Shown piece after piece: positions 1 through 36,096 of a stretch of 36,096 nt of DNA. This stretch comes from Laribacter sp. (GTDB lineage Bacteria; Pseudomonadota; Gammaproteobacteria; Burkholderiales; Aquaspirillaceae), in assembly GCA_018055005.1 (NCBI GenBank), contig JAGPIM010000006.1, forward strand, positions 1-36,096. The letters are read 5' to 3'. The notes below the pieces were generated by a model. It was given only the letters and a program-made list of their open reading frames with translations. It did not search any database and had not been told where the DNA came from. Position numbers and translations under genes: made by a program. Positions within the stretch are counted from its first letter, which is position 1; each line of letters opens with the position of its first letter.

Positions 1-67
1 TAGGCTTGCCAGGCAGCAGGTATTCAATGCGCTGCCATTGAGCATCGCTAAGCAGGTATCGATTCAT
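1..67 (-). CDS. IS5-family transposase, N-terminal fragment
   Basis: The ATG is at 65-67 on the minus strand and the visible 22 residues begin MNRYLLSDAQWQRIEYLLPG. This is the typical opening of IS5-group DDE transposases (the SDxQWxxIxxLLP N-terminal helix). The gene runs off the left edge, so its integrity cannot be judged. It lies inside the element that interrupts the tape-measure gene and reads in the same direction as the late operon. Confidence 0.85.
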   Translation of the reverse strand, partial: MNRYLLSDAQWQRIEYLLPGKP

Positions 68-122
68 TTGCAGACCACAAAAGGCGCGAATGAAACCACA
101 AAACAGTTACTGTGAACACGCC
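1..122 (-). mobile_element. Terminal part of an IS5-family insertion sequence
   Basis: The leftmost bases are the start of a transposase gene plus the terminal noncoding end of an IS. Read on the minus strand, the tape-measure frame runs normally to a GAT GCA CTA and then enters unrelated sequence beginning GGGCGTGTTCACAG, taken as the terminal inverted repeat. The CTA or CTAG next to it is the likely duplicated target. Only one end is in the window, so repeat length and target duplication cannot be confirmed. The family assignment rests on the transposase start. Confidence 0.8.
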
Positions 123-513
123 CTAGTGCATCACGACTACTTCCGCCCATTTCCTTTACGGACTGGCTAAGGCGCGTGAATGCCCCTGCGGCTTCATTCA
201 GACCGATACCGAGATTTTGCGCCATGGCGAATACTTCGCGCTGTACATTGGCAGATTCGAGTGCCGATGCTGTAGCGATGTCGATCCGCGAGCTCAGCAA
301 TTTCCATGAGTCTGCGTACTGGATCACCTGTCTCACAGACATTGCAGCCATAAGACCTGATAACGCAATACCCGCGGCCCTTCCGGCCGCACCTAGTGCT
401 CCAATACCAGATTCTGCCTTACGACCTGTATTGGTAAGGTCATCAAGGCCGCGCTTCGCTTCTTGTATTCCTTCTGATGTGACACGGATAGCGAGAGTTG
501 AAACATCAGCCAT
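123..513 (-). pseudogene. Tail tape measure protein, 5' fragment cut by an IS
   Basis: The start MADVSTLAIRVTSEGI is the usual opening of lambda-H-like tape measures, and a GGAA-type Shine-Dalgarno precedes the ATG at 511-513. The visible part has an Ala/Gly-rich hydrophobic stretch (LGAAGRAAGIALSGLMAAMS) and the conserved start of the coiled-coil length-determining region (YADSWKLLSSRIDIATASA). After about 130 codons the frame enters the IS end and would stop at 64, yielding a short chimera. Tape measures of this type are normally many hundred residues, so this copy is disrupted. The rest of the gene, if present, lies beyond the left edge. Confidence 0.85.
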
Positions 514-532
514 TTTCAGGTTCCTGAAATGC

Positions 533-588
533 AAAAACCCGGCATGTGCCGGGCCTCATGAAACAAAAAACCCACCGTGGCGGGTTTG
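533..588 (-). terminator. Two stacked terminator-like hairpins between tail chaperone and tape measure
   Basis: On the minus strand a stem AAACCCGCC/GGTGGGTTT followed by T residues (568-587) is followed by a perfect CCCGGCA/TGCCGGG hairpin and five T's (533-553). The second ends about 20 nt before the tape-measure start, so late transcripts must read through both. Confidence 0.6.
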
Positions 589-651
589 CTTTGTTGTTTC
601 GGATTATTGTGGAATCAGATGGCATCCACAGTGACGGCATTTTTTAGCCTC

Positions 652-1020
652 TTAGCTATGAGATGATGCCTCGATCTGCTTGCTCGCTTGACTTAGCCAG
701 AGACTATCTGCTGTCCCGATCAAGGTGTGCTCGAACTGTGTCGGCGTTACGCCGGCCTGCTGGGCCCAGGCCAGACGATCTGACCAGGAGATTGATGCTG
801 GCCCCATGTATCCTGCGCCACGTCCTCTATGCAACTCAAGAAACCAACCCCATACATGAGCGATTTCAAGTGGCAAGTCTGGTGCGTCAGCCAGCTCTGA
901 AACTGGCTGGCCAGTTTGCGCCTCAACCGCTTTCAGGTGGGCTGCTACGCTTCCGTTTCCGCGGCTTTGCCAAAGTGTGAACTGGCTCTCGCACCAGTCT
1001 CTCCAGCCGCGTTCAAGTTT
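652..1020 (-). CDS. Tail assembly chaperone, frameshift-encoded C-terminal part (GT type)
   Basis: This is the -1 frame continuation of the upstream chaperone gene. From the slippery heptamer the frame is open for about 120 codons and reads LERGWRDWCESQFTLWQS, then an acidic linker, then EIAHVWGWFLELHRGRGAGY and SWSDRLAWAQQAGVTP, ending at 652. There is no ATG with a ribosome-binding site of its own, and the first internal start (TTG at 876) would discard the conserved WxDW part. In lambda-like phages the GT fusion bridges the G-coated tape measure to the tail tube protein during tail assembly. The length, Trp-rich composition and position just before the tape measure fit that role. Confidence 0.75.
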   Translation of the reverse strand, partial: KLERGWRDWCESQFTLWQSRGNGSVAAHLKAVEAQTGQPVSELADAPDLPLEIAHVWGWFLELHRGRGAGYMGPASISWSDRLAWAQQAGVTPTQFEHTLIGTADSLWLSQASKQIEASSHS

Positions 1021-1397
1021 CCCAGCATGGTGGCCACGTTGTGAACCTGAGTCATGACCTGATTACGGACAAGCGGAAAGTCGATATACAGATTAATGGC
1101 ATTGTCATTGCTGAATTCAATCGGTTTCCCATTGAGTTCGACGTTTGACCATCCTGTAGTGCATTTTGCCAGCAGTTCGCACCACAGATTGTCATCTTCT
1201 TCAGCACTAATCATCTTCCCACGCTTTTTAGCGGCTTCTCGTCTGGCGTCAAGCTTTGCGCGAGCATCTTTGTATTTACGGCATCCTGCACCAAGTACGC
1301 TGATCTCGATGTCTGTTTCAACTCCAAGTTCGTCAACGACGGTGAATGTCATGCCATTTTCAGCGGCGGCCAGCGTATCAAGTTTTCTAAGGTCCAT
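945..1397 (-). CDS. Tail assembly chaperone (G-like)
   Basis: A protein of about 150 residues beginning MDLRKLDTLAAAENGM, placed between the tail tube gene and the tape measure as expected for lambda gpG. G chaperones coat the tape measure before tube polymerisation and are not in the virion. The gene carries GGGAAAC at 1017-1023 and ends at 945, while the -1 frame continues to 652. Three in-frame ATGs lie close together (1412, 1403, 1397). The first falls directly after a terminator T-tract without a ribosome-binding site. A GGAG lies nine bases before the ATG at 1397, so that start is preferred, with 1403 as the alternative. Confidence 0.75.
   Translation of the reverse strand: MDLRKLDTLAAAENGMTFTVVDELGVETDIEISVLGAGCRKYKDARAKLDARREAAKKRGKMISAEEDDNLWCELLAKCTTGWSNVELNGKPIEFSNDNAINLYIDFPLVRNQVMTQVHNVATMLGNLNAAGETGARASSHFGKAAETEA
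1017..1023 (-). other. Programmed -1 ribosomal slippery heptamer GGGAAAC
   Basis: In the G-like gene the zero-frame reading is CTG GGA AAC TTG. This gives the canonical X_XXY_YYZ heptamer G_GGA_AAC, one base from lambda's GGGAAAG. Slippage by -1 enters the open frame that encodes the T-like part, and no stop intervenes in either frame until 945 (zero frame) and 652 (-1 frame). Confidence 0.8.
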
Positions 1398-1412
1398 CGT
1401 CATGCTCTCCAT

Positions 1413-1471
1413 GAAAAAACCCGTCCAATTGGAGTGGGAACGGGTGAAATAAACCCGCTCTGTGGCGGGTA
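1413..1471 (-). terminator. Tandem terminator-like hairpins between tail tube and tail chaperone
   Basis: Minus strand: ACCCGCC/GCGGGTTTATTT (1453-1470), then ACCCGTTC...GACGGGTTTTTTC (1414-1445), whose T-run abuts the first ATG of the chaperone. Both have GC stems and T tails. The 1471-1547 remainder shows nothing else. Confidence 0.6.
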
Positions 1472-1547
1472 GAACGATAAAAATGTCTGGTGTAGTCTCA
1501 AAGTGACCTGATCGAGTCAGGTGGTTGAGGTCATGAAACCATGATCA

Positions 1548-2696
1548 TCATGCTGAGGTGTCCTGCACTTGAAGTGATGTTTGTTCAGCACCGTCAACCG
1601 GTACCGGCGATGCAGTGAAGCTGAATTGCTGGATGACTTCTTTGTCGCCAGACAGCGATCCATCGCCAAGCTTGGCACGCGGTACGGTCAGCGTGATGGC
1701 TCCGCCGGAACCGTCATCCAGCCGCAGGATCAGTGTGGCGGCTGTTTCACTGGTGAACATGTCGTCCAGCACCGGGCCGGTGAAATAGGCGCTGATCGTT
1801 CCTTTTACAGTGACTGGTCCAACGAACACGTCTGGCGTGATGTCTGATCCGACGACCGCGCCCGTAGTCATGCCTCCGTCCACGTCGAGCTTGTAGCCTG
1901 TAACGATGGCATAGGCCACACCGTTGAGCACCAGCAGACCCTTACCACCGGTCACGCCAGGAGTGGTGGTTGCAGGTGCAGGATTGGTGAAGTAGGCCGA
2001 TGAACCTTTCTTGCGGTCCTGCCCCATCATGCCGATGTCGATTTTGGCAATGCTGTCAGGTGGTGTGTCGATGCTGATGGTGTTGATGCGGCAGCCAGTG
2101 AATTGATGCGACACGCCTACATTTGCGTGCCAGTGTTCGATGGTGTAGCTGTCTCGGGTATGGCCTTCCAGCGGTACGAATGTAATTTTCCCGGGTACAT
2201 CTACATCCATGACGATAGCGTCGTGGGCAGATATGGTTTCCGCTACCGTCAACTCAAGATCCGTTGCGACGATAACAGTCAGCATCTTTTCAGCATTGGC
2301 ACCTGAAGATGGCTTTATCAGCATGCCGACCTTGATGCCATCCGTCAGCCACGATCCTGTTTCTCTGGTCAGCTTGTTGGTAGTGGCGGTGATACTTGCT
2401 CCGGTAACGGTGGTGACACCAGAGAAGTCGCGGCGCAAGGCCGAGCCGATGAAGTCAGCGTAGGTCCCTGGAGACAGTTCACCAGACAGTGGGCCTTCTA
2501 CGGTTTTGTGCCCGTTTCTAGACTCACCACGCTGGTAATCTGAGCGGATTTCCTGAGATTCGATCTGGTTAATACGCAGATTCAGCCCTGATGTCAGGCG
2601 TCTGGTTATCTTGCCGCCTGTTGCTCCGGGCAGAATGCCAAAGTCAGCTTCCTTCTTGTATGCCACACGTGTGGCGACATTGGTTTGTACGGGCAT
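1548..2696 (-). CDS. Major tail tube protein
   Basis: A 382-residue protein starting MPVQTNVATRVAYKKEADFG. This opening, with KITRRLTSGLNLRINQIESQEIRSDYQ after it, is characteristic of the phage tail tube family in siphoviruses. The residue 160-190 region (KITFVPLEGHTRDSYTIEHW) and the C-terminal beta-rich part fit a tube subunit that forms stacked rings around the tape measure. It sits between the tail terminator and the tail chaperones, as in lambda-like gene order. The start has weak spacing to a GGACC-type site. Structural role is assigned from family resemblance and synteny. Confidence 0.85.
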   Translation of the reverse strand: MPVQTNVATRVAYKKEADFGILPGATGGKITRRLTSGLNLRINQIESQEIRSDYQRGESRNGHKTVEGPLSGELSPGTYADFIGSALRRDFSGVTTVTGASITATTNKLTRETGSWLTDGIKVGMLIKPSSGANAEKMLTVIVATDLELTVAETISAHDAIVMDVDVPGKITFVPLEGHTRDSYTIEHWHANVGVSHQFTGCRINTISIDTPPDSIAKIDIGMMGQDRKKGSSAYFTNPAPATTTPGVTGGKGLLVLNGVAYAIVTGYKLDVDGGMTTGAVVGSDITPDVFVGPVTVKGTISAYFTGPVLDDMFTSETAATLILRLDDGSGGAITLTVPRAKLGDGSLSGDKEVIQQFSFTASPVPVDGAEQTSLQVQDTSA

Positions 2697-2711
2697 GTCG
2701 GTCCTTTCATG

Positions 2712-3116
2712 TCATGCAAAAATATCGACGCGGTAGCGGATGCTGACCGGTGTTACGCTCCAGCCTGGTTCCGGCCGCGGCCCGGCGATGGATGGGGTGG
2801 AGTCGATTTGTACGCCACAGATCGACAAGCCTCGCGGGAACAGCGACACAATGTCGTCGGCCAGTTCGTCGCCAAGACTTGGCCCGATTCCTTCTGGCGC
2901 GTAAACCGACACCTGAAACAGCCCGATACGGCGCTGATGTCCGCCGCCAATGGTTGGATCAAGTGTTTCACCTGGCAGCAAAAAGGCCCGCAAGTGCGGG
3001 CCGGTTGGCGGGGTGAACTCGACGTTCTGCCAGGCAATCTTGAGCGGTGGTGCATGAGCATCAGCCCAGGTTTTCAGGCGCTGTTCTAGCGCGGCGCGGA
3101 TGGCAGTCTGGTTCAT
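2712..3116 (-). CDS. Tail terminator protein (DUF4128, lambda gpU-like role)
   Basis: 134 residues, starting MNQTAIRAALEQRLKTWADA. Proteins of this family open with a short helix, have a beta core with a PxLRxFLLP segment, and end in a Y/W-rich strand (here RYRVDIFA). They cap the tail tube and join it to the head. The start overlaps the stop of the upstream neck gene by four bases, so translation is probably coupled. A strong terminator-like hairpin lies inside the coding sequence at 2980-3002. Confidence 0.75.
   Translation of the reverse strand: MNQTAIRAALEQRLKTWADAHAPPLKIAWQNVEFTPPTGPHLRAFLLPGETLDPTIGGGHQRRIGLFQVSVYAPEGIGPSLGDELADDIVSLFPRGLSICGVQIDSTPSIAGPRPEPGWSVTPVSIRYRVDIFA
2980..3002 (-). 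terminator. Terminator-like hairpin inside the tail terminator gene
   Basis: Minus strand GGCCCGCA-CT-TGCGGGCC followed directly by TTTTTGC, a perfect 8-bp stem with a T tail. It lies within codons for the conserved PHLRAFLLP segment, so it would attenuate the operon from inside a gene unless RNA polymerase is modified or ribosomes cover it. Confidence 0.55.
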
Positions 3117-3478
3117 CGGTACTTACTCACGATCTCGGTCAGGGTCAGGCGCACCATGCCGCCTGGCGCCTGCTGCGAGTAACCGTATTCAAGGCGGCCG
3201 ATGTACGGCAGGTTATTGCTCAACACCATCTCGCCGCCATTGCGGAACACACCAGGTCGCAATGCCTGCACCACATCCGCCACCGCTGCGCCGCCGCTCG
3301 GATCGAGCCGGTCAGCCGGATCGGCGCCGATTCCCCATGCTCCGCGCGCACGGCCGGTATCGACCGGCGTCTTGAGGATCACGCCACGGAAGGTTTCCAG
3401 CGTAATCTTGCGACAGGCTTTGTCGATTTCGTCGGCCGCCCTGTCGCCAAAGCGGCTCAGATCAAGCTCAAAGCTCAT
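3113..3478 (-). CDS. Neck/tail-completion protein (HK97 gp10-like)
   Basis: 121 residues from MSFELDLSRFGDRAADEIDKACRK. The central TPVDTGRARGAWGIG segment is the hallmark of the HK97 gp10-like family (VDTGxLRxxW), and the tail has YIGRLEYGYSQQAPGGMVRLT, also typical. The ATG at 3476-3478 overlaps the preceding gene's stop. An upstream start at 3553 would read through the neighbour in another frame and is rejected. Such proteins complete the head-tail interface. Confidence 0.8.
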   Translation of the reverse strand: MSFELDLSRFGDRAADEIDKACRKITLETFRGVILKTPVDTGRARGAWGIGADPADRLDPSGGAAVADVVQALRPGVFRNGGEMVLSNNLPYIGRLEYGYSQQAPGGMVRLTLTEIVSKYR

Positions 3479-3849
3479 GGCTTCCTCACGTGCAGCTCGT
3501 ACAGCACAGGCGCACCGGCCGGCGCGACGCTTTTGACGTTGACCACATGCCACGTTTGGCCGGTCACATCGATCAGCAGATGGCCGGGCTGCGGCGCAAT
3601 GGCCGGCACGCTCAGGTAGGCTTGCTTGTCGCCCAGCAGGATCATGCCGCCATCGGCAAACTGCGCGCCGGCTTGCTGCAGGTTGTAGTCGAACAGCACG
3701 GCGCTGGCCGGGTAGTCGGCGGTGGTCTGCGTGACGCCGACACCAGGCTCATACTCACCCGCCGTCACCACGCGCAGCGTCACCGGCTGGCCTTCATCGG
3801 CCAGCGTGGCGGTAACCTCAGCCGCTTCGGCATTCCAGTCGGTCGCCAT
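3475..3849 (-). CDS. Head-tail connector/stopper-like protein
   Basis: 124 residues, MATDWNAEAAEVTATLADEG onward, with the family-like features VTLRVVTAGEYEPGVGVTQTTADYPASAVLFDY and GQTWHVVNVKSVAPAGAPVLYELHVRKP. It resembles small head-tail stoppers located between the adaptor and the gp10-like gene. It overlaps the next gene by four bases and starts one base after the previous stop, so these neck genes form a tightly packed translational unit. The function comes from gene order and fold-like pattern, not from a catalytic motif. Confidence 0.65.
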   Translation of the reverse strand: MATDWNAEAAEVTATLADEGQPVTLRVVTAGEYEPGVGVTQTTADYPASAVLFDYNLQQAGAQFADGGMILLGDKQAYLSVPAIAPQPGHLLIDVTGQTWHVVNVKSVAPAGAPVLYELHVRKP

Positions 3850-3850
3850 G

Positions 3851-4303
3851 TCACGCCCTCACCAGTCTGATCCGCCCGCCGCCGGCCAGTAGGTCGCGCA
3901 ACAGCGCATCCACCAGAGGGAAACGCGCGCCGCCCACTTGGGCGAACTCGGTCTTGATCGGGCCGATGCTCTTGGCGGTGACGACACGACCATCGCTGTC
4001 AGGCATCAGATCAGCCGACAGCGCCCGGATAGCCAGCTCGCACTGTGCGTCCTTGACCCGCTGCGGGATGTCGGCAGCGACCGTGCGCGGCCATGCCAGA
4101 GCTTGCGTATCGCTCAGCGGATCACCGTCAAAGCGGTAGCTGGCGTCGAGGTAGGCGGTGGCCTTGATTAGCGCCGCCTCGCGCGCGGTATCGGCTGCTG
4201 CCGCCCATGCTGCCTCGCCGCGCTTGGCGTGGTAGGCGTCGGCTTCTGCCAGCGTGACGTAGCTGTCGGCATCGATCGTGCCCGGGGTGGTATTCAGCGC
4301 CAT
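3851..4303 (-). CDS. DnaT-like/head-tail adaptor protein
   Basis: 150 residues starting MALNTTPGTIDADSYVTLAEADAYHAKRG. The SYVTLAEADAYHAxRGxxAW opening and the LIKATAYLDASYRFxGxP segment define the phage family often labelled putative DnaT-like ssDNA-binding protein (DnaT_2). In structural operons it takes the place of the head-tail adaptor immediately after the capsid gene. The DNA-binding label is inherited from the family name, and an adaptor role fits the context better. Confidence 0.75.
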   Translation of the reverse strand: MALNTTPGTIDADSYVTLAEADAYHAKRGEAAWAAAADTAREAALIKATAYLDASYRFDGDPLSDTQALAWPRTVAADIPQRVKDAQCELAIRALSADLMPDSDGRVVTAKSIGPIKTEFAQVGGARFPLVDALLRDLLAGGGRIRLVRA

Positions 4304-4321
4304 GCCCGTCTCCCGGCCCGG

Positions 4322-4531
4322 TTATTCGGTGGTGTCGGTCGCCACGGGTTCAGGCGCGGCAGGTTCAGCAGCAGATTCAGCATGGGCTTTCCCCTTCAGC
4401 TTGCGTGCCGGCTTGTCCGGTTCGTGGCCGGGTGGGGCAAAGCGCGCATCGATGATCTTGAGCCCCTGCGCCCGCAATTCGGCTTTGCGCTCCGGCGTGA
4501 CGGGGTGCGGCTCGTAGACGATTTTTGACAT
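4322..4531 (-). CDS. Small hypothetical protein after the capsid gene
   Basis: About 69 residues, MSKIVYEPHPVTPERKAELRAQG, with an acidic, Ala/Pro-rich C-terminus (AESAAEPAAPEPVATDTTE). Two ATGs are adjacent; AGGAG lies five bases before the second, which is preferred. The first half (KIVYEPHPVTPERKAELRAQGLKIIDARFAPPG) resembles short phage proteins found next to the capsid gene, but no function is established. A disordered charged tail is visible. It could be a capsid-associated or packaging accessory protein; this is inference from position. Confidence 0.6.
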   Translation of the reverse strand: MSKIVYEPHPVTPERKAELRAQGLKIIDARFAPPGHEPDKPARKLKGKAHAESAAEPAAPEPVATDTTE

Positions 4532-4549
4532 CATCGCTCCTAACGAAGA

Positions 4550-4571
4550 AGGGACGGCCCGAAGGCCGCCC
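4550..4571 (-). terminator. UUCG-capped hairpin after the capsid gene
   Basis: Minus strand GGCGGCC-TTCG-GGCCGTCC, just past the capsid stop, followed by CTTCTTCGTT. The tetraloop gives a very stable stem, but the T tail is poor. It may protect or process the abundant capsid mRNA rather than terminate it. Confidence 0.45.
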
Positions 4572-4577
4572 CACTCA

Positions 4578-5546
4578 TTACTTGGCAGCGTCGCCGATGG
4601 TGATGACGCCTGCCGTGCCCTTCAGGCTGGTGGCGACCTGATCCCAGTTCGAGCCGGTGGCGATCTCGGCATCGGTAGGCGACTTGCCACCGTTGGCGAT
4701 GTCCCAGGCGTAGCCCTTCAGGCCGAGGCCGAAGCTGTAATCCGCCTGGAAGGTGGTTTCGATGCGCTCCTTGCCGTTGCTGGTCTGCACGCTGGTGATG
4801 ACGTCGCTGCCGTCATGCACGATGGCGGCGGAATCGGCCAAGCTCAGCACCTTCTGCTTGTTCGGCGTGCCGGCCGAGTACAGCGCCGGGGCGTCGGTGA
4901 CGATCACCGGGCGGCCGAGGATGTCGACGATGTTGACCGACTGGCTGTTGAACAGCTGGGCGGCGTTGGCGAGGTTCTGGCCGACCAGCTTGTGGAACAC
5001 CTCGCCGGTCATCACCTGCGCGACCAAGAGGCCGGAGGCGTCGCCGAACTTGGCGTGCGCGCCGTTGATCGCGCCGTAGGTGATGCCGGCGGTGGCCGAC
5101 ACGTCATTGGTGGCGCCGGCCACGTTGCTGATGGCGGCCACCAGTGCCGCAATCGCCGTGTTGAGCTGGTCAGCGATGATGGCTTCGGACAGGTTGCGGC
5201 TGATGACTTCCAGTGCCTCGGCCGGGTTCTTCTGGATCCATGCCAACTGACCGGGCTCCCACAGGATCGGACCGAAGCCGCCGGCCACCTTGACGCTGTT
5301 GGCCTGGATTTGCGCCAGCGCGGTCGCGCTTTGCGCGCCATTGGTGGCGTAACGGTCAACGCGGCGCTGGGCAGCGTGTAGTCCGGACCAGATGGATTCC
5401 TGCAGGAAGTCGCCGTCGATTCCCTGCGGCGTCAGACGGACCGCCCCATTAGAGGCTGCGTTGAATTTCTCTACCATCTGGCTGATGGTTTCGATGGTTG
5501 TTTGCTTGAGATAGTCGTTAAAGACCTTGATGTCAGATAGAGCCAT
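4578..5546 (-). CDS. Major capsid protein
   Basis: 322 residues, MALSDIKVFNDYLKQTTIETISQ onward. It has the hallmarks of HK97-fold coat proteins in this phage group: an N-terminal VFNDYLKQTTIE helix, a central Ala-rich segment with AEALEVISRNLSEAIIADQLNTA, the VNIVDILGRPVIVTDAPAL strand, and a C-terminal ADYSFGLGLKGYAWD. It directly follows the scaffold gene and shows no internal protease domain. It assembles the procapsid around the scaffold. The length is normal for such proteins. Confidence 0.85.
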   Translation of the reverse strand: MALSDIKVFNDYLKQTTIETISQMVEKFNAASNGAVRLTPQGIDGDFLQESIWSGLHAAQRRVDRYATNGAQSATALAQIQANSVKVAGGFGPILWEPGQLAWIQKNPAEALEVISRNLSEAIIADQLNTAIAALVAAISNVAGATNDVSATAGITYGAINGAHAKFGDASGLLVAQVMTGEVFHKLVGQNLANAAQLFNSQSVNIVDILGRPVIVTDAPALYSAGTPNKQKVLSLADSAAIVHDGSDVITSVQTSNGKERIETTFQADYSFGLGLKGYAWDIANGGKSPTDAEIATGSNWDQVATSLKGTAGVITIGDAAK

Positions 5547-5557
5547 GGTTCAGCCTT

Positions 5558-6295
5558 TCACAAATCCTTGAATCGGTGTTTGATAGCGGCCTGGCGCTCG
5601 GATTTCGAGCCGCCCAGATCGCCTTGGTTTGGGTTGCCAGCGCCACTGCCGGATGCGCCGCCACCTTGTATGGCCGGCCACCAGTGTGGCGCCTTGTCTT
5701 TCATGTCCGCGAACCACTCCTTGAGCGTCAGCGGCTTTCCGTCCTTGCCGTACATACCCTCAGCGGCCACGGGGTTGCCGGCGTCGTCAAGCTGGAAGGT
5801 GGTGCGGGCGCGGAACAGCGCGTCATCGATGGCGAATGGATGAAGGCCGGCTGCGGTTGCTTCGGCACGGATACCGTTTTCCAGTACGCGCGCGGCGTAC
5901 TGGCTGGCACGCGAATCAGCCAGCCTGGCCGCTTCGGTGGCCTTGCCGAGCTGTTTGTCGAAATCAGCTTTCATGCGTTCAGTGCGGTTTTCCAGCACCT
6001 TGTCGATGTCACCGCCGGCGATCAGTGTGGCCTCTTCTTCGTCGGCGAACTTTGACAGGATGCCGCGCACGGCGTCCGGGTCGATTCCTTCGAAGCGTTT
6101 GAGCTGTTCTGACTGATCCTTGAGCTTCCCCAGTAGCTCGCTGTTCTTGGCTTTGAGGCCTTGAACAGCCATCTCGACCGCTGCATTGATTTGTTCATGT
6201 ACGTCGCCATTTCCTCCGGACGACTGGCCTTGCCCGTCGCCGCTGCCAGCTTCGTTGCGGTAGCCGTACTTGATCGCTTGGTTGCGGAATCGCAT
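5558..6295 (-). CDS. Capsid scaffolding protein
   Basis: 245 residues. A Gly/Ser/Gln-rich N-terminus (GSGDGQGQSSGGNGDVHEQ) leads into a long charged helix with heptad character (AVQGLKAKNSELLGKLKDQSEQLKRFEGIDPDAVRGILSKFADEEEA), then another helical stretch and a Gly-rich, basic C-terminal tail (KSERQAAIKHRFKDL). A coiled-coil middle with a basic end directly upstream of the capsid gene is the typical scaffold arrangement: it directs coat assembly and then leaves. No protease motif is visible. Confidence 0.8.
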   Translation of the reverse strand: MRFRNQAIKYGYRNEAGSGDGQGQSSGGNGDVHEQINAAVEMAVQGLKAKNSELLGKLKDQSEQLKRFEGIDPDAVRGILSKFADEEEATLIAGGDIDKVLENRTERMKADFDKQLGKATEAARLADSRASQYAARVLENGIRAEATAAGLHPFAIDDALFRARTTFQLDDAGNPVAAEGMYGKDGKPLTLKEWFADMKDKAPHWWPAIQGGGASGSGAGNPNQGDLGGSKSERQAAIKHRFKDL

Positions 6296-6344
6296 GGTGT
6301 GTTATCCCCTTGGGACTGGTTGGTCTTTGCCGCCTCGCGGCCAT

Positions 6345-6400
6345 GAAAAAAGCCGCCCCATTGGGACGGCTGGAAACGAAAAACCCCGCATTCAGCGGGG
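6345..6400 (-). terminator. Two terminator-like hairpins upstream of the scaffold gene
   Basis: Minus strand: CCCCGC-TGAAT-GCGGGG then TTTTTCG (6379-6400), then AGCCGTCCC-AATG-GGGCGGCT then TTTTTTC (6345-6371). The first contains the stop codon of the 70-residue gene in its loop. The second ends about 50 bases before the scaffold ATG. Confidence 0.65.
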
Positions 6401-6604
6401 CTTGGGGTCAGGTCGGCCGAGGCCTAGGCGCGCTTCGATCTTGCGCAGAAAGTCCGGCTCTTCCGACAGGTGGATTTGCAACAGCCACAGCGGCCGCGCC
6501 ACATTGCAGCGCGCCAGGATGTAGAACTGCTGCGCCACCACGTCAGGGTGCGCGGCGTCGAGATGGTGCGGAAAGCGCTCGCGCAGGCGTTCGACATAGA
6601 GCAT
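6392..6604 (-). CDS. Small hypothetical protein between minor head protein and scaffold
   Basis: 70 residues, MLYVERLRERFPHHLDAAHP, starting four bases after the stop of the minor head gene. The composition is helical and Arg/Leu-rich, with FYILARCNVARPLWLLQIHLSEEPDFLRKIEARLGLGRP. No signal peptide, zinc motif or known domain is recognised. Its start context is supplied by the end of the previous gene, suggesting coupled translation. Its stop sits in a terminator-like hairpin loop. Function unknown; probably a head assembly accessory. Confidence 0.6.
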   Translation of the reverse strand: MLYVERLRERFPHHLDAAHPDVVAQQFYILARCNVARPLWLLQIHLSEEPDFLRKIEARLGLGRPDPKPR

Positions 6605-6608
6605 CCCC

Positions 6609-7610
6609 TCAGTCTAGCCTAGCTTCGAGCTGGGCCAGTGAAAGAGGGCGGCCGGACTGGTCGAGCAGGTCGGCCAGCGTGATCTTGCCGTCACGCCACA
6701 GCGCAGCCTTGCCGCGCCCGAGTAGGGCGTCCTGTTCGGCTTGGCTCTTGGTCTTGAGCCAGTCGCCGAAGTCCCACTCTGCCGGCACCGGCCCGTCCTT
6801 GCTGGACTGGGAGCCGTCGATATGCTCGTCGAGGGACATCAACGGCACCAGCGTCGAGCGGCACGACCAATGGACCGGCGGCAGCGCGAACGGGATGCTG
6901 TGCCCGACCGGAGTGCGGTTGTTATCCCAGCGCTTGCCGCTGCGTGCGCGGCACACCTCAGAGGTGCGGCTGTCGAGCGTCGAGACATGCATCACGCCGG
7001 CGACCAGATCGCTGTTGGCGGAATAGGTCAGCATCCGCGCGCCGTTGGCCACCGCCTGCACGCTGGTGCGGGTCAGTGCTTCGGCATTGCGGCGGCTGGT
7101 GTCGAGCAAGCCTCGCACTTGGCGCGCGATATCGCTATTGGTGCGCCCCTCGATCACGCCTTGGCGCACGAGGTTGGCAAAACCGAACTGCGCCGCGCTT
7201 TCCTGTCGCGCCCACCACTCCGCCGTCGGCGCGCCGAGTATCAGCGTGTTGTCGACCAGTGCGGTCAGCTGATCCGGGCCGGGCAGGCCGGCCAGCTTTG
7301 CGCCGATGGCGAGATTGACCGCCTTGGCAGCGAATTTCGCCTCGGTTTTCGCCAGTCCGGGCAGTCCGGTTTGCGAGTGGTCAGCCAAGCCGCTGTAGGA
7401 CTCTGACAGGATGGCATTCACATCGTCGATCAGTGCCGTCACGCGCCGCCGCTGCCAGTCGCTCAATCGCTCGAAATCCTCTTCAGCGATGCGGGCCAGC
7501 AGCTGCCGCTGTATGTCGGTCAGCACGGCGGCCACATGGCGGCGCTGTCCGGCATCGAAGCGCAGGAGGTCAATGGATCGACCGGTGAGCAGATCGAGTA
7601 GATCGTTCAT
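6609..7610 (-). CDS. Minor head protein, Mu gpF / SPP1 gp7 family
   Basis: 333 residues. The C-terminal half carries the family signature: STLDSRTSEVCRARSGKRW, then PPVHWSCRSTLVPL, with the conserved DxRT, Cys, Gly and PxHxxCR residues. The N-terminal half is helical. In SPP1 and Mu the protein binds the portal and is needed for head maturation or DNA ejection. It starts one base before the portal stop on the same strand, consistent with the standard portal-minor head pairing. Length is typical and the frame is intact. Confidence 0.85.
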   Translation of the reverse strand: MNDLLDLLTGRSIDLLRFDAGQRRHVAAVLTDIQRQLLARIAEEDFERLSDWQRRRVTALIDDVNAILSESYSGLADHSQTGLPGLAKTEAKFAAKAVNLAIGAKLAGLPGPDQLTALVDNTLILGAPTAEWWARQESAAQFGFANLVRQGVIEGRTNSDIARQVRGLLDTSRRNAEALTRTSVQAVANGARMLTYSANSDLVAGVMHVSTLDSRTSEVCRARSGKRWDNNRTPVGHSIPFALPPVHWSCRSTLVPLMSLDEHIDGSQSSKDGPVPAEWDFGDWLKTKSQAEQDALLGRGKAALWRDGKITLADLLDQSGRPLSLAQLEARLD

Positions 7611-7611
7611 G

Positions 7612-8967
7612 TCACATCACCGGCAACTGGTCACCGATGCGGGCCTGCTCGGTCTCCCAGTCCACATCGTCCAGCGCCACGCCCAGCAGCGTCAGGCGCT
7701 CATAGGCCGACTGTTTGGAGAGCAGGCCGGCGGCCACCGCCTTGTAGATGTCGTCCGGCTTGATGCTGCCATTCAGCTTGATGCTGCCATTCAGCGCCGC
7801 GCCATTGAGGTCAGCGCCGATGCGAACCGATCCGCCTTCACCTGCACCGATCCAGTTGGCCATCAGTTGCAGTACCTGATCTAGCGCATCCTCCAGTTCT
7901 TCTGCCATCGCTGCTAGACGGCTTATTTCACGCGCCTTTTCGTCACCAGCCTGAATGTCTGACATCGATAGTACTGAGCGGGTAAGTAACTTGGCGCCGG
8001 CTATCTTCATCTGATCTTCCATGGCAGTTAGCGCATCCTGCCCAACTGCCACGCTCTCTGCGCTACCCTGTACTACCTTGATTTCTGCATCCTGTGGCAG
8101 CGGAATGATGCTGTCGGCAGCAGCGGTAAGCTTGGTGTCGCTTTCCAGACCTGAAGCGTAAATCATGCGTACACGGGCGAAGCGTACGCTCTTGTCCTGA
8201 TCTGATTGTGACTGCCAGTGCTTGACGTTCAGGTACGCCAGTTCCATGAGCGGCGGTGATCCGAGCATCTGGATGGTACGGTTGGTGTAAACCGGGATTA
8301 CCGGAACGACTTCGAGCGAGGTGATGACCTCGTCAAACAGCGTCCAGCTACCACGCTTGTCGATTCTGAATATTCTTTGCCTGCGAGGCTCAATCACGCG
8401 AACCTGCTCGACAGATTTCGTACCGAATTCACCATCATCTTCTACCACGCTCTCGATGTAGCGAAACTGTACCAGGCGCTGGCGGTACAGTTTCCAGCCG
8501 AGCACATGCCGAGGCCGGATATGGACGCAGTACGGACGTGCCCCGGCTGACAACATATCGGCGCCAGTCTGAGCGTCACCTACGCGGCTGTAGTCCACCA
8601 GCACATAGCTGACGCCGTAATCAAGTGCGGCCTCAAAAACATCACGGGCGAACACATGCAGGTTGCGCCCTTCGCGGTCGATGTCAGCAAACAGTTTGCG
8701 TATTGCGTCAGGCACGTCCTGTCCCAGCTGAAGCGGCTTGGCAAAAACGCGCCCAGCCATCTGCTGCACCGTTTCTGCGTAGGCTGGCAGCAGCGTTGCT
8801 GCTTTCAGGCGATTGGCATAGCTGTCTTCATCTTCGTGCGGAAAGGCAGGAAGGTAGCTCTTTCCTGCATCGCGCATTGATCTGGTACCGCCCTTCAGCG
8901 CATCGACCAATGACCAGTGATCAATCATCGCCGCCAACTCAGGAATACGGGTGGAAACATCAGTCAT
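7612..8967 (-). CDS. Portal protein (DUF4055 family)
   Basis: About 451 residues from MTDVSTRIPELAAMIDHW. Features of the DUF4055 portals are the KSYLPAFPHEDEDSYANRLKAATLLPAYAETV opening, the YCVHIRPRHVLGWK strand, VPVIPVYTNR, and the long C-terminal helix (EKAREISRLAAMAEELEDALDQVLQLMANW). An ATG twelve bases upstream lies closer to the terminator hairpin; GGAATCAGCG before the chosen ATG is the better site. The portal is the dodecameric DNA entry vertex and terminase docking site. A perfect 18-bp tandem duplication adds LNGSIK twice near residue 400. Confidence 0.85.
   Translation of the reverse strand: MTDVSTRIPELAAMIDHWSLVDALKGGTRSMRDAGKSYLPAFPHEDEDSYANRLKAATLLPAYAETVQQMAGRVFAKPLQLGQDVPDAIRKLFADIDREGRNLHVFARDVFEAALDYGVSYVLVDYSRVGDAQTGADMLSAGARPYCVHIRPRHVLGWKLYRQRLVQFRYIESVVEDDGEFGTKSVEQVRVIEPRRQRIFRIDKRGSWTLFDEVITSLEVVPVIPVYTNRTIQMLGSPPLMELAYLNVKHWQSQSDQDKSVRFARVRMIYASGLESDTKLTAAADSIIPLPQDAEIKVVQGSAESVAVGQDALTAMEDQMKIAGAKLLTRSVLSMSDIQAGDEKAREISRLAAMAEELEDALDQVLQLMANWIGAGEGGSVRIGADLNGAALNGSIKLNGSIKPDDIYKAVAAGLLSKQSAYERLTLLGVALDDVDWETEQARIGDQLPVM
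7759..7794 (-). repeat. Perfect 18-bp tandem duplication in the portal gene
   Basis: CTTGATGCTGCCATTCAG occurs twice back to back on the plus strand, encoding LNGSIK-LNGSIK on the minus strand without shifting the frame. A third, shorter AALNG follows. It looks like a recent slippage event in a surface loop. Confidence 0.9.
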
Positions 8968-8985
8968 CGCTGATTCCATACATGA

Positions 8986-9006
8986 GAAATCCCGCCAAGA
9001 GCGGGT
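8986..9006 (-). terminator. Hairpin between terL and portal
   Basis: Minus strand ACCCGC-TCTT-GGCGGG then ATTTCTC, ending about 20 bases before the portal start. The T tail is interrupted, so termination would be partial. Confidence 0.5.
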
Positions 9007-9039
9007 GGTTTAATGGGATAAATAGTGCTGATTTGAACG

Positions 9040-10314
9040 TTAAATCCGCAATGGATGTTGCGATGCGGAACGCTTTTTTATCGGAAATAGCCGAACGATT
9101 GGGTATGTTCCTGCATCGTTCACATGATCGACACCGCTGGATTTGTCTGGCTCTCCGTTTTTGTCGTAGGCCTGTTTCTCAAGACCCTCGGTAAACTTTG
9201 GGCAGTTGCGGGGATTGACCTTCATCCGTCGCACGCCATCTCCGTTCAGCAGCATGGCGTTTGTTGCCAGTACGCGGTCCTTCACAGCCGGGTTCGCGCC
9301 TGTCACATGGATGGTGAATCCTGCCTACTTCAAGATGCTGATGTCAGACTCAGATGCCGACTTGCTGCTGGTGTTTTTACCGCTTGCGTCCGGGTAAATC
9401 GTGATGGCGTGGCCTTTTACCTTGAATCGCTCGGTGAGCATGCGCGCCATTTCTGGTGTGTCACGAACATCGGTAAGTTCCGCCACTGCGTGTGGAAAAC
9501 CGTCGCGAATCACGTAGATTACCGCCGCCATTTTCAGGACGTTGAAGTCCATGCCGACATGCAATGCATCGCCTGGGCGGATTTCTTCATCTGAGTGGTT
9601 CAACTTGCGATCAAAGCACACATAGACCGTTCCGCTGACAAGGTTGCAGAAAATGCCGTTCAGATATGCCTTGATCAGCTGCGGCGGATAGCTGGCCAGC
9701 AGTGATGGGATATAGTCCGCCGGGAGATTCAGTTCATTGTCGTAGGTGGATGCTTGGATTAGCCCGTAGAGCGCTTTCAATTCCGGCTTTTCGGCAACCG
9801 TCTTCACAAACTGCTCGTAGACGAACTTGAACCCTTCCGGTGTTGTTGTTACATCCACACCATTGCGAAGACCATCAGCCGAGTAGCGCATCCGGGCGAT
9901 GATCTTGCGCCATGCATGCTTGCCCTTATCGGTTTTCATCACATCCAGCTCGTCGCACAGCGCCTTGCCAATCTTGAAACCGATGATGGTTTCAGGCTTC
10001 TCCATGGACCTGCAGATGATGGTTCCGCGCGACTTCATTCCCTCAAAGACATGCACTTCCTTGTTGGACTCGTTGATCTTGACCTTCAAGCCCCAGTCAG
10101 ACGCCACCTCTTCAATGGTCGGGTAGAAAATGTCTCGAATCTGAGGGTAGGTAGGGGCGAAGTAACCGGCATTGATTCTGGGGAACTCCCAGAAATGCTG
10201 CATCAGCCCACCACAGCCCACCCACGTCTTGCCAGAGCCAAAGCCGGCAACGTATGCGCGGAATTTGTTTGGTAGGGAAATAAACTGCGACTGGGGCACG
10301 TTAAGACTCGGCAT
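9040..10314 (-). pseudogene. Terminase large subunit with an in-frame amber codon
   Basis: The full frame is 424 codons long but carries TAG at 9325-9327 (codon 330); the codons on either side continue the family sequence in the same frame (SDISILK-stop-AGFTIHVTGANPAVKDR). A CAG (Gln) to TAG change would explain it. The ATPase has Walker A GFGSGKT (residues 24-30) and Walker B LCDELD (Asp121/Glu122). The nuclease domain has Asp256 (HVGMDFN) and Asp309 (YPDASGKN). The distal part after the stop carries the last nuclease motif (GVDHVNDAG), so the truncated protein would lack a catalytic carboxylate. A GTG at 9306 could only restart an inactive tail piece. Unless suppressed, packaging is lost. 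Confidence 0.85.
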
Positions 10315-11110
10315 CGCTGTCGTGCTTTCTTGCGTCCTTCACTTCGACCACAATCATGGTCGGAGTCGGTGGTTCATCGTCCGGGTTTTCCAGATCCTTG
10401 GCAGACTTGATAATTTCCAGGCGCTTCGCTTCCAGATCCATGGAATGCCGCTCGGCATCGTGCTTGAGCTTTTGTCTCAGGACTGCCTTCTCGTCTTCAG
10501 ACGAGTACAGGCCGAGTATCTTCGTCACTTGTTCCAGTGCCCTGTCAGGATCGCCGATAAGCGCCTTCAGTCCGTATTTGCCTTGGTGGACACCACGATA
10601 CATCTGGCGGGCGGCCCCCTTAAGGCGGCGGGTGTCATGGACGTGGACTTTCCCGCGGCCATCTCCAGCACACTCAGGGCATTCAGGGTTTGGCCCGCGG
10701 GTAGCGATGAATCCGAATCCGCCATGGCAATCTGGCGCTTTCTCACCGGCATCATCAGCCTCACGCTTGGCCTGCTCATACTCGCCAGGCGTCCACTGGT
10801 ATGCGTGGCCATCGCCCCAGCAATACCGACAGTTGTCTCGTCGATACTCAACAACCTCGTTTACATCCACGTTCGCCCGCGCCCACCACAGGGCAAGCAC
10901 CTTTTCCGGGGTGATTTCCGAGCCAGAGGAAAGCTCTTTGCGCCGGCGAGCGATCTCTTTCTGAATTGAAGTTTTTTGAAGTAGCTGATAACCAACCTGG
11001 CCTGCCGTTTTTTGGCTATAGCCAGCCAGGATTGCTGCCTGTTTGGCATTCAGCGCAGCCTCGCCGAGGTATTTCTCAACGAATCGCTTTTGCTTCTCTG
11101 TCAGCGCCAT
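10301..11110 (-). CDS. Terminase small subunit with DnaJ-like zinc motifs
   Basis: 269 residues, MALTEKQKRFVEKYLGEAAL onward. The opening and AAILAGYSQKTAGQVGYQLLQK are the helix-turn-helix of the Terminase_2 family, which recognises the packaging site. It is longer than the usual 150-180 residues because of an insert with CxxCxGxG-type knuckles (CRYCWGDG near residue 93 and CPECAGDGRGK near 145) plus a DCHGG, as in DnaJ zinc fingers. The C-terminal third is a charged helix. It overlaps terL by 14 bases, the usual terS-terL coupling. Confidence 0.85.
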   Translation of the reverse strand: MALTEKQKRFVEKYLGEAALNAKQAAILAGYSQKTAGQVGYQLLQKTSIQKEIARRRKELSSGSEITPEKVLALWWARANVDVNEVVEYRRDNCRYCWGDGHAYQWTPGEYEQAKREADDAGEKAPDCHGGFGFIATRGPNPECPECAGDGRGKVHVHDTRRLKGAARQMYRGVHQGKYGLKALIGDPDRALEQVTKILGLYSSEDEKAVLRQKLKHDAERHSMDLEAKRLEIIKSAKDLENPDDEPPTPTMIVVEVKDARKHDSDAES

Positions 11111-11164
11111 GAGGCATCTCGCCTCCCTGGGCGTGAGTGTGTGATTGTTCTGAGCGAATGCGGA

Positions 11165-11365
11165 CTATGCGGAGTAGGCCAGATAACTTGAGTTTTCTGC
11201 CCCGTGCCCGGCGCCGATCAGCGCCTTGCGCGACATCTCTACCTTTCCGGTATCACCGAGATACGAGAGCAGTACGGTATGCCGGCGCAGCTCGACGACC
11301 ACGGCAGCGCGGCCACTTGGCAGGACGATGTGCTGGCCGGGCCGCAGATTAAGTGATTCGAGCAT
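11165..11365 (-). CDS. Small hypothetical protein at the head of the late operon
   Basis: 66 residues, MLESLNLRPGQHIVLPSGRAAVV, with GGAG five bases before the ATG. It is beta-rich (HIVLPSGRAAVVVELRRHTVLLSYLGDTGKVEMS) like small SH3/KOW-type barrels, but no family is recognised with confidence. It lies just upstream of terS on the same strand and downstream of a terminator-like hairpin. An earlier in-frame start would overlap that hairpin and lacks a ribosome site. Function unknown. Confidence 0.6.
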   Translation of the reverse strand: MLESLNLRPGQHIVLPSGRAAVVVELRRHTVLLSYLGDTGKVEMSRKALIGAGHGAENSSYLAYSA

Positions 11366-11382
11366 GGCAACTCCATAAACGA

Positions 11383-11405
11383 CAAAACCCGGCATGGAGC
11401 CGGGT
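11383..11405 (-). terminator. Hairpin upstream of the 66-residue gene
   Basis: Minus strand ACCCGGC-TCCAT-GCCGGGT then TTTGTCG. It separates the late operon from the divergently oriented hic operon and would stop minus-strand transcripts arriving from further right. Confidence 0.6.
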
Positions 11406-11420
11406 AATGTTTGGTGAAAA

Positions 11421-11474
11421 GTAATCAAAAAATATTACATTTATCTTGATCTAGTAATCAATTTTGATTACAAT
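11421..11474 (+). promoter_or_regulatory. hic promoter with palindromic operator in the spacer
   Basis: A sigma70-type promoter is visible: TTGATC (11446-11451), 17-bp spacer, TACAAT (11469-11474). The spacer carries GTAATCAA-TT-TTGATTAC (11454-11471), an 8-bp inverted repeat overlapping the -10. A further half-site GTAATCAA lies at 11421-11428. HicB antitoxins with a C-terminal DNA-binding domain usually repress their own operon, so this is the likely HicB operator. Confidence 0.7.
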
Positions 11475-11505
11475 ATCTTCATGGTCAACAGATAAAGGAG
11501 GTGCG

Positions 11506-11682
11506 GTGAAGCAGGCTGAGTTTGTCAGGTGGCTACTGACGCAAGGGGTAGAAATCAGGAATGGAACCAAACACCTGAAACTCTACTGCAACGGCGAACA
11601 GACCATCCTGCCAAGGCACCCGTCCAGTGAACTGAAGCAACCACTGGTAGATGGGGTAAAAAAGAAACTCAAACTGAAGTGA
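11506..11682 (+). CDS. hicA: HicA mRNA interferase toxin
   Basis: 58 residues. The GTG at 11506 follows AGGAGG at normal spacing; starting here gives MKQAEFVRWLLTQGVEIRNG, which matches the start of E. coli HicA (MKQSEFRRWL). The catalytic His of the dsRBD-like fold is in GTKHLKL (His23), followed by PRHPSSELKQPL, the family's second conserved block. HicA cleaves mRNA when free of its antitoxin. It is followed by hicB after 55 bases that contain a strong hairpin. The key residues are present, so it is probably active. Confidence 0.9.
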   Translation: MKQAEFVRWLLTQGVEIRNGTKHLKLYCNGEQTILPRHPSSELKQPLVDGVKKKLKLK

Positions 11683-11684
11683 AA

Positions 11685-11708
11685 GGCCGGCCCCGGAAGG
11701 GGCTGGCC
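11685..11708 (+). other. GC-rich hairpin between hicA and hicB
   Basis: A 10-bp stem GGCCGGCCCC/GGGGCTGGCC with a GGAA loop begins three bases after the hicA stop. There is no T-run after it, so it is not a standard terminator. It could stabilise the upstream or downstream mRNA piece and set the toxin to antitoxin ratio; that is inference. Confidence 0.6.
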
Positions 11709-11737
11709 CAAGCCGCACCTCCACAGGAGTCATACAC

Positions 11738-12187
11738 ATGCGTTATCCAGCACGATTCGATCTTGCCCCGGAAGGCGGTTTTGTTGTCACGTTCCGAGAC
11801 ATCCCGGAAGCCATCACTCAGGGCGACACCGAGGATGAAGCGGAAGAAATGGCGGCAGATGCCCTGCTTACCGCTATGGAGTTTTATTTTGAAGACCGGC
11901 GGTCAGTGCCCATGCCATCCGATATTGAGCCTGGAGAACGGCTTGTTGCCCTTCCGGCTAGTGCATCAGCAAAGCTGTTACTGCTGAATGAAGTGGTGGA
12001 ACAGGGCATCAGCAATGCCGAGCTGGCCCGCCGTATGGGGATGACACGTCAGGAGGTTGGTCGCGTTCTTGACCTGTCCCATACGACAAAAATTGATGCC
12101 GTTTCACAGGCTCTTGCCACACTAGGAAAACGACTGGAAATATCAGTTGAGCCTATCGACGGCTCGACCATCATGAACTGTAATTAG
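11738..12187 (+). CDS. hicB: HicB antitoxin with C-terminal HTH
   Basis: 149 residues from MRYPARFDLAPEGGFVVTFR, preceded by CAGGAG. The N-terminal partial RNase-H-like domain carries VTFRDIPEAITQGDTEDEAEEMA and ALLTAMEFYFEDRR, nearly the E. coli K-12 HicB pattern. The C-terminal HTH reads NAELARRMGMTRQEVGRVLDLSHTTKIDAV. HicB binds HicA and represses the operon, and the palindrome in the hicA promoter is its probable site. The pair lies opposite to the late genes, as prophage cargo often does. About 12 extra residues follow the usual C-terminus. Confidence 0.9.
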   Translation: MRYPARFDLAPEGGFVVTFRDIPEAITQGDTEDEAEEMAADALLTAMEFYFEDRRSVPMPSDIEPGERLVALPASASAKLLLLNEVVEQGISNAELARRMGMTRQEVGRVLDLSHTTKIDAVSQALATLGKRLEISVEPIDGSTIMNCN

Positions 12188-12209
12188 CTCGCCATACAGG
12201 AGCCGCACC

Positions 12210-12629
12210 ATGCGCTTTCCTCTCGCTATCCATAAAGACCATGATTCCGTCTACGGCGTAACCGTTCCCGATGTCCCGGGGTGCTTCTCTTGCGGGGACA
12301 CCCTGGACGAAGCCATCACCAACGCAGAGCAGGCCATTGCTGGTCATATCGAAACCTTGCTGTCCCTCGAGGAGAAAGTCAGCTTTACCGCCAAGTCCAT
12401 CGAGGAGCATCAGGCCAATCCTGATTTCACCGGGGCAACGTGGGCGCTGGCCTATGTCGATATGTCCAGGCTCGACAGCAAGCCCGAGCGGATCAACGTC
12501 AGCATCCCGCGCTTTGTCCTGACCCGCATCGACCAGCATGTGGCCAACCGTCACGAAACCCGCAGCGGATTTTTGGCACGGGCTGCGCTTGAGCTGCTCT
12601 CGCATGAGCCTGATGCAATGGCCGGCTGA
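12210..12629 (+). CDS. Second HicB-family antitoxin, RHH type, without its own HicA
   Basis: 139 residues, MRFPLAIHKDHDSVYGVTVP, with CAGGAG before the ATG and only 22 bases after hicB. The N-terminal domain has DVPGCFSCGDTLDEAITNAEQAIAGHIETL, the HicB fold. The C-terminus (ERINVSIPRFVLTRIDQHVANRHETRSGFLARAALELL) is a ribbon-helix-helix of the MetJ/Arc kind. No second hicA lies up- or downstream. It may have lost its toxin, may neutralise HicA of superinfecting elements, or may co-regulate this operon. Confidence 0.85.
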   Translation: MRFPLAIHKDHDSVYGVTVPDVPGCFSCGDTLDEAITNAEQAIAGHIETLLSLEEKVSFTAKSIEEHQANPDFTGATWALAYVDMSRLDSKPERINVSIPRFVLTRIDQHVANRHETRSGFLARAALELLSHEPDAMAG

Positions 12630-12651
12630 AAAGTGTGGGTGGCTCCAGAAA

Positions 12652-12677
12652 CAAGAAACCCGGCTCAGGGCCGGGTC
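12652..12677 (-). terminator. Terminator after the first BRO gene
   Basis: Minus strand ACCCGGC-CCTGA-GCCGGGT then TTCTTGTTTC, beginning at the stop of the BRO gene. It separates that gene from the convergent hic operon. Confidence 0.65.
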
Positions 12678-13185
12678 AGGAGAGAGGCAGGGAAGGCTGT
12701 ATTCGTTCCGCAACCTGCATGACGTGCTGCGTCAAAACAGGCTTTCGCTGCTTGTGGTCGTTCAGCCCTCGTCCGCACAGGCTGGCAAAGCGCTGCTGGT
12801 CGTCCAGTTCGGCCTTGGCCTCGTACCACTCCGCCATCAGCGAGCGATTGGCCTTGTCCTGTGTCTCGATACGTTCGAGCTGATCCAGTACCCAGCGGCG
12901 GAATGCTTGCCCCTTGGCCGTGCGGGCGAACATGCCCAGCAGATGGGCTCCACGCAGGCTGAACAGGCGCATTTCTATCGGAGGAACTCCATACCCCAAA
13001 CTGAGGCACCGAATTTCAGTCGTCATGGATGCAGTAAATTCTGCCGCATGGCGTGCGTAGATTTGTCCGATCTTGTTCGTACGGGCATATCCAAGTGCAC
13101 GCGCAATATCTGCCGACTTCAGCCATAGCCGGCCTTCATGCTCGATCAGTTGCAGAGGCTGGTTCTCAAACGTCAGTTTGTTCAT
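12676..13185 (-). CDS. BRO-N family protein (phage antirepressor-like), copy 1
   Basis: 169 residues from MNKLTFENQPLQLIEHEGRL, followed by WLKSADIARALGYARTNKIGQIYARHAAEF, the Bro-N domain core (LxxxDIARALGY). The middle has MRLFSLRGAHLLGMFARTAKGQAFRRWVLDQLE, the second Bro-N block. The C-terminal part is helical and unrelated to that of the other two copies here. Bro-N proteins bind DNA, and prophage members often act as antirepressors. The start at 13185 is chosen because a 42-residue upward extension would translate the two terminator hairpins. The ribosome site is weak (GTGAG). Confidence 0.8.
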   Translation of the reverse strand: MNKLTFENQPLQLIEHEGRLWLKSADIARALGYARTNKIGQIYARHAAEFTASMTTEIRCLSLGYGVPPIEMRLFSLRGAHLLGMFARTAKGQAFRRWVLDQLERIETQDKANRSLMAEWYEAKAELDDQQRFASLCGRGLNDHKQRKPVLTQHVMQVAERIQPSLPLS

Positions 13186-13220
13186 GGTCAATCTCACAAG
13201 GTAATAGGCCATGCGGCCAA

Positions 13221-13285
13221 CAAAAAAGCCCCACGGCACGAACCGTGAGGCCAGAAAAGCAAAAACCCCGCTTAATGGCGGGGCT
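13221..13285 (-). terminator. Two strong terminators upstream of BRO copy 1
   Basis: Minus strand CCCCGCC-ATTA-AGCGGGG then TTTTTG (13261-13283), followed by GCCTCACGGTT-CG-TGCCGTGGGGC then TTTTTTG (13222-13251). Both stems are GC-rich with clean T tails. BRO copy 1 therefore needs either a promoter between here and 13185 or an antiterminated transcript. Confidence 0.7.
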
Positions 13286-13512
13286 GTCGGGTGTCTTGTC
13301 ATGGCGGACACAACTCGACCACCACGGCGTCAATATACCAGATTCACATGGTTATTAGGAATTATTGGGTCGGTGTTTATATATAAAAAAGACTTGTTTT
13401 GCTGCTATCCATGGCCTAGCGGCATGGCGGATTTCGGCCCGGATGGCCGGCGTGGTGTGAGCCTGCCGGTGAAGTCTGACGATCGTCGGGATTCAGTCTA
13501 TAGCGTTTGTAG

Positions 13513-13587
13513 ACCCTTGCCCGAACCCTCTCGGGCAAGGGTCAGTTTCCAGATGCGTTTGCTCAGATGATTGTACGGGATGCGACA
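13513..13587. repeat. Hairpin plus left copy of a 55-bp direct repeat
   Basis: A 12-bp stem ACCCTTGCCCGA/TCGGGCAAGGGT spans 13513-13542. The right arm begins a 55-base element (13533-13587) that recurs in the same orientation at 16316-16370 with 46 identical positions by eye. The rest of the 13286-13669 gap holds an AT-rich TTTATATATAA stretch near 13374 that could contain a promoter. No gene is seen in it. Confidence 0.75.
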
Positions 13588-13669
13588 ATTAGGTTTTTAT
13601 CGAAAACTGGCGAAATTAATACAATAACAAAAGACCGAAAAAGGCACTGGGTGGTTTGACGCCGGCAGC

Positions 13670-14575
13670 CTATACCGAATCACTTGAAGCGCGAGTTATA
13701 TCTTCTTTTGATATATTAATCTTAATGGTTTTTAGCAAACCACCTGAAATTGCCGGCTCAAAATCTTGCAGTGCGCGATCTATTGATTGACCGGAGGGGC
13801 GATCTTCATCTTGAATCCCAAGTATGACAAGATCCAAATGCGCGTCCACTCTTTTAACTTCCCGGTAGTGATTGATTTTTGATAGCATCATATATAGGCG
13901 ATCACGAAACATTGAACCAATTATTCTATCGGACCGAAATTCAATGAACGTTTCTTTATTAGTGTCTTGTATGTATGCATCGAAAATTGGTTGTGCGCTA
14001 CTAATTGGATCAATGCCATGAAATTGTGCGCTGAACTTCACGTCGGTAATTGCCCGAGATGGATCGATAGATAAGGTTTGAAGATATTTTTGCAGCCCGA
14101 TTTTCTCGATCAATTTCGAATTGATTCTTCGTGCGATAAACTCAGGTTGCTGTTGTGTTATAGGTTCATCAGATTGTTTTCTTTCAACTTCTTCCGTGGT
14201 TGCCTTCGTAACCTTTGGTATGGCATTGTAATCACCGTAAACATTTGTATGATTAAGCGACTGGGTTTGATTGTTGGATATTGTTATGATTTGAGATAAT
14301 AGGTGTTTATTTTGGCTCTCAAGCTTCTCAACTTCTTTCTCCTTCTTTTTTACTTCCTTTGAGATCGAGATAAGTTTGCCTACCGAGAAGCTATCGAAGG
14401 ACTCGGATAGAACCAGAACAAGCAGCAGGCATAGCAATGTAACTATTCCTCCTGTTATGTCTCCTCTTGGATCGATAAAAAAATACCGATAAAAAATCAT
14501 ACCGACTAGTAAAAGGCAGAGCACCACAATGAGGAAACGGACGAACCAGTTTACATTCCTATTTACTTTTTCCAT
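13670..14575 (-). CDS. Unknown membrane-anchored coiled-coil protein with nuclease-like C-terminus
   Basis: 301 residues; not a recognised phage gene. Two hydrophobic helices (residues 11-33 and 40-57, split by a short DPRGD turn) are followed by a Lys/Glu coiled coil (71-100), a polar linker with NVYGDYN (111-117), and a globular C-terminal domain. That domain contains PIFDAYIQDTNKETFIEFRS (197-215), which resembles the D-x(n)-E-x-K strand pair of restriction-endonuclease-like folds with Arg in place of Lys, and HLDLVILGIQDED (246-258). Base composition is clearly AT-rich against its neighbours, and it is flanked by intergenic remnants. It could be a defence or exclusion protein, but this is only inferred. 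The GGAG lies far (16 nt) from the ATG. Confidence 0.65.
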   Translation of the reverse strand: MEKVNRNVNWFVRFLIVVLCLLLVGMIFYRYFFIDPRGDITGGIVTLLCLLLVLVLSESFDSFSVGKLISISKEVKKKEKEVEKLESQNKHLLSQIITISNNQTQSLNHTNVYGDYNAIPKVTKATTEEVERKQSDEPITQQQPEFIARRINSKLIEKIGLQKYLQTLSIDPSRAITDVKFSAQFHGIDPISSAQPIFDAYIQDTNKETFIEFRSDRIIGSMFRDRLYMMLSKINHYREVKRVDAHLDLVILGIQDEDRPSGQSIDRALQDFEPAISGGLLKTIKINISKEDITRASSDSV

Positions 14576-15017
14576 ATGAGTGCTTTAAAGGCTCCAATAT
14601 GAATATACACCTCGGTAGGTATATATCTTGTTTATTTGTGCGCGTAGCGTTTCATGCTACACGCATTTTTGTTTCTTTCCAAGAATATAAGGTAGTTGAA
14701 TGATGACTGCAGAGGTAAGTAGCTTCTCACCTATCTGCTTAAGGGCCGATAACAAAACCCTCTTGATGTCACGGGGGTAAAACTCCATCCGGCTGGCATG
14801 AAGCCATACATTGTCAGCCAGACACTCTGGAAATCATTGCAGCTGTTGCTGCCCTTTATGCCACATTCACGTAGAGGCAGAAGTCCTCGCTTTAGTGAAC
14901 CGTGCGATACGGAACGGTATCTTGTCCGTCCTCACCATGGGTGATCTCGACGTCCCCCTGTAACCGTTCAAACTCAAGGCTCGACAGAAGGACCCCAGCC
15001 TTGCCGGGGCTGCTCTA
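14576..15017. other. Intergenic stretch of 440 bp without a recognisable gene
   Basis: Next to the AT-rich gene lies an imperfect inverted repeat ATATACACCT-CGGT-AGGTATAT (14602-14623), placed where an operator for that gene could be. At 14643-14664 GCGTAGC-GTTTCAT-GCTACACGC followed by ATTTTTG resembles a plus-strand terminator, though no plus-strand gene is present. The remainder up to 15017 has only short frames and looks like decayed sequence. Its right edge (15003-15017) is homologous to the tail of the intact antirepressor locus. Confidence 0.5.
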
Positions 15018-15497
15018 TCACTGCCCAAGCACCTGCCGCTCCATCGCCTGGTAATGCTCATCGCAGTGGCAGCGGAGCTTTTTCAGGCTGCCAATGAACA
15101 TGCCGATCTCGTGCCAGCTGTCGAATACCCGAGAGGCAATGGGTGCATTCAGCAACCGTAGCGGTGGCTCCAGTTCGCGCAGGGTGTCACGCATCATGTC
15201 CACCATGCAGAACACGCCATGCAAGTGATGGACTTCGCCAGCGGTCAGCTGGTAACTGCCGGGTTCGGCCTTGGTTCTGCGTGTGGTGGAGTAGGCTCCG
15301 GTCTTGCGGATCGTGGGAAGAACATCCTCCATTACCCGGGCCTCAAAGCGTTCAGCTTCAGGTTTGCGGCTTTTGACGATCAGGCGGTACAGGTTGGGCT
15401 CGTTGATGTACACCAGCTCCTGCTTTCCTCCATCGGTAAGGGTGTCGCGTTTCGCTACACCCTTTTCACGGCAGTTTTTCGTAGTGACTCTCGTACT
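15018..15497 (-). pseudogene. 5'-truncated BRO/antirepressor, copy 2
   Basis: The frame reads EKGVAKRDTLTDGGKQELVYINEPNLYRLIVKSRKPEAERF, the second half of a Bro-N domain, then a C-terminal domain almost identical to copy 3 (RKTGAYSTTR to the final ...LGQ). A TAA at 15498-15500 closes the frame upstream, and the first Bro-N block (the LWFVASDVAxAL region) is missing. A GTG at 15413 could start a 131-residue product lacking most of Bro-N. The GIY-YIG gene ends only 15 bases upstream, so the break coincides with that gene's arrival. Confidence 0.75.
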
Positions 15498-15512
15498 TTA
15501 CAGTAGTCGACG

Positions 15513-16067
15513 TTACTGGGAGCTCCGGAATCGAGCACATTTTCGGCACCAATGGCCTTGCATAATTGATATCGCGCTAGCATTCCACTGGTGGCCTTGG
15601 GAACACTGCCAGTTGTAATATCGGTTCACACCCTCGAACGTTGTAGTGAGGCAGGCTCCGCCATGTTTTGATGCCGCGATCTGCAGATCTTCGAGCGAAT
15701 ATTTGAATTTTCCCTCTCGCCAGCTGAATGGTTTTGGTTGGACATGCTGGTTTAGCAAGAAAACTCCTGACTGTGAAATCTGCTTCATCCAGTACATCTC
15801 ACGCTCGTTGGCTACTTCCTTTGAAACTTCCTCGACTACGAACATACGTGGCTCGTAACTGTGCTTTTCTTTCCAAACACGAAGGTGATCATTAAATCGT
15901 GATGCTGGAGCGTTTGACTGACCCACGTAGACGATTTGGTTGTCGGTAGGTCGAATCAAGACGTAGATTGCAACCTTGCCGCTGAGGCGCGGCGGTTTTG
16001 GTACCTCGTAGAGACGCGGAGGATGCAAGTTCTGACACCTCTTGATGATATTTTGATTATTAGCCAA
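15513..16067 (-). CDS. GIY-YIG endonuclease with C-terminal zinc finger
   Basis: 184 residues. The GIY-YIG core is visible: VAIYVLIRP (residues 32-40), IVYVGQSNAPASRFNDH (45-61, with the catalytic Arg57), and NEREMYWMKQI with the metal-binding Glu90. The C-terminal part has YYNWQCSQGHQWNASAISIM and GHWCRKC, a Cys155-His159-Cys174-Cys177 finger like those attached to homing endonucleases. The composition is less GC-rich than the replication genes. It sits directly against the broken end of antirepressor copy 2 and carries no visible intron. It is probably a free-standing homing-type nuclease. Confidence 0.85.
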   Translation of the reverse strand: MANNQNIIKRCQNLHPPRLYEVPKPPRLSGKVAIYVLIRPTDNQIVYVGQSNAPASRFNDHLRVWKEKHSYEPRMFVVEEVSKEVANEREMYWMKQISQSGVFLLNQHVQPKPFSWREGKFKYSLEDLQIAASKHGGACLTTTFEGVNRYYNWQCSQGHQWNASAISIMQGHWCRKCARFRSSQ

Positions 16068-16300
16068 TTAATCGGTGGACGGCTAAGCAATGTTGATCAC
16101 AAAGTGGGTTATTTTATAGGCAATATGCAAGTGAAATTAGAAGTGTGATTGTTTATCATATTTTTTGATTGACTGGCGTTGTTGCATAACTCCTGCCGAG
16201 GCTGTTCAGGTGAGTGCGAAGTAGCCTCGCCGCACAAGCCCCGCTACCGCACCACCAACTGGCCCGAGCACAACTGCAGCCGACCTTGAGCGTTACCAGA

Positions 16301-16370
16301 ACGCTTACCCTGCCCGGGCAAGGGTAAGTTTCCAGAAGCGCTTACTTAGATGATCGTCCGAGATGCGCCA
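16301..16370. repeat. Right copy of the 55-bp direct repeat with palindromic arm
   Basis: CTTACCCTGCCC/GGGCAAGGGTAAG forms an inverted repeat with one bulged base (16304-16328). From 16316 the sequence matches the 13533-13587 element in the same orientation. The two copies bracket 2.7 kb holding the membrane protein gene, the truncated antirepressor and the GIY-YIG gene. Confidence 0.75.
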
Positions 16371-16404
16371 CCTACCAGAACCGTTGAATCACAGGGTACG
16401 AATA

Positions 16405-16433
16405 GAGCAGCCCCGGCAAGGCCGGGGCTGCTC
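16405..16433 (-). terminator. Terminator of antirepressor copy 3
   Basis: A perfect 13-bp stem GAGCAGCCCCGGC/GCCGGGGCTGCTC with a 3-base loop starts just after the antirepressor stop, followed on the minus strand by TATTCG. The related sequence after copy 2 (15003-15015) has kept one arm and lost the perfect match in the other. Confidence 0.65.
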
Positions 16434-16435
16434 TA

Positions 16436-17047
16436 TCACTGCCCAAGCACACGCCGTTCCATCGCCTGGTAATGCTCACCGCAGTGGCTGCGCAGCTTTT
16501 TCAAACTGCCAATGAACATGCCGATCTCGTGCCAGCTATCAAACACTCGCGGGGCAATGGGTGAGTTCAGCAGCCGTAGCGGCGGCTCCAGCTCGCGCAG
16601 GGTGTCACGCATCATGTCCACCATGCAGAACACGCCGTGCAAGTGATGGACTTCGCCCGCGGTCAGCAGGTAGCTGCCGGGCTCGACTTTGGCTTTGCGC
16701 GTGGTGGAGTAGGCTCCGGTCTTGCGGATCGCCGGCAGTACCTCGGAAGTGACCCACTTCTTGAACCGCTTGGCTTCGGGCTTGCGACTGCGAAGGATAG
16801 CCGAGTAAAGGCCGGATTCGCTGATCGTAGACACCTCTTGTGCCCCGCCAAGGGTGTCCACAATCTGGACATCCTTTTCATCATTGTCCAGATGGCGAAG
16901 CATATGCGGCGTATGCGAGTACTCAAGCGCAGTGGCTACATCGGATGCTACAAACCATAGTGCGCCATCCTTGTTGAGGATGCGAACAGCGTGGGCATTG
17001 AAGTTGAATGTGGTTGGTGCGGACGCACGTTGGGCTGTGTTATGCAT
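16436..17047 (-). CDS. Phage antirepressor (BRO-N family), intact copy 3
   Basis: 203 residues from MHNTAQRASAPTTFNFNAHA, with CAGGAG six bases before the ATG. The Bro-N domain is complete: VRILNKDGALWFVASDVATALEY, then LGGAQEVSTISESGLYSAILRSRKPEAKRFKKWV and EVLPAIRKTGAY. The C-terminal domain (GSYLLTAGEVHHLHGVFCMVDMMRDTLREL ... GQ) is shared with copy 2. In phages, such proteins inactivate the resident repressor. The leader from 17280 to 17048 carries a C4-like RNA and matching target sites, so expression is probably controlled as for P1 ant. A short leader frame overlaps its start. Confidence 0.85.
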   Translation of the reverse strand: MHNTAQRASAPTTFNFNAHAVRILNKDGALWFVASDVATALEYSHTPHMLRHLDNDEKDVQIVDTLGGAQEVSTISESGLYSAILRSRKPEAKRFKKWVTSEVLPAIRKTGAYSTTRKAKVEPGSYLLTAGEVHHLHGVFCMVDMMRDTLRELEPPLRLLNSPIAPRVFDSWHEIGMFIGSLKKLRSHCGEHYQAMERRVLGQ

Positions 17048-17264
17048 GATTTTGCTCCTGTGCTGCGGCTGTGTTTTCCGCTTCCCCGCTTCCAAACGGG
17101 TGGGGCGGAACCGTGCGGGTTGGAAGACCGGGCACAGGACCGGTAGGGCTTGCGCCCTCCCGCACGGCTCGCCCCATAAAAGGGCGTGACCATGCAACGG
17201 ACACAAAAATACCGCTCTCGCGGCGGTGTCCGCCTGTACTACCGGGCTTCCAAACCCGCATCAC
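17040..17264 (-). CDS. Icd-like leader peptide overlapping the antirepressor start
   Basis: 74 residues, GTG or ATG start (VMRVWKPGSTGGHRRESGIF), running across the C4-like RNA and ending TAA eight bases inside the antirepressor gene. The segment RTVPPHPFGSGEAEN is the phrase typical of peptides labelled host cell division inhibitor Icd-like or Ash; it results from the C4 stem sequence. In P1, icd overlaps ant1 and its translation is needed for ant1 expression. The same layout is seen here. No good Shine-Dalgarno is visible, and a toxic role is not shown. Confidence 0.45.
   Translation of the reverse strand: MMRVWKPGSTGGHRRESGIFVSVAWSRPFMGRAVREGASPTGPVPGLPTRTVPPHPFGSGEAENTAAAQEQNHA
17088..17097 (-). 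promoter_or_regulatory. Downstream C4 target site
   Basis: Minus strand GTTTGGAAGC, 41 bases before the antirepressor ATG. Its TTGGAAG is complementary to CTTCCAA in the C4-like RNA (17120-17126), and the same 10-mer recurs at 17246-17255. This matches P4 seqC or the P1 ant-proximal target. Confidence 0.65.
17102..17175 (-). ncRNA. C4-like antisense RNA (P1/P4 immunity RNA type)
   Basis: On the minus strand, GGGGCG and CCGTGCGGG at the 5' side pair with CCCGCACGG and CGCCCC at the 3' side (17159-17175 with 17102-17119), enclosing two hairpins: AGGGC-GCAA-GCCCT with a GNRA loop, and ACCGG-TCCTGTGC-CCGGT. The single-stranded joint has CTTCCAA (17126-17120), complementary to identical sites on both sides. 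A 74-nt closed junction with two hairpins, located before an antirepressor, is the layout of C4 RNA (about 77 nt, Rfam C4). It would be cut from the leader transcript and block expression by pairing with it. Confidence 0.75.
17204..17228 (-). terminator. Leader terminator between target site and C4-like RNA
   Basis: Minus strand ACCGC-CGCGAGA-GCGGT then ATTTTTGTG. It lies between the upstream target site and the C4-like RNA, the position where P4-type immunity ends transcripts prematurely. Confidence 0.65.
17246..17255 (-). promoter_or_regulatory. Upstream C4 target site
   Basis: Minus strand GTTTGGAAGC, identical to 17088-17097, seven bases after the possible start of the Icd-like peptide and about 25 bases after the predicted transcript start. 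Pairing with CTTCCAA of the C4-like RNA would cover the peptide's initiation region. Equivalent to P4 seqA. Confidence 0.65.
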
Positions 17265-17285
17265 GCTATTGAACGCGACGGAGCG

Positions 17286-17314
17286 AAGATAGCCCGGAAG
17301 GTTTTAAAAGTCAA
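17286..17314 (-). promoter_or_regulatory. Promoter of the C4/antirepressor leader
   Basis: Minus strand TTGACT (17309-17314), 17-bp spacer, TATCTT (17286-17291). This is a near-consensus sigma70 promoter aimed at the leader, with transcription expected to start near 17280. No CI-type TTAGG operator overlaps it, so it may be active in the lysogen, as the C4 promoter of P1 is. Confidence 0.65.
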
Positions 17315-17319
17315 AACAC

Positions 17320-17346
17320 ACACAAACGCCCGTGGGCGCGTTTTTA
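17320..17346. terminator. Bidirectional terminator-like hairpin upstream of the leader promoter
   Basis: CGCCC-GT-GGGCG with GCGTTTTT on the plus side and TTTGTGTGTGTTTT on the minus side. It would insulate the C4 promoter from the replication operon. The interval 17347-17418 shows no gene. Confidence 0.45.
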
Positions 17347-17418
17347 AAACGCAGATGCTCATGGGTTGCTGGTAAGTTACTTTGACGTGTTCTAACCATG
17401 CTGCCGTGCCGGGAATCG

Positions 17419-17703
17419 CTATTCGACAGCTGCCCCCTGTGTGTCCTTCTGCTGGAACAGGTCACTCGGCGGGACATAGAAATAGGTCCGGGCCCGCTTC
17501 GGCCCCTTGCCTGGCTTGGCCCGTACCTCGCAGCCGATCTTGCCTTGCGTGCGCAGCCAGACCAGTGTCGGCATCAGGTAGGGCCCCGGATACTCTCCGC
17601 CAAGTGCCGTGACAATCTCGTTCAGGAACAGCGGACGCGGCGAATCCATCAGCACCCACAGGATTTGCCGGGCGATGCTGGGACTGGCTGGCTTCCTCGT
17701 CAT
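17419..17703 (-). CDS. Small winged-helix-like protein
   Basis: 94 residues, MTRKPASPSIARQILWVLMDSP, then RPLFLNEIVTALGGEYPGPYLMPTLVWLRTQGKIGCEVRAK, which reads as a winged helix (helix, turn, recognition helix, beta wing), and a basic, Gly/Pro-rich loop (PGKGPKRARTYFYV). It overlaps the stop of the antiterminator-like gene by four bases, so the two are probably translated together. The family is not recognised by name. A DNA-binding role in late control is plausible but inferred. Confidence 0.6.
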   Translation of the reverse strand: MTRKPASPSIARQILWVLMDSPRPLFLNEIVTALGGEYPGPYLMPTLVWLRTQGKIGCEVRAKPGKGPKRARTYFYVPPSDLFQQKDTQGAAVE

Positions 17704-18077
17704 GCCGCCACCAGATGGTTTTCCCGCCAGAGCCGTCCGAACCTGCCCGTGGCTGCCAGCAGCACGGTGTTGAACCCTCGGGCCGACATGCCGAGGCGCC
17801 GGGCCACGGCCTCATCCGTCAGGGCAGGGTAGTAAACGTGCCGGGCCTGCAATGCCTGGCGCTCTGCCGCCGGCATGGTGGTCACCAGCTTTTCCACCAG
17901 TTCGCCGATCCTCTGGTCGTAGCGGAACCGGAACCGCTTTTCGGCATCCTCCTCGAACACGTAGCGGGTCGGATCATCCATGCAGCGGTACTCGATCGAC
18001 ACGCACGACTGGCTCCGGTTGCCGGGATCGACAGCCCACTTGGCCCAGTGGGCGAGGGCGGCTGCAGGTTCAATCAT
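17700..18077 (-). CDS. Putative phage antitermination protein (Q-like)
   Basis: 125 residues from MIEPAAALAHWAKWAVDPGN; GGAGG lies seven bases before the ATG at 18077. The C-terminal HTH-like segment ALTDEAVARRLGMSARGFNTVLLAATGRFGRLW resembles the sigma region-4-like end of phage-82-type Q proteins, and the ADPGN/YRCMDDPTRY part fits small late regulators. It is the last recognisable regulator before the accessory and late genes. A protein that lets polymerase ignore terminators is needed downstream, where at least nine hairpins interrupt the late operon. Assignment is moderate. Confidence 0.55.
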   Translation of the reverse strand: MIEPAAALAHWAKWAVDPGNRSQSCVSIEYRCMDDPTRYVFEEDAEKRFRFRYDQRIGELVEKLVTTMPAAERQALQARHVYYPALTDEAVARRLGMSARGFNTVLLAATGRFGRLWRENHLVAA

Positions 18078-18095
18078 GGTCACCTCCCATCTGCC

Positions 18096-18479
18096 TCACT
18101 CGAAAATTTCCGCGTGCCACCCGCCACCGTCCTTTTTCGCCCGCACCTTGACCGCAATGAAACGGAACGGATACATGTCGGCGGCGATCTTGATCTTGGC
18201 GCGGGCATCGTCCTGCCAGAAGCCTTTGACCTCGTGTGCTTCCATCACGCCGCTGGCCAGCATGACCGCGAAGTCAGGGGTGTAGAACGTATTGTCGGCA
18301 AGCCTGAATTTCAGCCCTTCGAACTTGAACCACGCCACCTCACCTGCATGGCGCCGTTGCTCAAGATGCTTGGCATATGCCTCTTCGGTCTTGTTCATCT
18401 GGCCGGTTTTCAGACGGCCAAGTGCTTGCATGCCTTGCTTGGCGTGACGTTGGGTACCGAACTGGATTTCCTGATTCAT
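18096..18479 (-). CDS. DUF1064-type PD-(D/E)XK nuclease
   Basis: 127 residues from MNQEIQFGTQRHAKQGMQAL. The core MNKTEEAYAKHLEQRRHAGEVAWFKFEGLKFRLADNTFYTPDFAVML is the DUF1064 pattern, with Glu in NKTEEAY, Asp in YTPDF and Glu-x-Lys in AHEVKGFW. These are the metal-binding residues of a restriction-endonuclease fold, and related phage proteins are considered junction- or branch-cleaving enzymes. It starts 11 bases after the P-like gene; AAGGAA is six bases before the chosen ATG. A much longer upstream start would overlap the P-like gene in another frame and is rejected. Confidence 0.8.
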   Translation of the reverse strand: MNQEIQFGTQRHAKQGMQALGRLKTGQMNKTEEAYAKHLEQRRHAGEVAWFKFEGLKFRLADNTFYTPDFAVMLASGVMEAHEVKGFWQDDARAKIKIAADMYPFRFIAVKVRAKKDGGGWHAEIFE

Positions 18480-18490
18480 GAACATTTCCT

Positions 18491-19306
18491 TTAGTTGCTG
18501 GCGCTGCCACGAGGCATGCCGAGCCGTGAGAGCAGGGCGTCGCTGACGGGCAGGCCGTACCGGGTGCGTACCGCATGGGCGTACTGCAACGAAATGCACG
18601 GGTAGCTGGCCGGCACCTTGTTGATTGGCTCGGTCCAGCTCAGGTCGAGGCCGTCCGGATACTGCTGGCCATCCTGCGATTGCTTCCGGGCCTGTCCCCG
18701 GGCTTCGGACAGCATCCGCGATACCTCGGCTTCGGAGCGGGTGGTCTTGCCCGGGGCCGGGAGGGACTGTTCCCGCGGTGTGGCAACCGGGATCGGCCTG
18801 TCTGCATCCGCTGCGGCCTGTTCCCAGGCGGCACGCCAGCGTCCGGCCAGTTCACGCCAGCCCAGATGCAGCATGTCGCCCCCGATACGCTGGGCGGCCC
18901 AGAAATGCCGGGGGCTCGGCCAGGCTTCCTGCTGGCCGGCATGGCGTCGGACCATCTGGTCAGCCGCGTCGTAGAACGCCGGCTCCGGGTCGCTGTTGGC
19001 CTGGGGACGGCAGGCTCTCAGGAATTGCGGCAGGCTGGGCGGCATCTCATGCCGACGGCGGCATACGGCCAGGCCCGTGGCGATTTCCTGTGGGGTGATT
19101 GCCTCATCGCTGAATGCTTCGGCCCATGCTGCCCGCCAGTTTGCGAGGGAGCTTTCGACCCGGAAGCTGGCACGCCAGAGGTTCGGATACATGCCCTCCA
19201 GCCGGTTGAACAAGTGGTCCATCAGCGACAACCCTTCGAGCTTGGCCAATGGCTCAAGCCAGACGCTGGCATTGCCCCTCGATGGTGGCGTGAACGGTGC
19301 GTTCAT
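18491..19306 (-). CDS. Replication protein P-like (helicase loader)
   Basis: 271 residues from MNAPFTPPSRGNASVWLEPL, GGAG six bases ahead. The block MYPNLWRASFRVESSLANWRAAWAEAFSDEAITPQEIATGLAVCRRRHEMPPSLPQFLRACRP is characteristic of lambda P-like proteins of beta- and gammaproteobacterial phages, followed by DPEPAFYDAADQMVRRH. Such proteins recruit the host DnaB helicase to the O-bound origin. The gene overlaps the O-like gene by about 50 bases in another frame, mirroring the lambda O-P order. The C-terminal 80 residues are less conserved. Confidence 0.8.
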   Translation of the reverse strand: MNAPFTPPSRGNASVWLEPLAKLEGLSLMDHLFNRLEGMYPNLWRASFRVESSLANWRAAWAEAFSDEAITPQEIATGLAVCRRRHEMPPSLPQFLRACRPQANSDPEPAFYDAADQMVRRHAGQQEAWPSPRHFWAAQRIGGDMLHLGWRELAGRWRAAWEQAAADADRPIPVATPREQSLPAPGKTTRSEAEVSRMLSEARGQARKQSQDGQQYPDGLDLSWTEPINKVPASYPCISLQYAHAVRTRYGLPVSDALLSRLGMPRGSASN

Positions 19307-20231
19307 CACGGTCTCCATGGCTGTTGCGGTTACGGTTGACGAATTCGGACGGGTCGAATGGCGGGCTCTTTCCGCCGCCCCGGTCTGCAGCCTGCTGCGT
19401 CACTTCGCGCAGCAGCGTGTCGAGAAATCCGGCGTTGACTGGCTGGGCGCTTTGCTGGTCAGCCCGCCGTCGTTGGGCGAAATCCAGTGCGGTCAGCAAC
19501 TGCGCATCGCTGATCCCCTCGGCAGCCCATGCCAGCACCCTCGGGTCCTGGGCCTGCAACGCAGCACCCCGCTTGCGCAGCATCGCGGTGATTTCGTTGG
19601 CCCGGGCCTTGTTCGGGTCCGCCCGGCGGGCAGGCGGCGGCGGATCGGGATCCGGCACCCCCTCATGGTGAGTACCTGCAATGCCGCCTACACCCTCCGG
19701 GAATCCGGAATCAGGAATCAGGAATCCGGAATCAGCAGGATTAGTACTGTGCTTGTCCGGTGCTGGTACTGTGCAATCACTGTTCTTGTCCTGTGCCAGT
19801 ACGGTGCCAGCACTGTTCTCATCCGGTTCAGGTACGATTCCTGCACGGTTATCACCATCTTCAACGCCAGTACCGGTACCGGATTCAGCGATTTCTTCAC
19901 CATTCTCGAACGGTGCCGGGATAGTGCTTTTCGCTTCCTTGACATGCGGGTTTTGGTGCTTGCAGAAGTTAAGCACCTGAATGAAACGCTGCCCGTCACG
20001 TTCATAACGGAGGATGAAACCGTGCTGCTGCAACTGGCCCAGCAGTGCATCAGCGTCGCAACTGTCGTATGGCAGCAGCTCGGCACGTATGCGCTTCGGA
20101 CGGTCCTCCAGTCGGCCGGCACGGTCAGCAATGCACCAGAGACCGGCAAACAGGATGCGCGCCAGCGGATCGCACTCCGCCAACATCTCGTTGGCAAAAA
20201 ATCCGGGCTTTATGTTTCGTGCTCTAGCCAT
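19254..20231 (-). CDS. Replication initiator, lambda O-like
   Basis: 325 residues. The start MARARNIKPGFFANEMLAEC and LARILFAGLWCIADRAGRLEDRPKRIRAELLPYD is the winged-helix origin-binding domain of O-like initiators. The middle (residues 100-190) is a low-complexity linker encoded by nucleotide repeats (PDENSAGTVLAQDKNSDCTVPAPDKHS, PDSGF twice). The C-terminal 110 residues (DPNKARANEITAMLRKRGAALQ ... DFAQRRRADQQ) would contact the P-like partner. As in lambda, the origin is probably inside the gene. The P-like gene follows and overlaps. Confidence 0.8.
   Translation of the reverse strand: MARARNIKPGFFANEMLAECDPLARILFAGLWCIADRAGRLEDRPKRIRAELLPYDSCDADALLGQLQQHGFILRYERDGQRFIQVLNFCKHQNPHVKEAKSTIPAPFENGEEIAESGTGTGVEDGDNRAGIVPEPDENSAGTVLAQDKNSDCTVPAPDKHSTNPADSGFLIPDSGFPEGVGGIAGTHHEGVPDPDPPPPARRADPNKARANEITAMLRKRGAALQAQDPRVLAWAAEGISDAQLLTALDFAQRRRADQQSAQPVNAGFLDTLLREVTQQAADRGGGKSPPFDPSEFVNRNRNSHGDRDERTVHATIEGQCQRLA
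19699..19833. repeat. Origin-like repeat cluster inside the O-like gene
   Basis: Two repeat types are packed here. GGAATC is repeated five times with spacers CC/CA (19700-19734). Three 33-bp units follow (19735-19767, 19768-19800, 19801-19833), sharing CACTGTTCTTGTCC/TGTGCCAGT-type sequence, with degenerate copies beyond to about 19850. Lambda's ori consists of iterons in the same place within O, so this is the likely origin. Confidence 0.6.
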
Positions 20232-20261
20232 GGATGCAGCCCCCAGCAGAGTGTTTTGATT

Positions 20262-21902
20262 TCATGCCACCCCCTGCAAAGAGAGGGCGATTGCGACCGG
20301 GCGTACCCATATCGGGGTTGAGGACAGCACGAAGGTCTGACCTGACCATGCCAGCAGCAGGGTGGTGCCCATGACTTCGGCAATGGCTTGTGCCGCGGCC
20401 GGCGGTACCGCATTCCCGATACGCTCGCGCCAGCCGCTGTCCGACAGGCCGTCGAGCTCCAGATACTCCTCCGGGTCAATGAGGGACTGCAGGGCGGCCA
20501 GTTCCAAGGTGGTGAATGGCCGGTGCCACGTGCCGTCAATGGAACGGATCACCGCCAGCAGCTTGTCGCTGGTGGCCGGCATCCGTGGGTCCGCAACGGC
20601 ACAGGCGCCGTTGGCATTGCCGGCGATGACCGTACGTGCCGGGTCTTCCCAGTGCTCGACCTTGTATTTCCCGTGGAGGCTGGCCGGGTCTTCGGCGCCT
20701 CGAGGGTCGGCAACAGCCTGCCCACCCGAACTGGGGCCGTTCCAGCCGGTGACCGTTCCAGCGGCTTGATCGAAGTCGACGACGCGGAATACGTTGTTGT
20801 GGCGTACCTTCCCGGACCGCGGATCAGCAACCGAATACTTGCCACCACCCGGGGCGGACTGGCTGCTGATTGCCCCTGCAGGCCCATGCCATGGGAGAAC
20901 ACCGTACTGGCTGTACTCAGCCATGCTGGCGCGGGGATCGGCGACAGAGAATGCGCCGTTGCTCGGGGTTGAACGGCCGGCAACGGTACCGACCGCCTCG
21001 TCCCAGCGGTTCACGCCAAGGTATCCGGATCGGTATTCCGGGACGATCAGGTAATCACGCAGGATGCCGTTCTCAACGGACAGCCTGTTCAGGCTGCGCC
21101 AGTCTCTGCCGGCTTCGACAAATGCCAGCCGTACCCATGTCTTCCATTGCAGGTTGGGGACACGATGCATCGGCCCGCCGGCCGGGTCACCCGGTAGCGG
21201 CATGCGACCGAGAACGCTCCCGACAGCCTGCAGGCGTTTTTTCTCGGGTTCGTAGAGGAAGGGCGGCACCTTCTCGATGTGGCGGGCAACCAGCAGGAAC
21301 CGCTTGCGGCTCTGCGCCAGCCCGCCGATTTCTCCGCAGTCGTGCGTTGTCTCGGCCACGGCATAGCCGTAGGCACGCAACAGGCTTCCGATTTGGTCCA
21401 GCAGGTACCGGCCACGGTTGGCGATACGCGGGACGTTTTCGAACACGATCAGCTCGGGCAGATCGTCTGCGAAGGCTTCCAGCATCAACCAGACGCCTCG
21501 TAGCGTCAGGCGGTTCAGCGCCTGATACCTGGCGGTCTTGCTGCGGGTTTCATTGAGCAGTCCGGAAAACCCCTTGCACGGGGCAGACAGGAACACGATA
21601 TGCGGGTACTCACCACCAGCCGCCGCACGAATGTCCAGAGGCCCGGCCTCACGCCATCCGGCCGGGGGTTCCGTGCCGTGGAAATCAGCAAACTGGCTGC
21701 GGTCGAACAGGTCCAGCACCGTGCCACTGGTACCGGTCAACCGCTCGAAATCACGGATGGCGGCAGCATCCACGTCGACACCGCCGATACAGCGGAACCT
21801 GCCGGTCATGCTGCCTACGCGGGGCGATGCATCGTTGAATCCCTTTGCTCCGCCGCCCAGACCGCAGAACAGGTGAAAGTGACGAATCTCGCGGATTTCC
21901 AT
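20262..21902 (-). CDS. C5 cytosine DNA methyltransferase with repeat-containing target region
   Basis: 546 residues from MEIREIRHFHLFCGLGGGAK; GGAGG precedes the ATG. Motif I is LFCGLGGGAKG (11-21), motif IV is SAPCKGFSG with catalytic Cys109, motif VI ENV (155-157), motif VIII QSRKR (197-201), motif X IGNAVPP (495-501). Between VIII and X the target-recognition region is expanded into four units of about 39 residues, each ending VADPR (320, 358, 397, 436). No partner endonuclease is nearby, so it is an orphan methylase, perhaps protecting phage DNA from host restriction. It abuts cII and lies upstream of the replication genes. Confidence 0.9.
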   Translation of the reverse strand: MEIREIRHFHLFCGLGGGAKGFNDASPRVGSMTGRFRCIGGVDVDAAAIRDFERLTGTSGTVLDLFDRSQFADFHGTEPPAGWREAGPLDIRAAAGGEYPHIVFLSAPCKGFSGLLNETRSKTARYQALNRLTLRGVWLMLEAFADDLPELIVFENVPRIANRGRYLLDQIGSLLRAYGYAVAETTHDCGEIGGLAQSRKRFLLVARHIEKVPPFLYEPEKKRLQAVGSVLGRMPLPGDPAGGPMHRVPNLQWKTWVRLAFVEAGRDWRSLNRLSVENGILRDYLIVPEYRSGYLGVNRWDEAVGTVAGRSTPSNGAFSVADPRASMAEYSQYGVLPWHGPAGAISSQSAPGGGKYSVADPRSGKVRHNNVFRVVDFDQAAGTVTGWNGPSSGGQAVADPRGAEDPASLHGKYKVEHWEDPARTVIAGNANGACAVADPRMPATSDKLLAVIRSIDGTWHRPFTTLELAALQSLIDPEEYLELDGLSDSGWRERIGNAVPPAAAQAIAEVMGTTLLLAWSGQTFVLSSTPIWVRPVAIALSLQGVA

Positions 21903-21904
21903 GA

Positions 21905-22360
21905 TCACCCCTCCACCCGGCGCAACATCCCGACGGTGGCGGAAAGCAGGTGCCGTAATTCGGCCGCGATCTGTTTCCGCTCCCCCGGGCTGATCTGTTC
22001 GCCCCATTCGCTGTCAGGGTGCTCGGCCTCGTCGATCTTGTGACCAACGTGCCCGCACTCGGCCGTCAGGCGGCAGAATTCACGGGCAAGATCCTTCATG
22101 CTGATGTCGCCAGTGGGTAGAGCGACAGTCGTCCGGTTGCACAGGGCCGCCAAAGCATCCGCAATGGCGGGATCCTGTGTCCGGTCGGTGATCTCGGCGG
22201 CCTCTTCCAGCGTCAGCTGGTTGCTGTCGTAATTCGGGTTCAGCTTGTTGGCCAGCGTGGTCGGGTTCTTGCCCATGACCGTGGCCAGCCCGGCGATGCC
22301 GTTGTGGAACCGCTTGGCCAGCATCTGGGCCGCAGCCGTGACGTGTGCGTAGGCTCCCAT
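21905..22360 (-). CDS. Phage regulatory protein CII (CP76 family)
   Basis: 151 residues, MGAYAHVTAAAQMLAKRFHNGIAGLATVMGKNPTTLANKLNPN. The GIAGLAxxMGKNPTTLANKLNPNxxxxxLTLEEAxEITxRTxD pattern is that of the Phage_CP76/CII family, a helix-turn-helix with a helical C-terminal part (FCRLTAECGHVGHKIDEAEH). Despite the name it is not related in sequence to lambda CII; it is thought to act in the lysis-lysogeny decision. It lies two bases after the cro-like gene and two bases before the methylase ATG, in one operon. Confidence 0.8.
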   Translation of the reverse strand: MGAYAHVTAAAQMLAKRFHNGIAGLATVMGKNPTTLANKLNPNYDSNQLTLEEAAEITDRTQDPAIADALAALCNRTTVALPTGDISMKDLAREFCRLTAECGHVGHKIDEAEHPDSEWGEQISPGERKQIAAELRHLLSATVGMLRRVEG

Positions 22361-22362
22361 GA

Positions 22363-22635
22363 CTAGCCTGCCTTTCTCATGGGGACCTGTGGGTGTTGAA
22401 CAATTACGCTAGCAGAGTTGCAATTCAGCTCAGGCCAGATCAGATGCCAGTCGTTCGGGAACAAGTCTTGTCTGCAAGCGATACCACGTTGCTCTGCGAA
22501 TGGGGCCAAGCGGATCAGCTTGTCATCTGGAATTCCACCCGTACGCCAGGCATGAACAGAGGGAGCTTTGATGCCAAGTAGTCGAGCTACAGCAGTTGTA
22601 CCGCCGAGCTTGTCTATGAGTTCGTTTGGGGTCAT
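22363..22635 (-). CDS. Cro-like/YdaS-type DNA-binding protein
   Basis: 90 residues from MTPNELIDKLGGTTAVARLL. The segment GGTTAVARLLGIKAPSVHAWRTGGIPDDKLIRLAPFAEQRG is the YdaS/Cro-like HTH (TxVARLLGxxxxxVxxWR...IPxxxxxxL). It is the first gene from the minus-strand early promoter and diverges from cI, the position of Cro. A start at 22671 would place the first residues inside the -10 region and is rejected. Confidence 0.8.
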   Translation of the reverse strand: MTPNELIDKLGGTTAVARLLGIKAPSVHAWRTGGIPDDKLIRLAPFAEQRGIACRQDLFPNDWHLIWPELNCNSASVIVQHPQVPMRKAG

Positions 22636-22661
22636 TGCGATGCAGTTCCGTATAAAGCAAT

Positions 22662-22734
22662 GAGCAAACATTAGGACTCGCTAACTACATTGTCAATAGC
22701 CTCTCCTTATTTCATTGTTGTTAGGATTGCCTAA
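22662..22734 (-). promoter_or_regulatory. Right early promoter (cro) and operators next to cI
   Basis: Minus strand TTGACA (22691-22696), 17-bp spacer, TAATGT (22668-22673): a consensus promoter for the cro operon. Operator-like palindromes are TTAGGACTCGCTAA (22671-22684), overlapping -10 and spacer, and TTAGGATTGCCTAA (22721-22734), overlapping the cI ribosome site and the first base of its ATG. A partial AATAGCCTCTCC lies between them. The 45 bases 22662-22706 recur inverted downstream of cI. Confidence 0.8.
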
Positions 22735-23426
22735 TGCTTTCCACACGACTACAACTCGCCATGCGTGAAGCTGGTATCAGCCAAGCCGAGCTTGCGCGCG
22801 CGTGCGGCGTCAAGCCTCCCAGCGTGAACGGCTGGCTGAGCGGTAAATCAAAGTTCCTGCGTGGCGAAAACCTCTTGGCCGCCGCCAAGGCGCTCAATGT
22901 TTCTCAGGCTTGGCTGGCCACAGGTAAAGGGCCAATGCATCCACGGCCAGACGAAGAGCTGATTCCTGCCTCGGTGGCGATGCCCCGCCCAGCAGATGGT
23001 TACATCAGCTTCGACATGCTTGACGTGGAGGCTGCGGCTGGAGCTGGATGCAACATGCTTGATTTCCCGGAAGTCGTACAGCGGGTCAATGTGTTGGAGT
23101 CTTGGGCGGGTTCAACCTTGGGGGGTGATCTATCCCGGATCAAGCTGATTTCGGCACGTGGAACCTCGATGCAGGGCACGATCGAGAACGGAGATGTTCT
23201 ATTCGTGGATGCCACTATCCGGGCCTACGATGGTGACGGCATCTACGTCATTGCTCGTGGGGGCGACGTACAGGTCAAGCGCCTGCAAAAGCTGCATGGT
23301 GACGTGCTGGCTATCATCAGCGATAACCGTGCCTATGAGTCGGAAAGGCTAATAGGCGATGAGGCGAACTCCGTAGTCGTATGCGGTCGGGTCCTGGCGG
23401 CTTGGTCAGTGCGTAAGTTCTGGTGA
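22734..23426 (+). CDS. CI-like prophage repressor, HTH plus S24 peptidase
   Basis: 230 residues. The N-terminal HTH (AGISQAELARACGVKPPSVNGWL, 13-35) is followed by an S24/LexA-type domain: cleavage site in VEAAAGAGC (Ala-Gly near 102-105), catalytic Ser145 in RGTSMQGTI, and Lys182 in GDVQVKRLQ. This is the RecA-responsive self-cleaving repressor that keeps both early promoters off. AGGA seven bases ahead of the ATG lies within operator TTAGGATTGCCTAA, suggesting control by its own binding. All key residues are present, so the lysogenic switch appears functional. Confidence 0.9.
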   Translation: MLSTRLQLAMREAGISQAELARACGVKPPSVNGWLSGKSKFLRGENLLAAAKALNVSQAWLATGKGPMHPRPDEELIPASVAMPRPADGYISFDMLDVEAAAGAGCNMLDFPEVVQRVNVLESWAGSTLGGDLSRIKLISARGTSMQGTIENGDVLFVDATIRAYDGDGIYVIARGGDVQVKRLQKLHGDVLAIISDNRAYESERLIGDEANSVVVCGRVLAAWSVRKFW

Positions 23427-23559
23427 GAGTTCATTGGTGCGACAATCGCTACCAAACAGCACATAGACAACAACCCATCAATCTGTAAGGTAACTGTCGC
23501 CACTTTTAACCCATAAGTCGCCCATCACAACGATCATTACCTTCTGTCGAAATCCAACG

Positions 23560-23581
23560 CCCGCTCACTGCGGGTTTTTTT
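23560..23581 (+). terminator. Terminator after cI
   Basis: CCCGC-TCACT-GCGGG followed by seven T's on the plus strand, 130 bases past the cI stop. It separates cI from the left early promoter. Confidence 0.8.
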
Positions 23582-23597
23582 GCGCCTGCAGTTTGTA

Positions 23598-23669
23598 TTA
23601 GGACTAGCACATTAAAAATTATTAGGAGAGGCTATTGACAACGTAGTTAGCGAGTCCTAATGTTTGCTC
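23598..23669 (+). promoter_or_regulatory. Left early promoter and operators
   Basis: TTGACA (23635-23640), 17-bp spacer, TAATGT (23658-23663) drives the recombination operon. Operator TTAGCGAGTCCTAA (23647-23660) covers the spacer and -10. TTAGGAGAGGCTA (23623-23635) overlaps the -35 and TTAGGACTAG (23598-23607) lies upstream. Bases 23625-23669 are the inverted copy of the cro promoter with one mismatch. Confidence 0.8.
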
Positions 23670-23693
23670 ATCGTCACCAACAGGAAGATACAG

Positions 23694-24053
23694 ATGAGCC
23701 AAATCGCAAATATTCACGTTCACCCCATCTTTGCAGCCATCACCCGCCTGCGTTACGCCTTGACCCAGCGCCGGGTCGTACGTCTTGGTGTCCAGAAATT
23801 TCGCGTCGCAACCGACGCCGAGCGCGAAAAGAGGGCCATCCGTGACGCAGCCGAGGCCTACTGCCGGCAGATCGACCGCGATTCCCGTGTCCTGTTCGAG
23901 CAACTGTCCTACGAGCTGGATGAAGCATGCCGGTACCGGCAGGTCCTGAAAGAGCAGCTGGGCATGAGTACCCCCGTACAGCTGCACGAGATCAGCACGG
24001 GTGAAGCCATCGCCAATGCCGTCATGGCCCGGCGCCAGGGGCAGCCGTCATGA
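23694..24053 (+). CDS. First gene of the left early operon, hypothetical
   Basis: 119 residues from MSQIANIHVHPIFAAITRLR, with AGGAAG at the proper spacing. A basic N-terminal third (RYALTQRRVVRLGVQKFR) is followed by a helical region (DAEREKRAIRDAAEAYCRQIDRDSRVLFEQLSYELDEACRYRQVLKEQLG) likely to form a coiled coil. No known domain is recognised. It sits where lambda-like phages put host-takeover or recombination accessory genes, and its stop overlaps the nuclease start. Function unknown. Confidence 0.65.
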   Translation: MSQIANIHVHPIFAAITRLRYALTQRRVVRLGVQKFRVATDAEREKRAIRDAAEAYCRQIDRDSRVLFEQLSYELDEACRYRQVLKEQLGMSTPVQLHEISTGEAIANAVMARRQGQPS

Positions 24054-24865
24054 ACACCATCATCACGATCCGCGCCAGCTCGCTGGCTGAACTGTTCGAT
24101 TGCCCGGCTCGATGGGAAGCCAAACACCTGCTCGGCCTGCGTATGCCGTCATCTGGCGCAGCCCGGCTCGGTACTGCGGTGCATGCCGGCACCGCGCTGT
24201 TCGATCAGTCCCGGCTGGATGGCAATCCGCTGACGTCCGATGAAGCAGCCGGTGCCTTGGTCGATGCCTTGCATGGCAAGGATGACGCCGAGGGCAATGG
24301 AGAGGTTGATTGGGGCGACACGGACCCACGCTCAGCCGAGAAGATTGGGCTGGCGCTGCATGCCCGGTACTGCGCCGACATTGCCCCGCACCAGGACTAC
24401 ACGGGCGTCGAAGTCTCATGCGAGAGACTGGAAATCACGGATCTGGGCATTGCACTGACCGGCACCACCGACCGTATCCGCCGGCTGCCGGATGGCCAGC
24501 TCGGCATTGCCGATCTCAAGACCGGGGGCAGGGCAGTGGGCAGCGATGGTGCCGCCGTGACCCAGGGCCACGGGCCACAGATGGGCGTGTACGAGCTGAT
24601 CGCCGAGTTTGCCGTCGGCCAGCCCCTGACAGCACCGGCCCAGATCATCGGCCTGCAGACCGGCAAGACGGCCAGTGCCCAGCGTGTCGGTACCGGGGAA
24701 ATCCACGGCGCCCGGGATGCACTGCTCGGTGATGAAGAGCAGCCCGGACTGCTCCAGCACGCCAGCCGGTTGATCCACTCCGGATCCTTCTACGGCAATC
24801 CGAAATCCGTCCTCTGCTCGGCCAGGTATTGCCCGGCCCACGCGACCTGCAAGTTCAAAGGCTGA
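24050..24865 (+). CDS. RecB-family PD-(D/E)XK exonuclease with a probable Fe-S cluster
   Basis: 271 residues. Nuclease motifs: His45 in GTAVHAG, Asp141 in GTTDRIRR, Asp155-Lys157 in ADLKTG, and Gln177 in HGPQMGVYEL (the RecB QxxxY motif). Cys18 (FDCPARW) plus Cys256, Cys261 and Cys267 (LCSARYCPAHATCKF) match the 4Fe-4S arrangement of Cas4/AddB-like nucleases. It overlaps the gene before by four bases and is followed by recT. It would resect dsDNA ends to give the single strands that RecT anneals, replacing lambda Exo. Confidence 0.85.
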   Translation: MNTIITIRASSLAELFDCPARWEAKHLLGLRMPSSGAARLGTAVHAGTALFDQSRLDGNPLTSDEAAGALVDALHGKDDAEGNGEVDWGDTDPRSAEKIGLALHARYCADIAPHQDYTGVEVSCERLEITDLGIALTGTTDRIRRLPDGQLGIADLKTGGRAVGSDGAAVTQGHGPQMGVYELIAEFAVGQPLTAPAQIIGLQTGKTASAQRVGTGEIHGARDALLGDEEQPGLLQHASRLIHSGSFYGNPKSVLCSARYCPAHATCKFKG

Positions 24866-24878
24866 AGGAGGCCTTCAC

Positions 24879-25952
24879 ATGAGCAACGCAACGAACCTTC
24901 AATCCCTGCGCCAGCAAGACGCCACCGCAGTTGTTTCCCCTGGCTTCGGCAGCCTGCAAAGCTTCGAGCTGATGCAGCGCGCCGCCAAATTGCTGTCCAG
25001 CAGCACACTCGTTCCGGCTGCCTACCGCGCCGTAACCGAGAAGATGAACAAGTTCGGCGAAGTAGAAAAGCGCATCGAGAACCCGAATGCCCTTGCCAAC
25101 GCTGTCGTCGCGCTGAACATGGCGCAGCGCATGGGCGCCGATCCGTTGATGGTGATGCAGAACCTTTACATCGTTGAGGGCCGCCCGTCCTGGTCGTCGC
25201 AGTGGATCATCGCCGCCATCAACGGCTGCGGCCGCTTCTCGCCGCTGCGCTTCGACATCACTGTGCTCGGGGAGAAGGAGGTCGAGCGCACAGAGGTCTA
25301 TTGGGAGAACAAGCTGCGCCAGACCCGCACCGTCAAGGTGAAGGTCATCGACAAGGTGTGCGTCGCCTGGGCGATCGAAAAGGAGACCGGGGAACGCATC
25401 GAGTCACCGAAGGTGTCGATCGAGATGGCTGTCAAAGAAGGCTGGTACACCAAGAACGGCAGCAAGTGGCAAACGATGGACGAGGTCATGCTGCGCTACC
25501 GCACCGCCTCGTTCTTCGGGAAGTTGTACGCGCCCGAGCTGCTGATGGGCCTGCAGACAGTCGAGGAAATGCACGACGTCATCGATGTCGCAGATGTCCA
25601 GGGCAACGCAAGCGGCGGGTACTCCGTCACGACCGACGAACTGAGCCAGCAGGCCAACCAAACCGCACCGGAACCGGACAAGAAAGGCACGCAATCCCCG
25701 CCGCCGGCCGAAGCAATGCCGATGGATGTCGACCCCCGGACAGGCGAGGTAATTGGCAAGGACGAGGCAGATCACAGCCCTGATGAGCTGGGCCTGCAGG
25801 ATGCGCTGGCCGCCATCAAGGAGGGTGATCTGGTGGTTGCCCAGGACATTGCCCGCGGACTCAGTGAAACCGACCGGGCCATTGTCAACCAGGCCATCGA
25901 GAACAAGCGGACCACTCGCCGGCGGCCTGCCGCTGGACTGGATCTGGAGTGA
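24879..25952 (+). CDS. recT: RecT-family single-strand annealing protein
   Basis: 357 residues; AAGGAGG precedes the start. The N-terminal two thirds carry the RecT-type pattern: PNALANAVVALNMAQRMGADPLMVMQNLYIVEGRPSWSSQWIIAAINGCGRFSPL, and MDEVMLRYRTASFFGKLYAPELLMGLQT. The C-terminal 100 residues are a Gln/Pro-rich, acidic linker (NQTAPEPDKKGTQSPPPAEAMPMDVDPRTGEVI) ending in a helical piece. RecT binds and anneals ssDNA in recombination and is paired here with the RecB-like nuclease. Confidence 0.9.
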   Translation: MSNATNLQSLRQQDATAVVSPGFGSLQSFELMQRAAKLLSSSTLVPAAYRAVTEKMNKFGEVEKRIENPNALANAVVALNMAQRMGADPLMVMQNLYIVEGRPSWSSQWIIAAINGCGRFSPLRFDITVLGEKEVERTEVYWENKLRQTRTVKVKVIDKVCVAWAIEKETGERIESPKVSIEMAVKEGWYTKNGSKWQTMDEVMLRYRTASFFGKLYAPELLMGLQTVEEMHDVIDVADVQGNASGGYSVTTDELSQQANQTAPEPDKKGTQSPPPAEAMPMDVDPRTGEVIGKDEADHSPDELGLQDALAAIKEGDLVVAQDIARGLSETDRAIVNQAIENKRTTRRRPAAGLDLE

Positions 25953-25957
25953 CCGGA

Positions 25958-26164
25958 ATGTGCATGACCAACAAGCGGGTTGACCAGGTGTTCTCCGAGC
26001 CCAGATTCCGGCAATTGCTGACCGACGCAGATACCAATGCCAAGGCTGACTGGGACCGTACGTTCGTCGATGACCTGACGGACCGGTTCAGTCACTACGG
26101 CATGGGGATGTACCTGAGCCCGCTGCAGCGACACCACCTTGAACGCATTGCTGAAACCCACTGA
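25958..26164 (+). CDS. Small hypothetical early protein
   Basis: 68 residues from MCMTNKRVDQVFSEPRFRQL, starting six bases after the recT stop; GGAG of the recT end supplies a ribosome site. An ATG two codons later is the alternative. The composition is helical and charged with a Gly-Met turn (GMGMYLSPLQRHHLERI). No domain recognised. Its location suggests coupling to recT. Confidence 0.55.
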   Translation: MCMTNKRVDQVFSEPRFRQLLTDADTNAKADWDRTFVDDLTDRFSHYGMGMYLSPLQRHHLERIAETH

Positions 26165-26176
26165 TCCGAGAAGAAC

Positions 26177-26593
26177 ATGACCAGCTACCACGACATCCCT
26201 GCGCTGCTGCGCGCCAGTGGCGAACTGACGGCCAGCGACATTGCCACCCGGATGCAGATCGACACGGACGATACCTTGCGCCTGCTGTCCCAGCACCTCA
26301 ATGCCGGAGAAGTTGAACGCCTCTGCCGCGGTACCGGCCGGGCACCGGTGTACGCCGCCATGGGCACACCGGTACTCACGGCCAAGACCAACGAGCAAAC
26401 CCGGGCCAAACCCGTCCGGATCAAGGCGCCACGCCGACGGGCTTTCTCGCCGGTCAACCTGCACGGCTTTCACGCCAAGGCCGACGGCACCGTCACGCTG
26501 TTCCTTGACCGCCGTCTGAGCGCCAGCAGCATCACCTTCACCGCGGACCAGCTCCGCAAAATGGCCGCCGACGCAGAGCGGGCAGCCGTCTGA
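26177..26593 (+). CDS. Hypothetical protein with N-terminal winged-helix-like domain
   Basis: 138 residues. The first 60 residues (SYHDIPALLRASGELTASDIATRMQIDTDDTLRLLSQHLNAGEVERLC) read like a MarR/ArsR-type winged helix, followed by a basic Pro/Arg-rich linker (TNEQTRAKPVRIKAPRRRAF) and a small C-terminal beta/helix part (TVTLFLDRRLSASSITFTADQLRKMAADAERA). It may bind nucleic acid. GAGAAG lies upstream. Family not recognised; function open. Confidence 0.6.
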   Translation: MTSYHDIPALLRASGELTASDIATRMQIDTDDTLRLLSQHLNAGEVERLCRGTGRAPVYAAMGTPVLTAKTNEQTRAKPVRIKAPRRRAFSPVNLHGFHAKADGTVTLFLDRRLSASSITFTADQLRKMAADAERAAV

Positions 26594-26612
26594 CCTGGAA
26601 AGGACCAACACC

Positions 26613-27485
26613 ATGAATGCCCCTCTCGATTTTCGCCACATGACTGCCGACACCGTTGGCAAGGACTTGCTGCAAGCCCTGCTGATGGAACTGCGGCTGC
26701 TGCCGGAGCCGTGGCCGAAGCTTTCCAAGGCCCGGCAGGACGACGTGATCGACCGCCTGCGTGCCCGCGTCGAAACCAGCATCAAGATGGCCGTGCATCT
26801 GCTGGCTTCTGAAGGTCGCACCGTGGTGGCCGGCGGCCTTGACCAGATCACGATCAAGGACGGCGTGAAGGCCGTCGTGAAATTCAGCCCGAATGCCGAA
26901 AACCTGCATGAGCTGTATGACGTGGCCGGCAAGTCCGTGCTGGTGGTGGTGGCTGATGCAGGCAACCACACCGGAGGCATGGACGAGGTGGCCGGAGAGC
27001 CGGACCAGCGCGCCATGGACCTTGGTCACGAGTACCACAACAACGACGGCGGCGGCATGGATGGGCCGGCCGCGGGCGGCAACGTGATTGATGCCGAACC
27101 GGCCACCGGGCAGATGCCACCCGCCTTGCCCGCTCCGGACGAAGCCACGGTCACCGACCTCGAGCGTGATCAGGCATGGGAAAACGGCTGGCGTGCAGCA
27201 GAAGCCGGCGAACCGGAAAGCGCCTGCCCGGTACAGACCGGCGAGCTGTGCATCCAGTGGGTCAAGGGCTGGAAAGCCTGGCATGAACAGCAGGAAGAGG
27301 AGCGGGCCGGGCAGGCAGCCGCCACCGCAAGCCGCGAGGCCGGTATCCGGTTCCGCCATCCGCAGAATCAGGACATGACCTGGTCGGGGCGTGGCCGCAA
27401 ACCGGCATGGGTGCAGGAGTGGCTCGACGAGGGCGGCTCACTTGCAGACCTGGACGTGAGCAACGACGACCAGCAGGCCGCCTGA
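26613..27485 (+). CDS. Three-part protein: unknown N-domain, RMF-like and H-NS-like domains
   Basis: 290 residues. Residues 1-115 form an alpha/beta domain with no recognised family (KDLLQALLMELRLLPEPWPKLSKARQDDVIDRLRARVET). After a Gly/Asp linker, 186-225 (DQAWENGWRAAEAGEPESACPVQTGELCIQWVKGWKAW) match ribosome modulation factor: G-x-A-G, C-P, W-xx-GW. Residues 245-280 (IRFRHPQNQDMTWSGRGRKPAWVQEWLDEGGSLADL) match the DNA-binding end of H-NS proteins (TWSGRGRxPxW). The joining of the two motifs is unusual. It could alter host ribosomes or silence AT-rich DNA; both are inferences. Confidence 0.75.
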   Translation: MNAPLDFRHMTADTVGKDLLQALLMELRLLPEPWPKLSKARQDDVIDRLRARVETSIKMAVHLLASEGRTVVAGGLDQITIKDGVKAVVKFSPNAENLHELYDVAGKSVLVVVADAGNHTGGMDEVAGEPDQRAMDLGHEYHNNDGGGMDGPAAGGNVIDAEPATGQMPPALPAPDEATVTDLERDQAWENGWRAAEAGEPESACPVQTGELCIQWVKGWKAWHEQQEEERAGQAAATASREAGIRFRHPQNQDMTWSGRGRKPAWVQEWLDEGGSLADLDVSNDDQQAA

Positions 27486-27537
27486 CAACAACATGCCCGG
27501 GGCCACGAAACCGTGGTCCCGGCTGAAGGATGACACC

Positions 27538-27921
27538 ATGAACAAACTGATCATCATCATCGCCGTCGAGGATCCGGTATCCCGCAGTTACGTCGAACGC
27601 CTGCAGCGCATGAACAGCGAGATGCGCGCTCAGGTTATCGATCTGGAAGAACGCTATGCCGATGCCAGTGAAGCAGCGCAACGCAACTGGACCCTGTACG
27701 AAAGCAGCCTGTATGAGGTACGCCAGCTCAAGGAAAACCTCATGGAGCTGGGCTGCCAGAACATCGCGCTGGCAGCAGAGGCCGAGTCGGCCCGGTTCGA
27801 TGCGGAGCAGCTTGATGCCGCGAACGCCCGCATCCGTGAACTGGAAGCCGCACTGACCGTTTCAAAACTGCCGGCCAACAGCCGGGCTGCCGTCATCCAG
27901 CTGGTGCAGGAGGCAGCATGA
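27538..27921 (+). CDS. Small coiled-coil protein
   Basis: 127 residues from MNKLIIIIAVEDPVSRSYVE; GAAGGATG upstream supports this start over one 45 bases earlier. After a short hydrophobic beginning (KLIIIIAVED), it is almost all helical with heptads (YVERLQRMNSEMRAQVIDLEERYADASEAAQRNW ... QLKENLMELGCQNIALAAEAESARFDAEQLDAANARIRELEAAL). It ends overlapping the next gene. The role is unknown; a phage accessory or structural scaffold function is only a guess. Confidence 0.6.
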   Translation: MNKLIIIIAVEDPVSRSYVERLQRMNSEMRAQVIDLEERYADASEAAQRNWTLYESSLYEVRQLKENLMELGCQNIALAAEAESARFDAEQLDAANARIRELEAALTVSKLPANSRAAVIQLVQEAA

Positions 27922-28214
27922 AATTTATCGATGTACTGCAAACCCCCGGTGCAAGTGCGCTTGGTCCGCTCAGGAGAAGAGACGGTTCTCAGCACTATTT
28001 CGCGTGCTGGAACGGTGCACCGCTTTTGCGAGATGGCAAATGGGAAGGTAGTTTTTTTCAGACTGAGCAAGAAGCGATCGATATGGCTGCAAGGTGGGCG
28101 GAGGATCAAGGCCTTCAACCGGATTCGTGCGAAGTAATGATCGGAGGTGTTCCTGCACTTCCTGTCGTTGAGAAGGCTATGGAGCTCGTGAATAGAAAAG
28201 GAGCGTCGGCATGA
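27918..28214 (+). CDS. Small hypothetical protein, early operon
   Basis: 98 residues, MKFIDVLQTPGASALGPLRR, with HYFACWNGAPLLRDGKWEGSFFQTEQEAIDMAARWAEDQGL. The start overlaps the previous stop and its own stop overlaps the ATPase ATG, so translation is coupled on both sides. No family is recognised. The base composition is a little less GC-rich than its neighbours. Confidence 0.6.
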   Translation: MKFIDVLQTPGASALGPLRRRDGSQHYFACWNGAPLLRDGKWEGSFFQTEQEAIDMAARWAEDQGLQPDSCEVMIGGVPALPVVEKAMELVNRKGASA

Positions 28215-30046
28215 AAATCACACAAATTAATGTGCAGAACTTCCAGGGGCTGCACAGTGCCCGGCTGGCCCTGACGACCCCTGTCACCCTGATTGCCGGC
28301 CGGAACGGGGCAGGGAAGTCCAGCCTGCTCGAGGCCGTCCGCATGGTCATGTCCGGCGACCCGGTCAGGGTGGCCAGAAAGAAGGACTGCGGCCAGCTGG
28401 TCACTGATGGCCACAAGGCCGGCATGGTACGGGTCGAATTTGCCGACGGGCGCTTTGCCACCGTGGCGTTGCCGGACGGCAAGGTGAACCGGCACGGCCA
28501 GATCGTCGAGGATCCTGACAAGGCCCGTGCCGCGCTGCCCTATGTCCTTGATGCGTCCCTGTTCGCGCAGGCCGGGCAGGATGCCCGCCGGGAACTGCTC
28601 TTTGCCCTGACCGGATGTTCGGCCTCGGCAGAGGAAGTGCAGCAACACCTCATCAGCCGCGGTGCGGATCCGGCCCGGGTCCTGGCGGTCTTGCCCCTCT
28701 TGCGCTGTGACTTTGACACCGCCGAGAAAGCCGCCCGGACCCGGGCGACCGAAGCCAAGGGCGCATGGCGTGCCGTTACGGGCGAAACCTACGGCGAGAA
28801 GAAGGCGGAATTGTGGGCGCCTTCGTCCGTGCCGCGGGTGGAAGAAACCGGGCTGCTGGCCATCGAGCAGGAGCTGGATGTCGTCGACGGAGAAATCGCT
28901 GCGGCCCAGCAACGTCTGGGTGCCATGCAGGCAGAACGCAAGGCCCGTCAGGACGGCATCGGCCAGCGTGCAACGCTTGAAGAACGCGCCGGCCGCCTCG
29001 AGCGGATCCGGGTCAAGCTGGCGGCCGATGAATCCGAGCTGGCCGACTGGGCCGCCAGGGTGGCCGAGGCGACGGCCGGGTCCGGTACCCATCGCAACGG
29101 AACCATCCATGATCTGGCCCGAGCACTGAATGCCCTGATCGACGAAGCGCAGCCGCTCGGGATTGATCGCCCGGCCTATCAGGATGCTCTGAATGCAATG
29201 GATGCCTATGAGCGGGAATACGGGCCGCCGGGATCTGCTGCCGCCAGCGCAGGTGATGCAGCTGCCCGGCTGCCGGAATACCGGCAGTCGCACGACCTGA
29301 TGGCCCGGACCGTTGCCAACGACCGGCGCGACCTGGCCGCCGCCGAGGCAGCGGCAGCACAACTGGCAGCCATGGACGGATGTGCCGGCCCGGAGATCAC
29401 CGCCGAGGATCTGGACCACCAGCAGGCCCGGGTGACAGACCTGACAGGTCGCCGCAAGCAGCTCGCTGACGAGCTGGCCAGCCTGCGCAACAGTCAGCGC
29501 ACGGCAGCCGAAGCCGGCCGCAAGACCGCCGATGCAGCCCGGCACCATGCCGATGTACAGGGCTGGCTGCTGATTGCCGATGCACTGGCCCCCGGCGGCA
29601 TCCAGGCCGAGCTGCTGTCCCGGGCGCTGGAGCCGGTCAACCGGCTGCTGAAGAGTCGCAGCGACATTGCCGGCTGGCCGGTCGTACAGGTGGGGGCCGG
29701 GATGGAAATCACTGCCGGCGGCCGGGCCCATGCGCTGCTTTCAGAATCCGAACGCTGGCGTACGGACGTGCTGCTGGCCATCGTCATCGCCGAACTGTCC
29801 GGGCTGCGCATCCTGCTGGTTGACCGGCTCGACGTGCTGGACCTTGGCGGGCGCAGCGAGCTGATCACCCTGCTGGACGAACTGACCTACGACGGCGGAA
29901 TTGCTGCCCTCGAGACGGTGATTGTCAGCGGCACCCTGAAACAGGCGCCGGCCAGCCTGCCTGACACGATGCAGGCAGTCTGGGTGGATGGCGGCATGGC
30001 AAAGACGATTGCAGGCAAACTTGAAAAGCAGATGGAGGCAGCGTGA
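28211..30046 (+). CDS. RecF/SMC-like ATPase
   Basis: 611 residues. The N-terminus (MKITQINVQNFQGLHSARLA) and Walker A GRNGAGKSSLLE (30-41) are typical of AAA_23 proteins. A long Ala/Arg-rich central region (residues 130-450) has coiled-coil stretches but no clear zinc hook. The C-terminal lobe shows a degenerate signature SESERWRTDVLLA and Walker B RILLVDRLDVLD near residue 535, with Arg in place of the usual Glu after Asp. It lies downstream of recT and the RecB-like nuclease and could act with them at DNA ends. Altered ATPase residues suggest slow hydrolysis or a switch role. Confidence 0.75.
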   Translation: MKITQINVQNFQGLHSARLALTTPVTLIAGRNGAGKSSLLEAVRMVMSGDPVRVARKKDCGQLVTDGHKAGMVRVEFADGRFATVALPDGKVNRHGQIVEDPDKARAALPYVLDASLFAQAGQDARRELLFALTGCSASAEEVQQHLISRGADPARVLAVLPLLRCDFDTAEKAARTRATEAKGAWRAVTGETYGEKKAELWAPSSVPRVEETGLLAIEQELDVVDGEIAAAQQRLGAMQAERKARQDGIGQRATLEERAGRLERIRVKLAADESELADWAARVAEATAGSGTHRNGTIHDLARALNALIDEAQPLGIDRPAYQDALNAMDAYEREYGPPGSAAASAGDAAARLPEYRQSHDLMARTVANDRRDLAAAEAAAAQLAAMDGCAGPEITAEDLDHQQARVTDLTGRRKQLADELASLRNSQRTAAEAGRKTADAARHHADVQGWLLIADALAPGGIQAELLSRALEPVNRLLKSRSDIAGWPVVQVGAGMEITAGGRAHALLSESERWRTDVLLAIVIAELSGLRILLVDRLDVLDLGGRSELITLLDELTYDGGIAALETVIVSGTLKQAPASLPDTMQAVWVDGGMAKTIAGKLEKQMEAA

Positions 30047-30297
30047 ATACCTTGTTCCTGCTGATGGCGCAGTATCAGAAAGCGGTTGTGTCGCTCAACG
30101 AGATCAGCGAAGAATATCTGGGCATGTCTCCGCGCCGGGCCAATGAGCTGGCCAGCGCCAACAGGCTGCCGCTGGCGACATTCCAGCTTTACAGCCAGAA
30201 GTCGCCCCGCATGGTGCATCTGTCAGACCTCGCGAACTGGCTGGACACGCAGCGCGAGGCAGCGAGAAAGCAGTGGTCAAAGAGCCAGGTGTCATGA
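30043..30297 (+). CDS. PrtN-family (pyocin activator-like) protein
   Basis: 84 residues with GTG start overlapping the ATPase stop. MNTLFLLMAQYQKAVVSLNEI, then YLGMSPRRANELASANRLPLATFQLYSQKSPRMVHLSDLANWLD, matches the PrtN family (NTLFLLMAxYxK, HLxDLA). PrtN of Pseudomonas activates pyocin genes; prophage copies at the end of early operons next to an integrase may act as recombination directionality or early regulators. The gene ends six bases inside the convergent integrase. The last role is inference from context. Confidence 0.8.
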   Translation: MNTLFLLMAQYQKAVVSLNEISEEYLGMSPRRANELASANRLPLATFQLYSQKSPRMVHLSDLANWLDTQREAARKQWSKSQVS

Positions 30298-31716
30298 GGC
30301 AGATGCAGACGCCAGCACCTCAAGCAATTGTTTGCCGAACAGGTTGCTGCCGTCTGGCTTCGCCCCGACCCGACCAGTCGCCAGCCGGTGCCGCAGCCGG
30401 TTGGCGACAATTCTTTCTGGCAGCCACACGCGATCGCTGCCGGTGCAATACACCCACCACAGGTCTCCGACGTCGGTAAACGCGACGACCGCACCCTCCG
30501 GGCCGAATTCTCCGGCCAGCAGAATGCACGACTCGGCCAGGTCCTCCGGCTCCAGCTCAAATGTCCGGAGCACATCGGCAGCATTCGACCAGCCGCCCAT
30601 GTAGACCCCGCCGGATACCGAAACGGTCAGCGCGGAAGAGCGGGGCACTGGGGCCGGCGCGGCGATCTTGTCATGCAGGGACTCGGGTCGCAGTTGGGTA
30701 TAGCGCCGCAGGTTGTTCCAGCTCTTGTGACCGGAAACCATGGCCACCTCCTGGATTTTCAGCCCCTGCTCGAACAGGAGCGAAACACCGTGGTGCCGCA
30801 GGTCGTGAAAGCGCAGGTCAACAATCCCCAGTGCGGCGCATGTGCGCTCAAAAGCCGCACTGACCGATTCCATTTTGTACGGGAAAATCAGTTCGTCCGT
30901 ACGCGGCTGCCGCTGCACGATGTCCCACGCTTCGCCCAGCAGGGGTATCCACTGGTCGTTTGTGTACTTGTTTGACGGATCCTTGCGCTCGCGGATCAAG
31001 ATGCAGCGCCGCTTTTCGTCGATGTCATCCCAACGGATACGCCCGATTTCCCCCAGCCGCATGCAGCTGGCAATGGCGAACTTGATGATGTCGACGTGCG
31101 GTATCTGGGCGTTTGAGCGCGACTGCCGGGCAGCCAGCCCGGCATAAATCTGCTCGAGCTCCTCATCAGTAGGTCGCCGGTCACGCTGGCGGCTCTTGCT
31201 GACGAGCGTCTGGGCACGCAGGACGGGCAGGGCATCATCGACAGGTTGGGTCGAGACCGGCAGGGACCAGATGCGCTTTGCGTAGTCGAGCACGGTCCGC
31301 ATGGCGGAGACGTCCTGGAAGACGGTTACCGGGCCTGTTCCTGAGTCACGCCGGATTTTGCAGTGCTCAACCAGATCCTGGGCGGACAGCTCGGATATGG
31401 GGCGCTCTGAAATCGAGGATCTGAGCAGCAGGTCGACCACGTACCGTTTCGAGCGGCCGATCTTGTCTGCTCCGGACAGCTCGTCCCGGTACCGTACCAG
31501 CAGGTCGCCAAGGGTCATTTTCCCGAGCGCGTGCCTGGTGATGAAGTCTGGAGACGATGCTTCGACTTCCGTGCGTCTGGCCCAGTCACGAGCCAGGGAT
31601 TCTTTCGGGAATGAGCGTGTCGCGGAGAAAACCACCCGGCCAGCTTGCTTGACCCGGACTGTCGCCTGATACGACAATTCTCCGTTCTTTTTCCGGTACT
31701 TAGATATGGTTGCCAT
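30292..31716 (-). CDS. int: Tyrosine-recombinase integrase with C-terminal extension
   Basis: 474 residues from MATISKYRKKNGELSYQATV. Catalytic residues: Arg220 (SCMRLGEIGRIRWDDI), Lys near 245-250, His304 and Arg307 (FHDLRHHGVSL), His330 (MVSGHKSWN), Tyr339 (LRRYTQL). The N-terminal part holds the arm-binding and core-binding regions. After the Tyr, 120 further residues (WSNAADVLRTFELEPEDL ... GKQLLEVLASASAS) form an unusual extra domain. The gene faces away from dusA, whose 5' end is the known target of such elements. A longer upstream start is rejected because it spans the GGTGCAGAA repeats. The ribosome site is weak. Confidence 0.9.
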   Translation of the reverse strand: MATISKYRKKNGELSYQATVRVKQAGRVVFSATRSFPKESLARDWARRTEVEASSPDFITRHALGKMTLGDLLVRYRDELSGADKIGRSKRYVVDLLLRSSISERPISELSAQDLVEHCKIRRDSGTGPVTVFQDVSAMRTVLDYAKRIWSLPVSTQPVDDALPVLRAQTLVSKSRQRDRRPTDEELEQIYAGLAARQSRSNAQIPHVDIIKFAIASCMRLGEIGRIRWDDIDEKRRCILIRERKDPSNKYTNDQWIPLLGEAWDIVQRQPRTDELIFPYKMESVSAAFERTCAALGIVDLRFHDLRHHGVSLLFEQGLKIQEVAMVSGHKSWNNLRRYTQLRPESLHDKIAAPAPVPRSSALTVSVSGGVYMGGWSNAADVLRTFELEPEDLAESCILLAGEFGPEGAVVAFTDVGDLWWVYCTGSDRVWLPERIVANRLRHRLATGRVGAKPDGSNLFGKQLLEVLASASAS

Positions 31717-31721
31717 AGGCC

Positions 31722-31783
31722 GGTGCAGAAAAATCAGAAAAAGCGGTGCAGAACGGCCCGCATTCTGCACCGTTTTCTGCACT
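31722..31783. repeat. Four GGTGCAGAA boxes between int and dusA
   Basis: GGTGCAGAA occurs at 31722-31730 and 31745-31753, and its complement TTCTGCACC at 31763-31771 and TTCTGCACT at 31775-31783. The two pairs face each other around 31758. Position and pattern suggest integrase arm sites or int autoregulatory operators near attR. Confidence 0.65.
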
Positions 31784-31836
31784 GACACCATGAAAACGCC
31801 GTAAGATGTGGTCAAACGAAGGACAAACAGGCATCA

Positions 31837-32856
31837 ATGACAAACGCTCAAACCCTCATGGATAAAGGAACTCAGCAGAATTGCAGGGGTAGGCGCGTTT
31901 GCGTGGCACCGATGCTGGACTGGACAGACAGGCATTACCGTTATTTTGCCAGATTGCTGTCCAGACACACATGGCTGTACACCGAGATGGTGACGACCGG
32001 GGCTTTGATCTATGGAGATGTGCCCCGCCATTTGACGTTTCACGAGGCGGAGCACCCGATAGCCTTGCAACTGGGTGGATCCGAGCCGGCAGAGCTGGCC
32101 CAGTGCGCCAGGCTTGCGGAATCCTGGGGCTATGACGAGGTCAATCTGAATGTAGGCTGTCCGAGCGAGCGGGTACAAAAAGGTGCTTTTGGTGCCTGCC
32201 TGATGAAAGAACCCGGTCTCGTGGCCGATTGCGTCCGGGCGATGCGCGATGCGACAACGCTGCCGGTGACGGTCAAGCACCGTATTGGCGTTGATGATGT
32301 CGAAGCCTTTGGTTTTGTTTCTGACTTTGTCGGGGAAGTGGCTGTTGCCGGATGTTCGACTTTTATCGTTCATGCGCGCAATGCCATCCTGAAAGGGCTT
32401 TCTCCCAAGGAAAACCGGGAAATCCCCCCACTCAAATATGACTATGCCTGGAGGCTCAAGGCGGAATTTCCGGATCTGGAAATCCTGGTCAACGGCGGTA
32501 TCCGCACGCTGGATGAAGCAGCCGAACAGCTTGGCCACGTCGATGGCGTCATGATCGGCCGCGAGGCTTACCATAATCCTTACCTGCTGGCTGGCGTGGA
32601 TGCGCGGTTTTATGGTGATGAACACCCTGTCCCCACCCGTGCCGAAGTCATTGAGCAGCTGATCCCGTATGTGGATGCACATCTGGCAGCCGGCGGCAAA
32701 GTACGTGACATTGCCCGGCATGTGCTGGGACTGGCCAACGGTGTGCCGGGTGCCCGCCGTTTCCGGCAGATGCTGTCCGATGCACGTTTGCTCAAGGACG
32801 CCGACAGCCGTCTGTTCCTGACTGCACTGGCCGATCTCGGCGACGATTTCCCGTAA
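31837..32856 (+). CDS. dusA: tRNA-dihydrouridine synthase A
   Basis: 339 residues, MTNAQTLMDKGTQQNCRGRRVCVAPMLDWTDRH. The FMN-binding APMLDWTDRHYRYFARLLSRHTWLYTEMVTTGAL and NLNVGCPSERVQKGAFGACLM (catalytic Cys108) are DusA signatures, as are VTVKHRIGVDD and LVNGGIRTLDEA. It reduces U20/U20a in tRNA. The 5' end carries the attachment site of dusA prophages, so the first 20 or so codons may be phage-supplied. The remainder is chromosomal. The frame is intact. Confidence 0.95.
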   Translation: MTNAQTLMDKGTQQNCRGRRVCVAPMLDWTDRHYRYFARLLSRHTWLYTEMVTTGALIYGDVPRHLTFHEAEHPIALQLGGSEPAELAQCARLAESWGYDEVNLNVGCPSERVQKGAFGACLMKEPGLVADCVRAMRDATTLPVTVKHRIGVDDVEAFGFVSDFVGEVAVAGCSTFIVHARNAILKGLSPKENREIPPLKYDYAWRLKAEFPDLEILVNGGIRTLDEAAEQLGHVDGVMIGREAYHNPYLLAGVDARFYGDEHPVPTRAEVIEQLIPYVDAHLAAGGKVRDIARHVLGLANGVPGARRFRQMLSDARLLKDADSRLFLTALADLGDDFP

Positions 32857-32871
32857 TTTCCGGTTTTGGTC

Positions 32872-32903
32872 CGCCCGCAGGCTTGCCGCCTGCGGGCGTT
32901 TTT
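32872..32903 (+). terminator. Terminator of dusA
   Basis: A perfect 11-bp stem CGCCCGCAGGC/GCCTGCGGGCG with a 5-base loop, followed by TTTTTG. Confidence 0.85.
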
Positions 32904-32965
32904 GCGCATGTGTTCTGTGCGCGTTATTGATGGCATGTGTGTGCCAAGCTCCGGAGGAGTATGAA

Positions 32966-34030
32966 TTGAACAAACTGGCCTGGGTCCTGACGCTGATGTC
33001 CGCAACCGTGTTTGCGGGTCCTGACGACGTTCTGCATCTGTATAACTGGAGCGGTTCACTGTCGAACGAAACCATTCGTGCGTTTGAAAAACAGTGCGAC
33101 TGCAAGGTTGTGCAGGACTTTTATGGCGACAACGAGGAAATGCTGGCCAAACTGGCCAGTGGTGCACGCGGCTACGACATGGTGTTTCCGTCGAGCTTTG
33201 TAGTGCAGTCCATGGCCCGCCAGAAGCTGTTGAAACCGCTTGATCACAGCAAGCTGGCTAACCTCAGGAATGTCAACCCGGCCTATTTGAACCAGTCCTA
33301 TGATCCGGGCAACCGCTATACCGTCCCGACGGTGCTGAGCCTGACTTCGGTGGGATACAACGAAACCGAACTGAAAAAGCGCGGCATTGATCCGTCCAGC
33401 TGGGCCGTGATTTTTGATCCTGCCGTGCTGGCCAAAATCAAGGGCAAGGTCACTGTGCTCGACAGTTCACGCGAAGTGTTCGCCGCAGCCCTGATGTATC
33501 TGGGACTGGACCCGAACACGGGCCGACCTGAGGACTACCGGAAAGCGGCCGAAGTCATCAGGAAGGCCAAGCCTTACTGGGCCACTTTTTCCAATGCGAG
33601 CTATCTGAAGGAGTTGGCGGTCGGCAATATCTGGGCATCGCTGGGTTATTCGACCGAGTTTTTCCAGGCGGCAGAAGATGCCAGGTCTGCCAGACGCAAG
33701 TTCACCGTCGGTTACTCGGCGCAAAAGGAAGGCAACGAGCTGGGGGTCGATACCATGGCAATCCTGCGATCCGCCAAACGGCCGGATCTTGCGCACCAGT
33801 TCATCAATTTCATGCTGGACGGCAAAAATGCAGCCGAACTGACCAACCTGAATGGCGCCACCAATCCGGTAACCGCAGCACAGCCCTTTATCCGGGCTGA
33901 CCTGAAGGGTAATTCAGTGCTGAATCCCTCCCCGGAGCAGGTGCAAAAATGGGTGATCCTGCGTGAGCTGAATCCCAAGGAACGGCGCATGGTGGCCAAG
34001 CTCTGGACGGAGATCAAGGTAGGCCGCTAA
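32966..34030 (+). CDS. Polyamine-type ABC transporter periplasmic binding protein (PotF/PotD-like)
   Basis: 354 residues. A TTG start at 32966 follows GGAGGAG; an in-frame ATG further upstream lacks a ribosome site. The signal peptide reads MNKLAWVLTLMSATVFA, with cleavage before GPDD. The mature protein starts VLHLYNWSGSLSNETIRAFEKQCDCKVV, the PotD/PotF-type opening (LxxYNW), and has YDMVFPSSFVVQSMARQKLLKPLDHSKL and NELGVDTMAILRSAKRPDLAHQFINFML. It would bind spermidine/putrescine or related amines. No permease or ATPase genes follow, so it is separated from its transporter. Substrate unproven. Confidence 0.85.
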   Translation: MNKLAWVLTLMSATVFAGPDDVLHLYNWSGSLSNETIRAFEKQCDCKVVQDFYGDNEEMLAKLASGARGYDMVFPSSFVVQSMARQKLLKPLDHSKLANLRNVNPAYLNQSYDPGNRYTVPTVLSLTSVGYNETELKKRGIDPSSWAVIFDPAVLAKIKGKVTVLDSSREVFAAALMYLGLDPNTGRPEDYRKAAEVIRKAKPYWATFSNASYLKELAVGNIWASLGYSTEFFQAAEDARSARRKFTVGYSAQKEGNELGVDTMAILRSAKRPDLAHQFINFMLDGKNAAELTNLNGATNPVTAAQPFIRADLKGNSVLNPSPEQVQKWVILRELNPKERRMVAKLWTEIKVGR

Positions 34031-34054
34031 GCCTCGCGGTGCTGCATTTTTTGC

Positions 34055-34092
34055 AACCCCCTTCCCGAAACCGGGAAGGGGGTTTTGTTTAC
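34055..34092 (+). terminator. Terminator after the binding protein gene
   Basis: AACCCCCTTCCCG-AAA-CCGGGAAGGGGGTT followed by TTGTTT on the plus strand. The complementary strand also has a T-run after the stem, so it may work in both directions. Confidence 0.8.
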
Positions 34093-34396
34093 AATACGTT
34101 ACAGATGTTGTTACGATAAATACATAGCTTTCTTCAATCAATGTCCGGGTAATGGTTGTTTACCCAGGATGTCATCCAGCGCATTGCGCTATCAATCGGC
34201 GGTCCTGATCCGCCTGCCCTGAGAGGGGCCTGGCATTCCACATGCGGGAATGCTCCGGGTTGTCCGGGCTGCTGAAGCAGCCGGCAATCTGTTCGCGCGG
34301 CTTGCATGAGCCGTTCTTCCGTTCTGCCTGTTGCACCCGTGGTCCTGCCTGATTGCAGGGCAGGCCACCGGCTGTACTCGAGAGAAGGAGATTCAC
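34093..34396. other. Leader region before the BCCT transporter
   Basis: About 300 bases with no gene. Several short inverted repeats occur (GCCTGCCCTGAG/CTCAGGGCAGGC-like; GGGCTGCTGAAGCAGCC at 34266-34282; CCTGCCTGATTGCAGGGCAGG), suggesting a folded 5' untranslated region. No known riboswitch is recognised. Confidence 0.4.
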
Positions 34397-35923
34397 ATGG
34401 TTTTACGACTATCCTGCCTGGCAACACTATTCATCGTCGCTCTGGGCGCATTGCTGCCCAGCGGCTTTGCCGAAGTGTCGGGTGCATTGCTGTCATTTGT
34501 CATCGCCAAGTTTGGCTGGTTTTTCCTGCTGACCGTTTTTGGTCTGGTGCTGTTCGGCCTGTTTTTGGCATTCAGCGACTACGGCCACATCAAGCTGGGG
34601 CAGGAAGATGATGAGCCAGAGTTTTCTCGTACAACCTGGTTTTCCATGCTGTTTTCTGCCGGCATGGGTATCGGGTTGGTGTTCTGGGGGGTGGCCGAGC
34701 CGGTCATGCACTATGCTTCGCCGCCTCCTGGTGTCACGGCGCTGACGCCAGATGCAGCCAATGCCGCCATGCGTTACACATTCTTTCACTGGGGCATCCA
34801 CCCTTGGGCGGTGTATGGCATCGTGGCCTTGGCTCTGGCGTATTTCAAGTTCAACCGGCAACGTCCGGGGCTGATCAGTGCCGTGTTTGAACCGTTGCTG
34901 GGCGAGGCCCGCACGCGAGGCCCGATCGGAAAAACCATCGACATCCTGGCGATCCTGGCTACCGTGTTCGGGGTGGCAACGTCGCTGGGCTTTGGTGCCC
35001 TGCAAATCGGAGGCGGCTTCAAGCATGTTTTCGGTGTTGAAAACACCTTTGGCTTGCAGGTCGGCATCATTGTTGTAGCAACCGTCCTGTATCTGCTCTC
35101 GTCAATGACCGGAATCGAGCGCGGCATCAAGTGGCTGTCCGGTTTCAACGTGTTGCTGGCCGGATTGCTGATGCTGGCAGTCTTGCTGATGGGGCCGACA
35201 CTGTTCTTGGTCGATACCCTGACAGCCACACTGGGCGGCTACCTGCATAACCTGGTCAACATGAGCCTGAAGCTGACGCCGTTCCGTGAAGGTACGTGGG
35301 TAGCGGACTGGACGCTGTTTTACTGGGCATGGTGGGTGACCTGGGCACCGTTTGTCGGGATGTTCATTGCCCGGATTTCCCGGGGACGCACGATCCGCGA
35401 ATTCATCATCGGGGTTATGCTGGTGCCGTCGCTGATGAGCTTTGCCTGGTTTGCCGTCTTTGGCGGCACGGCGCTGCACGCCGAAATATTCGGCCAGTTT
35501 CCCATCGTGGCGGCCGTACAGGCAGACGTGGCCGATGCATTGTTCAAGCTGCTGGAGCTGCTGCCAGGCGGGGGTTTGCTGGCCGGACTGGCCTTGCTGC
35601 TGATTGTCAGCTTTTTTGTCACTTCGGCAGACTCGGCGACTTTCGTGCTGGGCATGATGTCGTGCAACGGCAGCCTGCGCCCGACCATCCGCGTGCGCCT
35701 GTTCTGGGGCGTGATGCAGGCGGCCATTGCCGTGGTCTTGCTGATGAGCGGAGGACTGAAAGGTCTTCAGAGTGCGGCCATCGTGGCCGCCCTGCCGTTT
35801 GCCGTGATCATGGTGCTGATGAGCGTATCGCTGTACCGGGCCCTGGCGCAGGAGCTGTGCTCCGTACAGAAGCGTGAGACCGCACGGCATCGGGTGCTGG
35901 AGTTGTTGCAACAGCGCCGTTAA
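34397..35923 (+). CDS. BCCT-family betaine/choline-type transporter
   Basis: 508 residues; AGAAGGAG lies six bases before the ATG. It shows the BCCT topology of about 12 membrane helices and the signature WTLFYWAWWVTWAPFVGMFIARISRGRTIREF. SMLFSAGMGIGLVFWGVAEPVMHY in the second helix and the FFHWGIHPWAVYGIVALALAYFKFN segment are also family-typical. These carriers take up glycine betaine, choline or carnitine by Na+ or H+ symport in osmoadaptation. The specific substrate cannot be told. The C-terminal tail is short (RETARHRVLELLQQRR), lacking the long regulatory domain of BetP. Confidence 0.9.
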   Translation: MVLRLSCLATLFIVALGALLPSGFAEVSGALLSFVIAKFGWFFLLTVFGLVLFGLFLAFSDYGHIKLGQEDDEPEFSRTTWFSMLFSAGMGIGLVFWGVAEPVMHYASPPPGVTALTPDAANAAMRYTFFHWGIHPWAVYGIVALALAYFKFNRQRPGLISAVFEPLLGEARTRGPIGKTIDILAILATVFGVATSLGFGALQIGGGFKHVFGVENTFGLQVGIIVVATVLYLLSSMTGIERGIKWLSGFNVLLAGLLMLAVLLMGPTLFLVDTLTATLGGYLHNLVNMSLKLTPFREGTWVADWTLFYWAWWVTWAPFVGMFIARISRGRTIREFIIGVMLVPSLMSFAWFAVFGGTALHAEIFGQFPIVAAVQADVADALFKLLELLPGGGLLAGLALLLIVSFFVTSADSATFVLGMMSCNGSLRPTIRVRLFWGVMQAAIAVVLLMSGGLKGLQSAAIVAALPFAVIMVLMSVSLYRALAQELCSVQKRETARHRVLELLQQRR

Positions 35924-35953
35924 TGACAACAGGAAACCCGGGGCGTGGATTTG

Positions 35954-35982
35954 TTGCTGCGCTCCGGTGCGCTTGTTACTAT
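35954..35982 (+). promoter_or_regulatory. Promoter of the thioredoxin gene
   Basis: TTGCTG (35954-35959), 17-bp spacer, TACTAT (35977-35982), 48 bases before the trxA ATG. A near-consensus sigma70 promoter. Confidence 0.65.
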
Positions 35983-36030
35983 CAAACATTGCGCGAGTCG
36001 CATGTTTCATGCCCAACACGGAGAATACGA

Positions 36031-36096
36031 ATGAGCAGCGAATTGATCGTCCATGTCACCGATGCGTCGTTTGAAGAAGAAGTACTCAAGGCCCAG
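36031..36096 (+). CDS. trxA: Thioredoxin 1, N-terminal fragment
   Basis: The window ends after 22 codons: MSSELIVHVTDASFEEEVLK, with GGAG before the ATG. This is the start of TrxA in beta- and gammaproteobacteria (VTDxSFExxVLK), the cytoplasmic disulfide reductase. The CGPC active site lies beyond the edge. Confidence 0.8.
   Translation, partial: MSSELIVHVTDASFEEEVLKAQ

Follow-up and report, generated by a model that had tools for sequence, protein, structure and literature searches.

A C4-family antisense RNA locus upstream of a BRO-type antirepressor gene in Laribacter, and loop–target covariation among its relatives

The closest described relatives of the locus presented here are found in phages P1 and P7, in P4 and in Gifsy-1. 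The function of the C4 RNA in P1 and P7, and its processing by RNase P, have been summarised elsewhere: one C4 loop (b′) partly covers the ribosome site of the regulated mRNA, and a second (a′) adds specificity (PMC5320573). The CI RNA of P4 exerts its effect on termination, for which it pairs with seqA and seqC (PMC4825925). In Gifsy-1, the small RNA IsrK trans-activates an antirepressor >100-fold upon over-expression, and two compensatory mutation pairs, G28A/C162U and G31A/C159U, have been reported (PMC4825925). The same authors likened IsrK to P4 seqA, and the downstream RNA STnc1160 to the CI RNA (PMC4825925); the kinship of IsrK and P4 is therefore not a new discovery. Many C4-like RNAs per genome have been described in Acinetobacter baumannii, where co-option has been proposed for them (PMC5320573). 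Here, we report a C4 locus from Laribacter sp. and compare it with these systems.

The locus lies on the minus strand of a 36,096-nt stretch of contig JAGPIM010000006.1, which we refer to as “the window”. Its elements stand in the P1-type order, i.e., promoter, upstream targets (a1/b1), terminator, C4, downstream targets (a2/b2) and antirepressor start (Table 1). The near-consensus promoter of the original prediction was found, as was every part it listed for the leader (terminator, RNA, free CTTCCAA and BRO start), each where it had been placed. The prediction also held that two identical targets flank the RNA and are complementary to its free loop; a′ does fit both a1 and a2 exactly, over 7 nt each. 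The sequence GTTTGGAAGC occurs on the minus strand at 17255–17246 and 17097–17088, and is absent elsewhere in the 36 kb window. The prediction overlooked a second pairing, that of b′ with b2 in the Shine-Dalgarno region (8 nt) and with b1 (5 nt), the latter being shorter than in most relatives. The antirepressor start codon is at 17047, 48 nt from the end of C4. A second C4 locus in the same genome, of the Rha type (L007), has TTGACG-17-TATCTT at the equivalent place, with near-identical hexamers and spacing.

Table 1. Features of the C4 locus and of the CI/Cro region (positions in the window)
Feature	Position	Strand	Basis or remark
Sigma-70-like promoter, TTGACT-17-TATCTT	17286..17314	−	Predicted +1 at ~17279
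Leader RNA, ~75 nt, IsrK/seqA-like, terminator-ended, bearing a1 and b1	17205..17279	−	isrK and c4-a1b1 matches below cut-off
Target a1, TTGGAAG	17247..17253	−	Exact complement of a′
Target b1, ACAGG (5 nt)	17233..17237	−	Complement of b′
Intrinsic-terminator-like hairpin and T tract	17205..17227	−	
C4 antisense RNA (RF01695)	17096..17181	−	Covariance match and fold; mature RNA expected at ~17176–17098
C4 loop b′ (P3 hairpin loop), TCCTGTGC	17132..17139	−	Exact complement of b2
C4 free loop a′, CTTCCAA	17120..17126	−	Exact complement of a1 and a2
Target a2, TTGGAAG	17089..17095	−	
Target b2, GCACAGGA, overlapping the antirepressor Shine-Dalgarno sequence	17056..17063	−	
45-codon open frame beginning at the ATG of C4, its stop codon overlapping the BRO start (ATGCATAA)	17040..17177	−	Same place as Gifsy-1 orf45
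Antirepressor, Bro-N and P22_AR_C, 203 aa	16436..17047	−	Pfam and PHROG
CI-like repressor, HTH and peptidase S24	22734..23426	+	Domain searches
Cro-like regulator, divergent from CI	22363..22671	−	Pfam match just under cut-off

The Rfam C4 model (gathering score 45 bits) matches the minus strand at 17181–17096 over its full length (model positions 1–87), with a score of 60.2 bits (E = 2e-9), so that the covariance search by which the prediction was to be checked came out positive. C4 is the sole Rfam family above threshold across the whole window. The fold of the region beats all 200 of 200 dinucleotide shuffles (z = −3.6), and GG is present where the closing stem begins. The locus is thus confirmed as a true, if unexceptional, member of the C4 family, with two loops that each find two targets. 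The two leader models score below their cut-offs: c4-a1b1 (RF03163) matches 17292–17239 with 32.0 bits (cut-off 46.7), and isrK (RF01394) matches 17279–17205 with 33.7 bits (cut-off 50), its model position 1 falling at 17279. Since the position of the c4-a1b1 match and the letters of the targets fit, the leader probably works like c4-a1b1, though it is not filed as a member.

If the two loops are functional, they should change together with their targets. We searched for C4 in 300 genomes from the bacterial order to which the host belongs, and retrieved the loci with their flanks; 43 of the genomes carry C4, with up to 14 copies each. For 98 unique C4s, we recorded the length of the longest exact complement to each loop in either flank. 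Within the same locus, a stretch of at least 7 nt was found in 74 (a′–upstream), 70 (a′–downstream), 72 (b′–upstream) and 75 (b′–downstream) of the 98 loci; of the four pairings, b′–b2 is thus kept most often. When C4s and flanks were re-paired at random (5,000 permutations), the corresponding means were 11.7, 9.0, 6.5 and 5.4 and the maxima 23, 21, 16 and 14. These figures should not be taken as independent probabilities, given the relatedness of many of the 98 loci. In a few loci (e.g., L020 and L023), the P3 hairpin parser places the loops wrongly, which lowers the counts rather than raising them. Both a targets reach at least 7 nt in 62 loci, with 28 distinct a′ cores among them, and in 51 of these 62 both b targets also reach at least 6 nt. 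Stronger evidence than the permutation counts comes from closely related loci in which both loops and targets have changed: in 12 locus pairs with scaffolds at least 85% identical and differing loops, the a-loop cross-fit never exceeds 6 nt. The fit of loop and target is thus held by compensatory change across related loci, which is evidence for function. The covariation is a solid result, but it confirms a mechanism that was already established.

A similar script applied to P1, P7, P4, N15, Gifsy-1, phiV10 and mEp460 returned the order a1/b1, C4, a2/b2 in each. Between P1 and P7 both loops differ, and so do the matched targets. P4 shows both loops in the same complementarity test. The original prediction had likened the window locus to the seqA/seqB/seqC scheme of P4; the complementarity of the targets to the free loop stands, but the scheme is not confined to one loop, being of the two-loop P1/P7 type with b2 on the Shine-Dalgarno sequence. 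A purely P4-like, one-loop scheme was rejected, since b′ and the Shine-Dalgarno region match exactly and covary. Duplex energies calculated for single loops separate own from foreign targets less cleanly than exact complementarity does; in the case of the window a′, the downstream flank of locus L006 scored slightly better than the own one. In L006, b′ fits the leader (CTATTACCA) but no b2 was found at the downstream ribosome site; this locus is possibly rearranged.

The gene downstream of C4 encodes a full-length protein of 203 aa, in agreement with the predicted intact BRO antirepressor. Bro-N (E = 9e-25, 87.6 bits, cut-off 25.6) and P22_AR_C (E = 2.5e-5, 24.7 bits, cut-off 22.4) both exceed their Pfam cut-offs, as expected of a P22-type antirepressor, and the best PHROG is the anti-repressor Ant (E = 1e-49). 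The CI-like protein is likely to provide primary immunity and is a possible target of the antirepressor, by analogy with described systems. The CI/Cro region adjoins a gene (20262–22007, minus strand) whose 581-aa product has a C-5 cytosine DNA methylase domain. Directly after the BRO stop codon there is a strong inverted repeat (AGAGCAGCCCCGGCcttGCCGGGGCTGCTCT, 16401–16436), a likely terminator with weak sub-threshold Rfam matches. A second, N-terminally truncated BRO/P22_AR_C copy (15018–15413, minus strand) is 81% identical to the C4-controlled BRO over 129 aa, and no C4 match was found upstream of it. Between the two copies lies a GIY-YIG endonuclease-like frame (15513–16067, minus strand, Pfam E = 8e-6), possibly a mobile insertion linked to the truncation. 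A third antirepressor-like protein (12676–13311, minus strand) has a weak Bro-N and an ORF11CD3 domain.

The original prediction regarded the pairing of C4 with a BRO-type gene as the less usual part of the locus, and here it was mistaken. Among 88 downstream frames scanned in the same order, no antirepressor type is commoner 3′ of C4 than Bro-N and Rha (six each), which are followed by ORF6N (two) and AntA (one); primase domains of P4-like elements account for ~7 to 10. C4 also precedes a BRO-type antirepressor in phiV10, where the gene is annotated as a Bro-N “putative anti-immunity protein”, and in the Pseudomonas phages PAJU2, YMC11/02/R656 and YMC11/07/P54, and it lies upstream of antirepressor homologues in Bordetella IFTN3 and Klebsiella NAR688. 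Because several other phages share the arrangement, BRO is not unusual as a controlled gene. In loci L001–L004, L013, L018 and others, C4 is followed by a short conserved frame (MPSFALRAFRALLSR...), in several cases with a primase frame further on; these loci look like P4-type satellites.

The host genome (2.76 Mb in 262 contigs, 87% complete) carries seven C4 loci, all above the cut-off. Their downstream frames include Bro-N (the window), a Rha-like frame (L007) and a primase as in P4-type satellites (L001). No two of the seven cross-fit on both loops. A sister genome (G001, L131:4255-6256) has two tandem C4-BRO modules 1.4 kb apart with different a′ loops (CGTCCAA and CTTCCAA), and one of these modules is 94% identical to the window over 17298–17019. 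We also considered whether C4 loci of like specificity exclude one another from a genome, and rejected this: across 72 loci, cross-fit is not depleted within genomes (a′, 16.5% within and 14.1% between genomes; both loops, 1.2% and 0.6%). There is thus no sign that prophages of like specificity avoid each other.

The leader can be compared with IsrK in some detail. An isrK match lies upstream of the C4 match in all eight of eight reference records, above the cut-off in six and below it in P1 and P7; P4, N15, Gifsy-1, phiV10 and mEp460 have an above-cut-off isrK at the leader position. In Gifsy-1, isrK maps to 34316–34240 and C4 to 34214–34131, i.e., nt 103–186 counted from the IsrK start. There, orf45 lies on C4, since its first AUG, at nt 107, corresponds to position 5 of C4. 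By our mapping, C159U and C162U fall in or beside the a′ region of the Gifsy-1 C4, and the published mutation pairs therefore bear on a1:a′ pairing. A reading frame through C4 found no support as a general feature of these loci, since its length elsewhere ranges from 5 to 373 codons; given this lack of conservation, the 45-codon frame of the window is possibly incidental.

Taken together, the window locus very probably serves a prophage as a secondary-immunity module of the kind represented by c4 of P1 and P7, even though the short b1 (5 nt), the leader models below their cut-offs and the lack of a separate icd between C4 and antirepressor count against this reading. By analogy with P1, P7, P4 and Gifsy-1, the promoter would give rise to a transcript, part of which would end at the leader terminator; C4 would be excised from the read-through transcript as an RNA of ~77 nt. 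Acting in trans, a′ would pair with a2, and the P3 loop b′ with b2, on the antirepressor mRNA. The BRO/P22-type antirepressor would thereby not be made, the CI-like repressor would stay active, and an incoming phage bearing the same targets would be silenced too. The same loops could act on a1/b1 in the leader, either by promoting early termination or by being titrated by the leader RNA, for which a role as a C4 sponge is plausible. Because b′ can pair without a mismatch with the Shine-Dalgarno region of BRO, a direct block of translation is the most likely mechanism, in which C4 would cover the antirepressor ribosome site, anchored by a′ on a2.

An alternative, which we consider unlikely, is that termination dominates, with C4 pairing with a1 in the nascent leader and with a2, and occlusion of the ribosome site being secondary. 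The terminator does sit between the first target and C4, and P4, whose CI RNA works through termination, shows the same arrangement of parts; however, b′ is complementary to the Shine-Dalgarno region over 8 nt without a mismatch, and b′–b2 is the pairing kept best, in 75 of 98 loci. Since P4 itself has a b2, the two modes are not exclusive. Somewhat more probable, although still not the reading we favor, is a switch like that of Gifsy-1, in which the short leader is a trans-acting activator (a C4 sponge) that turns the antirepressor on and C4 silences the mRNA in cis, possibly with translation coupled through the 45-codon frame. IsrK occupies the equivalent place in Gifsy-1, where the compensatory mutations and the >100-fold trans-activation fit a1:a′ pairing; the window frame begins at the same C4 position as orf45, with its stop overlapping the BRO start; and the predicted best fold of the full leader pairs leader with C4 region. 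Arguing against such a switch are the isrK score under the cut-off in the window, the lack of conservation of the frame, and the fact that activation was observed upon IsrK over-expression. A more general version, in which the terminated leader of C4 loci is an active anti-C4 RNA as in Gifsy-1, would give each prophage a matched pair of opposing small RNAs, with many pairs per host (seven here) kept mutually orthogonal by two short loops; we regard this as a tentative and rather doubtful extension. Decay of the locus to a remnant, or co-option of C4 by the host for other mRNAs, is very improbable: the seven loci in the host, the proposal made for A. baumannii and the truncated BRO copy point that way, but the promoter, the two targets, the fold of C4, the complement to the Shine-Dalgarno sequence and the antirepressor gene at its full length all remain intact, and a sister genome has a leader/C4 region sharing 94% identity with that of the window.

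Read as a secondary-immunity module, the locus adds a well-formed C4 system from a poorly studied host. Across dozens of prophages and satellites, both C4 recognition loops change in step with their targets, which suggests that immunity specificity can be read from ~15 letters of sequence. The comparison also places P1/P7 c4, the P4 CI RNA and Gifsy-1 IsrK on one common anatomy, so that the part played by the short leader can be put to a direct test.

The window locus shares with c4-icd-ant (immI) of P1 and P7 the a1/b1 targets, a C4 with a′ and b′, the a2/b2 targets with b2 at the ribosome site, an antirepressor under control, and a separate C1/CI-type immunity. The P1 operon differs in having icd between C4 and an Ant1/2 antirepressor, whereas the window has only the 45-codon frame overlapping C4, and its antirepressor is of the Bro-N/P22_AR_C type. 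With the P4 CI RNA system (seqA, seqB and seqC), the locus shares the order of first target, terminator, antisense RNA and second target; P4 controls its replication genes by termination, whereas the gene controlled in the window is an antirepressor. Gifsy-1 IsrK-orf45-anrP likewise has a leader with a terminator, a C4 overlapping orf45, and an antirepressor, with a 45-codon frame whose end overlaps the start of the antirepressor; its leader is above the isrK cut-off, whereas that of the window is below. In P22 sar/Ant, as proposed for the window, an antisense RNA blocks the translation of an antirepressor of the P22 type, and the P22_AR_C domain is shared; in its position and structure sar is unrelated, and it is not known to use a double-loop scheme of the a/b kind. 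phiV10, PAJU2, R656 and P54 have C4 and an a1/b1 or isrK leader directly upstream of a Bro-N-like antirepressor, as in the window, and differ in their loop letters and hosts.
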